Origin: Candidatus Symbiobacter mobilis CR | GTDB taxonomy: Bacteria; Pseudomonadota; Gammaproteobacteria; Burkholderiales; Burkholderiaceae_C | DNA length: 64,000 bases | Assembly: GCF_000477435.1 (NCBI RefSeq) | Contig: NC_022576.1 | Location: 62,001-126,000, forward strand | Direction of reading: 5' to 3' | In this document: piece by piece, positions 1-64,000 of the stretch | How the letters are laid out: every line of letters starts with the position of its first letter | Numbering within the stretch: position 1 is the stretch's first letter | Position numbers and translations under genes: made by a program | Notes under the pieces: model-generated | What the model saw: only the letters and a program-made list of their open reading frames with translations | Database searches by the model: none | What the model was told of the DNA's origin: nothing

Positions 1-1
1 A

Positions 2-220
2 ATGAAGGCTGGCCAACTACATGTTGTGTTATCGCCTGTCATGGAAGCTCGCAAGAAAACCGGCCTGTCGCAGTCGCAGTTCGCCGCGCTAATGGGTGTG
101 TCTGTTCGCACCTTGCAAGGTTGGGAGCAAGGTCGTAAGCAGCCAAGCGGTGCGGCTCGTACGCTTCTGGCAATTGCCAGCACAAACCCAAAAGCTTTGC
201 TTGCAGTAGCTGGCAAGTAG
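2..220 (+). CDS. XRE-type helix-turn-helix protein, antitoxin-like; possibly 5'-truncated by window edge
   Basis: The 72-residue product carries one helix-turn-helix of the XRE/Cro class over about residues 15-60 (KKTGLSQSQFAALMG, then VSVRTLQGWEQGRKQPSGAA, the recognition helix and following turn). Its relatives are mostly small antitoxin or repressor proteins of about 95-105 residues that pair with HigB/RelE-like toxins. The first ATG is at base 2, so the true start may lie left of the window. No toxin gene follows; an attC-like hairpin begins 16 bases after the stop, so this may be the last gene of a cassette. DNA binding is likely; a toxin-antitoxin role is inferred. Confidence 0.7.
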   Translation: MKAGQLHVVLSPVMEARKKTGLSQSQFAALMGVSVRTLQGWEQGRKQPSGAARTLLAIASTNPKALLAVAGK

Positions 221-235
221 CAGCTATGCGCAGAG

Positions 236-295
236 GCCCAACTGTAGGTTCAACACGGATGTCAATGCTTCGCATTGCCGCCGGTTAACCTGGGC
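236..295 (+). repeat. Degenerate attC-like recombination site
   Basis: Right after the helix-turn-helix gene comes a box GCCCAAC (RYYYAAC consensus of an attC R'' box), an inner GGTTCAAC, a perfect stem CAATGC-ttc-GCATTG, then GGTTAACC and TGGGC. The outer arms pair as GCCCA/TGGGC and GGTT/AACC. The right box does not keep the GTT of the GTTRRRY consensus, so this is a decayed or recombined site. Its place just behind a gene stop and the better sites further on support the reading. Confidence 0.42.
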
Positions 296-334
296 GCTAC
301 AAGGGCTTCACCCTCTTTGCAAGCAATAACCTCC

Positions 335-363
335 CTGAGTCAGTCGCGTAGCGATTGACTCAG
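335..363. other. Strong palindrome (13-bp arms, 3-bp loop)
   Basis: CTGAGTCAGTCGC and GCGATTGACTCAG are complementary at 12 of 13 positions around the loop GTA. A short T-run follows about 12 bases later, too far for a typical terminator. It lies between the attC-like site and the IS110 remnant and could be a subterminal structure of that element or part of another degraded attC. Nothing else is recognisable in the roughly 90 bases up to the transposase remnant. Confidence 0.5.
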
Positions 364-454
364 GTATTGGTTGTCGGTTTTTCAACTCAGATAACCCGTG
401 TCGCGGTGTGGTCTGTTCGTTGACGCTCTTTGGCAAATGTTGCGGACGGCGGTA

Positions 455-829
455 CTAAAAATGGTCACTGTTACTGCTTTGATTGCCGCAGACCCTGAGG
501 CAGAATTGGCGCCCACAGGAGAAATCGTGTCCATTGCCCACGGTACTCACAATCTTCTTGCCGCGTTTGCCTGAGAGACGGTAGGGGGCGACGAATTTGG
601 GAGCCATCCAACGCACGCTGTGGCCAAACGTGGCAAACTGACGCACCCAATGGTGAGCGCCGGAGCAGGCTTCCATGCCGATGAGGCATGGCGGTAGTGA
701 GGCGATGAGTTCCAGCAGCTTTGCGCGAGGCACGTGGGGGCGTATCAGCACGGCATTTCCGGAAGAATCCACACCATGCACGGCGAAGACATTCTTTGCC
801 AGATCGATGCCAACGGTTACGATAGCCAT
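455..829 (-). pseudogene. IS110-family transposase remnant, internally deleted
   Basis: The 124-residue frame begins with the N-terminal DEDD-type domain of IS110 transposases (GIDLAKNVFAVHGVD; LIGMEACSGAHHW; APKFVAPYRLSGKRGK). After GKRGK, where intact family members read NDAADA, it jumps to STVGNGHDFSCGRQF, which resembles the C-terminal Transposase_20 region (GN-HDF--GRQF). The rest of the C-terminus is absent. An internal deletion of roughly half of a normal ~340-residue protein is the simplest explanation, so the enzyme is dead. Some IS110/IS1111 members insert specifically into attC sites; the neighbouring attC boxes suggest this was one of them. Confidence 0.8.
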
Positions 830-948
830 GAGATTTCCCCTTTCAGAAAAAAGTGAGTTGATGAGAGATGCGACTTTTCATCGTGGCATTTTGATTCCGT
901 ATCTCGTGACTGTGCGGATCATCCAGGATGGGAAAGTCCCTTTCATTC

Positions 949-955
949 GTTAGAC
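949..955 (+). other. attC R'-type core box GTTAGAC
   Basis: GTTAGAC fits the GTTRRRY core at which integron cassettes join. It lies 14 bases before the ATG of the DUF4160 remnant, the usual spacing between a core site and a cassette gene. Its partner R'' box is not visible on the left, where the IS110 remnant lies, so the site may have been split by that insertion. Confidence 0.45.
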
Positions 956-969
956 GCTACATTCCTGCC

Positions 970-1208
970 ATGGCACCGACGATTTTCCGCGAGGGCGGTT
1001 TCCGCTTCTTTTTCTTCTCAATGGAATAGGAAAGAATGCATGTACACGTCAACCATCCTGACGGCGAGGCCAAATTTTGGTTAACACCGAAATTAGGGCT
1101 GGCAACGAGACCGGGCTTTCGCCCCAAAAAATCAAGGAAGCCCAGAACTTGGTTGCTGTTCACTTGGAGGAAATTACCCATGCCTGGAAAACTCATTTCC
1201 CAAGCTGA
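970..1208 (+). pseudogene. DUF4160 family gene with an internal stop and a frameshift
   Basis: Translation from the ATG gives MAPTIFREGGFRFFFFSME and then TAG (1027-1029). The frame resumes as MHVHVNHPDGEAKFWL, the signature of DUF4160, and then leaves the family frame at a run of six A (1126-1131). In the -1 frame the expected end KIKEAQNLVAVHLEEITHAW is present and stops at 1206-1208. Both lesions mean no full-length product. DUF4160 and DUF2442 genes are often neighbours; here the last 29 bases overlap the start of the next gene. Confidence 0.75.
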
Positions 1209-1449
1209 AGTTACCCATGTTTCACAACATGGCTTTTGGCTGCTGCTTGCCGACGAAGAACTTTTTTTGCCGTTCACAAGCTTCCCGTGGTTTCGCGGCG
1301 CAACCATTGAGCAACTGTGCCAAGTGGAATGGCCGACTGAAAACCACCTTTTCTGGCCGTCTTTGGATATCGATTTGTCTGTCGAGTCCATTCGCAACCC
1401 GTCAGCGTTCCCGCTCATGGCAGCTATTCCAGCGCCCAATCGGGGGTAG
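1180..1449 (+). CDS. DUF2442 domain protein, C-terminus altered by a group II intron
   Basis: The 89-residue product has the DUF2442 pattern (GFWLLLADEELFLPF, FPWFRGATI, HLFWPSLDIDLSVESI, NPSAFPL). Function is unknown; the family usually sits beside DUF4160, as here. The start ATG lies inside the DUF4160 tail. The last residues APNRG and the stop come from the 3' end of the intron remnant that follows. If the intron is removed the frame continues as APN-PAVKRDAALKRVAPYF and ends inside the attC site, typical of cassette genes. Confidence 0.75.
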   Translation: MPGKLISQAEVTHVSQHGFWLLLADEELFLPFTSFPWFRGATIEQLCQVEWPTENHLFWPSLDIDLSVESIRNPSAFPLMAAIPAPNRG

Positions 1450-2445
1450 GCAACGGTTTCTAGCCGTCGCCCCCCACACCCCCCACCGTGCGGGTCCGCA
1501 GTGGGCGGTTCAACAAGTCGGCTCGCTCGACGATGTCTTTCGCTTTGTAACCATGTAACCTTGTGCCTTGCACCCCAGGTCTTTCACACTCAGCAAACCC
1601 TGCTCCTGTAACCACACGTTGGATAGGGCCTGATTGATAACCGGGGTTCTGGACATCGGCTAATAGCTGTTGCTGCTGACTCCGTGCTGAATTGCCGACT
1701 TCAGGCTTATGCCCAAAGCCAGCAAGTTCTTAATCTTCGTGCGCGGCCAGCGCCACTGTTTCCAGTAGCACATCCGCATACGCCGTCTGATCCACTCGTC
1801 CAGTTCGGGTACCGGGCGGTAATACTGGCTGATGCCAAAGTAACCCGTCCACCCCCGCACGTATTGCCCCAGTTTCTTTAGCCGGTATTCCATGGAAACG
1901 CCCCAGTTTCGCGCAGTCAGCTTCTTGATGCGGTGCTTGAAATCCGCCAGGGCCTTATCAGTCCAGCGTACTTTCTTGCCCTTGATCGTGAAGCCCAAAA
2001 AGGCGCATTCACTCATCGGTGCCACCTTGCTTTTGACCAGCACCCCGGCGCGCAGGTAGCGCCCAAATTTGCTGTCGCACGGCTGGCCAGTGTGCGCATG
2101 CATGGGTGGGGAAGCCTTCCATGGTCACGCCGTCATCCATTCGCACCGCACGCGGCGCAGATCTCCCCAGGTAAGAACGCAAACTTTCTGTGCGCAAACG
2201 CCGCATTTACCCTAAGCGCCAAACCGATGGCTTTGCCGTCCTGTGCCAGCTCGCCTCAGCTCTCTGGGCCTTCTATGCGGTTCCTGTTCGTCGTCTCGCA
2301 CCTTTGCACTCAGGCTTCCTCCAGACTACTTCTCGCGAAGCAGCCCTTGCCGTCGGCTAGTGGTTACTATTGCTCACGTTGAGTCCAATCCGGTTCTCCC
2401 ACAGGGGACTTTCACCCCATAAGTTCGCGCCCATGCTGGGCGCAC
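1439..2445 (-). mobile_element. Group II intron remnant, copy 1, inserted in an attC site
   Basis: On the minus strand the element starts GTGCGCCCAGCATGGGCGCG, a typical bacterial group II intron 5' end, continues with GTGAAAGTCCC and GGGAGAACCG, and ends with a domain V/VI-like hairpin region and CCCGAT. At about 1 kb it is half the length of an intact intron because the encoded protein is deleted internally. Joining the flanks 1431-1438 and 2446 onward gives GCCCAAC, an exact attC R'' box. The intron lies opposite to the cassette genes, as group IIC-attC introns do. Confidence 0.8.
1660..2206 (-). pseudogene. Group II intron reverse transcriptase/maturase remnant (copy 1)
   Basis: Three pieces of one protein remain. 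Near 2100-2130 one frame reads HWPAVRQQI (start of the RT domain). Then GRYLRAGVLV (middle of RT) runs into KSKVAPMSECAFLGFTIKG, and from about 1710 to 2000 comes the group II maturase domain (KLTARNWGVSMEYRLKKLG, QYVRGWTGYFGISQYYRPVP, MRMCYWKQWRWPRTK). The RT catalytic YADD block is missing. A TAG at 1660-1662 interrupts the C-terminus, which would go on as MSRTPVINQALSN. The protein cannot be functional. Confidence 0.82.
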
Positions 2446-2506
2446 ACCCCGCAGTCAAGCGGGACGCCGCGCTGAAGCGAGTCGCACCTTACTTTTGACG
2501 TTAGGC
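2446..2506 (+). repeat. attC site, right part (split by the intron)
   Basis: After the intron 5' end the + strand reads ACCCCGCAGTCAAGCGGG and, further right, CTTTTGACGTTAGGC, whose last seven bases are a perfect GTTRRRY core (2500-2506). Together with GCCCA at 1434-1438 this makes a site about 66 bp long with boxes GCCCAAC and GTTAGGC. The stop codon of the original DUF2442 frame (TGA, 2497-2499) lies inside it. Confidence 0.72.
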
Positions 2507-2646
2507 GCAATAAGGTATGTACCACTTGTTATTACTCCAAAACACATTGCAACTGGCTGGTTTTTTGACAAGTAACCATGATTTTTTGGAGTAATAAAAA
2601 GTGGAAGTTATTTATCTGAAATACTATAAAACATTGGAGAGGACAC

Positions 2647-3111
2647 ATGAAGAAAAAAGCAGTCGATTCTGAATTGATTGTTTATACGGCAGCACTGGAA
2701 GACGGCGATGATGAATTTCTCAACGATTCCGCTGCCTTGGAGGATATGCGAAATAAATGCTTGGCCATTCTTGATGAGGGCGTATCAGCTAACGCTCACT
2801 ATTTGTTGGGTGTATATCATATTCTGAAAGGCGAAACAGACAAGGCTAACGGGGAGAGGCTAAAGGCAGCCTATCTTGGTCATTGTGCTGCCGTAATTGA
2901 CTATTCGTCTCAGGCAAAAGATGGTATAAGCATCGAGATTCTTGGTATCGTTAAAGCCATGAACAACGCGGGTGAACATCTTGGATCAGCACAGGAAGAT
3001 TTTGACGACTCTCTTTCCCAGCTATCGCCAGAAGGCGAAGAGAAAGTTAATAGCATTGCAAAAAAAGTGAAAGAGTCAATGGAACAGTATGGGCTTGGAT
3101 TTCAGTGGTAA
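2647..3111 (+). CDS. Hypothetical cassette protein, helical, acidic
   Basis: This 154-residue protein has no domain I can name. It is acidic and probably all-helical; the stretch SANAHYLLGVYHILKGETDK resembles one Sel1/TPR-like helix pair. There is no signal peptide or membrane segment. The start is supported by GGAGAGG seven bases before the ATG. The gene is AT-rich compared with the backbone. It is the first of two genes between attC core boxes at 2500 and 4115 with no attC between them, so both appear to travel as one cassette. Confidence 0.72.
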   Translation: MKKKAVDSELIVYTAALEDGDDEFLNDSAALEDMRNKCLAILDEGVSANAHYLLGVYHILKGETDKANGERLKAAYLGHCAAVIDYSSQAKDGISIEILGIVKAMNNAGEHLGSAQEDFDDSLSQLSPEGEEKVNSIAKKVKESMEQYGLGFQW

Positions 3112-3163
3112 TGACGCAGCTTCGGCTTGGTTGCGCGTTGCGGTTGATGCACGACAGTAAAAA

Positions 3164-4021
3164 ATGAGAGCTATGTTTACGGGAGCAAAAATAGCTATCG
3201 CAGTATTTGCACTGATGCTGTCACTCAACGTCATCGCTGAATCACCGAGTGGTCCCTTGCCCATAACACCTAACGAAGGGTCTGCTGAAGATGTATGCCT
3301 TACGCAATTCAAAAGTCATTTCTCACTGGAAAAATGTACTGCCCTTGCTGAAAAGGGGGATGCCAATGCACAGTATTTCCTTGCAGAAACCTACTTCATT
3401 CGACAAGATGCCAAAGTTGTCTATTGGCTGGAAAAGGCAGCCAGACAAGGGCACGTCCGAGCACAAAGCCGGTTGGGATCACTTTACCAGCAGGGCAATT
3501 TTGTTGCGGCTGATTGGGGTAAGGCGGAGGCGTGGTATCGATTAGCCGCCAAATCCGGCGACTATTGGGCAGAAAAGGTACTTTCGTATCGACAGGCCGC
3601 AATATCTCAGGGAGAATTCGATAACTGGATTCTTATGGCGTGTCTGATCACTGTTTTGATTATCCCTGCCATTTCGACCAAGAAATTTGCGCTTTCCGAT
3701 TATATTGGCCGACTGTTGATTTGGTCGCCACACTTCACAAATCTATTTGTAGCCACTTGGTATGCTTCAACCGGGGGCTGGGGGCAAGAAAAGCATCCAG
3801 TAATTCATCATCTTATGGAGAGAATCACGCCAGCCTTGGCTGGATACTTCGTGTGGCTTCCCGCTGTTTCAGTTCTGATCTACGTCGTGACTTTTTTCAA
3901 AAGACCCAATGACCGCAAGCATTTTTTCTTCAGCATCACTTTGTATATACCTACAATTTTGGCTGCTGTAGTTTTTGGATACTTTATAGCTCAGCTCGCC
4001 TCTCAAGGCGCGGGTCGGTAG
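3164..4021 (+). CDS. Sel1-repeat protein with signal sequence and C-terminal membrane segments
   Basis: The 285-residue product begins with a probable signal peptide (about residues 1-25, AVFALMLSLNVIA). Residues 60-150 hold Sel1-like repeats (AEKGDANAQYFLAETYF; AARQGHVRAQSRLGSLYQQG; AAKSGDYWA). At least three, probably four, hydrophobic segments follow from about residue 155, ending in TLYIPTILAAVVFGYFIA. Sel1 repeats usually mediate protein contacts; the role here is unknown. It lies 52 bases behind the preceding gene in the same two-gene cassette. Neither start ATG (3164 or 3173) has a convincing ribosome site. An attC site follows 41 bases after the stop. Confidence 0.78.
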   Translation: MRAMFTGAKIAIAVFALMLSLNVIAESPSGPLPITPNEGSAEDVCLTQFKSHFSLEKCTALAEKGDANAQYFLAETYFIRQDAKVVYWLEKAARQGHVRAQSRLGSLYQQGNFVAADWGKAEAWYRLAAKSGDYWAEKVLSYRQAAISQGEFDNWILMACLITVLIIPAISTKKFALSDYIGRLLIWSPHFTNLFVATWYASTGGWGQEKHPVIHHLMERITPALAGYFVWLPAVSVLIYVVTFFKRPNDRKHFFFSITLYIPTILAAVVFGYFIAQLASQGAGR

Positions 4022-4062
4022 GTCAAAACACGGGGGCAACTCTTCCATTATTTATACGACAA

Positions 4063-4121
4063 GCCTAACCCAACGCTCCAGCCGGCTCCGCTTCGTTCCT
4101 CCGCTGAGCTTTGCGTTAGGC
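4063..4121 (+). repeat. attC site (intact)
   Basis: This is the clearest attC in the window, 59 bp. The outer boxes are GCCTAAC (4063-4069) and GTTAGGC (4115-4121), exact complements and both fitting consensus. The next bases pair as CAA/TTG and GCTC/GAGC with single mismatches, as in known sites. It directly follows the two-gene cassette and precedes the next cassette ORF by 10 bases. Confidence 0.85.
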
Positions 4122-4131
4122 AGCTCAAGTT

Positions 4132-4291
4132 GTGATGCTCTTTTCGCCTTTTGCCCTTGTCACATCTGCGGTATCAGCTCTCTTCTTTGTAGTGGATGTG
4201 CTTCGTCTTCACTTGCTGTCCAGAGGTTGTTTTGGCTTGGGTGCTGTTCATGCGTTGCGCGGCGTGTGCGCCTTTTCAGCACTGCGGCCTA
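4132..4291 (+). CDS. Short hydrophobic cassette ORF interrupted by intron copy 2
   Basis: From GTG 4132 or ATG 4135 the frame reads MLFSPFALVTSAVSALFFVV and continues to FSALRPN, where the intron 3' end begins. It is hydrophobic in its first 25 residues, so a membrane peptide is possible. Similar short frames ending in ...RPN inside attC are common in cassette arrays. The present frame runs on through the intron to 4410 with no meaning. With the intron removed and one A restored, it would end about 14 residues later in the attC. No function known. Confidence 0.4.
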
Positions 4292-4826
4292 ATCGGGTAA
4301 GGCAACGACTTCTAACCGTCGCCCCCCACACCACCCACCGTGCGGGTCCGCAGTCGGCGGTTCAACAAGTCGGCTCGCTCGACAAAGTCTTTCGCTTCAT
4401 ATCCATGTAACCATGAGCCTTGCACCACAGGTCTTTCACACTCAGCAAACCCTGCTCCTGTAACCACACGTTGGATATGGTCTGTTAGATATGGCATAAT
4501 TGATAACCGGGGTTTTGGACATGTGCCATTAGCTGTTGCTGCTGACTCCGTGCTGAATCGCCGACTTCAGGCTTACGCCCAAAGCCAGCAAGTTCTTAAT
4601 CTTCGTGCGCGGCCATCGCCACTGTTTCCCGTAGCACATTCGGATGCGCCTTCTTATTCACTGATCCACTCGTCCAGTGCGGGTACCAGGCGGTAATACT
4701 GGCTGATGCCAAAGTAGAAAGTAGCCCTTGCCGTCGGCTAGTGGTTACTATTGCTCACGTTGAGTCTCATTCGGTTCTCCCACAAGGGACTTTCACCCTA
4801 TAAGTTCGCGCCCATGCTGGGCGCAC
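4292..4826 (-). mobile_element. Group II intron remnant, copy 2, in a second attC
   Basis: Both ends match copy 1: the minus strand begins GTGCGCCCAGCATGGGCGCG and ends CCCGAT after the same domain V-like hairpin. Only 535 bp remain. The piece corresponding to most of the encoded protein and the middle of the ribozyme is deleted between the CAAAGTA at about 4713 and AGCCCTTGCCGTCGG at about 4728; both sequences occur in copy 1 about 530 bases apart. Protein fragments such as KIKNLLALGVSLKSAI remain. The left flank GGCCTA is an attC R''-like box missing one A at the junction. Confidence 0.78.
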
Positions 4827-4869
4827 CCATCGCAGTCAAGCGGGATGTCGCGCTGAAGCCCACGCCTAA
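4827..4869 (+). repeat. attC fragment after intron copy 2
   Basis: The sequence CGCAGTCAAGCGGGATGTCG is nearly the same as the right attC part behind intron copy 1. It then runs into CACGCCTAA, an R''-type box, instead of an R' core. It therefore looks like one attC half joined to the left box of another, the product of deletion or recombination between sites. Confidence 0.5.
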
Positions 4870-4891
4870 ATCAGGTAGGCAACGGCTTCTA
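4870..4891 (-). mobile_element. Stub of a third group II intron 3' end
   Basis: ATCAGGTAGGCAACGGCTTC on the + strand matches the first bases of copies 1 (ATCGGGGGTAGGCAACGG) and 2 (ATCGGGTAAGGCAACGAC), again just behind a GCCTAA box. It ends abruptly where the inverted-repeat element begins. Confidence 0.6.
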
Positions 4892-5003
4892 GTAAAGTGG
4901 ATCCGAATGTCATGACAATTTTTTGGTCGATGTAAGCTGTAGCTGTTTTCCCTGGATTGAAGGACATCTTCCATTTTTGTCTTGAATTCGGGGCCCACTT
5001 TAC
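4892..5003. mobile_element. 112-bp inverted-repeat element (IS remnant or MITE-like)
   Basis: The segment is bounded by perfect 9-bp inverted repeats GTAAAGTGG (4892-4900) and CCACTTTAC (4995-5003), with partial complementarity continuing inward (ATCC against GGCC). It cuts the intron stub on the left and ends 17 bases before the trmL start. I do not recognise a transposase fragment inside it. It may be two joined ends of an insertion sequence or a small non-autonomous element. Confidence 0.5.
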
Positions 5004-5020
5004 GCAGCCCGTACAGCAAT

Positions 5021-5494
5021 ATGTTCCACATCGTTTTGGTTTCGCCGGAAATTCCCCCCAATACAGGCAATGTGATTCGTTTAGCTGCCAACACGGGCTG
5101 CGTGTTGCACCTGATCGAGCCGTTGGGGTTTTCGATGGAAGACCGGCTGTTGCGCCGCGCTGGGCTGGATTACCACGAATACGCCACGGTGCAAAGGCAC
5201 CGCAGTTGGGGGGAGTTTGTGGCGACCCACAAGTCTGCGCGGCGCTTTGCGATGACGACCCGGGCCACCAGGGCGTTGCACGATGCAATGTTTGCGCCGG
5301 GGGACTGCCTGGTTTTCGGGAGCGAGACCCGTGGGCTGCCGCAGACTGTGCTGGCGGACTTCGATGCAGCGCAGCGTTTGCGGCTCCCGATGCTCCCCGG
5401 TCAGCGGAGCCTCAATCTGTCGAACGCCGTCGCGGTCGCGGTGTTCGAAGCCTGGCGGCAAAACGGCTTTGCCGGGGCGCTGAACAACCCGTAG
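5021..5494 (+). CDS. trmL: tRNA (cytidine/uridine-34 2'-O)-methyltransferase TrmL
   Basis: SPOUT-class enzyme that methylates the ribose of the wobble nucleotide in certain leucine tRNAs using S-adenosylmethionine. The 157-residue product has the family order: VLVSPEIPPNTGNVIRLAAN at the N-terminus, LVFGSETRGLP in the middle and RSLNLSNAVAVAVFEAWRQ, the knot and SAM-binding loop, near the end. Length matches the family (about 155). The start MFHIVL is chosen by alignment; an upstream in-frame ATG at 4982 would add 13 residues from the inverted-repeat element. The gene converges with lolA. Confidence 0.93.
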   Translation: MFHIVLVSPEIPPNTGNVIRLAANTGCVLHLIEPLGFSMEDRLLRRAGLDYHEYATVQRHRSWGEFVATHKSARRFAMTTRATRALHDAMFAPGDCLVFGSETRGLPQTVLADFDAAQRLRLPMLPGQRSLNLSNAVAVAVFEAWRQNGFAGALNNP

Positions 5495-5523
5495 CTCGGA
5501 GAGAGCGAAGCGCAATCCGGGGG
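5488..5523. repeat. Short palindromic intergenic repeat between convergent genes
   Basis: The stretch GTAGCTCGGAGAGAGCGAAG followed by CGCAATCCGGGGG resembles a widespread proteobacterial intergenic repeat of the type CCCGGATTGCGCT...GGGCTACG. The ends pair as CTCGGA/TCCGGG. The trmL stop codon lies in its left arm. It separates convergent trmL and lolA and may help termination. Recognition is by pattern only. Confidence 0.4.
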
Positions 5524-5571
5524 TGGTCTCTGCAACAACCAAGGCTGATGGCGCCAGTGCATTCCGGCACT

Positions 5572-6210
5572 TCACTGCGCAACGATGTCGATGCCGGCGG
5601 GCGGGCGGTAGCGGAACAGGGCGGCGTCCAGTGAGGGGTTGGCCTCGAACTGGTCGAAGCGGATTACCGTGCGTTGGCCGAAGTGGTCGAGCAGTTCCAG
5701 CACGGCGGGGGTCACGGTGGGGGCCGGACCAGCGGGGCAGACCATGCCCAGTTGAACCGATGCGATCATGCTTTCCGTCGGTGTGGCCTGTACCCATTGC
5801 AGGCCGTCTCGTTCCGGCGCATCGCGCAAGGCGTACTGGGAACGCAAGGCATTGCTGTCCGCAGCGGAAGCAAGCAATGCGGCGGGGGTGTCTGCCAGCG
5901 CAGCGGTTTGCCCGCGTACCGTGACCTGACGGAGATCGTGGTCGTGGAACCAAAGCTGCTTGCCGTCCGCAACGATGGTCTGCGCAAAAGGGGGCGCGTA
6001 GTCGAAGCGGAACCGGCCAGGGCGGGCAAAGGCAAAGGTGCCGTGCGCCGTTTGTACCTTGCTGGGGGTATGCACCTCCTGTACGAAGGTGGCGCGCCCC
6101 GTGCGCACGGTGCGCAGGAACGTGTCCAGGCATTGCAAGGCACTGGCTTGGGCGGATTCGGCCAGGCACCACAGAAACAGGGGCCAGAGTTGCTGCATGC
6201 GGTGCTTCAT
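5572..6210 (-). CDS. lolA: Outer-membrane lipoprotein carrier protein LolA
   Basis: Periplasmic chaperone that takes lipoproteins from LolCDE and passes them to LolB. The 212 residues start with a signal peptide (to about residue 23, ESAQASA), then the LolA core: [38 protein letters not shown], a [20 protein letters not shown] strand pair, and [20 protein letters not shown] at the end. The start ATG overlaps the ftsK stop as ATGA, so the two are translationally coupled. Confidence 0.92.
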
Positions 6211-8615
6211 GCGGCACCGTCGGCAGGAACCAGCACTTCACGCTGATTGGTCTGGTTCGGTGCGCTGACCAATCCGGCCTTTTCCATGTCTTCGAGCAGC
6301 CGGGCCGAGCGGTTGTAGCCGATGCGCAGGTGGCGCTGCACCAGGGAGATGCTTGCCTTGCGGTTTTGCAGGACGATGGCGACGGCTTGGTCGTAGAGGG
6401 GGTCTGCCTCGCCTCCCTCCGTAGCGGGCGTGTCTCCCACCCCGACGGTGCCGCCGCTGGCCGGCGCATCGAGCAGGTCTTCGACGTATTCGGGCGCTCC
6501 CTGCCGTTTCAGGTGTTGAACGACCCGATGTACTTCCCCATCGCTGACGAAGGCGCCGTGTACCCGCAGGGGCAAGCCGGAACCACTGGACATGTAGAGC
6601 ATGTCGCCCATACCCAACAAGGCTTCCGCCCCCATCTGGTCGAGGATCGTTCGGCTATCGATCTTGCTGCTGACCTGAAAGGCAATGCGTGTGGGCACAT
6701 TGGCTTTGATCAGCCCCGTGATGACATCGACGCTGGGCCGTTGCGTCGCCAGGATCAGGTGGATTCCTGCAGCGCGCGCCTTCTGCGCCAGCCGTGCGAT
6801 CAGCTCTTCGACCTTCTTGCCGACCACCATCATCAGGTCGGCCAGCTCGTCGATCACGACGACGATGTACGGCAAGCGTTGCAGCGGGTCAGGTTCGTCG
6901 GGCGTCGAAGTCAGGGGGTTGGAGAGCACTTGTTTTTGCGCGAAGGCTTCGTCGATACGCGCATTGAACCCGGCGAGGTTGCGCACGCCAAGATGGCTCA
7001 TCAGGCGGTAGCGGCGCTCCATCTCGCCCACGCACCAGTTCAGCGCGTGGGATGCCTGCTTCATGTCGGTGACGACGGGGCACAGCAGGTGTGGAATACC
7101 TTCGTAGACCGACATTTCCAGCATCTTGGGGTCGATCATCAGCAGGCGCACTTCTTCTGCTGTGGCCTTGTAGAGCAAGCTCAGGATCATCGCGTTGATC
7201 CCGACCGACTTGCCCGCCCCCGTCGTTCCGGCGACAAGGACGTGTGGCATTTTGGCCAGATCGGCCACGACGGGGGCGCCGACGATGTCCTTGCCCAGGC
7301 CGATCGTCAGCAGGGATGCAGCGTCACGATACGCGGGCGAATCGAGGATCTCGCGCAGATAGATCGTTTTGCGCTGGGGGTTCGGCAATTCGAGCGCCAT
7401 GCACTTTTTGCCGGGAATGGTTTCGACGACGCGCAGCGACACCAGCCCGAGCGAGCGGGCCAGATCCTTGGCCAGCCCAACGATCTGCGCGCCTTTGACG
7501 CCGGTGCTCGGCTCAATGTCGTACCGCGTGATTACCGGCCCCGGCTGCGCGAAAAGCACGGTCGCGGATACGCCGAAGTCGCGCAATTTCTGCTCGATGG
7601 CCCGGCTCGTCGATTCAAGCATGGTCGCACGGTGCGCTTGCGTTGCGGCATCTTCGTGCAACGTGGGGGGCGGGTCGAGCAAGTCGAAAGGGGGTAGCAG
7701 GCCAGCCACCGCTGCGCGGTCGGAAGCAGCTTGGGGCACGGGCTGGGGCGCAGTCTTTTGCGGGGAGGGCGGGGCAGGCGGGGCAGGAGGAGTGGGGGCC
7801 GGGGGCGGAACGGAAAGCGGGGGCTGCACCGAATTCGGCGGCAGAACGGAGTGGCGCGATTCGTCGAGCATGCGTGCGCGTTCAATGGCCGCTTGTTGGC
7901 CCAGCAAAGAGTCGTTGGCTTCCCTCCACTGTTCGCGCTGGCGGTCGATTTGCGCGAACAACCATCCGCCAATCCGCTCCGAAACGCTGAGCCAGGAAAA
8001 GCGAAACGCCAGCGATGCTCCCACCAAGATGAGAGAGATGCATAGCAATGTGGCCCAGGTATCCCCTAGCCGCGTAAGGAGCCAGGGGCCTAGAACGTAC
8101 CCCAGCACGCCGCCGCTGTGGCCGGGGAGGTAGCTTTCCAGGCTGTGCAGCCGGTTCCATTCCAGGCTGGTGCTGGAGGCGAATAGGAGCACCACGCCAA
8201 ACCCTGTAGCCCATGGGCGCCACCAGTGCGGCGCCCTGCCGGGGCGAGAGCCTGCGCGACGGTCGACCAGCCACGAGAAGTCGTAGAGCCAGCGGCGCAC
8301 GAAAGCGAAGAACCACCGCACCCCCAGCGCCACCCCCCACCAAACCGATGCACCGAGCCAGAAGTAGCTGATGTCGGCGACCCAGGCGCCGACGGTGCCG
8401 AGTAGGTTGGACACCGTAGCCTGCGGCCCTGCGTAGGACCAGGCGTCGTCCCAGCGGGAAAACGTTGCAAGTGACGCGATCCATGCCCCAAGCAGACAGA
8501 GCATGACGAGGAGCAACACTCCCACCAGCGACCACAGCTCTGAAGCCAGTAGACCCAGGCTATGGGGTGGGGTAGTTCTTGGGGGGGGTAGGGGCTGCGT
8601 GGTAGCGGTCATGGA
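6207..8615 (-). CDS. ftsK: DNA translocase FtsK
   Basis: Septum-located hexameric motor that pumps DNA and activates dif recombination during division. The 802 residues begin with about four membrane segments (residues 18-190), then a proline-rich linker ([13 protein letters not shown]), then the motor domain with Walker [15 protein letters not shown] and Walker [14 protein letters not shown], and the C-terminal winged-helix gamma domain ([20 protein letters not shown]). The linker is short, as in many betaproteobacteria. The start [10 protein letters not shown] is preferred to an upstream in-frame start at 8729, whose extra residues look like translated non-coding sequence. Confidence 0.95.
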
Positions 8616-8744
8616 ATCAGCAGCAGGACAAAACAGCGGGCCAAAGTAGCGGGACAAAGCTGCGGGACAAAGCTGCGGGACAAAGCACGGAAATCGTGCG
8701 GGTGCGCAGGGCACAGCAGAGACACCCAAGCTGGCGGGGAACCC

Positions 8745-10564
<1,820 letters not shown>

Positions 10565-10714
10565 TGGCGTCTTTGCGTCTCGACCCTCTGCCACGGTCGA
10601 TAGAATCTCTGGTTCCCTTGGGCGCAGTGCCCTGTGGGCATAGGGTTACCGCCACCCTGAACTGGCGAGGTGAGGTTCCCGGCGACTGCCGGAACTGTGC
10701 TTGGGAGTGTGCAG

Positions 10715-10951
10715 ATGGCACGCAAGTGTGAAGTAACGGGAAAAGGGCCTTTGGTGGGCAACCATGTTTCCCATGCCAACAACAAAACCAAAAGGCGCTA
10801 TTTGCCAAATTTGCAATACCGCCGTTTTTGGGTCGAGTCTGAAAACCGGTGGATTCGGCTACGGATCAGCAACGCAGGTTTGCGTCTGATCGACAAAAAT
10901 GGTATCGATGCAGTGCTGGCAGATATGCGGGCACGCGGCCAATTACGCTAA
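10715..10951 (+). CDS. rpmB: 50S ribosomal protein L28
   Basis: The 78 residues are a full L28: [20 protein letters not shown], then [18 protein letters not shown] and [17 protein letters not shown]. It lies 15 bases before rpmG, the usual pairing. The start at MARKC is universal in the family. Confidence 0.97.
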
Positions 10952-10966
10952 CGACGGGGAACAACC

Positions 10967-11137
10967 ATGGCAACCAAAGGCGGACGCGAAAAAATCAAAC
11001 TGGTTTCCTCGGAAGGTACCGGGCATTTCTACACAACTAGCAAAAACAAGAAGAGCACTCCGGGTAAGCTCTCCTTCAAGAAATACGACCCCAAAAAGCG
11101 CAAGCACGTGGTGTACAACGAAGCCAAGATCAAATAA
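10967..11137 (+). CDS. rpmG: 50S ribosomal protein L33
   Basis: A 56-residue protein: [49 protein letters not shown]. This is a complete L33 of the type that lacks the zinc-binding cysteine pairs. It forms an operon with rpmB and is followed by a strong terminator. Confidence 0.96.
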
Positions 11138-11217
11138 TCTGATTTATCTTTTATTCTTCGTGGTTTTTTCGTGAAGTATTGTTAGGGCATTTCGCAAATT
11201 TTGCGAACTCCTTACCC

Positions 11218-11257
11218 AGCCTGGGCAGCATTTTTTTGTTGCCCAGGCTTTTTTTTG
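11218..11257. terminator. Intrinsic terminator after rpmBG, probably bidirectional
   Basis: The arms AGCCTGGGCA and TGCCCAGGCT (10 bp, perfect) surround a T-rich 12-base loop, and eight T follow on the + strand. The A-rich side is weaker for the minus-strand chemoreceptor gene that ends at 11346. A second small palindrome, TTCGCAAATTTTGCGAA, lies just before it (about 11191-11207). Confidence 0.88.
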
Positions 11258-11345
11258 GAAGAAATCCTGGTTGGGGTAGCACGGATCGTCCCACCCCAGT
11301 GGTTCCGCTGGCTACAGCGAATGTGGGAAAGGGGAGGGGAACGAT

Positions 11346-14045
11346 TTATTGCTGGAAATTCCCCCGGCCATTCCCGCGTACAGGGGAAACGGTCAGTGGG
11401 ATGGGCGCTACTGTCTGGACTGTGCCGCGATGTTCCAGCGCGCGCCTGCCTTGTGTCGAAGCGGGTTTCGTCAACGCGGGTCTCGTTGATGCAGGTTTAT
11501 TGCCCACGTTGAAAAAGTCGACACTCTGCTGCAGCATCTTGGCTTGGGTCGATAGTTCCTCGCTGGTCGCGGCAAGTTGGTCGGCAGCCGAAGCGTTTTG
11601 TTGGGTGGTCTTGGAGAGATACCCGATTGCGCCGCTGATTTGCATCACTGATTCGCTTTGCTCTGCGCTGGCGGTAGAGATGTCTTGCACCAAGCCCGAA
11701 GTCTTGTGAATGCTGGGGACGATTTCGTCGAGCAATCGCCCAGCCCGCTCGGCGGTGGAAACGCTATGGAACGCGAGATCGCCAATTTCCTTGGCCGCAC
11801 TTTGGCTTCGCTCGGCAAGTTTGCGTACCTCCGCCGCAACGACAGCAAAGCCCTTGCCTTGCTCACCAGCACGTGCTGCTTCAATGGCCGCATTGAGTGC
11901 GAGCAGGTTGGTCTGGTAGGCAATGTCGTCGACGATACCGATCTTGGCAGCGATTTGCTGCATGGCTTCCACGGTTTGGCGAACTGCATTGCCGCCCTCG
12001 CTGGCCTCGGAACTGGCCTTCGCTGCCATACCGTCGGTAACTTTGGCGTTTTCGCTGTTTTGCTCGATCGAAGTCGACATTGCCTTGATTTGGGCGCTGG
12101 TCTTTTCCACGCTGACAGCCTGCTCACTGGCAGCTTGCGACAGCGACTGTGCAGTACCGCTGACTTGCCCTGCCGCGCCGAGCAAGGCATCCGCTGCGGC
12201 GCGTACCTCGGAGAGCACGCGGGAGAGGTTTTCGGCGGTAGCGTTGGCGTTGTCGCATACTTTGCCAAACAGGCCCTGGTAGTCGCGTTGGATGCGATAC
12301 GTCAAATCCCCGTTGGCAAATGCGGTCAGCAAGTCAGCCACATCATTCAAACCTTGCTCGCTGGTATCCATCACCCGGTTCATGGCTGTGGAAAGCGTGG
12401 CAAAGAATCCAGTTTTGCCATCCACGCTCAGGCGTCCGCTGAAGTCTCCACTGCCTGCTGCCTCGACTACGGAAGCGACTTCGGTTTCAATACCAATCTC
12501 CGCAGTGCGATCAAACCACTCCATCACCGTGCCGATGCGCGAACCAGTGGCATCGACGATCGGGTTGGCCAACATGGTGAAGTGCAGGGTACCTACCTGA
12601 AACTGGGCACGGTGGTTGGTGCGCAATGTGGCGAGCAAATTGTGCTGGTGCGATGGGTGCTTGTGGAATTGGTCGATATTTTTGCCAATCATGTCACGGG
12701 CGGAAAACTGTGGAATGACTTTGCGCAATTCGCTTTCATTGCGTTGCATCATGGTCAGGATGGCATCGTTCATATAGAGGATGTCGTTGTTGATGTCGGC
12801 AATCATCACGTTGGTGCTGGCCTTGTTGAGTGCCTGCACTACGCGTTGGTTGGCGATTGCTGCCCGAACACTTTGTTCCAGCGAAGATTTGACAGCGTCC
12901 AGGCGCTTCTTGAATACTGCCCTGTCGCCGGGTTGTTCCGGCAGCGACTGTGAAAAGTCTTGTTGCGCGTATGCGCCTACAAGGGCCGTAATTTCCTGTA
13001 AGCCCTGGTTTTGTGCAACCACCAGTGCATTGACCTCTTCGGCCAGAATGGCAAAGTCTCCGGGCAAATCGTGCATGGCGATGCGTGCTGCAAGATGGCC
13101 CTTCTGCTGTTCCGCAGCGAGATTGCGGATACTGCTCGTGACAAATTGCACCCTGTGGCTGAGCGAGCGTACGGATGCCAGCAAACTACTGGTATCGCCA
13201 GCCCGCAGAGGAATTTCATGGCTGAGTTCTCCATGGGCAATGCGGCTCACGGCATTGGCAACTTCCACTGGCTCGGCACCGAGGCGAGCGAGGAAATACC
13301 GCGCAAAACCAATCATCGCCCACAGAGCAATCGTCACGTTCAGCACTGCGCATGCAATCAGGGTGGCATACCAGTTGTCTTTGCTGGCGCTGGCATCTGC
13401 TACCGCGCTGTGCGTGCGGGTGTCTACGAGCACCAAAAATTCGTCCACCGGCTTCATAATTTTTGCCTTGAACTGGTGGTAGTTTTTGTCGTGCATCATG
13501 GCTTGGGCACGTGGAAGGTCGGGGGCGCCCTGCAAGGTAAACCCACCTTTGCCGTCAGCAAACTGGCCTTTCACCAGATTCATCGCTACGGTTTCCGTAT
13601 TCACCAAGTCGTCTGAATTCGCCTGCGCTTCCTTGAGCTTGGCGAATTCCTCATCGGTGAAACCGGCATGTTTCATCAATTCTTGCAGTGGAATCGCTGC
13701 GCCGGTACCGCGCCCGGGGTCTATTCCCACAGCACGGAAATCCCAATAGATTTTTTCATATTGGTTGGGTCTGGGCTTCTTGCCGTTCCGAATATCCAGG
13801 ATTTCAAAATACTGTTTTTCCCACTCCGGGTCACCGGACACCACATAGGTTCTGGCCAGGCGTGTCAGGTCGTCGGAGCTTTGGCGTAGCTCGTCGGCGA
13901 GGAGATATGAGGTATAGCGCACCTGATTCACCATTGCCACGGCGTCATTGGCTACTCCCAATTTGTACAAAGATATCCCCAGAAGAACTGCACCAATGGA
14001 TAAAGCAGCCAACGCCACCATCAGAAATTGCCTCGTCGTTTTCAT
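11346..14045 (-). CDS. Methyl-accepting chemotaxis protein with a PAS domain (MCP 1)
   Basis: Transmembrane chemoreceptor of 899 residues. Segments: TM1 about residues 7-28, periplasmic sensor 30-225, TM2 227-249, HAMP 250-305, a PAS-like domain about 430-540 ([29 protein letters not shown]), a second HAMP-like part, and the signalling hairpin around [20 protein letters not shown]. The C-terminus ends NFQQ without a CheR-binding pentapeptide. The start [10 protein letters not shown] follows GGAG at good spacing. It should bind CheW/CheA at the membrane; the ligand is unknown. Confidence 0.92.
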
Positions 14046-14134
14046 GAAATATATCTCCAAAAAAGTAATAGGAATCGATTCTACATAACTATTCAAGAAG
14101 GGGCATTCTCGATAGGTTATTGTTACGAAGTAGT

Positions 14135-14163
14135 TAAAAAGCCTGGTCACAGCATATAGTCAA
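14135..14163 (-). promoter_or_regulatory. Possible sigma-70-type promoter for MCP 1
   Basis: On the minus strand TTGACT and TTTTTA are separated by 17 bases, about 90 bases before the start codon. The -10 is weak. The surrounding 14046-14275 region is AT-rich and contains no gene. No sigma-28 flagellar promoter match was seen. Confidence 0.3.
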
Positions 14164-14275
14164 GATATACATAAAGATATATATTTCATAGTGGTAGTCA
14201 TTGCTCATCCCAATAAATACGTTTGTGGCATCAGCGCAAGTCCGAAGGCACCGTCTGCGACAGTGATGGTCACGG

Positions 14276-16252
14276 TCATGCTACTTGGAATCGCAGAATT
14301 TCCTCATGCAACTTGTCCGCTTGCACTTTCAACGTGGATGCGGATGCTGTAGTCTCTTCGGCCAGTGCTGCATTTTGTTGCGTTGCCCGATCCAATTCCT
14401 GGATCGACTGCCCAACTTGATCGATACCTTGGGTCTGTTCCTGCGATGCAGCAGAAATTTTGGCTAGAAGCGTATGGACTTGTTTGGCACTACTGACGAC
14501 ATCACGCATGATATTTCCGGCAACTTGGACGACATCCGTACCCGATCCAATTTTTTCCACGCTTTCTGAAATCAATACCTTGATTTCTTTGGCTGCATTG
14601 GCACTTCGCTGGGCCAGGCTTCGCACTTCGCTTGCCACTACGGCAAACCCCCGCCCTTGTTCACCTGCTCTTGCAGCTTCGACTGCCGCATTGAGTGCCA
14701 AAATGTTCGTTTGAAACGCAATGCTGTCAATGACACCGATGATGTCATTGATTTTGGACGATGAAGTGTGAATGTCTTGCATGGTAGTGACCACGTTAGC
14801 GATAGTCATCCCTGCGCGGTCAGCGATATTTGCGTTTTGGGCCGAGCACTCGGAGGCTTTTTGCGTCAAATCCGCCGCATGTCCGACAGTCGACAAAATC
14901 TGCTCCATGGCGCTGGATTGTTCTTCCAGTGCCGCAGCCGACGATTCGGTTCGACCCGAAAGATCCTGGCTGGCAGCAGCAATTTCATCACTGGCCGTTT
15001 GCAGGTCACGAGCATCACCACGAATACTGATAATCAAATCATGAAGTGAATCATGGGTTATTGCCAGTTGTACAATCAATTCAGCCAATTCGTCTTTGGC
15101 CCAAGGCATCTGCGGCTTTGCACGAAGATCGCCATGGGCGATTCGATGCAAATGGCTACCGACTTGGGATAAACCTTGGTGCATGACCCTATAAAACGCC
15201 AACAACAAATACAAGGCCAATACGATTGCGATGACGATCAAGGCCAAGCTCACCCACAAAACCTTGGCCATCCGTTCTTCACGCATGGCCAGTAATTCAT
15301 CCAAGGCCGTGAGCGTCGCTGGGTACACAGATTGGGCTGCTGCAATGGCATCCTTGCCTGAAGCGTAAAAAGTCCCAGCAGTCTGGCCCGATGCAATCCT
15401 CTGACTAATATCCCCGGCCAGCTCACGAAAGCGCAATGCTTGATCGATACCTTCCACAGGAACTTTGGATGCCAAGGATGCGGTATATCGAATAGCCTTT
15501 GCAAAATGGTCCTTGGTGTCTTGAAGCTCCATGGCAGCGCCTGCGTCCAAGATTGCATAACGCTTTGCTTCGACGGTGTTCAAAGCACCTTTTTGTAAGG
15601 CGTACGTTCCCCATTCCCATAACTGTCCAAGGTTTGCCAACGCCCTTGGCAGGGTAATGACCAGCCCGTTCATCAAATAGAATGAATCCATGTCTGGATC
15701 CAGCACAAGATTGGAGTTATCTCCAATCTTGTGGATTAAGGCATCCGCAGCGTTGGTCACGGCGTCGAATGCTGTGCTCCCTGTCGCATCTGTACTGTTA
15801 CCGCTGTCGGCAGTCGCAGCAAACGCTTGTTGTAGTAGGAGGACGTCTGCGGCGATGCCCAAGGGATCACCATCGAAATGGGCTTCCTGCTCCAAAAGCA
15901 GCAGCGCGGAATCGACGCGCCGACGAGCAGTTTGGAGATCACTGGATGTATCCAAATGACCACCCATCCCAGCGCGGGCAGCATTGCGCATATCCAGCAC
16001 ACCATGTATTACCGGGTAGAACATGGACAGGACTCGCACGCCATGCCGTTCCTTGACGACGAAGTCGATTTGACTCTGCTGTGCCCAGTACAAATTCAAC
16101 AGCATAAAGGCCATCGGCACCAAAAATACCAAGCAGATGAGGGTAGCCTTGGCGGGGAACAGCATTCGGCCCAGTAGCAGCATGGCAGGCGCCATCCATC
16201 CTTGAGGTCGATGATTGATGACCATAGTGTTGTCCATGGGTAGACCGCGCAT
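14276..16252 (-). CDS. Methyl-accepting chemotaxis protein (MCP 2)
   Basis: A 658-residue chemoreceptor. TM1 lies at about residues 33-55, a long helical periplasmic domain follows, TM2 is the stretch VLWVSLALIVIAIVLALYLL, then HAMP (LHRIAHGDLRAKP) and the signalling domain with the hairpin [20 protein letters not shown]. There is no C-terminal pentapeptide. The start MRGLPMDNTM has GGAG upstream; MDNTM five codons later is an alternative. The gene has its own 230-327 bp flanking gaps, so it is probably transcribed alone. Confidence 0.9.
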   Translation of the reverse strand: MRGLPMDNTMVINHRPQGWMAPAMLLLGRMLFPAKATLICLVFLVPMAFMLLNLYWAQQSQIDFVVKERHGVRVLSMFYPVIHGVLDMRNAARAGMGGHLDTSSDLQTARRRVDSALLLLEQEAHFDGDPLGIAADVLLLQQAFAATADSGNSTDATGSTAFDAVTNAADALIHKIGDNSNLVLDPDMDSFYLMNGLVITLPRALANLGQLWEWGTYALQKGALNTVEAKRYAILDAGAAMELQDTKDHFAKAIRYTASLASKVPVEGIDQALRFRELAGDISQRIASGQTAGTFYASGKDAIAAAQSVYPATLTALDELLAMREERMAKVLWVSLALIVIAIVLALYLLLAFYRVMHQGLSQVGSHLHRIAHGDLRAKPQMPWAKDELAELIVQLAITHDSLHDLIISIRGDARDLQTASDEIAAASQDLSGRTESSAAALEEQSSAMEQILSTVGHAADLTQKASECSAQNANIADRAGMTIANVVTTMQDIHTSSSKINDIIGVIDSIAFQTNILALNAAVEAARAGEQGRGFAVVASEVRSLAQRSANAAKEIKVLISESVEKIGSGTDVVQVAGNIMRDVVSSAKQVHTLLAKISAASQEQTQGIDQVGQSIQELDRATQQNAALAEETTASASTLKVQADKLHEEILRFQVA

Positions 16253-16579
16253 GAATGGCTCCTTGACTCGTGAAAATTGCGATAGAGATATTGTTCCAAT
16301 AACTGCCATGACTTTGCACAGACGCCCTGAATCAGGAAAGTCGTGGCAGTTTCCCTCACCCCCCATCCCCTTTCCCGTTTGGCGAGGGGAGCCTCGATAA
16401 GCCGCTTCGCGACTTTCACGTTGAGAAAATGGACCGGGATTATCCGTTGATATGCCATGGGAACGATGATAAAAGCGTTATCGATCAGGATCGTCAGCGT
16501 ATGCTTGGTTTGCGTTGACTTCGGAGGAAAAGGCTATCCAATCTGGTGTTGTCAAATCCGGCTTCGTCCTGTATCGTGG
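16253..16579. other. Gene-free 327-bp gap between MCP 2 and MCP 3
   Basis: No ORF of interest. It contains a C-rich stretch CCCTCACCCCCCATCCCC followed by CGAGGGGAG, similar to common intergenic repeats with a hairpin of the form TCCCC...GGGGA near 16365-16395. Promoter elements for MCP 2 should lie here but none stands out. Confidence 0.4.
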
Positions 16580-18043
16580 TCAAGCACATTGGAACGACTC
16601 CACCAATTGCACTAGCTCGTTCGCTTGTTCCCGAAGATTGCTGGTAGCCGCCGTCATTTCCTCAACGAGCGCTGCATTATGCTGAGTAAGCTGATCCATG
16701 GAAGCGACGGCTTCACCGACTTGCGCGACGCCCGTAGCCTGCTCATGGCTAGCCGTGCTGATTTCTTCCACAATGTCCGTAACCCGTCGAATGGATGCGA
16801 CGACTTCGTTCATGGTTTCACCAGCACGGTTTGCGAGCGTCGTTCCTTTTTCTACATGCTCGACACTGGCATTGATCAATTGCTTGATCTCTCCGGCAGC
16901 CTGTGCGCTGCGTCCAGCCAGGCTGCGAACCTCGGCTGCCACCACCGCAAAGCCACGGCCTTGTTCACCGGCACGCGCGGCCTCGACTGCGGCATTCAAA
17001 GCCAGGATGTTGGTCTGAAATGCTATACCGTCAATGACGCCGATGATCTCGGATATTTTTCGACTAGATTCATGAATGCTATGCATGGTTTGAACGACTA
17101 GGTTGACGACCTCTCCTCCCTGCGTTGCCACGTTCGATGCATTCTTGGCCAACTGATCGGCGGTATGGGCCGAATCCGCGTTGTGTTTCACGGTCGAAGC
17201 AAGCTCGTCCGAAGATGCTGCCGTTTCTTCCAATGCACTGGCATGGTGCTCCGTGCGAGAAGACAGATCCTGTGTACCTTGGGCAATTTCGGTGCATGCC
17301 GTGGCCACGCCTTCGGCTTTTTGGCGGACTAACGTAACGAGTTTGATCAAGTTGCGCTGCATAGTCTGGAGTGAAGCAAGCAACAGCCCCGTTTCATCGG
17401 CATTTCTGACAGCAATAGCGGTCGTCAAATCGCCGTTGGCCACTCGATCCGCCACGTCTACAGCTTCAGTGATTGGCTGGGTGATCCGGCGGCTCAACGC
17501 AATGGCAGCTACAAAAGAGATGCCTGATACCAAGAGCATGACCAATATCGAAAGTTTGGTTGCTACCTGCGCATCGGTAATTGCTGCATTCGTCACTTGC
17601 TGTTCGGTGATGGACAATGTTTCACGGAGTTTGGAGAGCGTTTGCGCCGCAGCCCGATCTTTGCCCTTGGCTGCGGTATCTCCTGTGGCAGCGTCGAATC
17701 CAGCGGACTGGAAAGTCTCGAATGCTGTTCTATAGCCTTCTTGGGCAGAAGCCATTTCCCGGGAAAGTTCGTTCACGAGATCGTGAACGACTGTATCGTC
17801 CTTGACATGTTGTTCCATTTCCTGGATCAGTTTGGTTACTTCTTTCATTTCATGGATATGCGCGCCCCAATACTTTTCCATCTCCTTGGGATTTTTCCCA
17901 CGAAGCAAGACGTTTTTCCATTCTTGGATCGCCGTGGAAAAATTGGTTGCGATTTGTGAACCTAACTTATACATTGCAACATGGTGCAGAACGTCGTATT
18001 GAAATATGTTCAGGGCGAGGTTTAGCCTGTAGATTCCAAACAC
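16580..18043 (-). CDS. Methyl-accepting chemotaxis protein lacking the first membrane segment (MCP 3)
   Basis: A 487-residue receptor. Residues 14-160 resemble the periplasmic helical sensor of a family whose members read [12 protein letters not shown], but the usual N-terminal membrane helix before it is missing. TM2 is at about 163-183, HAMP 184-236 ([14 protein letters not shown]), and the signalling hairpin is [20 protein letters not shown]. The first 22 bases overlap the end of the diguanylate cyclase gene, so it may be translationally coupled. Loss of TM1 suggests an N-terminal truncation; the sensor may not reach the periplasm. Confidence 0.82.
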
Positions 18044-20073
18044 ACTAGGGTCTGCTCCCCCCTGTACAGGCGCACGGTATTGCGCCCTGCTTCCTTTGCT
18101 TCGTACATGGCTAAATCTGCATGTTTGAGAATATCTTCAATGCTTGACTCATGGTGCAAAAATACGGTCAATCCTATACTGGCCGTGCAATGATGTTCCA
18201 CCGTTTCATGGGCGGCAACCATCAGGCGGTAGGGCAGCGACAGGGTTGATCTGATTTTTTTGGCAATACCCAGGGCTTGCGACGAGGAACTGTCCTTGGC
18301 CCTATCCAGTTCATTCAGCATCACAACAAACTCGTCGCCACCCAGACGGGAAACTGTATCCATTTTGCGAACACAATCGGTCAAGCGTCGCGCCACTTCG
18401 ACCAACAGCAAATCACCAACAGCATGACCATGCTGGTCGTTGAGCGGTTTGAAATTGTCCAGGTCGATAAACATCAATGCGCCACAGTAACCTGTTCGTT
18501 CGCTGGCCGCAAGACATTGACTCAAGCGATCAGCCAGCAAGCGCCGGTTAGGCAGCCCGGTCAATGAATCGTAAAACGCCAATTGACAGATCTGATCTTC
18601 CAGGTGTTTGCGTTCAGTGATGTCCTGAACGGTGCCTTGAACTTTGACAATCCGTCCCTCGTCATCACGAACCACTTGCCCCAGACCATGCACCCAGCGT
18701 TCAACTCGGTCGTTGTGGCGAATGATGCGAAAGACCCTGTCAAAGGCCTCGCCATTTTGCAAAGTGGCGTTGGCCAACTGTTTGCGCAAAGGTTTTCTGT
18801 CTTTGGGATGGATCAAGCTGATCCACGTGGTGCTGTCTTGCACGTGGCCATTGTCAAGTCCCAACAGTTCATTCAGTACTTCGGAATGGTTCCATACGCC
18901 CTCCATGACATCGAAAACATAGCTGCCGATCCTGGCGATCTGCTGTGCCTGCCTGAGTGAGCGTTCGCTTTCCATCAGTTCACGGGTTCGCACATCCACC
19001 TTGTGCTCCAGCAACTCGTAAGATTCATGCAGTTTGGTGGCCATCCGGTTGAATTCATGGGCCAGGTTTTCTAGTTCGTCACCGGTACTCACCACGATGG
19101 GCTGGTCAAACACCCCTTGTCCGATCAATTTGGCACCCTCGCTGAGACTGTGAATCGGAACCATCATTTTGCGTACCAATCCCAGTCCTACAAGAACCGA
19201 GATGACAATTCCGATCAAAACCATGAGGGCACCGCGTTTGGCTTGTGCATAAAGGGGTTCATAGGCTTCCGAACGCGCCTGTTCAACAAAAACAAGCCAT
19301 TTGAGGTAAGGTATGGTGCCATAGGATGTCAAAACTGGCAAGCCATTGACGGAATCAAGGTCTGTGGTTTCAAGGGAGGAAAGCTCTTTTCCTTGAAGGG
19401 CTGCCTGGATTTGTGGATGCTGTGAAAGATTGACATGCTGCAATACCAGCCCGATATTGGGGTGTGCAATCAGATAACCTTGCGCATCCACGGCGTAGGC
19501 GTGTCCAGACTTGCCCACCTTGATTTGCGTAATGCCATCGAGCAAAAATTCCAAATCAATTTCGACGATGGTGATGCCCGCCGATGGAGGCCCAACGGAC
19601 ATGGCGACCGTCATGTACAGCGCACCTTCGCGCAGATAGACCGGACTGCGGTAGGGCCGTCCGGTTTGAACCTGCCCCCACCATGACGCACGGGAATAAT
19701 CCCGCCCACTGCCCAGCACGGGCTGCCCACGGCGCGATACGCTCAATACCTCATGGCCATTGAAGTCAACCAGGCTGATGGTCTTGAATGCCGCACGCCG
19801 ACGGAGTAGCACAACCTCCACTTTGCGTTGCTCCAGAGGTGTGAGTCCTTTGGGGGGGTCAGTGAAGTTGGCCATGTCCTCTTCAAGGTGAATGAGGTAC
19901 TGGCCTACACGCTGGGCAGCCGCTTGCGCCTTTTCCTTTTGCAACAGGATCAATGCCTGTTTGCTTTCCTGATACGAAAACCAAATCTGAACCAGACCAC
20001 TGGCCAGCAATGAAACACCCACCAGCACACTGAGCGTCAGTGCATATTTCGTGAACAGCCGACTAACCATCAC
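18022..20073 (-). CDS. Membrane diguanylate cyclase: dCache-HAMP-PAS-GGDEF
   Basis: The 683 residues start with TM1 (about 9-31), a dCache sensor (40-275, with [20 protein letters not shown] and [20 protein letters not shown]), TM2 (about 284-305), HAMP, a PAS domain (about 385-490, ending [14 protein letters not shown]) and a GGDEF domain. The active site is intact ([11 protein letters not shown]), and the inhibitory RKMD lies five residues before it. It should make c-di-GMP from GTP and be product-inhibited. It lies 24 bases behind the binding-protein gene, probably one operon. Confidence 0.93.
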
Positions 20074-20097
20074 AGAGGCGTTGCAGCCAGTTATGAA

Positions 20098-21009
20098 TCA
20101 GTAAAACGGTTGGTCGTTGGGTCGATCAAAAAGGTCCACCATGGCTGCGCTCATCGGAAAGGCATAGTTCACGCTTTTTGGGGGTATGGGTGACATCAGC
20201 CATTTTTGGTAGATGGCTTTGGCTTCACCGGATTTCATGATCCGCGTAATTTCCTGATCGACCACTTTTTTGAAGGCATTGTCACCACGCTGCATGAAAC
20301 AGGCATAGGCTTCAAACGATGGCGGTGTACCGGTTACCACCCAGTCATCCGGTTTCCACGTTTGATGTACAGCGTTGAAGAGCAATACATCGTCCATCAT
20401 GTAGGCGTCGGCATGGCCAGCCTGTAAAACAAGAAAGGGGGAGCTGTTGCGGTCAAATGTGGAAACGATGTTGATTCGCATGTTGCGCTCATCGTTCATC
20501 TTGCGCAACATCTTTTCGGAGGTTGAAGCAGCAAAAGTCACCACGGTTCTTCCGGTCAGATCAGAATAATCCTTGATGCCGGAATCTTTGCGCGTCATCA
20601 ATTTGGCGCCCGCCACAAAAATGGTGTTGGAAAAGGTTACCAGATTTTCACGCTCTCTGGTGTGGGTTGTAGCCCCGCAGATGATGTCGATGATTTTGTT
20701 TTGTACCATCGGGAAACGGTTTTGCGTGGTGAAAGCCATGGGCTTGACGTTCAGTGCGGGAAGTTTGAGTTCACGCTTGATGGCATCGGCAATTTTCAAG
20801 GCAAAATCATACGAATAGCCCAAAGGTTTGCCCTCATCCACACTGTAGGTAAAGGGTGACGTTGATTCGTGGTAACCCACAACGATAGTTCGGGTTTGAG
20901 CGATTTTGCCTAAAGTCCCTGTGAACTCTTGCGCATGAGCACAGACGGCCCCGGCAAGCAACAAGGGTGCCCACAGAAGACGGCAGACAGGGTAAGGGGT
21001 TACGTCCAT
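20098..21009 (-). CDS. Periplasmic amino-acid-binding protein (GltI-like, SBP family 3)
   Basis: The 303 residues have a signal peptide ending near residue 27 (VCAHAQEF) and the SBP_bac_3 fold: RTIVVGYHESTSPFTYSVDE, GYSYDFALKIADAIKRELKL, NRFPMVQNKIIDIICGATTH, then GRTVVTFAASTSEKML. This is closest to glutamate/aspartate-binding proteins. No permease or ATPase genes adjoin; instead a dCache diguanylate cyclase follows, so it may feed a sensor and not a transporter (inference). The start MDVTPYPVCRLL is preferred to one 13 codons upstream. Confidence 0.88.
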   Translation of the reverse strand: MDVTPYPVCRLLWAPLLLAGAVCAHAQEFTGTLGKIAQTRTIVVGYHESTSPFTYSVDEGKPLGYSYDFALKIADAIKRELKLPALNVKPMAFTTQNRFPMVQNKIIDIICGATTHTRERENLVTFSNTIFVAGAKLMTRKDSGIKDYSDLTGRTVVTFAASTSEKMLRKMNDERNMRINIVSTFDRNSSPFLVLQAGHADAYMMDDVLLFNAVHQTWKPDDWVVTGTPPSFEAYACFMQRGDNAFKKVVDQEITRIMKSGEAKAIYQKWLMSPIPPKSVNYAFPMSAAMVDLFDRPNDQPFY

Positions 21010-21236
21010 GATGTTCCTTTTTTGATGGTTATTGCCTTTGTCGATCACGCCGACAGTGCCGCTTTCGGAAGTAACCGTTTAGCCACACCACCCTCAACTC
21101 CCCAAGAGGGCACCATCTTGCCCAAGCAAGTGCTCTGGGATAGCCGGTACAGCCGGTGCAGGCGGACCTTGCCTTGCAGCATGTATCGCATCGGCCAGCA
21201 ACGTTATCACATCAGCTCCTCGTAGCCTGCATGTGT

Positions 21237-21450
21237 CGATCACACTGGCCAGCCGTGCGACAGCAAATCAGAGAAGGGCGATACCAGCCGCAGGCCGTGC
21301 GCAGGGTAGACAGCGCGGGTGATGCAATCGATCACGCGGTATCTGGAAACCATTCTCCAACTCCAGGTCAATCTTGCCCAAAGCAAGATGGCACCGATGA
21401 GTGAATGCGCCTTTTTGGGCTTCACGATCAAGGGCAAGAAGATACGCTGT
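21237..21450 (+). pseudogene. Group II intron reverse transcriptase remnant (copy 4)
   Basis: Two pieces remain. HWPAVRQQIREGRYQPQAVR (from about 21241) is the start of an RT domain, and LETILQLQVNLAQSKMAPMS followed by ECAFLGFTIKGKKIR is the junction to the maturase domain. They lie in different frames with the catalytic core gone. The protein is nearly the same as in copies 1 and 2, but here on the + strand, opposite to the minus-strand cassette at 21.5-22.5 kb. Confidence 0.72.
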
Positions 21451-21509
21451 TTGGAATTGAGGTCACGATATAGGCGTTATCGATATGAAAAGCATTTATT
21501 TCAAAATAT

Positions 21510-21659
21510 TTAGGGCCAGTCATTGAAACGCATTTTATTAAATCCTGTAACGGTAATTTGGAAATCATCACTGTTATAGTATCGAAATGTGTTGATATAA
21601 TGATTTATGTAAAAAATGAGGAATGAGTTATAATTTGATATTATGTTTGACTCCGTCAT
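21510..21659 (-). CDS. Small AT-rich ORF, possible cassette gene
   Basis: A 49-codon frame (MTESNIISNYNSFLIFY..., ending MRFNDWP) in an otherwise empty AT-rich stretch. It lies just beyond the attC of the PIN cassette and in cassette orientation. There is no good ribosome site and AT-rich sequence can hold such frames by chance. No function suggested. Confidence 0.22.
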   Translation of the reverse strand: MTESNIISNYNSFLIFYINHYINTFRYYNSDDFQITVTGFNKMRFNDWP

Positions 21660-21756
21660 TTTTTAATTCTATTATATAATAATATTTCTTAAAAATTCAA
21701 CAGGCACTTGTTGTTCATAGGTTTTCTTTCACAACCTGCTCGACATAAACCAGTGG

Positions 21757-21814
21757 CCCTAACGTCGAAATTTAGCGGTGAGCAAAGCGAATCCGCTGCA
21801 ATGCTATATTAGAC
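21757..21814 (-). repeat. attC-like site behind the PIN cassette
   Basis: Read on the minus strand, GTCTAAT (21814-21808) and GTTAGGG (21763-21757) form the outer boxes, each one base off consensus, with an inner AGCGG/CCGCT stem. The stop codon of the small partner gene is inside, as usual for cassettes. Confidence 0.5.
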
Positions 21815-21978
21815 ACTGGTGGTGAACTGGCAGGGGCAGAAATTATTTTCCATCCCTCGGCCTCGTGCTGTTTCTGACGGGACTGAAGATCGGAGAAAAT
21901 TCGATCTAAATCAAAATCAAAACTGGCAGCGTGTTGCTCACGAATCAATCGTACTTCGCGAATAATACTATTACTCAT
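21772..21978 (-). CDS. Small partner protein of the PIN-domain gene (possible antitoxin)
   Basis: A 68-residue protein with a helical, charged N-terminal part (MSNSIIREVRLIREQHAASF) and a polar tail. Its ATG overlaps the end of the PIN gene (ATGAGTAA), so the two are translationally coupled. The position suggests a toxin-antitoxin partner; the sequence itself matches no antitoxin DNA-binding fold that I can name. Its C-terminus is encoded by the attC-like site. Confidence 0.68.
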   Translation of the reverse strand: MSNSIIREVRLIREQHAASFDFDLDRIFSDLQSRQKQHEAEGWKIISAPASSPPVSNIALQRIRFAHR

Positions 21979-22453
21979 TTTCTTCTCCTAAGAGTTCGTC
22001 AGGTGTACAAATAAAAGGCAGAAACAATCCCTTCCGCTGAAAATGTTCAGCGATTCGTGCCTGAATTTCGGGGTTGGCAATATGCCGACAATTCCAGGTC
22101 AGTAGATAATCCACGAAATGAACAGTGGCAATTGAAATATGCATGGCATCCTCACTCGCCTTTGTTGGGACGATTCCAGCAATAACCAGTTCCTTCGCCA
22201 GTTCAACACTGCGAGTTGTTATATCGAGCAGCGGTATCGTCAAGAGCGCTTCAATGCGTTTGGTTGCTGCAAAGGAATCTCCCGCACTGCATTCAGTGAC
22301 AACAAGTTCCGATGCGACCAGATCGAATTCACTACGCCGATCCCAAAATAAATAGGTACTTTGCTGATGCCCCGCTTCGATAACATTCTTGCTGGGCCGA
22401 GCCGTCAGGTAACTGATGACGGACGTTTCGATGTACACCTTACGTTTCATCAT
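21971..22453 (-). CDS. PIN-domain protein, VapC-type toxin candidate
   Basis: The 160 residues begin MMKRKVYIETSVISYLTARP, the first acidic strand of a PIN nuclease (E in place of the usual D), with further acidic positions at VVTECSAGD and KASEDAMHISIATVH and a final LLTWNCRHIANPE block. PIN proteins are Mg-dependent ribonucleases, often toxins cutting tRNA or mRNA. It is the first gene next to the attI-like site, 8 bases from the core box, so it is the first cassette of this integron remnant. Confidence 0.78.
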   Translation of the reverse strand: MMKRKVYIETSVISYLTARPSKNVIEAGHQQSTYLFWDRRSEFDLVASELVVTECSAGDSFAATKRIEALLTIPLLDITTRSVELAKELVIAGIVPTKASEDAMHISIATVHFVDYLLTWNCRHIANPEIQARIAEHFQRKGLFLPFICTPDELLGEENE

Positions 22454-22460
22454 TTCTCAT

Positions 22461-22536
22461 GCCTAACATCAATTCAACTGCACAGCGGTGCAGTCTAGCT
22501 TAAAAAATGCCGTGTAATATGCATTTTTCTGAAGTC
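22461..22536 (-). other. attI-like site between truncated integrase gene and first cassette
   Basis: On the minus strand GTTAGGC (22467-22461) is a perfect core box directly in front of the PIN gene start. No R'' box or long palindrome lies upstream of it, as expected for attI and unlike attC. The integrase gene starts 70 bases away on the opposite strand, which is the canonical integron layout. Confidence 0.6.
22478..22493. promoter_or_regulatory. LexA-box-like palindrome upstream of intI
   Basis: CTGCACAGCGGTGCAG fits the CTG-N10-CAG frame of proteobacterial LexA boxes, though the centre is not AT-rich. It lies 44 bases before the integrase start, where SOS control of integron integrases acts in known systems. 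It could also be a structural part of attI. Confidence 0.32.
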
Positions 22537-22728
22537 ATGAATGCGCTCACTTCCCAACCGCCTCGCCTCCTTGACCAAAGTCGGGAGGCGGTTCGTTTGC
22601 GGCATTACAGTTTACGTACCGGGCAAGCATACATCCATTGGACAAAACGCTTCATTCTTTTGCATGGAAAGCGCCATCCTCGTGAACTGGGACCCAAAGA
22701 TGTGGAGACATTATTGACCTTCTTGTGG
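22537..22728 (+). pseudogene. intI: Integron integrase IntI, N-terminal fragment
   Basis: From ATG 22537 the product reads LLDQSREAVRLRHYSLRTGQ, AYIHWTKRFILLHGKRHPRE, LGPKDVETLLTFL. This is the N-terminal SAM-like core-binding domain of integron tyrosine recombinases. Homology ends near 22728, and by 22779 the sequence is the end of livF. The catalytic R-H-R-Y domain is missing, so the gene is dead. An upstream ATG (22507) is in frame but not supported by the family. Confidence 0.82.
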
Positions 22729-22778
22729 GGACACCAGAACAGCCATAAGCGATCCACGGCCTACGCTGCCTACGCCAC

Positions 22779-23492
22779 TCACCCCCCCAAATACGCCCGC
22801 TGCACTGCGGGATCGTGCAGCAATTCCTGGGCTGTGCCTGTCAGGGGCAATTTGCCGCATTCCATGACATAGCCCCGGTCGGCGATCGACAGGGCGCGGC
22901 GGGCGTTTTGTTCGACGAGCAGGATCGTTGCGGGCTTGGCGTGCAGCTCGCGCAACACCTCGAACATCGTGTCGGCCATGCGGGGAGACAGCCCCATCGA
23001 AGGCTCATCCAGCAGCAGCACTTGCGGGCGCGCCATCAGGGCGCGGCCTACGGCGAGCATCTGGCGCTCGCCGCCACTGAGCGTACCGGCCAGTTGGCGT
23101 GCGCGTTCCCGCAGAAGAGGGAAGGTGTGGAAGACTTGGTCGATGTCGCCTTCGACGCCGTCGTCATTGCGGGTATAGGCGCCGAGGTAGAGGTTTTCGA
23201 GCACGGTCATGCGGGTGAAAACGCCGCGCCCTTCAGGCACCAGCGCCAGCCCTTCGCGAATCAGCTCCCAGGGGGCAAAGTCGCGCAGGCTGCGCCCCCG
23301 GTATAGCAATTCCCCCGCGCTGATGGGCAATTGCCCTGTGAGTGCGCGCATGACCGTGCTTTTGCCCGCGCCGTTCGCGCCGATCAGGCAGACCAGTTCC
23401 CCGGCCTGCACGGTGAAATCGATGCCATGGACGACGGGCGTGGCGCCATAGCCAATATGCAGGCTGCGGGCTTCGAGCATGGGGATGTCCAT
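22779..23492 (-). CDS. livF: Branched-chain amino-acid ABC transporter ATPase LivF
   Basis: Cytoplasmic ATPase, 237 residues. Walker A GANGAGKST, signature LSGGERQML, Walker B VLLLDEPSMGLSP, and H-loop region ATILLVEQNARRAL are all present. Length is normal. It is the last gene of livHMGF, three bases after livG. The truncated integrase gene comes up against its stop codon. Confidence 0.95.
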   Translation of the reverse strand: MDIPMLEARSLHIGYGATPVVHGIDFTVQAGELVCLIGANGAGKSTVMRALTGQLPISAGELLYRGRSLRDFAPWELIREGLALVPEGRGVFTRMTVLENLYLGAYTRNDDGVEGDIDQVFHTFPLLRERARQLAGTLSGGERQMLAVGRALMARPQVLLLDEPSMGLSPRMADTMFEVLRELHAKPATILLVEQNARRALSIADRGYVMECGKLPLTGTAQELLHDPAVQRAYLGG

Positions 23493-23495
23493 CGC

Positions 23496-24347
23496 TCAGG
23501 CATCCTCCATCGCCGTGGTATCGCTATCGCAGTCCGCCTGCCCGGCAGTGCCCAGAAATGCAGCAATGACGCGCTCGTCGTTGCGCACGTCGGTCGGGGT
23601 GCCGCGTGCGATGCATTCGCCACAGTCCAGCACGGTGATGGCATCGCATAGCCCCATCACCAGGGCGATGTCGTGTTCGATCAGCAGCACGCTGTGGCCG
23701 TCTTGCCGAATCCGGGCGATCAGTTCGCGCAGGGCGCGTTTTTCGGATTCGTTCATTCCCGCAGCGGGTTCGTCGAGCGCGATCAGTGTGGGGCGGGTGG
23801 CCAGCGCGCGGGCGATTTCGAGCCTGCGTTGGTCGCCATAGCTCAGGGTGCGTGCCATGCGGTGCGCTTGGGCTGCCAGGCCCACGTACTCCAGCCATGC
23901 GAGCGCGGAGCGGGCAATATTGGCTTCTTCGCGCTGGAACGCTCGGGTGCGTAACAGGGCCGCGATGGCGCCACAGTGGGTGTGTGCGTGGCAGCCGACC
24001 ATCACGTTTTCCAGCACAGTCATTTCTGCGAACAGGCGGATGTTCTGGAACGTCCGGGCAATGCCCACGCGGGCAACGGCATGGGCCGCCGTGGGGTGGT
24101 AGGGCTGGCCCAGGATGCGGAAAGCCCCGGCGTCAGGAGGATCGACCCCCGTGAGCACATTGAAGAACGTCGTTTTGCCCGCGCCATTGGGGCCGATCAG
24201 CCCATGCACCTGCCCCGGCAGCACCCGCAGATCTACCCCCCGCAGCGCATGCAGACCGCCAAAATGCTTGCAGACGCCCTGGGCATCCAATACTGGCGTG
24301 ATGGCTGGCACGGCTTCTGGCGCGGTGGGCGGCGCCGAGCAATTCAT
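23496..24347 (-). CDS. livG: Branched-chain amino-acid ABC transporter ATPase LivG
   Basis: Second ATPase of the importer, 283 residues: Walker A GPNGAGKTT, the Liv-type ARTFQNIRLFAEMTVLEN loop, signature LSYGDQRRLEIARAL, Walker B LIALDEPAAGMN, and LLIEHDIALVMGLCD. The start MNCSAPP overlaps the livM stop (ATGA). A longer frame upstream is antisense-like and not supported. Confidence 0.95.
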   Translation of the reverse strand: MNCSAPPTAPEAVPAITPVLDAQGVCKHFGGLHALRGVDLRVLPGQVHGLIGPNGAGKTTFFNVLTGVDPPDAGAFRILGQPYHPTAAHAVARVGIARTFQNIRLFAEMTVLENVMVGCHAHTHCGAIAALLRTRAFQREEANIARSALAWLEYVGLAAQAHRMARTLSYGDQRRLEIARALATRPTLIALDEPAAGMNESEKRALRELIARIRQDGHSVLLIEHDIALVMGLCDAITVLDCGECIARGTPTDVRNDERVIAAFLGTAGQADCDSDTTAMEDA

Positions 24348-25429
24348 CGTTCCTCCAGCGCGATGGCGCGCGAGGATGGCGTGGGCCATAGGCCGTGTGG
24401 ACGTAGCAGCATGACGAGCACCATGGCCAGCGAAACGAGGAGTTGCCGCAGGATCGAGGCATCGAGGTGCCCGTTCGTCATTTGTTGCAAAGGGCCTGCA
24501 AGGTGGCGCAGTGCTTCCGGCAATGCCGATAGCACCACCGCGCCGAGCACGACCCCCGGCAAATGCCCGATGCCGCCGAAAACGACCATCGCCACGATCA
24601 TGACGGATTCCATCAACGTGAACGATTCGGGCGAGACGAAGCCTTGCAATGCCGCAAACAGCGCGCCGGAAACGCCACCCAGGCTGGCGCCCACGGCAAA
24701 GGCTAGCAGTTTGAGCGCACGGGTGTCGATGCCGACGGATTGCGCGGCAAGCTCGTCTTCCCGAATCGCGACCCAGGCGCGGCCAATACGAGAAGCCAGC
24801 AGCCTGCGTGACAGCACTAGGCACAACAGCACGACGATCCCAAGCAAATAAAAGTATTGCGTGAGCGGCGGAACCGTCAGCCCCAGGATGTGCAAAGGCT
24901 GGCCCAAGTCATGCCCCAGGATCGAGAGGTTGTCGATGTTGGCGATGCCGCGTGGCCCGTTGGTGAGGTTGACGGGGTGATCAAGGTTGTTGAGGAAGAT
25001 GCGAACGATTTCCCCGAAACCGAGGGTCACGATGGCGAGGTAATCGCCACGCAAGCGCAGCGTGGGCGCGCCGAGCAAAACGCCCATCCCCCCCGCCAAG
25101 ACAAAGCTCAACGGCAGGACGACCCACCACGGGGTGTGGAGCCCATCGGGAAACAGCGTGGCCAGGCCGACGAGGCTTTGGGGGAGATGCGGGCTGGCAA
25201 GCAGCGCCTGGGTGTATGCGCCGATGGCAAAAAATGCGATGTACCCCAGATCAAGCAGCCCGGCAAAGCCCGCGACGATGTTCAGCCCCACGGCCAGCAT
25301 CGTGTACAGCAGCGCCATATTGGCGACGCGAATCCACGCATTGCCCAGCTCGTGCAATACCCAAGGCAACGCCAGCAGGCCCAGCAGCCAGATCCAGCGG
25401 GAATTCCATCGAGGGAAGCAGGCAGGCAT
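24344..25429 (-). CDS. livM: Branched-chain amino-acid ABC transporter permease LivM
   Basis: Inner-membrane permease of 361 residues with about nine hydrophobic segments. Family motifs: LLYTMLAVGLNIVAGFAGLL, DLGYIAFFAIGAYTQALL, TLRLRGDYLAIVTLGFGEIV, and ESVMIVAMVVFGGIGHLPGV near the end. It lies 21 bases behind livH and overlaps livG. Confidence 0.94.
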   Translation of the reverse strand: MPACFPRWNSRWIWLLGLLALPWVLHELGNAWIRVANMALLYTMLAVGLNIVAGFAGLLDLGYIAFFAIGAYTQALLASPHLPQSLVGLATLFPDGLHTPWWVVLPLSFVLAGGMGVLLGAPTLRLRGDYLAIVTLGFGEIVRIFLNNLDHPVNLTNGPRGIANIDNLSILGHDLGQPLHILGLTVPPLTQYFYLLGIVVLLCLVLSRRLLASRIGRAWVAIREDELAAQSVGIDTRALKLLAFAVGASLGGVSGALFAALQGFVSPESFTLMESVMIVAMVVFGGIGHLPGVVLGAVVLSALPEALRHLAGPLQQMTNGHLDASILRQLLVSLAMVLVMLLRPHGLWPTPSSRAIALEER

Positions 25430-25450
25430 GGCCGGCAGTGTGCGGGCAGG

Positions 25451-26392
25451 TCACGCCCGTTCGGCGACACGTTCGCCGAGCAGCCCTTGCGGGCGCAGCG
25501 TCAGCACCGTGATGAGCACCAAAAACGCAAGCACGTCGGCATAGTGGCTGCCCATCCATCCGCCCGTCCACGTTCCCAGGTACCCCGCACCCATCGATTC
25601 GAGTAGGCCAAGCACCAAGCCCCCCACTACCGCCCCGGGGAGGTTGCCGATGCCCCCCAGCACCGCAGCAGTAAAGGCTTTCAGCCCCGGCAACAATCCC
25701 ATTGAATGGTGCGCAACGCCGTAGTTGGAAGCCCAAAGTACCCCGGCGATGGCAGCAAGCACCGCGCCCAGCGCAAAGGTCAGCGCGATGACGCGGTCGG
25801 TGGGGATGCCCATCAGCATGGCAACGCGGGGGTTTTCCGCTGTGGCGCGCATGGCCCGGCCCAGGCGGGTTCCATGCACCAGCCAAGCCAGCGCGGCCAG
25901 CGATAGGGCGGTGACGGCAATCGTCAACAACTGCGTGGGGGAGACGACGGCATGGCCCGCGCCCAGGGAGAGGCCCAGCGGTTCGGTGGGAAGCAGCGAG
26001 GGGAAAGATTTGTATTCGGGCCGCCAGATGATCATGGCAAGGGTCTGCAACAGCATCGATACCCCCACGGCGGTGACGAGCGGAGCGAGGCGGGGACTGT
26101 TGCGCAGGGGGCGGTAAGCCAGGCGTTCGATGCCGATATTCAGCGCAGCGCAGCCCAGGCACGCAACGGATGTGGCGCAGCACAGCACCAGCCAACCGGG
26201 GGCGTCGGGCCATGTTGCGGTGAACCAGGCAATGCAAGTCCAACCCACCAGGGCGGCGACCATCATCAAATCACCATGGGCGAAATTGATCAGCCCGATG
26301 ATGCCGTAGACCATCGTGTACCCCAGCGCGACAAGCGCATACATGCTACCCAGCACGAAGCCGTTGACGATTTGCTGAACGAAAGTGTCCAA
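25451..26392 (-). CDS. livH: Branched-chain amino-acid ABC transporter permease LivH
   Basis: First gene of the operon, 313 residues. It shows the LivH pattern QIVNGFVLGSMYALVALGYT, GLINFAHGDLMMVAALVGW, and KAFTAAVLGGIGNLPGAVVG with about eight membrane segments. No periplasmic binding protein gene (LivK/LivJ) lies upstream or downstream in the window, so that subunit must be encoded elsewhere. Confidence 0.94.
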   Translation of the reverse strand: MDTFVQQIVNGFVLGSMYALVALGYTMVYGIIGLINFAHGDLMMVAALVGWTCIAWFTATWPDAPGWLVLCCATSVACLGCAALNIGIERLAYRPLRNSPRLAPLVTAVGVSMLLQTLAMIIWRPEYKSFPSLLPTEPLGLSLGAGHAVVSPTQLLTIAVTALSLAALAWLVHGTRLGRAMRATAENPRVAMLMGIPTDRVIALTFALGAVLAAIAGVLWASNYGVAHHSMGLLPGLKAFTAAVLGGIGNLPGAVVGGLVLGLLESMGAGYLGTWTGGWMGSHYADVLAFLVLITVLTLRPQGLLGERVAERA

Positions 26393-26500
26393 ACGAAAGG
26401 GGGAGAATGATCAGGAAAAAGGGGGAAAGGGAGCAAGGGGGAGAAAGACCGGGAACCAGGCCCGAATTCACCCACCCCGTACCCACATAGGAACCGTACC

Positions 26501-26532
26501 ATCGCGACTTCTGTCGCTCTTACAACGAGAGC
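26501..26532. repeat. REP-like palindromic unit
   Basis: ATCGCGACTTCTGTCGCTCT followed by TACAACGAGAGC. Its reverse complement begins with the GTAAGAGCGACAGAAGTCGC pattern of REP elements (GTAGGAGCGnC...GTCGCGA). The stem GCTCT/AGAGC is retained. A second copy with compensating changes lies at 39021. Confidence 0.55.
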
Positions 26533-26784
26533 GGGAGTGTTAGGCTGAGGTCAGCGTGACGGAAGTTGCGAAGGATTTTCGACGGCGCTACAGCGGTGTG
26601 CATACCATTGCTCAGGGAGACAGTGACGGGGGGAGGGCGAAACATGTAGCAACCAAGAGGAAATCTGCTACGCAATGGCTACACACAATGCAGAGAAAAG
26701 CCAAAAATTGTAAGTGGCAGAATTTCCGACTCTCTGAGCGTCTGAGCGCGGCAAATCCAGGCAGGGGCAATCGCACCGCTATCG

Positions 26785-26808
26785 CCTCGTATATCACCTC
26801 GTATATCA
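26785..26808. promoter_or_regulatory. Exact tandem 12-mer upstream of the NifX-like gene
   Basis: CCTCGTATATCA occurs twice without a spacer, ending 47 bases before the start codon, with a degenerate third unit after it. One-turn spacing of repeats near a start suggests a regulator binding site, but this is only inference. Confidence 0.35.
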
Positions 26809-26855
26809 CCCCGGATATTGCGCTATTTCTTTTTGTACACCACCACCATCGCACC

Positions 26856-27398
26856 ATGAAAATTGCCATTACCAGCCAAAACCGCAAAACGATCACCCCC
26901 CACGCCGGCAAATGCCGCAAATACTGGGTCTACGACATTTCGGAGACCAAAACGGTGGCGGGCAAGGAATTGATCGAACTATCGATGTCCGAAAGCCTGC
27001 ACGCCATGGCGCACCAAACTGCCGCTGCGGTGCCGAGCATGTGGGACGGCGTGCAAGTCCTGATTGCAGGCAGCATGGGCCCCGGGCTGCAACAGCGCCT
27101 GCGCTGCCAAGGCATCGACGCCATCGTGACCTCCGAAACCGACCCCGACCGCGCCGTGGCAGCGTGGCTGGATGGCAGCTTGCCGGTGCTGGATGCGCGG
27201 GAGGAGCATGACCCTGACCACGGTCCTGATCACGATCACGGCCACGGCCACGGTTGCGGATGTGGCAACCAAGGGTGTCATACCCATGACCATGAACACC
27301 ACGACCATCATGACCACGGAGGCGGCGCCTGTTCTTGTGGCGGGCAGCATGGTGGGGGGTGTGGGGGAAGAGGCGAGGGGAAAGGAAAGAATTGCTAA
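26856..27398 (+). CDS. NifX/NifB-type (dinitrogenase cofactor) domain protein with His/Cys-rich tail
   Basis: The 180 residues hold a Nitro_FeMo-Co domain (about 1-112: KIAITSQNRKTITPHAGKCR, SMWDGVQVLIAGSMGPGLQQ, RLRCQGIDAIVTSETDPDRA) as in NifX, NifY and the NifB C-terminus, which bind Fe-S or FeMo cofactor precursors. Residues 115-180 form a tail with 15 His and 7 Cys and many Gly/Asp. Such tails bind metals. No nif genes are in the window, so a role in metal or Fe-S handling or storage is more likely than nitrogen fixation. The start MKIAITSQ is set by homology. Confidence 0.85.
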   Translation: MKIAITSQNRKTITPHAGKCRKYWVYDISETKTVAGKELIELSMSESLHAMAHQTAAAVPSMWDGVQVLIAGSMGPGLQQRLRCQGIDAIVTSETDPDRAVAAWLDGSLPVLDAREEHDPDHGPDHDHGHGHGCGCGNQGCHTHDHEHHDHHDHGGGACSCGGQHGGGCGGRGEGKGKNC

Positions 27399-27528
27399 GG
27401 TGCAGGGCAGCAACGATCCAGAAGTGCCCAAAAAGGCGAAAGATGTGTTGGGCTGATGAACTCCGGTAGCGACATGCAGATTGTGCCAATGTCTTGTATT
27501 GATCAATAGATTTTTTTATACAAATATT

Positions 27529-29463
27529 ATGGTGACAATTATTTCCGATCAATCATCCAGCCCCACATTGCCGATCATGCCTGCATTTATTGATGATCGT
27601 CCCGAGGGCGTATTTGTAAATCTGGAGAAATTGCCCTCGGAGTGGAATTTCCGCACCTTTGTCAATGATCTTTTTGCGCAGGGTTTCCGTTTTGAGGAGC
27701 TGGAGTATTCGTTATTTTTGAAATTGGCATACCCGGTCGAGCCATTGTCCAAGGAAGATAGTTTTCTGTTGCTGGCAAAAAAGATCGTTCCTTTTCCATC
27801 AGAACGCAAGGTGCTCTACAAGGAAGTGCGGGTGATGAACCATGGTGCGCATGCGGAATACATGTTCGAGCCTGTTTTCCTCGAACATACAGAAAAAGAA
27901 CCGGTGTACGGAGAACCCGATGAAAACGGGGAAAAGCCGATCACGGGCTATGAAGAACAAGTGCATGCCGAGCCAACCCATCTCGACCTCGATGAATTCA
28001 TTGCGGCAATGTGGATGAAAGGCGTGCGATACGGCATCGATATCCATGCCTTTGAGCCACGCACCGAGGCAAAAAATGCGCATCGCGCCGTGATTGCCCG
28101 GGAATTGCCACCCACGCCTGGGCGCGATGCAGAGCTGAAGGAAGAGTACAGCGAACTGCATCGTGACGATTCCCCTCTCATCAGGGCGGGTATTGCGGAT
28201 CTTCGGCGGTTCAAAAATCGTTTCCCCCAAATCAGTGAGGGGCAGAAGATCGTCAGGAAAATTCCCCGCATATTGGGCAAGCCTGGCTATAGCATTACCG
28301 GGGACGTTTTGGAACCAATCGTTCCCAAAGACCTCAACATGAACCATGTTTCCGGCCCGGGAACCCAAGTGGAAGTGATCAATGGAGAGCAATATCTCCT
28401 CTCTACCATAGATGGTTTTCTCACGCTCGACGTCAAGACAAACCAAATATCTGTCACGGTCAAAATAGAAAATACGGAAGGAATCAGTACCAGGACGACG
28501 GGAGATTTGTATTTGACTGTCGAAGAGTTCATCGAGCATGGGGAAGTGCAGGAAGGCCGCGTGGTGGAAGGCAAAAACATGCGGTTCAGCTCGGGGGTTT
28601 TTGGGTCGCTGATCTCCGATGGCGGGAAGATTGTGATTGACGATAGTCTTGCCGGGGGCAGCGCAAAAAGTGACGGCGGAACCATTCAAATCAAAAAACG
28701 CGCGTCCAATTCGAACATCGAAGCGCTGGGTGGGAGCGTGGAAATCAATTATGCGGAAAATTGCTTCATCACTGCACAGACTGTGTACATCGGACATGCC
28801 ATCAATTGCGACATCGTTGCCAGGGATTTGCGGATAGATATTTCGCAGGGATGTGCCATGGCGGGATGCAATGTCGATATCGGCGTTGCAGACATCCGCC
28901 GGGACAATATCACGCAGGTCACGATTTTCATTCCAGATATGGCGGATTTTCATCAGCGGAATGCAAAATACGATGCAGCGATGAAGGAAATTCAACTCGA
29001 TATTGATGACAAGTTGGAAGAAATCAAGGCATTCAAATCGGAACCGGAATTTGCCAAGTTCCTTTCGCTGATGGAGATGATCCAGTCTGGCAAGATCAAG
29101 CTATCCCCAGCGCAGGAGCAGAATTTCAACCAGATGCAAAGAATGCAAAGGGGAAATATCAAGGGGTTGGAAAGGCTCGTTACCGAGAAAAACGCAATCG
29201 TTACCAGGCTGGCAGAAAAGCGGAAGGAATACGATGAGTTCAAAAAGATGCAGGAGGAGCTTTCTTCCGGGCGGGTATGCAAAATTGCCAAAGTGACCGG
29301 CAGCACGCTAGTACAACAAATGCAAACCCCGTATGGCATTGCCAAAATCGATGCACCGTCTACCAGGGAAATTCGCAATATTTTGCGTACCCGCACTGCC
29401 TCGCGCCTGCTCGTATTTGCCGATGATCGCGGTAGCGTGGCGTGGTCGTATGCTTCCCCATAG
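27529..29463 (+). CDS. FapA family protein (DUF342)
   Basis: A 644-residue cytosolic protein. The middle (about 260-470) has the FapA/DUF342 beta-helix pattern: GKPGYSITGDVLEP, EEFIEHGEVQEGRVVEGKNM, repeated glycine-asparagine turns, and LGGSVEINYAENCFITAQTV. A coiled coil follows (about 480-590), then a small C-terminal domain. FapA-type proteins are polymer-like and of unclear function, some tied to cell-surface or sporulation control. The N-terminal 230 residues are unassigned. There is no signal peptide. The start GTG-less ATG 27529 is weakly supported; the ribosome site is poor. Confidence 0.8.
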   Translation: MVTIISDQSSSPTLPIMPAFIDDRPEGVFVNLEKLPSEWNFRTFVNDLFAQGFRFEELEYSLFLKLAYPVEPLSKEDSFLLLAKKIVPFPSERKVLYKEVRVMNHGAHAEYMFEPVFLEHTEKEPVYGEPDENGEKPITGYEEQVHAEPTHLDLDEFIAAMWMKGVRYGIDIHAFEPRTEAKNAHRAVIARELPPTPGRDAELKEEYSELHRDDSPLIRAGIADLRRFKNRFPQISEGQKIVRKIPRILGKPGYSITGDVLEPIVPKDLNMNHVSGPGTQVEVINGEQYLLSTIDGFLTLDVKTNQISVTVKIENTEGISTRTTGDLYLTVEEFIEHGEVQEGRVVEGKNMRFSSGVFGSLISDGGKIVIDDSLAGGSAKSDGGTIQIKKRASNSNIEALGGSVEINYAENCFITAQTVYIGHAINCDIVARDLRIDISQGCAMAGCNVDIGVADIRRDNITQVTIFIPDMADFHQRNAKYDAAMKEIQLDIDDKLEEIKAFKSEPEFAKFLSLMEMIQSGKIKLSPAQEQNFNQMQRMQRGNIKGLERLVTEKNAIVTRLAEKRKEYDEFKKMQEELSSGRVCKIAKVTGSTLVQQMQTPYGIAKIDAPSTREIRNILRTRTASRLLVFADDRGSVAWSYASP

Positions 29464-29486
29464 GCCGCCGCTCCTACAAGCAGCGT

Positions 29487-30815
29487 TTAGCCCTTCCCCG
29501 CTTCCCGATCCCACTTTTTGAGCAAAGCCAGCTTTTCCCCGATCTTGATTTCCAACCCCCTGGGTACTGGCCGATACCAGCTTGGCTCGGCCATGCCTTC
29601 GGGTAGGTAGCTTTCTCCGGCTGCATAGGCGTTGGGTTCATCGTGGGCATAGCGGTATGCATGTCCGTACCCCAGTTCTTTCATCAATTTGGTGGGGGCA
29701 TTGCGCAGGTGGACCGGCACCTCACGGCTGGTATCTTCCTGCACGAAAGAGCGCGCCTGTTTGTAGGCCATATACCCGGCATTGCTTTTGGCTGCGACGG
29801 ACAAATAAATCACCGCCTGCGCCAGGGCCAATTCGCCTTCGGGGCTTCCCAGTCTTTCGTAGGTCGATGCCGCATCGTTGGCGATCTGCATCGCACGCGG
29901 GTCGGCCAGGCCGATGTCCTCCCACGCCATGCGGACGATGCGTCGGGCCAGATACCGTGGATCCGCGCCGCCGTCGAGCATTCTGCACAGCCAGTACAGC
30001 GCGGCATCGGGGTTTGACCCGCGCACGGACTTGTGTAGCGCTGAAATCTGGTCGTAGAAGTGGTCCCCGCCTTTGTCGAAGCGTCGGCTGTTCAGCGTGA
30101 GCGCGTTGTGAACGAAGTCCGCACTGATTTTTCGGATTCCCTGGGCGTGCGCAGCCGTTTGGCATTGTTCGAACAGGTTGAGCAGTCTGCGGGCATCGCC
30201 GTCTGCGTAACCGATCAGCGTGTTGCGCGCAGGGTCTTCGAATTCGAGCGAATCGTTGGGCGCATCGTCGAAGGAAGCGGGCGCTTTGTCGATGGCACGT
30301 TGCAGCAGTTGCCGCAATTCGGCATCGGTCAACGGGTGCAGCACGTAGACCTGCGTGCGCGACAGCAACGCTGCATTCACTTCGAACGAAGGGTTTTCGG
30401 TTGTTGCGCCTACCAGCGTGACCAGCCCGTTCTCGGTGTAGGGAAGCAACGCATCCTGTTGCGATTTGTTGAACCGGTGGATTTCATCGACGAACAGAAC
30501 CGTCCGTTTGCTTTGGGCCAGGTTTTGCTGGGCCTGTTCCATCGCAGCGCGAAGATCTTTGACACCGGAAAACACCGCAGAGAGTGCGATGAATGCGCAG
30601 TCGAACGCCGTGGCCATCAGCCGCGCCAGCGTCGTCTTGCCCACGCCAGGCGGCCCCCAGAAGATCATCGAGTGCGGTTTTCCCGATTGAAACGCCAACC
30701 GCAAAGGCTTTCCCTCTGCCAGCAGATGCGATTGCCCGATCACCTCATCCAGCGTTTGGGGGCGCAGGATTTCTGCCAGCGGGGCGTGGGGGTGGGCAGG
30801 GTGCGAAGGGGACAT
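29487..30815 (-). CDS. rarA: Replication-associated recombination protein RarA (MgsA)
   Basis: AAA+ ATPase of 442 residues of the RarA/MgsA/WRNIP1 family, acting at stalled replication forks. Walker A WGPPGVGKTTLARL, Walker B VLFVDEIHRFNKSQQDALLP, sensor VTLVGATTENPSFEVN, then the C-terminal tetramerisation part with FYDQISALHKSVRGSNPDAA and ARRIVRMAWEDIGLADPRA. The start MSPSHPAHPH is chosen by length. It lies just behind the merR-like gene (32 bases) on the same strand. Confidence 0.95.
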   Translation of the reverse strand: MSPSHPAHPHAPLAEILRPQTLDEVIGQSHLLAEGKPLRLAFQSGKPHSMIFWGPPGVGKTTLARLMATAFDCAFIALSAVFSGVKDLRAAMEQAQQNLAQSKRTVLFVDEIHRFNKSQQDALLPYTENGLVTLVGATTENPSFEVNAALLSRTQVYVLHPLTDAELRQLLQRAIDKAPASFDDAPNDSLEFEDPARNTLIGYADGDARRLLNLFEQCQTAAHAQGIRKISADFVHNALTLNSRRFDKGGDHFYDQISALHKSVRGSNPDAALYWLCRMLDGGADPRYLARRIVRMAWEDIGLADPRAMQIANDAASTYERLGSPEGELALAQAVIYLSVAAKSNAGYMAYKQARSFVQEDTSREVPVHLRNAPTKLMKELGYGHAYRYAHDEPNAYAAGESYLPEGMAEPSWYRPVPRGLEIKIGEKLALLKKWDREAGKG

Positions 30816-30847
30816 GGTTGTCAAAACGCATCCCGCCTTGCATCGGC

Positions 30848-31246
30848 TCAGGGGATGGTGAGCAAATCGATCGCCGATTCGAGATTGCGACGGATTGCAT
30901 CCCAGGAAGGGGCAATGGGGATCACTGCCGTGGAGGAGGGGCCGGGCGCTTCGTATCCAGGCGCTGCGGCTCCCTCTTCGGCTTGCGCAGTCATCATCGC
31001 TTGGATTTGGTTGCGCGCACCGCAAATCGTGAACCCTTGCTGGTACAGCAGTTCGCGGATTCGGCGAATCATCAGCACTTCATGGTGCTGGTAGTACCGG
31101 CGGTTGCCCCGTCTTTTCATGGGCCGGAGCTGGGTGAATTCCTGCTCCCAATATCGGAGCACGTGGGGCTTGACCCCGCAGAGTTCGCTGGCTTCGCCGA
31201 TGGTGAAGTAGCGTTTCGCCGGTATCGGGGGCAGGGTGTCGTCCAT
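30848..31246 (-). CDS. MerR-family transcription regulator
   Basis: The 132-residue protein has an N-terminal MerR winged helix (KRYFTIGEASELCGVKPHVL, RYWEQEFTQLRPMKRRGNRR, YYQHHEVLMIRRIRELLYQQ) and a short C-terminal part without metal-binding cysteines. This is the small MerR-like protein typically encoded after ihfA. Target and ligand are not known. The ATG at 31246 fits the family better than one 15 codons upstream. Confidence 0.88.
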   Translation of the reverse strand: MDDTLPPIPAKRYFTIGEASELCGVKPHVLRYWEQEFTQLRPMKRRGNRRYYQHHEVLMIRRIRELLYQQGFTICGARNQIQAMMTAQAEEGAAAPGYEAPGPSSTAVIPIAPSWDAIRRNLESAIDLLTIP

Positions 31247-31382
31247 CCCGACGATTATGCAGAATGGTTGCCACGCAGGCGCGATCATCAACCCGTCGCT
31301 CTGACAACGTGTGGGGATGCGCGGTGCTGTTGGTCAGGTTTGTGGGAGCGACGGCAGCAGGCGTGATGGCCCGGGCAGGCAG

Positions 31383-31700
31383 CTATGGTTGCTGCTGAAT
31401 CAGCTCTTTGAGCTTGGGGCTGGCGTGGAAGGTGACGACCCGCCGCGCAAGGATGTCTACCGATTCCCCGGTGCGGGGGTTCCTCCCCGGGCGGGGGGTT
31501 TTGGTGCGGAGCTTGAAATTGCCGAACCCACTGATCTTGACCTCTTGCCCTTGTGCAAGGCTTTGGAGGATGACATGGAAGAAGGTGTCAACCATGGCTT
31601 TGGATTCGGAGCGACTCAACCCAACGCGTTCGTAGAGCCGGTCAGCCATTTCAGCTTTGGTAAGCGCCGTATCGGAAGGGGCAACTGGGGTGGAAGACAT
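31383..31700 (-). CDS. ihfA: Integration host factor alpha subunit
   Basis: A 105-residue DNA-bending protein of the HU/IHF family that pairs with IhfB. It has LTKAEMADRLYERVGLSRSE, the arm KTPRPGRNPRTGESVDILAR, and VVTFHASPKLKELIQ. The N-terminal extension MSSTPVAPSDTA is slightly longer than in E. coli. It sits in the conserved place after pheT. Confidence 0.95.
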   Translation of the reverse strand: MSSTPVAPSDTALTKAEMADRLYERVGLSRSESKAMVDTFFHVILQSLAQGQEVKISGFGNFKLRTKTPRPGRNPRTGESVDILARRVVTFHASPKLKELIQQQP

Positions 31701-31795
31701 GGGGGTGGGGGCGGGAGGTACTCGCAGTGGAGTGGGTGGCTGGGTGGCTATAGGGTTCTTAACGTGAAATACCTCAAAAATCATAGCGCCACTCT

Positions 31796-31848
31796 TGGGA
31801 GCGCGGGCATCTTGCCCGCATTTGGCGGGTGGGACACCCGCGCTCCCA
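31796..31848. repeat. REP doublet (inverted pair) between pheT and ihfA
   Basis: GGGAGCGCGGGCATCTTGCC and, inverted, GCGGGTGGGACACCCGCGCT form a BIME-like pair, each arm itself a hairpin (GCGGGC/GCCCGC and GCGGGT/ACCCGC). An outer perfect pair TGAAATAC/GTATTTCA flanks it. It lies inside an operon, where it could act on mRNA stability or partial termination. Confidence 0.65.
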
Positions 31849-31890
31849 GGGCGTATTTCATCATTTGGGGTGGCAAAACTGGCATGAAAG

Positions 31891-34347
31891 TTAGGTACGC
31901 AGATGGGCGCCGAGTTCGCGCTCCAAGTGCGACAAGATGGTAGCAACGGCAGCTTCGATGTCGGCGTCGGAGATGGCAACCCGGTCCGGCGTAAACGTGA
32001 GGCGAATCCCCATGCTCTTCTGGCGGCATGTTGCAGCAGGTGCAGCGTGCGCGGGGGTTGTGGACGGGGACGAAAGCGCACGGTATACGTCGAACAGCAC
32101 GGCATCGCGCAAGGGGATGGTGCATGGTGCAGCGTGTACCGTCGCAAACAGGGCTTGGGCGGTGATGGATTCGTCGACCCACACGGCCACATCCCGCTCG
32201 ACGGGGTGCAGTCGGGGAACCGGTACGAACCGTGGCACTGCGCGGCGCAGGACGAGGTCGAGGTCGATTTCGAAGAGCACGGGCGTTTGCGTCAGCCCAT
32301 ACGCCTGGCACCACTGGGGATGCAGCACCCCCACAACGCCGACATCGACTCCATCGCAGCGCAGTCGGGCACAGCGCCCAGGGTGCATCGCGGGGTGTTC
32401 CGCAGCGATGCATTCCAGCTTGCTCGACAGGGTTGTGGCAAGCAGGGATTCAAGATCGCCTTTGACATCATAAAAATCGACGGCACGTTGCGGACTGGCC
32501 CACTGCAAGGGATCGACGGGGCCACAAGCCAGCGCTGCCAAGCGCATGGGCTGTGCAAATCCGGCAACGGTTTGGAGGGTGTCGCCGACAGTGGGGTCAT
32601 AGGCAAATACGCGCCCAATCTCAAAAACCCGTACCCGCTGAATTTTGCGTGCCTGGTTGCGTTGCTGCACATCGACGAGCGAGCCAAGCAGCGTGGAACG
32701 CAGCACGGATAGGTCGCTGGCGATGGGGTTGTGCAGCCGCACAGGGTTGGTGTTGCCGGCAAAGTCGCGTTCCCATTGTTCTGGGCAAAAGCTGAATTGC
32801 AGGACTTCCTGATACCCCAGCGCAGCCATGGCATGGCGCACGGTGTTGGCGCTGCGGGTGTTTTCCGGCCGCAATGTACCGACTGCGGGAGCGAGGGGAG
32901 GCGTCATCGGCAGGGTGTCGTAGCCAATGACGCGGGCGATTTCTTCGACGAGGTCTTCTTCGATGCGCAAGTCGAAGCGATGGGGGGGAACCTGGACGTC
33001 GATGCGGTCTTCGTAAGGGGTCGGCTCCAACCCCAGGCTGCGCAGGGCTGTCAGGCATTGCTGTGGCGATAACGCTACGCCAAGGATTTTGCTGGCGCGC
33101 GCCACCCGCATCGAGACTGTGGTCTCGACCGGCATCGCAACGCGGTGGTCGTCGATGGGGCCGACGGTGGTTTGCGGAGTGCCACAGATATCCAGGATGA
33201 GCTGGGTGATGCGTTCCAGGTGCGCACGGGTGAGGCTGGGGTCGACCCCGCGCTCGAAGCGGTGCGCGGCTTCGGAAGTGAGGCGCAGTGCGCGGGCGCG
33301 CCCGGCAATGGCGGCGGGGTGCCAGAACGCGGCTTCGATGTAGATATTGCGCGTGTCGTCGCCCACGGCACTGTGGCTGCCGCCCATGATGCCGGCGAGC
33401 GCCTGAATTCCTGCACTGTCTGCGATGACGCCGATGTGGGGATCGATTGCCGCTGTGGCGCCATGCAATAGCGAGGCGACTTCCCCCGAACGGCCCCAGC
33501 GTACTTCGAGGCCGTCGCGGAGCGTGTCGAGGTCGAAGACGTGCGAAGGCTGGCCGGATTCGAGCATCACGTAGTTGGAGATGTCGACCAAGGCGGAAAT
33601 ACTGCGTTGGCCGCAACGGCGCAGCCGTTCGCGCATCCACCATGGCGTTGGCGCGCGGGCATCGACGTTGCGGACGATCCTTCCGCAAAAGCGTCCACAC
33701 AAGTCGGCGGCGGTCACTGTCAGCGGCAGGATGTCTGGAATCGTCGGGGCGACTTCGGGGAATACCCGTGGAGTCAGGGGTGCCTGGGTCAGCGCGGACA
33801 GTTCGCGCGCAACGCCGTGGACGCTGAGGCAGTGGGCCAGGTTCGGGGTGAGCTTGATCGTGAGCAGGGCGTCGTCCATGTGCAGGATCGTGCGCACATC
33901 CACGCCAAGCTGTGCATCGTCGGGCAGTTCCAACAGGCCTGCGTTGTCGCTGCCCAAGCCCAATTCATGCGCGGAGCAAAGCATGCCTTCGCTGGCCACG
34001 TCACCAAACCGTTGCGTTCGCACCACCAAGGGGTCTGTCGCTGCGGCTGTAGTCAGCGTGGCGCCGAGCGTGGCCAGCGGAACCTTGATTCCAGGCCGCG
34101 CATTGGGAGCGCCGCACACCACGGTGCATGGGCGCCCGGTTCCGGCATCGACCTGGCATACCCGCAGGCGATCTTGCCCAGGCAGCACGCTTGCGCTATC
34201 GATGCGTGCGACGACCACTCCGCAGGGCATGGCTGCGGGGGCGATGTCTTCGACCTCAATGCCCGCCATGGTCAGTGCATCGGCAAGCTGTGCGGTATCC
34301 ATGGATGGGTTGCACCACTGGCGCAACCAGGATTCGGGGAATTGCAT
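31891..34347 (-). CDS. pheT: Phenylalanyl-tRNA synthetase beta subunit
   Basis: The 818-residue beta chain of the (alpha-beta)2 enzyme. It shows the N-terminal tRNA-binding EMAP-like domain (CQVDAGTGRPCTVVCGAPNA), the B3/B4 editing domain (FDLDTLRD, GIMGGSHSAV), the B5 domain, the class-II-like core, and the C-terminal anticodon-binding FDX-ACB domain (RLHPVERDVAVWVDESITAQ). Length is standard (about 800). The start MQFPESWLRQWC follows pheS by 130 bases. Confidence 0.95.
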   Translation of the reverse strand: MQFPESWLRQWCNPSMDTAQLADALTMAGIEVEDIAPAAMPCGVVVARIDSASVLPGQDRLRVCQVDAGTGRPCTVVCGAPNARPGIKVPLATLGATLTTAAATDPLVVRTQRFGDVASEGMLCSAHELGLGSDNAGLLELPDDAQLGVDVRTILHMDDALLTIKLTPNLAHCLSVHGVARELSALTQAPLTPRVFPEVAPTIPDILPLTVTAADLCGRFCGRIVRNVDARAPTPWWMRERLRRCGQRSISALVDISNYVMLESGQPSHVFDLDTLRDGLEVRWGRSGEVASLLHGATAAIDPHIGVIADSAGIQALAGIMGGSHSAVGDDTRNIYIEAAFWHPAAIAGRARALRLTSEAAHRFERGVDPSLTRAHLERITQLILDICGTPQTTVGPIDDHRVAMPVETTVSMRVARASKILGVALSPQQCLTALRSLGLEPTPYEDRIDVQVPPHRFDLRIEEDLVEEIARVIGYDTLPMTPPLAPAVGTLRPENTRSANTVRHAMAALGYQEVLQFSFCPEQWERDFAGNTNPVRLHNPIASDLSVLRSTLLGSLVDVQQRNQARKIQRVRVFEIGRVFAYDPTVGDTLQTVAGFAQPMRLAALACGPVDPLQWASPQRAVDFYDVKGDLESLLATTLSSKLECIAAEHPAMHPGRCARLRCDGVDVGVVGVLHPQWCQAYGLTQTPVLFEIDLDLVLRRAVPRFVPVPRLHPVERDVAVWVDESITAQALFATVHAAPCTIPLRDAVLFDVYRALSSPSTTPAHAAPAATCRQKSMGIRLTFTPDRVAISDADIEAAVATILSHLERELGAHLRT

Positions 34348-34477
34348 CGTCGGGTTGGGTAGGGGGCGATAGTGGAAAGGATGCCGGGCGGGAAGGACGC
34401 AGGGCGTATGCAGCGCTACAGGTTTCGAGCAATGGCCTGCGAGGGCGGAATGGCGAGCGTCAGCGGGGTGGCGAACG

Positions 34478-35599
34478 TCAGCGGAACTGCGAGAGGAACC
34501 GCAGGTCGGCATCGAAAAACATGCGCAAATCGTTGATGCCGTAGCGCAACATCGTTAGCCGATCCGGGCCCATGCCAAAGGCAAAGCCGATGTAGCGTTC
34601 GGGGTCAAGCCCCATGTTGCGAACGACGTTGGGATGTACCTGCCCGGCACCCGCCACTTCCAGCCACCGGCCAGCGAGGGGGCCATCGGCAAAGCGGATA
34701 TCGACTTCCGCGCTGGGTTCCGTGAAGGGGAAGAAGCTGGGGCGAAAGCGCAGCGCGACGTCTTCCGATTCAAAAAATGTTCGGCAGAAGTGCGTGAAGG
34801 TGTACCGCAGGTCTTTGAAGCTGACGCTGTCTCCGATCCATAGCCCCTCGCACTGGTGGAACATCGGCGAGTGGGTGGCGTCGCTGTCCACCCGATAGGT
34901 ACGGCCCGGAGCAATGACCCGAATGTCGGGCATCGGCCCGCTGTACAGCGCGTCGGGGGGCGTAGGAGAAGGCGAATCAGGAGGCGAATCAGCAGACGAA
35001 TCGGAAGGCGTGTTGCCATGGGGCCGGGCATAGCGCCGGACGTGCTGCATCGCATGACGAATCTGGATCGGGCTGGTGTGGGTACGCAGCAGACAAGGCA
35101 GGGTATCCGCGCCCCCTTCGACATAGAAGGTGTCGTGCATCGAGCGGGCAGGGTGATCCGGCGGGGTGTTGAGCGCAGTGAAGTTGAACCAGTCTGTCTC
35201 GATTTCAGGCCCTTGGGCGACTTCAAAGCCGAGGGTCGAGAAGTAGGCCTCGATCCGCTCGATGGTGAGCGAAACCGGGTGCAATCCCCCAGGCGTGCGT
35301 GTACGGCCAGGCAGGGTGACGTCGAGGGCTTCGACACGCAGGCGCTCGTACAGGGCTTGCTGTGCAAGCGCTTGCCGACGATCCTGCAAACATTGTTCGA
35401 TGGCGCGTTTGGCCTCGTTGATCGTGGCGCCACGGCGTTTGCGCTCTTCGAGCGGAAGAGCGCCCAGCCCTTGCATGCAAAGGGTGATCTGGCCGGATTT
35501 GCCGAGGTACGCAGCCTTGACGTTTTCGACCTCGGCAGCAGTGCGTGCCTGGGCAAAAGCTTGGCGTGCTTCCTCGACGATGGCTTGCAGTGCATCCAT
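34478..35599 (-). CDS. pheS: Phenylalanyl-tRNA synthetase alpha subunit with a low-complexity insertion
   Basis: Catalytic class II subunit, 373 residues. N-terminal coiled coil (1-90), motif 1 near [20 protein letters not shown], motif 2 with [20 protein letters not shown], motif 3 with [20 protein letters not shown]. Residues about 191-222 are a Pro/Ser/Asp-rich insertion ([20 protein letters not shown]) right before the conserved [15 protein letters not shown], in a place where relatives have only a few residues. The DNA of the insertion has near-repeats of GGCGAATCA. Confidence 0.94.
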
Positions 35600-35697
35600 G
35601 GTGGGAAGGGGAAGAACCCTGGGGGCGGAGGTGGAACCAGAAGAGGGCACCCCTCTCCTGGCTTGGTCCACTATGTCCGTCGATGTCGCAAGCGATG

Positions 35698-36060
35698 TCA
35701 GGCTTGCGCCAGTTTTGCGCGTACCTGTTCGACGATGCCGGAGAAGGCAGCCATATCGCTGATGGCCAATTCGCTGAGCACTTTGCGGTCGATCTCAATG
35801 GCCGCTTTTTTGAGGCCATCAGCCAGTTGGCTGTAGGTCATCCCGCATTGGCGGGCAGCAGCGTTGATCCGGGCGATCCAGAGTTGGCGGAAGACACGTT
35901 TCTTGGCGCGGCGGTCGCGGTAGGCGTATTGCCCCGCTTTCATCACCGCTTCCTTGGCTACGCGGAACACGTTGCCACGACGACCCCGGTACCCCTTGGC
36001 CTGGGCAAGAACCTTCTTGTGGCGCGCACGCGCCGTTACCCCACGTTTGACACGAGACAT
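35698..36060 (-). CDS. rplT: 50S ribosomal protein L20
   Basis: Full-length L20, 120 residues: [60 protein letters not shown]. In many bacteria L20 represses its own operon through the mRNA. It lies 25 bases behind rpmI. Confidence 0.97.
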
Positions 36061-36085
36061 ATATACCTCCTAGTACGTCGTTGCT

Positions 36086-36289
36086 TTAGAGACCATAGCC
36101 GGGGAGCATGTCTGCCACCCGCTGCAAATCGGTCTCGTGAACCAGGGTAGCGCCGCGAAGCTGGCGCTTGGTCTTGGTCGTTTTCTTGGTCAGGATATGG
36201 CGTTTGAAAGCCTGCGCACGTTTGACGGTGCCACCTGGACGAACGCGGAATCGTTTTTTTGCCGCACTTTTGGTTTTCATTTTGGGCAT
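36086..36289 (-). CDS. rpmI: 50S ribosomal protein L35
   Basis: A 67-residue L35: [40 protein letters not shown]. The MPKMKTK start is universal; an ATG seven codons upstream is rejected. It sits between infC and rplT as expected. Confidence 0.97.
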
Positions 36290-36403
36290 GAATATGCTCC
36301 TGGAACACAAGCCTTCGAGGCGTCTGCAACAAACTCGCAGCCTTGATGGCCTCGGGCTTCAATAACGGCGGGCGACCTGCTGCCGTAAAAAAGAAGGGAA
36401 ATG

Positions 36404-36979
36404 TCAAGAAGCTGTAACCGGTTTGGTCACGACTTTCTTTCTGCTTGGGGCGATCATCATCACCATTTGCCTGCCTTCAAGCCGGGGAAACTGTTCGACG
36501 AGGATCAAATCGCCCAGCTCTTCCCGGATTCGTTGCAATAACGCCATCCCCAATTCCTGGTGGGTGATTTCTCGACCCCGAAAACGCAGGGTGATCTTGC
36601 ATTTGTCGCCTTCTGAAAGGAAGCGGCGAATGTTGCGCATCTTGATCTGGTAATCCCCATCATCGGTACCCGGTCGGAATTTGATCTCCTTGATCTCGAT
36701 GACAGTCTGCTTGGCTTTGGCTTCCGCAGCTTTTTTCTGTTCCTGGTACTTGAACTTGCCATAGTCCACCAGACGACAGACAGGGGGAACGGCCACGGGA
36801 GAAATTTCGACGAGATCGACGTCGAGGTCCCCGGCCTTTTTCATGGCGTCAACGATGCTGAAAACTCCCAAAGGCTCGTTGTCGAGGCCAATGAGCCGCA
36901 CTTCCGAGGCAGTGATTTCCCGGTTGAGGCGGTGTTTGCGCTCTTCGCGCTGACGGCGGTCACGAATTTCGGTAGCGAT
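36404..36979 (-). CDS. infC: Translation initiation factor IF-3, probable ATC start
   Basis: IF-3 checks start codons and keeps 30S subunits free. From the ATC at 36979 the protein has 191 residues, beginning [20 protein letters not shown]. This is preceded by AAGGAAGG eight bases upstream. The two-domain IF-3 core follows: [37 protein letters not shown], then the C-domain [23 protein letters not shown] at 36901 gives a shorter frame, but conserved residues precede it. Rare AUU/AUC starts allow IF-3 to repress its own translation in E. coli; the same is likely here. Confidence 0.93.
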
Positions 36980-37027
36980 GACGAGATCCTTCCTTCAAAG
37001 TCCAATGGAGAGCCGCTCTGCCACCCA

Positions 37028-38941
37028 CTAGGGGATGGGGCGCGACTTGCGCGCGACGTCGAGAGCGAGACGACGAGCCAGCTCGTCTACAGACATAACG
37101 CCGAGGTTTTGCCCGCCACGAGCACGCACTGAGACCGTTGCATCGGAGACTTCCCGATCCCCCACGACGAGGAGATAAGGCACCTTCTGCACGGAATGGG
37201 CGCGAATTTTATAGGTGATCTTGTCTTTGCCCGGGTCCGTTTCAGCGCGAAAGCCTTGACTGCACAACGCTTGGCAAACTTGCTGCGCGTAGGCGACGTG
37301 GGCATCGGTAACGGACAGGATGACAGCCTGCACAGGGGCCAGCCATACGGGCAGGGCACCGGCGGTTTCTTCGATCAGGATGCCGATGAAGCGCTCCAGA
37401 CTGCCGACGATTGCACGGTGCAGCATGACGGGGAAGTGGCGTGCGCCGTCTTCGCCGACATATTCGGCGCCGAGGCGTTCGGGCATAAAAAAGTCCACCT
37501 GGATCGTTCCGCACTGCCAGGGGCGGCCCAGCGCGTCGCGCAGCGTGTATTCGATCTTGGGGCCATAAAAGGCGCCTTCGCCGGGGGAGATGTCGAAAGC
37601 CCGTCCACAAGAACGAAGGCTGTCGAGCAGGGCTTGTTCCGCCTTGTCCCAGCTTGCATCGCTGCCGATCCGCTTGTCGGGGCGGGTTGCGACTTTGTAG
37701 AGGATGTCGGTGAATCCGAAGTCTGCATAGACCTCTTGCAGCAATGCCGTGAAGGCTGCGCATTCCTGCTGGATTTGGTCTTCCGTGCAGAAGATGTGGC
37801 CGTCGTCTTGCGTAAAGCCGCGCACGCGCATGATGCCGTGCAGCCCGCCAGACGGCTCGTTGCGGTGGCATTGGCCGAATTCCCCATAACGCAGGGGCAA
37901 GTCCCGGTAGCTTTTGACACCTTGCTTATAGATCAGGATGTGGCCGGGGCAGTTCATCGGTTTGAGCGCGTATTCGCGCTTTTCCGATTCCGTGATGAAC
38001 ATGTTTTCCCGGTATTTGTCCCAGTGTCCCGTTTTCTCCCACAGCGATTTGTCAAGGATTTGGGGCCCTTTGACTTCGCGGTAGCCGTTGTGGCGGTACA
38101 CCTGCCGCATGTACTGTTCCACGCATTGCCACAGCACCCATCCCTTGGCGTGCCAGAACACCAGGCCGGGGGCAGATTCTTCCTGGTGGAAGAGGTCTAG
38201 CTCGCGCCCCAGCTTGCGGTGGTCGCGCTTCTCGGCCTCTTCGAGCATGTGCAGGTATTGGTGGAGCGCTTCCTTGCTCGGCCACGCGGTGCCGTAGATG
38301 CGCTGGAGCATCGCGTTGCGGTGGTCGCCACGCCAGTAGGCCCCGGCCACCTTCATCAGCTTGAAGTGGCGCAGTCGGCCCGTGTTGGGCGCGTGCGGGC
38401 CACGGCACAGGTCCTCGAAGGCGCCTTCGCGGTACAGGCTCACGATCTCCCCTTCGGGAATGGCGCGGATGAGTTCGACTTTGTAGTGCTCGCCTTGGCT
38501 TTGGAATACCGCGATAGCCTCGTCACGTGGCAGCACGCGGCGTACTACAGCCTCGTTTTTGGCTGCAAGTTCGGCCATGCGGCGTTCGATGGCGGTCAGA
38601 TCTTCGGGCGTGAAAGGCCGTTCGAAGGCAAAGTCGTAATAGAAACCGTTCTCAATCATCGGGCCGATGGTGACCTGGGCGTGCGGAAACAGATCCTTGA
38701 CTGCGTAAGCCAGCAGATGCGCCGTCGAGTGGCGCAGGATGTCCAGCCCTTGGGGATCCGTTTCGCGAACGAAGGCAAGGGTGGCGTCGGCATCCAGCAG
38801 GTGGCAGAGGTCGACGAGCCGATCCCCGACCTGGGCCGCGATGACGTCGGCGGGCTGCGCTGTGTCGGCAGCAACGGTGGCCGCCGTTACGGGGCCTGGG
38901 TACGAACGCACGGAACCATCGGGGAAACGGAGACAAACCAT
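37028..38941 (-). CDS. thrS: Threonyl-tRNA synthetase
   Basis: Class II synthetase of 637 residues: TGS domain ([20 protein letters not shown]), editing domain with [20 protein letters not shown], catalytic core ([20 protein letters not shown]; motif 2 [40 protein letters not shown]) and C-terminal anticodon-binding domain ([20 protein letters not shown]). The start MVCLRFPDG is set by the TGS domain. It is the first gene of the translation operon. Confidence 0.96.
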
Positions 38942-39149
38942 GACGAATGGGAAAGGGGAATTGCGCAGACCACGCAAAAGAGAGAAGCCACCGCAGTGGC
39001 CCCTCCAAGACAGCCCCGCTATCGCGACTGCCGTCGCTCCTATAACGGGAGCAGAACCGTTGCGTGGGGCAGACGGGCCGAGGCGATGAATGCTGGGGAA
39101 GGAATCTACAGCATTAGGCGCGTTTAGGCGCGTAGTGCTCGTAGGGCGC
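38942..39149. other. Upstream region of thrS with REP-like unit
   Basis: About 200 bases between ilvC and thrS. Besides the REP-like unit at 39021-39052 there is a triple near-repeat of GGCGCGTTT/AGGCGCGTA/AGGGCGCTTA around 39117-39148. No leader peptide or T-box is visible. Confidence 0.45.
39021..39052. repeat. REP-like palindromic unit, second copy
   Basis: ATCGCGACTGCCGTCGCTCC followed by TATAACGGGAGC matches the unit at 26501 in 25 of 32 positions. The stem is GCTCC/GGGAGC here and GCTCT/AGAGC there, a compensated change. Confidence 0.58.
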
Positions 39150-40738
<1,589 letters not shown>

Positions 40739-40756
40739 GATGGTTTCCGTGGGAGG

Positions 40757-42598
40757 TCAGTAGTCTTCGGAACTCCGCAGCATTTCCGTGATTCCCTTGC
40801 CGGCTTGCACCATCGGGAACACGTTTTCCGTGGGGTCGGTGCGGAAGTCGAGGAACACCGTCCGATTCTTGAGGCTGCGTGCCTCGCGCAAGGCTGGCTC
40901 CACATCTTTGGCGTGGTCAATGCGCATTCCGACGTGCCCATAAGCCTGCGCCAATTTGACGAAGTCCGGGAGCGCGTCCATGTAGCTGTGGCTGTAGCGC
41001 CCGCCGTGTTCAATCTCCTGCCACTGGCGCACCATACCGAGGTAGCGGTTGTTGAGCAAGACGATCTTGATCGGCAAGCCATGTTGCAGGCAAGTCGAAA
41101 GCTCCTGGATGCACATCTGCACGGAACCTTCTCCAGTGATGCAGAACACGTCGTTGTCGGGCCGGGCCAGCTTCACACCCATGGCGAAAGGAATTCCCAC
41201 ACCCATCGTTCCCAAACCGCCGGAGCTGATCCAGTGCCGGGGATCGCGGAAGCGGAGGTACTGGGCTGCCCACATCTGGTGCTGGCCGACGTCGGTGGTG
41301 ATGTAGACGTCGTCGTCTTTCGTCAACTTTTGCAGTGTCTCAAGGACGTACTGGGGCTTGATGATGTCCCCATCGCCATGGTCATAGCGCAGGCAATTGC
41401 AGGCGCGCCATTCCGCGATGGTGCTCCACCACGCTTGCAGTGCAGCGGAGTCGATGCGCTGGGGGGATTCCCGCAAGAGCGCCAGCATGTCGATGAGCAC
41501 TTCTCGGATGTCGCCGACGATCGGGATGTCGACCCGCACGCGCTTGGAAATGCTCGAAGGGTCGATGTCGATGTGGATGATCTTGCGTTCGTTTTGCGCG
41601 AAATGCTTGGGGTTGCCGATCACCCGATCGTCGAAACGTGCGCCAATCGCCAGCAGCACGTCGCAATGCTGCATGGCATTGTTGGCTTCGACCGTTCCAT
41701 GCATACCGGGCATACCGAGGAAGCGGTGGTCATTGCCAGGAATGGCGCCCAGCCCCATGAGCGTGCTGGTGCCAGGGCAACCGAGCAAATCCAAGAGTTG
41801 GCGCAGCTCTGCCGTAGCGTTGCTGTGGATCACTCCACCGCCGGTGTACACGTAAGGCCGTTTGGCCGACAGCAGCAGTTGGACGGCTTTGCGAATCTGC
41901 CCCGCGTGCCCTTTGTGGACGGGGTTGTACGAGCGCATCTCCACGGCATCCGGGTACCCTTTGTAGGGCACTTTGCGGAAGGAAACGTCTTTCGGAATAT
42001 CGACGACGACAGGCCCAGGTCGGCCACTGCGTGCGATATGGAAGGCCTTTTTCATGACCATGCCGAGTTCGCGCGTATCCTTGACCAAGAAGTTGTGCTT
42101 GACAACGGGGCGGGTGATGCCGACGGTGTCGCATTCCTGGAATGCGTCGAGGCCAATCGCGGGGGTCGGAACTTGCCCGCTGACGACGACGAGGGGCGTA
42201 CTGTCCATGTACGCCGTGGCGATGCCTGTGACGGCATTGGTCGATCCAGGGCCGGAAGTGACGAATGCCACGCCGACCTCTCCAGTGGCCCGTGCATAGG
42301 CATCGGCGGCATGGACGGCAGCTTGTTCATGCCGCACCAAAAAATGGCGGATCGAGTGTTGTTTGAAAAACGCGTCGTAAATGTGGAGGACGGCGCCGCC
42401 GGGGTAGCCCCAGACGTATTTCACGCCCTCACGCTGCAAAGCGTCGATGAGGATTTCCGCACCGCGCAGTTCTATGCCAGCCGTGTCTGTCACAGCCGTT
42501 TCCGCAACAGCCGTGGTGGACGTTGCAGTGGTTGCGGTGGGGTCGTGGGGGGGGAGGGCGCCAGAAGAGGCGCAGGGAGAAGTAGAGGAAGAATCCAT
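40757..42598 (-). CDS. ilvB: Acetolactate synthase large (catalytic) subunit
   Basis: Thiamine-diphosphate enzyme joining two pyruvates, or pyruvate and 2-oxobutyrate. The 613 residues include the catalytic glutamate region FLVRHEQAAVHAADAYARAT, FAD region, and the ThDP/Mg motif GEGSVQMCIQELSTCLQHGL plus NNRYLGMVRQWQEIEHGGRY. The first 40 residues (Ser/Thr/Ala-rich) are not conserved, so the start at 42598 is tentative, though the next good ATG lies well inside. First gene of ilvBNC. Confidence 0.94.
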   Translation of the reverse strand: MDSSSTSPCASSGALPPHDPTATTATSTTAVAETAVTDTAGIELRGAEILIDALQREGVKYVWGYPGGAVLHIYDAFFKQHSIRHFLVRHEQAAVHAADAYARATGEVGVAFVTSGPGSTNAVTGIATAYMDSTPLVVVSGQVPTPAIGLDAFQECDTVGITRPVVKHNFLVKDTRELGMVMKKAFHIARSGRPGPVVVDIPKDVSFRKVPYKGYPDAVEMRSYNPVHKGHAGQIRKAVQLLLSAKRPYVYTGGGVIHSNATAELRQLLDLLGCPGTSTLMGLGAIPGNDHRFLGMPGMHGTVEANNAMQHCDVLLAIGARFDDRVIGNPKHFAQNERKIIHIDIDPSSISKRVRVDIPIVGDIREVLIDMLALLRESPQRIDSAALQAWWSTIAEWRACNCLRYDHGDGDIIKPQYVLETLQKLTKDDDVYITTDVGQHQMWAAQYLRFRDPRHWISSGGLGTMGVGIPFAMGVKLARPDNDVFCITGEGSVQMCIQELSTCLQHGLPIKIVLLNNRYLGMVRQWQEIEHGGRYSHSYMDALPDFVKLAQAYGHVGMRIDHAKDVEPALREARSLKNRTVFLDFRTDPTENVFPMVQAGKGITEMLRSSEDY

Positions 42599-42902
42599 GA
42601 TTTGAACCGGAAAGAATTTCTTGCAGGAAATGCCTTGGGTGCTTCTTCGCCAGCGCTTGTGGCGCCGCGTCGAAACTTGGGGCCGGAGCCATGTGCGCTC
42701 TGGTTGATGCGCAAAGCCCAGACCCGTTTGGACGGATAGCGCAACGATTATGGCACTGTGGTCGCCAGTAGCGCCTGGGTTTTGTTGTGATTCGTGCAAA
42801 TAGCCGATTTCATGGATCAATATATTCAGAATATATATTATTGAAAAGGCTATTATTCAGGAGTAAACAAACCATCGCGTAGCGACGGAAATATCGAAAA
42901 GA
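42599..42902. other. Divergent 304-bp promoter region between ilvB and a diguanylate cyclase gene
   Basis: The part next to the cyclase is AT-rich with a dyad AATATATTC-AG-AATATATATT (about 42819-42839), likely in a promoter or operator. The ilvB side is GC-rich; I see no attenuator with runs of branched-chain codons. Confidence 0.45.
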
Positions 42903-44882
42903 ATGAAGAACTGTTTTTTGAATTCAAGAATGAAAACCATTGTTACATGCATGAAAAAATTGCTGGTATGGCTCGCACCACCAGTATTTGCCGGTGATGA
43001 AGAGAAAACGCGCCAAGCAAGGCTTGCAAATATCATTGGTTTGGGTAGCCTGGCTTTTATCTGTATTGTCATAGTAGGCAATGCGACCGACGATACCGTG
43101 CCCCACCTTACCCAGATCATCAATTTGATTGCATGTTTCGTGATCTTGCAATTCTTGATCTGTCTCCATCGTGGCAAGGTGACACTGGCGCGTTTGGGAA
43201 TGATTCTTTTTGGATTTTTCTACATTGTTATGGTGACTGCCAGCTTGGGAACCATTTATTCTTCTGCAACACCCGTCTTCACCTTCTGGGTGCTGATGAC
43301 TGGGGTTTTGTTCGATCTTCGTGGCATTGTGTTGGGGTCGGTTGGGGCATCGCTTGCTGTGTTGGGGTTGATGTTGGCCGAACAGGCACATTGGATGCCT
43401 ATGCCTTCCACGACAGTCAGCGTGTCGGATTGGATTGCGTACACGATTTTGTTTGCTTTCACGGGCGGATTAACGTATTACATCAATCTGGGAACCAAAA
43501 GAGCTTTGGTCCGTGCCAAGACGGAGATTACACAACGCAAAATAGCAGAAGTCCAGCTTCAAGCGACGAAAGACAAGCTGCACGGGATGCTCAATGCATT
43601 GCCTGAACCATTATGGGAAATCAGCCTGGATGGGGTGGTGCATGATTACCGGTCTCCGTGCAGCGACCATGGGGCGGCACTACCAGAGAATATATTGGGA
43701 AAGCGACTCTGCGACTTCTTGCCAACCGATGCAGTCGAACAAGTGACTACCGCTTTGCAGGAGGCTGCGCACAAAGGTCAGTCTTGCGGCATCACGTACA
43801 CGCTGCAACTGCCACAAGGCACACGGTGGTTTGAACTGTCTGTCGCAGCCAAACCGGGTTGCGACAAGCAAGATCAACGCTTTATCTGCTTGGTACGTGA
43901 CACTACCCGGAGACAGCAGGCCGAAGATGCCCTGTTGGTCAGCGAAGCGCGGTACCGGCTTTTGGCAGACGTTGCCCGCGACGTTATCTGGAGCGTGAAC
44001 GGCGATGGTTTGTTGACCTTCGTCAGTCCGGCGTCAGAAACCGTATTGGGCTATGCGCCCGCAGCATTGCAGCACCAGACGATGGATGCGATGTTTGCGC
44101 CCGCATCGTTGGATTTCTGGAGAGACTATGTGCAACAGGTACAGCTTGATCACAAAACAGGGAAATCTCCCAAGAGTCTTCGACGGGAAATGGAATGTTT
44201 TTGCAAGGATGGATCGACTATCTGGACAGATGTTACGGCGCATCCGACGTTCCACAAAACCGGTCTGGTGGAAGTCATCGGCGTATCCCGCGACATTACT
44301 GAGCATAAACGGATGGTGTGCGAGTTACAACATGCGCGTGATGCGGCGGAATCCGCAAACCGAGCCTTGCAAGGGGCTTACGAAGAATTGTCGAGGATTG
44401 CTATTACCGACCCCTTGACCGGTGTGTACAACCGGCGGCAATTCATCAAGATAGCCCAGATGGAAATAGCACAGGTGCATCGCTACCAAACGACTGTGTC
44501 CATGCTGCTCTTTGACATTGATCACTTCAAGTCAATCAATGACACCTATGGCCACCTGACCGGAGACCGTATTCTGGTTGAACTCGCCAAATTGGTTTCC
44601 GCAGCACTCAGACAGGTGGATGTGCTAGCGCGTTGGGGTGGGGAAGAATTTGTCGTCATCATGCCGCAATGTGGTGCGCCAGAGGCCATCCAATTGGCGG
44701 AGAAACTCCGCATCCTGATCGCAACACATCCGTTTCCAGAAGTGCGTACTGTGACGGTCAGTCTGGGGGTGGCCGAGTGCAATCCCGAAGAGCATTGGGA
44801 TGCCTGGTTCAAGCGGGTTGACCAGGCACTGTATAGGGCCAAGTCCAGCGGGCGCAATATGGTTTGCCTAGCCTTCGAGTAA
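42903..44882 (+). CDS. Membrane diguanylate cyclase with two PAS domains and GGDEF
   Basis: The 659 residues have about six hydrophobic segments in residues 45-205 (LGSLAFICIVIVGNA; LIACFVILQFLICL; ILFGFFYIVMVTASLG and others), then two PAS domains (about 228-335 and 345-465, the latter ending VIGVSRDITEHKRMV), then GGDEF with active site ARWGGEEFVVIM. The inhibitory RQVD lies five residues before it. It should synthesise c-di-GMP. The start 42903 lacks a clear ribosome site; ATG at 42930 or 42951 are alternatives. The sigma-factor gene begins 27 bases later. Confidence 0.92.
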   Translation: MKNCFLNSRMKTIVTCMKKLLVWLAPPVFAGDEEKTRQARLANIIGLGSLAFICIVIVGNATDDTVPHLTQIINLIACFVILQFLICLHRGKVTLARLGMILFGFFYIVMVTASLGTIYSSATPVFTFWVLMTGVLFDLRGIVLGSVGASLAVLGLMLAEQAHWMPMPSTTVSVSDWIAYTILFAFTGGLTYYINLGTKRALVRAKTEITQRKIAEVQLQATKDKLHGMLNALPEPLWEISLDGVVHDYRSPCSDHGAALPENILGKRLCDFLPTDAVEQVTTALQEAAHKGQSCGITYTLQLPQGTRWFELSVAAKPGCDKQDQRFICLVRDTTRRQQAEDALLVSEARYRLLADVARDVIWSVNGDGLLTFVSPASETVLGYAPAALQHQTMDAMFAPASLDFWRDYVQQVQLDHKTGKSPKSLRREMECFCKDGSTIWTDVTAHPTFHKTGLVEVIGVSRDITEHKRMVCELQHARDAAESANRALQGAYEELSRIAITDPLTGVYNRRQFIKIAQMEIAQVHRYQTTVSMLLFDIDHFKSINDTYGHLTGDRILVELAKLVSAALRQVDVLARWGGEEFVVIMPQCGAPEAIQLAEKLRILIATHPFPEVRTVTVSLGVAECNPEEHWDAWFKRVDQALYRAKSSGRNMVCLAFE

Positions 44883-44909
44883 TATCTGCCGGTTTTTTTT
44901 CCATAAAGG

Positions 44910-45482
44910 ATGTCTTTGGCCACCGCTGCGGAACTCTCGGATTTTTTGCAGAGCATCGAGAAACGGGCCTTCAAGCGCGCCGTGTACCACGTCGGCAACG
45001 ATGAGGTAGCGCTGGACATCGTCCAGGACAGCATGATGAGGCTTGCAGAGCACTACGGCGACAAGCCCGTTGGCGAGCTGCTCCTGCTATTTCAGCGCAT
45101 CCTTGGCAATGCGATCATGGACTGGTTTCGTCGCCAGAGCGTACAAAAGTCCGTGTTCGCTTCGCTGGACGATCTGCTCGACGATAGTGGGGACGCAGAT
45201 TGCGACGTGCTGGACTCTTTGCACGTCGCCCAGTCTTCCTGGGTTTTCGAGAACCCCCAGGACAATGCGGAGCGGATGCAGACGCTGCAATGCATCGAGC
45301 GGGAAATATCCCTTTTGCCCCCCCGTCAACGCGAGGCCTTTTTGTTGCGTTACTGGGAAGAGCTTGATGTTCGGGAAACCGCTGCTGCCATGGGATGTTC
45401 CGAGGGTAGTGTCAAAGTGCATTGCTCCCGTGCCGTACAGGCTTTGCTGCGATCTCTCCTTGGCAAAGGAATGCAATCATGA
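44910..45482 (+). CDS. ECF-type RNA polymerase sigma factor
   Basis: The 190 residues have sigma region 2 (AVYHVGNDEVALDIVQDSMM, QRILGNAIMDWFRRQSVQKS) and region 4 (LPPRQREAFLLRYWEELDVR, ETAAAMGCSEGSVKVHCSRA). There is no region 3, as in the ECF class. Its stop overlaps the start of the next gene (ATGA), which encodes a one-span membrane protein and is the likely anti-sigma partner. Confidence 0.9.
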   Translation: MSLATAAELSDFLQSIEKRAFKRAVYHVGNDEVALDIVQDSMMRLAEHYGDKPVGELLLLFQRILGNAIMDWFRRQSVQKSVFASLDDLLDDSGDADCDVLDSLHVAQSSWVFENPQDNAERMQTLQCIEREISLLPPRQREAFLLRYWEELDVRETAAAMGCSEGSVKVHCSRAVQALLRSLLGKGMQS

Positions 45483-45958
45483 GTCTGACCAAAAGTCCTA
45501 CCAAAATTTCTGCAGCAACTTCTGCCAAGCGCGACGCAGCGTTAGATCAGTTTGCCCGTCGGCTTTGTGTTGCGCTCGATGAGACTACGGAGGACGTGCC
45601 GTACGACGTGGCAGAACGTTTGCGTGCCGCTCGGGTGCGCGCCGTGGAGGTCCGCAAGCATCGGGTGCGCGCTGTGTTGCCTCGCTCATGGGGCCACAAC
45701 GGCTCTGCCACGCTATCCATGCACGAGGGGGATGAAGGGGGCCGGCATTCCCCTTGGTGGGCGCGGGCTGCCTTCGCGGGCTGGTTGCTCGCTGTGCTGG
45801 TGGGGCTGTTTGCGATCAGTGCAGTGCAATACGAAGTGGGGGTGCTGGAGTTGGCGGAGCTGGATACCGCCATCCTGACCGACGATCTTCCCCCTGCGGC
45901 CTATGTCGACGTTGGCTTCGCCCAGTTTTTGCAGCTCCAACATGTTCGGGAACCTTGA
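45479..45958 (+). CDS. DUF3619 membrane protein, probable anti-sigma partner
   Basis: A 159-residue protein: cytoplasmic N-terminal part with FARRLCVALDETTEDVPYDV, AERLRAARVRAVEVRK, one membrane segment at about 104-124 (AAFAGWLLAVLVGLFAISAV) and a short periplasmic tail rich in D/L. This is the DUF3619 pattern found in Burkholderiales directly behind an ECF sigma gene. Anti-sigma function is inferred from fusion-like coupling and topology. Confidence 0.8.
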   Translation: MSLTKSPTKISAATSAKRDAALDQFARRLCVALDETTEDVPYDVAERLRAARVRAVEVRKHRVRAVLPRSWGHNGSATLSMHEGDEGGRHSPWWARAAFAGWLLAVLVGLFAISAVQYEVGVLELAELDTAILTDDLPPAAYVDVGFAQFLQLQHVREP

Positions 45959-45992
45959 ATTGATAGTCTTGACCACGACAAAGTTCGGGGAT

Positions 45993-46880
45993 ATGGGGGT
46001 GGCGAATGTTGGCGTGGGGGGCGCTGCTGCGTGGATTGCTGCCTTGTTGCTGTGTGGGGGGAGCGTTTGGGCACTGGATGCGGCATCTGCCCCCACAGTC
46101 ACAGTACATCCTCGCACGGGGGGCTTGCCAGTGGTTGCGCGTTCCCGAACCGCTGACCCCGTAGATCTGTTGGGTACGGCATTACCGCGGGTGTTCTCTG
46201 CGACCGACTGGGCATCGCTCACCCCAGAGCAGCGCGTCGCTTTGCGTCCGCTGGCAGCGGTATGGAAAGATTTGGGTTCCGTGCAGCGTCGCAAATGGAT
46301 CACCTTGGGATCCCATTTCGCGCAGATGACACCCGAGGAACAGGCCAAGTTGCATGCCCGCATGACCCAGTGGGTGGCGCTGACCCCCCAACAACGCGAA
46401 GATGCGAGGCGCCGCTATGCGCAGGTTCGGCGCACCATGCCAGCCGCGCAGCGTAGCGAGCTGTGGGCGACGTACCAAGCCCTCAGCCCGGAGGAAAAGC
46501 AACGGTTTGCCAAGCAATTTGCGCAGAAATCGCAGGCCCGATCCGCCCGCGCTCCAAGGGCCATGCAGCCTGGCGCCGTCTCCTCCGTTTCCCTGCCCCG
46601 TATGCCCGGTGCATCCGGCGTCGTTCTCAGTGTGGGCAGTGGACAGTCGTCGCGGGCGAGTGCGCCGACAGCATCCGCCTCCATCCCTGCCTCTGCATCG
46701 TCCTCTGCGCCGGTCACTGCTGCATCGGCAATCCAGCCTCCTGTCGGCGCCGCTTCCACAGTGGGGGTACCGTCCGGGGTCGATGGTTCCAAGGCTTTTG
46801 CTGCGTTGCCTCTTCCTGCTGCATCTTCGGCTGCATCCTCGTCCGTAACCCCGTTTGCCATCCCGGGGATGGTTCGCTAG
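45993..46880 (+). CDS. DUF3106 protein, exported, with Ser/Ala-rich tail
   Basis: From ATG 45993 the product has 295 residues: a signal-like start (AAAWIAALLLCGGSVWALDA), then a DUF3106 core made of repeats built on ATDWASLTPEQRVALRPLAA, WKDLGSVQRRKWITLGSHFA, QMTPEEQAKLHARMTQWVAL, and a long low-complexity Ser/Ala/Pro tail. An earlier ATG (45942) would overlap the preceding gene by 17 bases. Third member of a conserved sigma / DUF3619 / DUF3106 row; the role is unknown, presumably envelope stress. Confidence 0.78.
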   Translation: MGVANVGVGGAAAWIAALLLCGGSVWALDAASAPTVTVHPRTGGLPVVARSRTADPVDLLGTALPRVFSATDWASLTPEQRVALRPLAAVWKDLGSVQRRKWITLGSHFAQMTPEEQAKLHARMTQWVALTPQQREDARRRYAQVRRTMPAAQRSELWATYQALSPEEKQRFAKQFAQKSQARSARAPRAMQPGAVSSVSLPRMPGASGVVLSVGSGQSSRASAPTASASIPASASSSAPVTAASAIQPPVGAASTVGVPSGVDGSKAFAALPLPAASSAASSSVTPFAIPGMVR

Positions 46881-46884
46881 GAGC

Positions 46885-48348
46885 CTATTTCAGTAGGCAG
46901 GCGAGGCGCTGGGCGTGCCGGGCGAGTTGTTCGCGTACCCGATTGGGGGCAGTGCCGCCGACGGTGTGCCGAGATTCGAGCGCGCCGCGCAGGGAAATCG
47001 CCGTATAGACATCTTCCTGAATGTGCGGGTGCAGGCTTTGCAAGCGTTCCAGGGGCCATTCGCACAGGTCGGTGTTGGTGGCGATGGCTTCCCGCACGGC
47101 CCGAGCAACGATTTCGTGCGCATCGCGGAAAGGTAGCCCCTTGCGGACGAGGTAGTCGGCCAGATCGGTAGCGGTGGAAAAACCCACGCGCGCAGCCGAT
47201 GCCATGGCTGCACTGCACAGTTGCAATCCCCCTTCCTTGTGACCAGTCTGTGGGTCGATTTGGCCGCCGATCATCTCGGCAAAGATGCGCAAGGTGTTCC
47301 AGAGCGTATCGACCGTGTCGAACAGGGGTTCCTTGTCTTCCTGGTTGTCTTTGTTGTAGGCCAAGGGTTGGCCTTTCATCAGCATCAGCAGGCCCATGAG
47401 ATGGCCAACCACGCGGCCCGTCTTGCCGCGTGCAAGCTCGGCAACATCAGGGTTCTTTTTCTGCGGCATGATCGAGCTGCCGGTGGTGAAGCGGTCGGCA
47501 ATCCGCACGAAGCCAAATTGCTGGCTCGTCCACAGCACCAATTCTTCGCTGAACCGGCTCAGATGCACCATGCACAGGCTGGCGCTGGCAGTGAATTCGA
47601 TGGCAAAGTCCCTGTCGCTGACGGCGTCGATGGAGTTCTGGCAGAGCTGGGGGCACCCTTGTTCGTCGACCATTCCCAGGGTGCAAGCCACACGTTCGCG
47701 GTCCAGGGGGTAGCTGGTCCCAGCCAGGGCAGCAGCGCCCAGGGGCAAGTGGTTTGTGCGGCGGCGGACTTCGCGCAAGCGCTGGGTGTCGCGGTCGAAC
47801 ATCTCGACGTAGGCCAGCAAGTGGTGTGCAAAGCTCACCGGCTGCGCTACTTGCAGGTGGGTAAAGCCGGGCAGGATCACATCGACATGCTCTGCGGCGA
47901 CCTCGACCAGCGCGCGTTGCAACGCTGCCAGCGCCAAGATCAGCTTGTCGATTTCGGCGCGTAGCCAGAGCCGCACGTCGGTCGCGACCTGGTCGTTGCG
48001 CGATCGCCCGGTATGCAGGCGTTTGCCTGCGTCCCCCACGAGCGCCGTCAGCCGCGCTTCGAGGTTGAGGTGTACGTCTTCGAGCTCCCACTTCCAGACG
48101 AAGCTGCCGGACTCGATTTCCTGGGTGATCGTCTCCATGCCACGGCAGATGTCTGCGTAATCCTGGGGGCAGAGGATTCCCTGGTGGCAAAGCATTTCCG
48201 CGTGCGCAAGGCTGGCGGCGATGTCCACCTTCCACAGCCGTTGGTCGAAAGAGACGCTGGCCGTGTAGCGTTGTACGCATTCGTGCATGGGTTCGGAGAA
48301 CAGGGCAGACCAGGCTTGTTGCTTGTGGTCGAACTGGTTGGATGGCAT
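46885..48348 (-). CDS. argH: Argininosuccinate lyase
   Basis: Last step of arginine synthesis, splitting argininosuccinate to arginine and fumarate. The 487 residues contain [40 protein letters not shown] and the superfamily signature [20 protein letters not shown]. Length is slightly above the usual 460-470. Convergent with the DUF3106 gene, whose stop lies only four bases away. Confidence 0.96.
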
Positions 48349-48489
48349 GGTGGATGCAAGTGGGAAGGCCGCAGGGTGCGACGGGGCGAGGGAATGTACA
48401 ACGCAGGTTGGCTACAGGGCCTGATGTTGTCCGCAGAGTGTGGAGAGACTGGATGCACCCGTAGAATGGTTTTGCCTTATTTAGGAGTG

Positions 48490-48518
48490 CAACCGCAGTC
48501 TGACTGCGGTTTTTTTTG
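48490..48518 (+). terminator. Terminator-like hairpin just upstream of the GspE-type ATPase gene
   Basis: AACCGCAGT and ACTGCGGTT (9 bp, perfect) around CTG, followed by eight T on the + strand. It ends 13 bases before the ATPase start. No + strand gene precedes it, because argH runs the other way, so it may end a short leader or small RNA, or act as an attenuator. Confidence 0.7.
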
Positions 48519-48530
48519 ATTGGTTCGTCG

Positions 48531-51047
48531 ATGTCGGAGTCCAAGGTGCCCACGCTTCCCCCGTTGGAGCTGGTGGCAATGCCCCAGCCCGCCAAAGTGC
48601 AGGAGTTTTGTTGGCCTGCCCCGCCCTACGCCACCTATGCCCAGGCTGCGCCTTGGCAGGAAGCGCGGGAGTGCGAGTTGGAGGGGATCAATGGGGCGGT
48701 GCGTCGGTGCATGCTGGTGAACGTGTCCCCGACGGATCAAGCGGTACTCGTCAAGATCGAGAGCAGCAAAACACCACTACCTCTTGGCTTTTCGCAATTT
48801 CGCAAGCTGGTGCTGACCAAACCGATCCACCCGCAGGAGATCGTCAGCCAGGAAGATTTTGCCGAGGTGTTGTCGTACCGCAGTTGCGTCGACTACCGCA
48901 TCGAAAGCAAGGATGGGCAAGTTACCTGCGGGAAGACGGTGGGGCATGTCGAAACCGACTACGGCGTGTTTCTGTTCCATCCGATCAACGAACAGGGGAG
49001 CGTGCAGCCAGTGTTTATCCCCCGGGTGGCATACAACCACTTTAGCCTGGGTACGCACATCGGCCAGGTGCTCATAGACCAGCATGCTGTTACCCAGCAT
49101 CAGGTTGAACAGGCAGCAAGCGAGCAGGAACTGCGCCGCAAGCGCAAGCTCGGGGACTACCTTGTCGATACCGCAGTCATCCACCCGGAACAGTTGATGG
49201 TGGCGTTGGATCAGCAGTCCAAGATGCCGATGATTCGCGTCGGCGAGGCGCTGACGCGGTTGGGGTACATCGACGACCAGCAGCTCAAGCTGGCGTTGGA
49301 ACGGCAACAACAGGAACGATCCGTTCCCTTGGGGCAGTTGCTGGTCAACATGGGGTTTTTGACGCGCAAGGACCTCAACACCGCCTTGGCGCGCAAGATG
49401 GGTTACCCCGTGGTCGACGTGGTCAAGTTTCCCATCGAGGCCGATGCGTTGCGCAAAATTTCGATGTCGACGGCGCAGCGCCTCAGCGTCATGCCGCTGA
49501 TGACGCGCAGCAACCTGACTGTCATCGCTGCGGTAGACCCCACAGCCAGAGCGACGATCGAAGAACTGGAATTTCTCGTCCAGGGTCGGATCGTTACGAC
49601 CTTGGGCGACGAGCTGCAAATCCAGCAGACCATTCCGGAAGTCTATGAGCGATACGGCCTGCATCAGGCCAATCTCACCGAGGAATTGCCTGGGTTGTCG
49701 GGGGATACGAATGCTTCGGAGACGTCGAGTGATTTGCTCGAATCGATGGAACTCAACGAGGATGTTTCCCACGATGAGGGGGAAAAACAGATCGAGCAAT
49801 CGGACAACACCCTCGTTCGCTTGATCAACACGATGATCATGGAGGCGAGCAGCCGCAATGTTTCCGATATTCACGTGGAATGCCAGCCGCGCAAAGCGAA
49901 GGTGCGAATCCGCTTTCGCAAGGATGGCGTGATGTGTCCCTATCTGGAGTTGCCACATACCTACCGGTCCGCCCTTGTGGCACGGCTCAAGATCATGGCC
50001 GACCTCGATATTTCGGAGCGGCGCAAACCGCAGGACGGCAAGATCGATTTTGGCCGTTTCGTTCCGCGCAACCGGTTGGAACTGCGGATTGCGACGATTC
50101 CCACATCGAATGGTCTGGAAGACGTGGTTATGCGTTTGTTGGCGTCGAGCAAGCCGATCCCGATGAACAAGCTGGGGCTGACCGACACCAACTATGCGCA
50201 GTTGCTCAATGCGGTGGAGCGCCCCTATGGCATGGTGTTGTGCGTCGGCCCTACGGGTTCGGGCAAAACGACGACCCTGCATTCGGTGCTGGGGCACCTC
50301 AATACCCCGGATCGCAAAATTTGGACGGCAGAGGACCCTATCGAAATCAGCCAGCCGGAATTGCGGCAGGTGCAAGTCAACCCCAAGATCGACTGGACGT
50401 TTGCCAAGGCTTTGCGTGCTTTTCTGCGTGCGGACCCCGATGTGATCATGGTCGGGGAAATTCGCGATGCGGAAACGGCGCAAATTGCCGTGGAAGCATC
50501 GCTGACTGGGCACCTCGTCCTTTCGACGCTGCACACGAACAGTGCTGCCGAGACGGTGACACGGTTGACCGATATGGGCATGGACCCCTTCAACTTTGCC
50601 GATTCGTTGCTGGCTGTGCTCGCACAGCGTCTGGCGCGGAGGTTTTGTATGCATTGCCGCACCGTGGAACCAGCGGGTGAGTCGTACATCGACGAGCTGC
50701 TCGGCGACTACTTGCACGTTTTTCCGGAGGAATTCCGCCCGACGCGGGAGGACGTGCTGGCGCAGTGGATGGAGCAGTTTGGCCCCCAAGGGTGGTTGAA
50801 CAAATACAGCGCTCCCGGTTGCGAAAAGTGCCAGGGTTCGGGTATGTCTGGTCGGGTAGGGCTGCATGAATTGTTGCGGATGTCTCCGGGAGTGCGCAGA
50901 TTGATCCAGACCGGCGCACGATCCGAGCAAATTCAGGAGGCTGCTTTTGCCACGGGCAAATTCCGTACGCTGCGGCAGGATGGCATCCTCAAAGTTCTTG
51001 CAGGGCTGACGAACATCGCGGAAGTACGCGCCAGCAGCAACGCCTGA
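48531..51047 (+). CDS. GspE/PulE/PilB-type secretion ATPase with four MshEN-like motifs
   Basis: The 838 residues start with an unassigned domain (1-170). Residues 178-289 hold four copies of the pattern LGxxLvxxgxixxxqLxxALxxQ at 29-30 residue spacing, the motif by which MshEN domains bind c-di-GMP. The ATPase core follows: Walker [16 protein letters not shown], Asp box [18 protein letters not shown], Walker [21 protein letters not shown], and a zinc-binding set CMHC...CEKC. It powers type IV pilus or type II secretion assembly in relatives. No pilus genes adjoin. An ATG at 48516 is also in frame. Confidence 0.9.
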
Positions 51048-51162
51048 GCGGCCTGGCGGCCTATCCGTCCAGGGCGGATCGGTCACAATCCCGCTCGCTT
51101 CGGGCTGTGCATCCGGCTGCTGCGCCGGTTGCCGTGCCGCTTCTCCTTTGCGGAGCTATCTT

Positions 51163-52098
51163 ATGAAAGTCGACAACGTCCTGCAGACCATTGGCAATAC
51201 ACCCCACATCCGTATGCAGCGGATATTCGGGGATACCCACAGGGTCTACATCAAATCCGAGCGAACCAACCCAGGTGGGTCGATCAAGGATCGGATCGCG
51301 TTGGCGATGATCGAGGATGCGGAACGTTCGGGCGCACTCATTCCGGGTGCGACGATCATCGAACCTACGTCGGGGAATACGGGGGTGGGCTTGGCGATGG
51401 TCGCCGCAGTCAAGGGCTATCCCCTGATCCTCGTTATGCCGGACAGCATGAGCGTCGAGCGTCGGCGGTTGATGCTGGCCTACGGTGCCAGGTTCGATCT
51501 CACCCCGCGTGAGTTGGGAATGCGCGGGGCCATTGATCGTGCGCAGGAATTGGCTGCGGACATTCCCAATTCCTGGATTCCTCAGCAGTTCGACAACCCT
51601 GCCAATATTGCAGTGCATGTACGCACTACGGCGCAAGAAATCGTCGCAGACTTTCCCGAAGGGGTCGATGTATTGGTGTGCGGCGTGGGAACCGGGGGGC
51701 ATTTGAGCGGGGTGGCCATGGTGCTCAAGCAGCAGTGGCCATCGATCCGCGTCTACGCCGTCGAGCCTGCGGCATCTGCCGTGCTGTCTGGCTGTGCGCC
51801 TGCACCGCATCCCATCCAGGGGATCGGCGCTGGCTTCGTTCCCCGCAACCTCAAGACCGAGTTGATTGACGGGGTGGTGCTCGTCGAGGCCGAGTCCGCC
51901 CGCGAATATGCCCGCTACTGTGCCCGTGCTGAAGGAGTGCTGGTGGGCATTTCCAGCGGTGCGACGCTTGCAGCCATTGCCCAAAAGATCCCGGAGTTGC
52001 CCCATGGATCCACCATTCTGGGGTTCAACTATGACTCGGGGGAACGCTATCTGTCCGTCGAGGGTTTTTGGCCTGGCGGTGCGGTGCAAACCCAGTGA
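51163..52098 (+). CDS. cysK: Cysteine synthase (O-acetylserine sulfhydrylase)
   Basis: PLP enzyme making cysteine from O-acetylserine and sulfide. The 311 residues show the PLP lysine K42 in [17 protein letters not shown], the substrate loop [20 protein letters not shown], and the phosphate cradle [27 protein letters not shown] fits CysK better than CysM. The start [14 protein letters not shown] is the family one; an ATG five codons upstream is possible. Confidence 0.93.
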
Positions 52099-52152
52099 CT
52101 CTCGTTCACTGACCCTCGTCTACCACCCTGTACCGCAACCCCACGCCACACC

Positions 52153-53460
52153 GTGGCGGGGTATTTCATTCCGGTATTTCATTCTGTGACGCAAGAGGCC
52201 ACTTTGGGCGCGCATCTTTTTTCTCCAGCGGCGCTGGCCGCCTTGGCGCGCACCTACAAAACCCCGTTATGGGTGTATGACGCCGCAACCATCGAACGAC
52301 AAATCGCCGCGCTGCGTGCGTTCGACGTCGTTCGTTATGCGCAGAAAGCCAATTCCAACTTGCATGTGTTACGGCTGGTACGCCGTTGCGGTGCATGGGT
52401 CGATGCCGTCTCGCTGGGGGAGATCGAGCGTGCGCTGGCTGCCGGGTTCGTACCGCGATCTCCCGAGGGCCACCGGGAAATCGTCCTGACTTCCGATGTA
52501 ATCGATGCTGCCACGCTATCGCGTTGCGAGCGAGAGGGAATTGCCGTCAATTGCGGGTCGATCGACATGATTGAAGCGCTGGCGCGGGTGCGCTTCGAGC
52601 ATCCGGTCTGGTTGCGCATCAACCCCGGGTTTGGCCATGGGCACAGCCACAAAACCAATACGGGCGGCGAAAACAGCAAGCACGGCATCTGGCATACCGA
52701 CCTGCCCAGGGCCTGCGACATGTTGCTCTCCAGCGGTCTGGCGTTGTGGGGGCTGCACATGCACATCGGTTCCGGTGTGGACTATGCGCATTTGCAGCGT
52801 GTGAGTGCTGCGATGACAGAGGCTGCCCGGATCGTTATTGGCAAAGGCTTGCGGATCAAAGCCATTTCCGCTGGCGGCGGGTTGTCGATTCCCTATTGCA
52901 ATCATGAAGTTGCTGTCGATGTACAGCACTACCACTCCCTGTGGAATACTGCGCGCAATCGCTTGGTGTCCTTGCTGGGTCAGCCGATCACTCTGGAAAT
53001 CGAACCCGGGCGTTTTCTCGTTGCGCAGGCGGGGGTGCTTGTCGCGCAGGTGCTGGCGACCAAGAGGATGGGGAACAAGTTTTATGTGCTGGTCGATGCC
53101 GGGTTCAACGATTTGGTTCGCCCGTGCATGTACGGTAGCCACCATGAAATCAGCATCGTGCGTCCAGACGGCACGTTCGCAACCGGTGCGCTGCACGATA
53201 CCGTCGTTGCCGGCCCGCTGTGCGAGTCTGGCGATGTGTTCACCCAGGATGCCCACGGCAAGCTGTTGGAGCGTCCCTTACCCATCGTCGAGGTGGGCGA
53301 CTGGCTGGTGCTGCACGACACAGGCGCCTACGGTGCGTCGATGTCCTCCAACTACAACACGCGCCCGCTTGCCGCAGAAGTGTTGATCGAAGGGGGGCAT
53401 CCCAGGCTGATCCGCCGCAGGCAAACTGTGCAGGAGCTGCTGGCGCTCGAAGCCACGTAG
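52153..53460 (+). CDS. lysA: Diaminopimelate decarboxylase
   Basis: PLP enzyme (alanine-racemase fold) that makes lysine from meso-diaminopimelate. The 435 residues have the PLP lysine K65 in VRYAQKANSNLHVLRLVRR, the glycine loop AISAGGGLSIPY, EIEPGRFLVAQAGVLVAQVL, the cysteine GPLCESGDVFTQ and the C-terminal HDTGAYGASMSSNYNTRP. The N-terminal dozen residues are unlike relatives, so the true start may be nearer HLFSPAALAAL. An unusual Q replaces the common V/L before the PLP lysine. Confidence 0.9.
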   Translation: MAGYFIPVFHSVTQEATLGAHLFSPAALAALARTYKTPLWVYDAATIERQIAALRAFDVVRYAQKANSNLHVLRLVRRCGAWVDAVSLGEIERALAAGFVPRSPEGHREIVLTSDVIDAATLSRCEREGIAVNCGSIDMIEALARVRFEHPVWLRINPGFGHGHSHKTNTGGENSKHGIWHTDLPRACDMLLSSGLALWGLHMHIGSGVDYAHLQRVSAAMTEAARIVIGKGLRIKAISAGGGLSIPYCNHEVAVDVQHYHSLWNTARNRLVSLLGQPITLEIEPGRFLVAQAGVLVAQVLATKRMGNKFYVLVDAGFNDLVRPCMYGSHHEISIVRPDGTFATGALHDTVVAGPLCESGDVFTQDAHGKLLERPLPIVEVGDWLVLHDTGAYGASMSSNYNTRPLAAEVLIEGGHPRLIRRRQTVQELLALEAT

Positions 53461-53668
53461 CGCCAATTCGGGTGGGTGCCTGATGTCGGCATCACCCTCG
53501 CTCCTCTCGCGATACAGCGTCAAATCCGCAAACCCCGTCCCGCAAAGCAATGGGACTATGGGGGGGCTGAGGCAAGCCCAGCGATGTACTGGGGTAGACA
53601 TGGGACTAGGGGCGCCAAAAAAGGCTGCTCTGTAGAATGCTCGTTTTTCCTTTTTCAGCGAGGATGCG

Positions 53669-55498
53669 ATGAACTGGATGAAGCTGCCGACGATTGGTGT
53701 TTCTTTGGTGTTTGCTGCACTTGCGATCCTTGGCGGCTGTCGAGGTGGGAGTTCCAGTCCCCCTGGACCGGCCGAAGAGTCTGCTGGCGGGTTTCCTCGC
53801 AGCAAGACGTTATACCTTGCGGGTTCCCAGTGGGGTGATCCCAATTCTTTCAACCCTCTGGCGGACTGGCCTGCATGGCCTGTCAATGATCGTTTCAACC
53901 TGATGTACGAGCCCCTGCTTGCGTACAACACGCTCACCGGGCAGGTCGAGCCTTTGCTGGGTCGGCTCGTCAGCCAGTCGACGGAAGGGGTGCAGGTCGT
54001 GTTGCATCCCCAGGCCAAGTGGAACGATGGCAAACCCGTGACCGCGACGGACGTGAAGTTCATCTACCAATTGGGTAAGCGCTTCAAGGGAGCGTCGACT
54101 GCCTACGTGTTGGATTACATCTCCGACATCAAGGTGGACACCGTGGAAGAGGGGGGAGCCAAGGCAGAGCGGTTGACTTTCGTCGTCAATAAGGCAGGCA
54201 GGAACAACCCTCTGATGGTGATGGACATCCTGCAGGCGATCCGGATCGTTCCATCGCATATTTTCGAACCCATGGTGGCAGGCAAGCGCGACCTGACGGA
54301 AGTGCTCAAACTCAAGATCGACAAAGCCCCCGTGGTATCTGGCCCCTATACCTTGCATGCCTATTCCAATGAAAAGATCGTCCTTCAGCGACGTGCGGAC
54401 TACTGGGGCAATGCTGCGCTTCACCAAGGCAAGGCGCCGGTTCCCGAGTACATCATCCATCCCATTTACAAGAGCAACGACGCTTTTGCCATTGCATTGC
54501 AGAAGGGGGATTTGGATGCATCACAGACTTTCATTCCCCGGATTTGGCTCAAGAAAGGCGACAAGGTTCATACCTGGCAAGACAAGGCGCCTTATTTTTT
54601 GCCGGGCGCCGTACCCATGTTGCTGATCAACACGACGAAGCCGCCGCTGGATGACCGCAATTTCCGGCGCGCGATGGCGCATGCCATTGATTACAAGGCC
54701 ATCCAGGAATTGGCGGTTTCTGGATACAGCCCCGGCGTCAAACCGGGGGCCATCCTACCGTTTGGCGTCGAAGGAAAGTACTACGACGAGGAAGCAGTCC
54801 GATCTGTCGGGGCGGCCCACGCTCTCGAAGATGCCAAGAAATTGTTGGAGGCTTCTGGATATAAGTCGGTGTTCAAACCGGATGGCACGCTCGACCACAT
54901 GGTCAACGCCAAAGGCGAGCGTGTGCCGACCCTCTTCGTCAAATCCCCCGCTGGGTGGTCGGACTGGGAAGCCATGGTATCCCTCGCCGTCAAAGGCATG
55001 CGCGCCGCCGGGATTGATGTGCGGGAAGGTTTTGTGGATGCCAGCCTGTATTGGCCGGCTTTGCCCACGGGCGATTTCGACCTGATCATGCACAAGCCTG
55101 CATCGCAAGTAACGCCTTCGTTACCGTGGAGTCGGTTCGAGGCACTGATGTCGTCGCGGAATTGGGTATCTCCCGGAAGTGGCAAGATGAATGAAAACCA
55201 GGGTCGGTATAACAATCCGCAGTCCAAGGGTTACAACCCCAGGGTCGATGAGCTGTTGCGTGCGATCCCGAACATGACCGATGACGTGGCGCTCAAAGCT
55301 GCGTATACCGAGCTCAACACCATCTTCATGCAGGATCAACCCGCGTTGCCCTTGTGCTACCTCCCCGAGCAGTTTTATGAGTACAGCACCCGGCACTGGA
55401 CGGGTTGGCAGAACGAGCAGAATCCTTTCGCCCCCCCGTTGCTCCCCTGGATTGGCGCGGCAACCCAGGCGCTCTGGCAGTTGCAGCCCGTCAAATAG
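53669..55498 (+). CDS. ABC transporter substrate-binding lipoprotein (SBP family 5)
   Basis: The 609-residue protein begins with a lipoprotein signal: LVFAALAILGGC with the lipobox Cys at residue 24. The SBP_bac_5 body follows (QWGDPNSFNPLADWPAWPVN, VVLHPQAKWNDGKPVTATDV, SGPYTLHAYSNEKIVLQRRA, DDRNFRRAMAHAIDYKAIQE). Members bind peptides, nickel or oligosaccharides; the W-rich GDPNSFNPL start and the companion ATPases resemble the oligosaccharide (cellobiose-like) group, which is only a suggestion. First gene of a five-gene operon. Confidence 0.88.
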   Translation: MNWMKLPTIGVSLVFAALAILGGCRGGSSSPPGPAEESAGGFPRSKTLYLAGSQWGDPNSFNPLADWPAWPVNDRFNLMYEPLLAYNTLTGQVEPLLGRLVSQSTEGVQVVLHPQAKWNDGKPVTATDVKFIYQLGKRFKGASTAYVLDYISDIKVDTVEEGGAKAERLTFVVNKAGRNNPLMVMDILQAIRIVPSHIFEPMVAGKRDLTEVLKLKIDKAPVVSGPYTLHAYSNEKIVLQRRADYWGNAALHQGKAPVPEYIIHPIYKSNDAFAIALQKGDLDASQTFIPRIWLKKGDKVHTWQDKAPYFLPGAVPMLLINTTKPPLDDRNFRRAMAHAIDYKAIQELAVSGYSPGVKPGAILPFGVEGKYYDEEAVRSVGAAHALEDAKKLLEASGYKSVFKPDGTLDHMVNAKGERVPTLFVKSPAGWSDWEAMVSLAVKGMRAAGIDVREGFVDASLYWPALPTGDFDLIMHKPASQVTPSLPWSRFEALMSSRNWVSPGSGKMNENQGRYNNPQSKGYNPRVDELLRAIPNMTDDVALKAAYTELNTIFMQDQPALPLCYLPEQFYEYSTRHWTGWQNEQNPFAPPLLPWIGAATQALWQLQPVK

Positions 55499-55526
55499 TC
55501 CAGTAGTTTGAGGGGAAGGGATCCGT

Positions 55527-56600
55527 ATGCTCAAAAACCAGCCAACGCTCCGCTACATCCTGCAGCGTGGGGGGTGGTACTTTCTGACGTTCCTCGTCGC
55601 GGTCACCATCAATTTCTTCTTGCCTCGTCTCGGCTCGGGAAACCCCGTGGACATCATGATGGGCAAGGTCACCACCTCCTCGCAGGAGGCAGTGCGGGAG
55701 CAGGAGGAGGCATACCTCAAGGAGTTTGGACTGGTGCGTACGGATGCGTCTGGAGACATCCTTCGGGATGAAAAAGGCAAGCCTCTGCCTGCTTCCAGCC
55801 TTCAGCAGTTCTGGAACTATTTGTCGATGAGTTTCCAAGGGGATTTGGGAACATCTTTCCAGAAATATCCCAAGAAGGTCGTCGATGTCATTCTGGAGGC
55901 AGTGCCATGGACCTTGGCACTACAGTTGCCGACGATCATCTTTGGGTGGATCATCGGCAATCTGCTCGGGGCCTTGGCGGCGTACCGCCGTGGCGCATTT
56001 GATCGGGTGTTCTTTCCGCTGGCTTTGCTTATCAGTTCTTTCCCCTTTTTCGTTTTTGGGATGCTGCTGGTGTACTACTTTTCCGTCGTATTGGGATGGT
56101 TGCCCGCGATGGGGGGGTATTCGAACGAGCTGGTTCCCGGTTTCAGCATGGCGTTCTTCATGTCTGCCGCATACCATTATGTATTGCCTTTCTTTTCGAT
56201 TTTTCTGATTCTTGCTGGTGGGCAGGCAATTGGAATGCGATCAATGGGTATTTACGAATTGGGTACGGACTACATCAAGTATGCGAAATGGCTGGGGCTC
56301 AAGGAGCATAAGATATTGATGTATTTGTTCCGCAATGCGATGTTGCCGCAGTTGACCGGGTTGGCATTGTCGATCGGGACGATGATTGGCGGCGCGTTGA
56401 TTACGGAAATGATTTTTTCTTACCCTGGGTTGGGCATGGCCATGCTGAGCGCGATCCAAAACAACGACTACCCCATGATTCAGGGATGTACCTTGTTGGT
56501 GACGGTGAGCGTGCTGTTGGCCAATTTCACTGTGGATATCCTCATCGGCTTCCTCGATCCTCGGGTGAAAGCAGGGATGCAGTTGGGGGGCGCGAACTGA
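55527..56600 (+). CDS. ABC transporter permease, OppB/DppB type
   Basis: A 357-residue inner-membrane permease. It has an N-terminal membrane helix (YFLTFLVAVTINFFLPRLGS), a long periplasmic part, and a C-terminal block of about five helices with the permease loop EHKILMYLFRNAMLPQLTGL. It lies 28 bases after the binding-protein gene and one base before the next permease. Confidence 0.9.
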   Translation: MLKNQPTLRYILQRGGWYFLTFLVAVTINFFLPRLGSGNPVDIMMGKVTTSSQEAVREQEEAYLKEFGLVRTDASGDILRDEKGKPLPASSLQQFWNYLSMSFQGDLGTSFQKYPKKVVDVILEAVPWTLALQLPTIIFGWIIGNLLGALAAYRRGAFDRVFFPLALLISSFPFFVFGMLLVYYFSVVLGWLPAMGGYSNELVPGFSMAFFMSAAYHYVLPFFSIFLILAGGQAIGMRSMGIYELGTDYIKYAKWLGLKEHKILMYLFRNAMLPQLTGLALSIGTMIGGALITEMIFSYPGLGMAMLSAIQNNDYPMIQGCTLLVTVSVLLANFTVDILIGFLDPRVKAGMQLGGAN

Positions 56601-56601
56601 T

Positions 56602-57480
56602 ATGAAGATTTTTCGCAACCTTCTGGGAACTCCGATGTTTGTCATCGGAATGGTTTTGTTTCTCGGTACCATTCTGATTGCTGTGGTTGGCCCGCTGGTG
56701 TATCCCGTGCAGATGCATCAGGTTGCCGGTTCCTACGCTGCACCGGGAACCGTAGGGGTGTGGGTCGATCCTGGGACGGGCGCGTCTTCAGAAATCACGT
56801 TGCTCTTGGGTACGGACAACATGGGGCGGGATTACGTGTCTTTGCTCATCATGGGGCTACGCTCTTCCCTGTATGTCGGCCTGCTCGCCGGGACCATCGC
56901 GACCGCGCTGGGAACCTTGTTGGGGGTCTATGGCGGTTTCAAAGGGGGGTGGATCGACGATGCCCTCAACTCCATCACGAACCTTTTCATTGTGATTCCT
57001 TCGTTCGTCGTGCTGATTCTGATCAGTGCCAGCATTTCGACGGGGCGCTCGCTCACGCTTATCGGTCTCATCATTGGGCTGACGACGTGGACATGGTCGG
57101 CACGTGCGGTGCGTGCGCAGTCTTCCGCGCTCAAGAGCCGCGACCACATTTCTCTCGCACGAATGAATGGCGACCGGACACTAGTCATTCTCATCAAGCA
57201 CATCCTTCCGTATCTGCTTTCTTATGTGTTCATGGTCTTTATCCTGCAGATTGCCTCGGGCATCTTGTCGGAAGCAGCCATTTCGATGATCGGGCTAGGC
57301 CCGCTCGATACGCAGTCGTTGGGGGTGATCCTCAACGATGCCAAAAACAACGGCGCGCTCGGTGATGGGGTGTGGTGGGCATTTTTCCCCGCTTCGATCT
57401 TCATCACCTTGATCGTGTTTGCGCTGTATCTGGTCAACACCTCCATGGAGGGGGTCTTCAACCCCCGCCTGCGCAGGTAG
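56602..57480 (+). CDS. ABC transporter permease, OppC/DppC type
   Basis: The 292 residues have six membrane segments. Family signs are LLGTDNMGRDYVSLLIMGLR near the start and the loop RAQSSALKSRDHISLARMNG, then HILPYLLSYVFMVFILQIAS. It pairs with the preceding permease to form the channel. One base separates the two genes. Confidence 0.9.
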   Translation: MKIFRNLLGTPMFVIGMVLFLGTILIAVVGPLVYPVQMHQVAGSYAAPGTVGVWVDPGTGASSEITLLLGTDNMGRDYVSLLIMGLRSSLYVGLLAGTIATALGTLLGVYGGFKGGWIDDALNSITNLFIVIPSFVVLILISASISTGRSLTLIGLIIGLTTWTWSARAVRAQSSALKSRDHISLARMNGDRTLVILIKHILPYLLSYVFMVFILQIASGILSEAAISMIGLGPLDTQSLGVILNDAKNNGALGDGVWWAFFPASIFITLIVFALYLVNTSMEGVFNPRLRR

Positions 57481-57489
57481 GAGCACTTG

Positions 57490-58464
57490 ATGCCCACGTT
57501 TGAAGTCGAACACCTTAGTCTGCATTATTTGACCCGTTTTGGGGGCAAGGTGCATGCAGTCTCCGACGTCTCCTTCACGATGGAGAAGGGGGAGATTCTT
57601 GGGATAGCCGGGGAATCCGGTTGCGGCAAGTCCACCATCGTCAATGGGCTGATGGGGCTATTCATCCCTCCCTTGCAGCTTACTTCCGGCGATGTGCGCG
57701 TCAATGGCGAATCGCTGATGCACCGTACCCCGGAAGACGTGCGCGCCAATGTGCTGTCGCGCAAGGTTTCGATGATTCCGCAGGGGGCGTTCAACGCACT
57801 CAACCCGACGCGCAAAGTCAAGGACATTGCGGCAGACGTCATCGCTGCGCATGAGGATGCTGGTTCGGATCGCAAGGCGATTTACCAGCGCTTGCACGAA
57901 CGCTTTGATTTGTTCGGCATGGATACCGAGCGCGTGCTGAATTCCTTCCCCATCCAGCTCACTGCGGGGGAACGGCAGCGCTCGGTCATCGGCATTTCCA
58001 CACTGCTCAATCCGGAGATGGTCATTGCCGATGAGCCTACGTCGGCCTTGGATGTCAGCACGCAGAAGGTGGTGATCCGCATGATCTTCGACTTGCTCGA
58101 CAAGGGGATTTTTTCCACGATGATTTTCATCACCCACGAGCTGCCTTTGCTGCGCCATGTGGCCAACAACATTGCCATCATGTACGCGGGGGAAATTGTC
58201 GAAAAGGGAACGACAGAGCAAATCGTTTTTGATCCTCGACATCCTTACACCAAGGCGCTCATGGGTGCGATGCTCAGTGCAGAGGCAGGCCAGCGCCAGA
58301 AAAAGCCCGTGGCTATCGAAGGAGCGCCCCCCAATCTCGCCAAGCCGATCAGCGGTTGCCGTTTTGCCGACCGCTGCCCAAGTGCAAGGCCGGAATGCAA
58401 ACTCCAGACTCAGACGATCCGCATGGTCGCAGGCCGTGAGGTGAGGTGCAGCTATGCAGAGTAG
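57490..58464 (+). CDS. ABC transporter ATPase, OppD/DppD type
   Basis: The 324 residues include Walker A GESGCGKSTIVNGL, signature QLTAGERQRSVIG (a degenerate LSGGQ), Walker B MVIADEPTSALDV, H-loop IFITHELPLLRHV, and the oligopeptide-family C-terminal cysteine motif CRFADRCPSARPEC, which in some relatives holds an Fe-S cluster. A TTG three bases upstream could also be the start. It overlaps the next gene by 11 bases. Confidence 0.92.
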   Translation: MPTFEVEHLSLHYLTRFGGKVHAVSDVSFTMEKGEILGIAGESGCGKSTIVNGLMGLFIPPLQLTSGDVRVNGESLMHRTPEDVRANVLSRKVSMIPQGAFNALNPTRKVKDIAADVIAAHEDAGSDRKAIYQRLHERFDLFGMDTERVLNSFPIQLTAGERQRSVIGISTLLNPEMVIADEPTSALDVSTQKVVIRMIFDLLDKGIFSTMIFITHELPLLRHVANNIAIMYAGEIVEKGTTEQIVFDPRHPYTKALMGAMLSAEAGQRQKKPVAIEGAPPNLAKPISGCRFADRCPSARPECKLQTQTIRMVAGREVRCSYAE

Positions 58465-59314
58465 TATGCAGAGTAGTAATGTGTCGAATGCCGTGCCCAA
58501 TGGGGTACAGAGTGTGCAACGTGGCGATACCCCGATGGAAGTTCCGGTTTTTTCTGCCCGCAATGTGTCGATGACCTTCGGGCACGGCAAGAAGATATGT
58601 CGCGCCGTGCGGGAAGTCAGTTTCGATATTGCCGATGGAGCCATTGTTTCTGTCGTTGGCGGCTCCGGTTGTGGCAAGAGCGTACTGGCCAAGATCATGT
58701 TGGGCTTGTATGTCCCGACTGCGGGCGAATTTTTCTACAGAGGCCTGCCGATCACCAACCAACACATGCATTGGAATGAGGTGCAGTCGGTTTTTCAGGA
58801 TCCTTTTAGCTGTTTCAACCAGTTTTTCACGATCCGTTCGCAGTTGAAGGATGCTTTCGGCATTCTTCAAAACAAACTGTCCAAATCGGAAATTGAAGAT
58901 CGGGTCGATGCTGCGTTGCGTGCCGTCAATGTGCAGCCTGCGGAGATTGAAGGCAAATATCCTTTTGAACTCTCTGGGGGGCAAATGCAGCGGATGCTAT
59001 TGGCACGCATCTTTGCTTTGCGCCCAAAAGTGCTTGTCGCGGATGAGCCGACTTCGATGGTGGACGCCTGCGTGCGTGCCAATATCCTTGACTACCTGAT
59101 GAAATTGAAGCAGGAGCTGGGGATGACCATTGTCTTTGTTACCCACGACATTGGTCTGGCTTACTACGTCAGTGACCAGATATTCATCATGCACGAAGGG
59201 AGGATCGTCGAGGCTGGAGAACCTGACGCTGTGGCCCTTTCCCCCCAACATCCGGTGACAGTGCAATTGATTGAAGATGTCCCGGATATCCATAAGGATT
59301 GGATCAAGCGCTGA
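58454..59314 (+). CDS. ABC transporter ATPase, OppF/DppF type
   Basis: The 286-residue partner ATPase: Walker A GGSGCGKSVLAKIML, signature ELSGGQMQRMLLARI, Walker B VLVADEPTSMVDACV, H-loop IVFVTHDIGLAYY. The first 27 residues vary, and MEVPVFSARNVSMTF at 58535 may be the true start. It completes the operon; no terminator is evident after it. Confidence 0.9.
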   Translation: MQSSMQSSNVSNAVPNGVQSVQRGDTPMEVPVFSARNVSMTFGHGKKICRAVREVSFDIADGAIVSVVGGSGCGKSVLAKIMLGLYVPTAGEFFYRGLPITNQHMHWNEVQSVFQDPFSCFNQFFTIRSQLKDAFGILQNKLSKSEIEDRVDAALRAVNVQPAEIEGKYPFELSGGQMQRMLLARIFALRPKVLVADEPTSMVDACVRANILDYLMKLKQELGMTIVFVTHDIGLAYYVSDQIFIMHEGRIVEAGEPDAVALSPQHPVTVQLIEDVPDIHKDWIKR

Positions 59315-59452
59315 GGGGGGCGCGCAGCACCCCATCACTCTTGATGCCTGGGAGGGGTGGGTACCTCCAGGCTGGTGCTGGTTATGCATGTTGGTTATAC
59401 ACATGCAGCGGCTTGCAGTTTGCACAGCAAGACCGACTATGTGGAGCTCTGC

Positions 59453-61072
59453 TCAGGGGTTATGCGGCTGCACGGGGCGTGCTAGAGCGGTGGATTCGGC
59501 CGGGAGCTGAAATACGGCCATGGTGCGCAGCAAATCCTGCGCTTGGGCATGCAGGCTGCTGGCGGCTGCGGCCATTTCCTCGACCAGTGCCGCGTTCTGT
59601 TGGGTAGTCTGGTCGATTTGCGCGACGGATTCACCCACTTGGCTGACACCCGTGCTTTGTTCCTGATTGGCCGTGCTGATCTTGCCCACGAGTTCCGTGA
59701 CGTGGCGGATGCTCTCGACAATCTGCCTCATGGAGTCGCCTGCCTCGTGGACGAGGGTGGATCCGTGGTCGACGAACTCAACGCTGGTACTGATCAGGTG
59801 CTTGATTTCTTTGGCAGCTTGTGCAGAGCGGCCAGCCAAGGATCGCACCTCGCTGGCCACGACGGCGAAGCCACGGCCTTGCTCTCCAGCGCGCGCTGCC
59901 TCCACTGCCGCATTGAGAGCCAGAATATTGGTCTGAAAAGCGATCCCGTCGATGACGCCGATGATGTCCAGGATCTTCTGCGATGAAACCTGGATCTTCT
60001 CCATCGTTGCCACCATTCGATCCACCACTGTCCCGCCCCGGAGTGCTGTGGCGGCAGCGTGTTGCGCCAGTTCATCCGCGTGGTGGGCGTTGTCCGCGTT
60101 CTGCCTGACCGTGGCACTGAGCTGCTCCATCGATGAAGCCGTGTGCTCCAGGGCGCTGGCCTGACGCTCGGTACGCAGGCTGAGATCGTGGTTGGCGGAG
60201 GCAATTTCCGCGCTGGCGGTGGCCACGTGTTCAGAGGCATGTCGCACATCCAGTACCACACGACCCAGGCTTTGCTGCATAGCTTGGAGCTGAGCCATCA
60301 GGCTATGCGTGTCCCCACCACGCACTTCGATGGGATGACATAGATCGCCGGAACCGACGAGTTCGGCGACTGTCGCAGCGTCTCCTGGTTCTCCGCCGAG
60401 TTGCTGGCGCAAGGTGCGAATCGTGGCGCCACCGATGGAGAAAGCGAGCAGCAGGCCACCGATGGTTGCCACGAGGAAGGAGCTCAGCGCAACGTGGTAG
60501 CGCGTTTGCGCGTTTTCGTAGGCTTGTTTTGCTTGCTCCACCTGGTGATCGCGGTATGCGCGCATGTCGCGCACCGACATTTCTCCTTCCTCTCGGCCGG
60601 CACGCAGAAAAGCGGCCATGACTGCCGGGGAATAATCCCCACGACCGATGGCCGCAACCACTTGATCGAGCTTGTCTCGCCACAAAGCGCGGCTGCGTTG
60701 GCTGGCATGCAGCAAGGCCATATCGTCCGCATCACTGGTAAGGGGCGGCAGAGCGGCAAAAATTTTGTTGGCTGCGACGCGGTTGGCTTTGATGGCGTCC
60801 GTATGAAGGCTGGCAGGGTGGTTGTGGATGGTTTGCAGGGGGTTGCCGGGGGCGTGCTGGAAGGCCAAAAGAATCTGCAAGCGGTTTTGCACGAGGATGT
60901 CGATCAGTTCGTCAGCCATCAATGCAGGCAGCATGGCACGGTCATGCAGCGCTTTGATTTCCAGATTGGAACGGTGGATGCTCCATAGTCCCACGCCACC
61001 GACGACGACCAACAAAGAGGACAGCACACCGATCAGAATCACGAGTCGGGTCGATACTTTCATCGTTCGCAT
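59453..61072 (-). CDS. Methyl-accepting chemotaxis protein (MCP 4)
   Basis: A 539-residue receptor: TM1 at about 9-31, four-helix-bundle-like periplasmic domain 32-192, TM2 193-214, short HAMP ([20 protein letters not shown]), signalling domain with hairpin [20 protein letters not shown]. No C-terminal CheR pentapeptide. It lies between the peptide/oligosaccharide transporter and carB. A link to the transporter's binding protein is possible but not shown. Confidence 0.92.
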
Positions 61073-61235
61073 TGCTTACTCTCCATACAAAAAACACTGG
61101 ATGTCCACACTGTGTGTTATGAGGCGGGTACGTGGAAGGCGGGTGCGTATTGTGGTGGTGTGCCATTCCCGTGCATGGCAGCCCATAGGCTTGCTATACC
61201 AATCAGGATTGCGGGGAATGTGCGCCACAGGGATA

Positions 61236-64000
61236 TCAGGGGCTGGTGGTGGTGTCCACGACATGGGCCGCAGTACCCAGCATCGCATGCAAAGTCTGGA
61301 TCGATACCACGTCCAGCCGATCCATGTATTTCATCCCTTCGACGGCAGCTTCAGCCCCTGCGATAGTTGTGAAGGTGGTAATGCGTGCGGCCAGAGCGGA
61401 AGTGCGAATGCGCCGCGAATCGGCGATGGCATTGCGGCGTTCTTCCACCGTGTTGATGACCAGGATGATGCCGCCATTCTTGATCATGTCGACGATGTGG
61501 GGTCGGCCTTCTGCAACCTTGTTGACCACCTGACACGGTACCCCTGCATCCCGCAGTACCGATGCAGTGCCACGGGATGCGATGATGGCAAAACCCAGGG
61601 AAACCAGCTCACGCGCCACGCCAACGGCCCGTTGCTTGTCCCCTTGCTTGACGGACAAAAACACCTTGCCTGTTGGGGTGCCATCCGCAGTCAATGGCTT
61701 GGGTAGAAGCGAACCGGCACCGAGTTGGGATTTGACGAAAGCCTCGCCGAAGGTCATGCCTACGCCCATGACTTCCCCGGTGGATTTCATCTCCGGCCCC
61801 AGGATCGGGTCGATGCCCGGAAAGCGAACGAAGGGGAACACGGCTTCCTTGACGCTGTAGTACGGTGGAACGACCTCGTGCTGGATGCCTTGGGAGCGCA
61901 GAGATTGCCCCACCATGCAGCGTGCGGCAACTTTGGCCAGTTGCACGCCTGTCGCCTTGCTGACGAAAGGCACCGTGCGGGATGCGCGGGGGTTGACTTC
62001 GAGCACGAAGATCACGTCCTCATTGTCTTGACGCTGGATGGCGAATTGCACGTTCATCAGCCCGACGACATGCAATGCCTCGGCCATGGCGGCAGTTTGG
62101 CGGCGCAGCTCGGCCACTGTATTCGCAGCCAGACTGTACGGAGGCAGCGAGCATGCGGAATCCCCGCTATGCACGCCCGCCTGCTCAATGTGCTCCATCA
62201 CCCCGCCGATGTACACATGTCCGGTGTTGTCCCGCACGCAATCCACGTCGCATTCGATGGCGTCGTTGAGGAAGCGGTCGAGCAGCACGGGGGAATCGTG
62301 GGACACCTTGACCGCCTCGTGCATATACCGCACCAGGTCTGCGGGTTCGTGGACGATTTCCATCGCCCTGCCACCCAGCACATAGCTGGGGCGCACCACC
62401 AGGGGGTAACCCAGGTCGGCAGCCTTGCGCAGCGCTTCGTCTTCGTTGCGGGCCGTCGCGTTGGGTGGCTGGCGCAGTTGCAACCCGTGGAGCAATTGTT
62501 GGAAGCGTTCCCGGTCTTCGGCTGCGTCGATCATGTCTGGGCTGGTTCCGATGATCTGCACGCTGTTGGCTTCCAAAGCCAGGGCGAGTTTGAGGGGGGT
62601 TTGTCCACCGAATTGGACGATCACGCCCGTGGGCTTTTCGCGGTCGACGATCGCGAGCACGTCTTCCAGCGTGAGCGGCTCGAAGTACAGGCGGTCCGAG
62701 GTGTCGTAGTCGGTGGATACGGTCTCAGGGTTGCAATTGACCATGATCGTCTCGTAGCCGTCTTCGCGCAGCGAGAGCGCGGCGTGGACGCAGCAGTAGT
62801 CGAATTCGATGCCTTGCCCAATGCGGTTCGGTCCGCCGCCGAGCACCAAGATCTTGGGGCGGTCACTCGGTGCCGCCTCACATTCGGCGCCTTCGGCCTC
62901 GTAGGTCGAATACAGGTAGGCGGTGTGGGTGGCGAACTCCGCAGCGCAGGTGTCGACGCGCTTGAAAACGGGGCGCACCCCCAAAGCGTGGCGGCGCGCA
63001 CGCACGGCGGCCTCGGTCGTGCCGAACTGCCGTGCCAGGCGTCTGTCCGAAAACCCTTTCTTTTTGAGCGCACGCAAAGTAGCTGCGTCGATGGCGTCCA
63101 GCGCAGTACCTACGGCAGGCCTGGGCAGGCGCTCGATTTCCAGCTCGATGCGGACGATCTGCTCGATCTGCACGAGAAACCACCTGTCAATGCTCGTCAG
63201 CTCGTGTACCCGGTCGACGCTCCAGCCGCATGCAAAGGCGTCCCCCACGTACCAGATGCGCTCGGGGCCGGGTTCGCCGAGTTCGCGTTCGAGCACTTCG
63301 GGGTCCTGGGTTTTTTCGTTCATCCCGTCGACGCCGACTTCCAGCCCGCGCAAGGCTTTCTGGAACGATTCCTGGAATGTGCGGCCGATGGCCATGACTT
63401 CCCCCACGCTTTTCATCTGCGTGGTGAGTCGACGGTCTGCCGTAGGGAATTTTTCGAACGCGAAACGCGGGATTTTGGTGACCACATAGTCGATGGTCGG
63501 CTCGAAACTGGCGGGCGTTGCGCCGCCGGTGATGTCGTTGCGCAGTTCATCAAGGGTGTAGCCCACCGCCAGCCTGGCTGCCACTTTGGCGATAGGAAAG
63601 CCCGTCGCTTTGGAAGCCAATGCGCTGGAGCGGCTGACGCGCGGGTTCATTTCAATGACGACCATCCGACCGGTTTGGGGGTGGATTGCAAACTGCACAT
63701 TCGAACCGCCCGTATCGACGCCGATGACGCGCAGCACGGCCATTGATGCATTGCGCAGGAGCTGGTATTCCTTGTCGGTGAGGGTCTGTGCGGGGGCGAC
63801 CGTGATCGAGTCCCCGGTGTGTACCCCCATGGGGTCGAGGTTTTCGATCGAGCAGACGATGATGCAGTTGTCCGCCTTGTCACGAACCACCTCCATTTCG
63901 AACTCTTTCCACCCGAGCAACGACTCTTCGATCAGCAGTTCGTGGGTCGGGGAGGCATCAAGGCCGCGCTTGCAAATTTCCTCGAATTCTTCAGGGTTGT
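61236..64000 (-). CDS. carB: Carbamoyl-phosphate synthase large subunit, 5' end beyond the window
   Basis: About 921 of some 1,075 codons are visible. The part present holds the rest of the first ATP-grasp half ([40 protein letters not shown]), the oligomerisation domain, the second ATP-grasp half ([60 protein letters not shown]) and the C-terminal allosteric MGS-like domain. It makes carbamoyl phosphate for arginine and pyrimidine synthesis. The frame is open to the window edge. Confidence 0.96.

Follow-up and report, generated by a model that had tools for sequence, protein, structure and literature searches.

A 1,007-nt derivative of a group IIC intron occupies positions 1439-2445, on the minus strand, within the attC site of a gene cassette of Candidatus Symbiobacter mobilis CR. 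Very probably, it is a non-autonomous member of the group IIC-attC introns, which spread after it had suffered deletions and which split the attC of a cassette carrying a DUF2442 gene. Coordinates are given as positions in the window, i.e., the whole 64,000-nt stretch of DNA that was analysed (genome 62001-126000), unless they are marked as genome positions, and the genome searched was the single contig of 2,991,840 bases. The features of the insertion (the window copy), of the interrupted cassette and of a neighbouring copy are as follows.

950..2506, plus strand: gene cassette (DUF4160 remnant, DUF2442 and attC), with the intron inside its attC
1180..1449, plus strand: DUF2442 open reading frame of 89 aa, which ends in APNRG inside the intron
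1434..1438, plus strand: 3' exon of the intron, the first five bases of R'' (GCCCA)
1439 and 2445, minus strand: intron ends, the 3' end CCGAT at 1439 and the 5' end GTGCGCCC at 2445
1439..1510, minus strand: domains 5-6 (RF00029, 26.6 bits, below the cut-off of 40)
1660..2103, minus strand: maturase domain X, a remnant of the intron-encoded protein (PF08388 GIIM, 72.6 bits)
2035..2036, minus strand: deletion joint 3, 237 alignment columns lost, found in five copies and in genome 56866-58208
2066..2067, minus strand: deletion joint 2, 347 alignment columns lost, shared by five copies
2134..2135, minus strand: deletion joint 1, 404 alignment columns lost, position ambiguous by a base or two
2176..2342, minus strand: segment of ribozyme domains 1-4 (Rfam RF02001 group-II-D1D4-3, 124.3 bits, E 4.2e-25)
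2446..2506, plus strand: 5' exon of the intron, the rest of attC (from AC of R'' to R')
4292..4826, minus strand: second, more deleted copy of the intron, 535 nt, in another attC

On the top strand, GCGCCCA runs to 1438, the intron takes up 1439-2445, and ACCCCGCAGTCAAG continues from 2446. Read 5' to 3' on the bottom strand, the 5' exon ending in GACTGCGGGGT is followed by the intron, which starts with GTGCGCCC and ends with CCCCCGAT, and by the 3' exon TGGGCGCTGG. Joining of the flanks gave a 66-base attC with R' GTTAGGC at 2500-2506 and with an R'' box rebuilt as GCCCAAC, as the first-pass annotation of this DNA had predicted for the removal of the intron. The joined site was identical at 62/66 positions, end to end and without gaps, to an uninterrupted attC (genome 49957-50022, minus strand), located about 13 kb from the one split by the intron. 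Among the 216 alternative joins scored against this uninterrupted attC, 1438/2446 was the best; the join 1439/2447 ties with it, because 1439 and 2446 are both A and the joined letters are the same. Moreover, the intron start GTGCG and the intron end GAT are common to other copies and to a 2,030-base relative from the same genus, and the ends recur at 18 5' junctions and 27 3' junctions among the copies. Thus, the boundaries can be regarded as settled at 1439/2445, which is where the first-pass annotation had drawn them. Its further proposals, that the intron lies opposite to the cassette and belongs to the attC-targeting group IIC class, agree with the location of DUF2442 on the plus strand and of the intron on the minus strand, with the antisense insertion within R'' on the bottom strand of attC, and with the RF02001 match of 124 bits. 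When folded as DNA, the joined attC of the window copy was no better than shuffles (z 0.16), and the uninterrupted attC was better than shuffles (z -2.51).

An integron integrase is encoded at genome 46767-47711 (TIGR02249, 477.1 bits, cut-off 265), and an attC covariance model, for which seven attC sites (six joined by us) served as the training set, matched the array at genome 48517, 49722, 49957, 59354, 61515, 64440 and 66063. The integrase and the attC matches from 48517 to 66121 therefore place the insertion within a chromosomal integron, the array of which enters the start of the window. The limits of the interrupted cassette were inferred from R' boxes, namely the preceding R' (GTTAGAC, 949-955) and its own R' (2500-2506). 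The uninterrupted attC, together with its cassette flank, is inverted relative to the six other attC matches of the array. Away from the array, an integron-integrase-like N-terminal fragment is present at 22567-22767, and integron-integrase-like genes that are apparently broken into pieces are present at genome 2386892-2387603 and 2684223-2684692. An open reading frame at 455-829 (minus strand) gave no Pfam match at E 0.01; we take it to resemble the start of an IS110-type transposase. The main text of the genome paper (PMC4053972) contains no word starting with integron or intron.

According to PMC7923331, the target is TTGT/T within R'', on the bottom strand of attC, with the intron running against the cassettes; the GGGT/T site of the window copy agrees with this majority sequence at 3/5 positions. 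The 5' exons end in GT in 16/18 copies (in three of them after sliding by 1-2 bases), this GT is mostly preceded by bases other than TT, and an RYYYAAC box is found 53-61 bases upstream in 7/18. Directly 3' of the intron, T is present at 24 and TRRRY at 15 of the 29 complete 3' ends, which are not all independent because some flanks duplicate each other; the background of TRRRY in the fetched stretches is 1.1%. These 29 comprise 26 ends (T in 22, TRRRY in 14) and three that were found only with the relative's intron as the query (T in two, TRRRY in one), and the copy at genome 56866 was left out of the count, since its last bases are missing. An exact GTTRRRY box was rebuilt in 5/13 copies that have both ends, or in 6/13 if the copy at genome 1011295 is slid by one base, which would give GTTAGGC; the near misses are one GTTAGGG and one GTTAGCC.

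The same copy (genome 1011295-1011596) is preceded by a GC-rich hairpin and a run of T, and the insertion of group IIC introns after terminators is known (PMC4424553), so that the target might have been a terminator-like hairpin and the position in attC incidental. For the window copy we consider this highly improbable, as its joined site aligns to the uninterrupted attC and R'' is the box that was split. Additionally, of the at least 19 genomic matches of the attC model (E up to 1; best 150 of 1674 candidates scored), 8/19 adjoin the 5' end of an intron, six of these eight being training sites of the model and two not.

Mapping by BLAST to the two longest copies in the genome, A (genome 2156195-2157777) and B (genome 2159663-2161232), resolved the window copy into B 1-332, B 716-784, B 1134-1163 and A 989-1583, the A part being matched by BLAST to 1580. 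The TIGR04416 match in the protein remnant covers positions 248-353 of 353 and scores 61.5 bits, under the cut-off of 300. Judged by this anatomy, the window copy is an ORF-deleted derivative and not a complete intron, with most of the reverse-transcriptase gene lost. In domain 5, alignment and fold revealed a T-to-G change relative to six other copies, which turns a G.U pair into G.G, and which affects a pair that we take to belong to the catalytic triad. Two extra C's precede the terminal GAT of the window copy, in a run at 1442-1446. The genome was sequenced by 454 (PMC4053972), and read errors may account for these C's as well as for the change in domain 5. Because it has no reverse transcriptase and carries the domain 5 mismatch, the window copy is probably inactive now. 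The low Rfam score of domains 5-6 was dropped as a sign of decay: RF00029 is insensitive here, because it was reported at only 3/12 loci and not for the complete relative (L121). A consensus scan of 1000-2800 for an outward promoter in the intron, of the kind reported for the group IIC-attC class in PMC8876359, found 0 (0.8 expected in shuffles), and one may still be present.

The insertion also altered the cassette gene. The joined frame reads ...MAAIPAPN-PAVKRDAALKRVAPYF-stop and comprises 103 aa, and the interrupted frame comprises 89 aa, the last 16 residues being swapped for Arg-Gly. The first-pass annotation had the DUF2442 frame running on into attC, and indeed 16 further codons follow, with the stop within attC. 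Its claim of a changed C-terminus holds for the shortening from 103 to 89 aa and for the Arg-Gly end; the effect of this change is, however, probably minor, because the residues that were lost stem from reading through attC, and homologues from the same genus terminate where a putative attC starts. In line with that, the DUF2442 domain itself is, by its PF10387 match (64.3 bits, E 1.2e-17, profile positions 2-70 of 72), complete in the interrupted protein, which is probably still functional. Apart from this gene, no DUF2442 paralogue was found in the genome at E 0.001, and a plasmid search for DUF2442 gave three records, all below 60% identity. Upstream in the same cassette, a DUF4160 gene (968-1190) is broken, as seen by eye, by an in-frame stop and a frameshift, and what remains of it forms a single open reading frame with DUF2442 (1036-1449), in which DUF4160 scores 22.7 bits, slightly below its cut-off of 23.

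Homologues of the DUF2442 protein end in more than one way. A search for intron-free homologues, which the first-pass annotation had suggested, returned five (L050, L051, L052, L053 and L057; 80-90% identical) with AVK[RQ]xAP tails (AVKRDAP, AVKRGAP, AVKRDAP, AVKRDAP and AVKQDAP, respectively) that are read through attC-like DNA, the likeness of these tails being due to the conservation of attC. A sixth, L056, reads into a recognisable attC with a different tail. Intron-free cassettes of this kind can thus, as far as these frames indicate, read through attC. On the other hand, L055 (84% identical) stops inside its own R'' box, at 86 aa, and the same-genus homologues L127-L131 (the DUF2442 ends were read for 6/9 loci of relatives, these five and L134) stop directly behind ...FPLVSGAAG or close to it and have frames of 89-93 aa. 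In 4/5 of them the stop codon lies within an R''-like box (GGCTAAC or similar), and an R'-like box is present downstream in two, so that these proteins appear to stop at the start of a putative attC. Moreover, 25/40 homologues with a recognisable FPL motif end no more than eight residues after it, and the interrupted protein ends nine residues after it. The natural protein might, therefore, end about where the interrupted one does, in which case the attC read-through would be fortuitous and nothing important would have changed. We consider this unlikely, given the five homologues that continue in the attC frame and given that 0/45 fetched homologue loci encode a protein naturally ending in APNRG, an ending for which they were specifically inspected. 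The replacement of a read-through tail, with probably little consequence for the protein, is the reading that we prefer.

The window copy belongs to a large family. At least 38 pieces of the intron, merged by hand and amounting to 17.2 kb, are present in the genome, and none is complete; these are lower bounds, as the best 40 of 59 and the best 40 of 53 candidates were scored in the searches. The three deletion joints of the window copy are shared with the copies at genome 1882422-1883427, 1884350-1885083, 2154749-2155592 and 2679467-2680437 (subtype I). The five copies are 92-95% identical to each other, and their 300-base flanks have no similarity at E 1e-4 beyond the attC body. Within subtype I, the copy at 2154749-2155592 lost a further piece and that at 1884350-1885083 is without the 5' end. 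The occurrence of the same three joints in five copies at unrelated sites therefore indicates that the deleted form multiplied after the deletions. Two other copies, genome 2444839-2445490 and 2599454-2600101, are 92.9% alike and have a different set of joints (subtype II).

Some copies combine features of others. Genome 56866-58208 is a mosaic, with the 222|633 deletion of copy A and with joint 3, but without joints 1 and 2, and genome 1881060-1881641 has joint 1 and not joint 2. These mosaics imply that recombination among copies occurred as well, and copies A and B, which are 99% identical over the enzyme and 94.6% identical over the first 222 bases, fit with it. Thus, the three deletions could instead have been spread by gene conversion or homologous recombination among full-length copies that were already in place. 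We regard this as possible but doubtful, since all three joints are shared at five unrelated sites, and a long conversion tract would have been needed each time. Regional identities do not decide between conversion and movement, because two of the five copies lack most of the 5' part. Multiplication of an already deleted form remains our preferred explanation.

Other remnants differ in what they have kept. An uninterrupted paralogue of the cassette end that carries the second copy is located at genome 49.8-50.2 kb. A further intron tail (4870-4892, minus strand) is located some 43 bases past the second copy, on its 5' side and beside the shortened attC of that copy, and an internal intron fragment is present at 21241-21449 (plus strand), away from the array. 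Three pairs of remnants resemble each other in one flank only (2395276/2592381, 92%; 2664655/894633, 98%; 1008628/2590026, 96%), as would be expected if cassettes were duplicated or flanks were exchanged at intron copies. A LINE-like origin of the 5' truncations was considered and dropped: among about 20 elements without a 5' end, 14 were inspected and an attC ending in GT at the break was found in 0/14, where the breaks are BLAST limits that may be off by a few bases. In element 2666226, 19 bases separate the break from the start of an attC, which would fit a deletion reaching from within attC into the intron. The 5' truncations look like later deletions.

As for the source of the enzyme, RVT_1 had four matches in the genome (all candidates scored), and its whole profile is covered in copies A and B only, in stop-free frames at genome 2156611 and 2160490. 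Copy A is without about 410 bases on the ribozyme side, and copy B is without the end of the enzyme and ends before domains 5 and 6. No copy was found in the genome in which ribozyme and enzyme are both complete. Copy A could encode a 436-aa protein with RVT_1 and GIIM and with no endonuclease match; among known structures, this protein is best matched by the GsI-IIC reverse transcriptase. In a genome of the same genus (G010), an apparently complete 2,030-base intron (L121, 916-2945) has an open frame of 452 aa, in which only RVT_1 and GIIM were matched. The domain content of both enzymes and the structure match of that of copy A point to a class C enzyme without an endonuclease domain, so the group IIC class put forward in the first-pass annotation suits the fuller genomic copy too. 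Together with this intron, the G010 loci (L121, L122, L123) contain several deletion derivatives, including one that joins 1-313 to about 1716-2030; in the search of 60 relatives, at most seven matches were taken per genome, and the counts are lower bounds. To judge from their sequences, the derivatives in G010 are the product of the same process in another species.

These observations can be arranged in a single history. A parent intron of about 2 kb would have recognised the folded bottom strand of attC, a mechanism known from the group IIC-attC family, and would have inserted between GT and T of R''. In the form now found in the window, both ends and the nearby ribozyme segments were kept, and three internal deletions removed most of the reverse-transcriptase gene. 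The deleted form would then have multiplied by splicing and retrohoming, with the reverse transcriptase supplied in trans by a fuller copy, e.g., from the 436-aa frame of copy A; judging by the sequences, an enzyme from such a copy is the most likely route of spread, and A is a candidate driver. The insertion in the window split the attC of the DUF4160-DUF2442 cassette and replaced the end of the DUF2442 frame. As the intron and the gene run in opposite directions, splicing cannot restore this frame. Recombination at the interrupted attC would be expected to have ceased, and this would freeze the cassette in the array.

We are somewhat inclined to see in this family a bacterial parallel to SINEs: group IIC-attC introns without an enzyme, generated by internal deletion on two or more occasions within one genome, which spread to new attC sites and outlived every complete parent there. 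If this were true, the spread would have relied on a borrowed reverse transcriptase in both subtype I (five copies) and subtype II (two copies), and the chromosomal integron with the scattered attC sites would be an intron graveyard and a substrate for recombination.

The insertion of group IIC introns in attC, their orientation and a truncated example have been described (PMC7923331, PMC4424553, PMC8876359), and multiplying ORF-less introns have been described in Thermosynechococcus elongatus (PMC2882425). No description of multiplied ORF-deleted group IIC-attC introns was found in the literature, in a search of mostly non-subscription papers. What seems new here is neither the attC insertion nor the ORF-less spread but the multiplication of enzyme-less introns in an integron-targeting lineage. 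The genome offers a set of such introns with a series of deletions and shared break-points, by which the action of a group IIC enzyme in trans and the reshaping of cassette arrays by introns become testable. The window copy also illustrates how a single attC insertion can give a gene a different end and, at the same time, probably inactivate a recombination site.

The window copy is like S.ma.I2 of the Serratia marcescens integron in that it sits within R'' on the bottom strand of attC and runs against the transcription of the cassettes, and the endonuclease-free, GsI-IIC-like enzyme of introns of that type is seen here in the fuller copy. Unlike the S.ma.I2-type introns, as far as the published accounts of them go, the window copy has its enzyme gene deleted and a 5' exon of GGGT instead of TTGT, its relatives make up at least 38 pieces in the genome, none of them complete, and it has replaced the C-terminus of a cassette gene. 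With UHB.F1 it shares the incompleteness, the location in a cassette array and the opposite orientation; UHB.F1 is, however, probably 5' truncated, whereas in the window copy both ends are present and the losses are internal. The introns of T. elongatus are of class IIB. As here, several of their copies share deletion break-points, and a possible supplier of enzyme in trans exists in the form of a related intron with an enzyme gene of its own in the genome (PMC2882425). In T. elongatus, one ORF deletion is found in 17 copies and mobility in trans was demonstrated by assay (PMC2882425). In contrast, a complete driver intron is absent from the genome studied here, and its introns, known from sequence alone, are of the group IIC-attC kind and fall into two deletion subtypes, with five and two copies.
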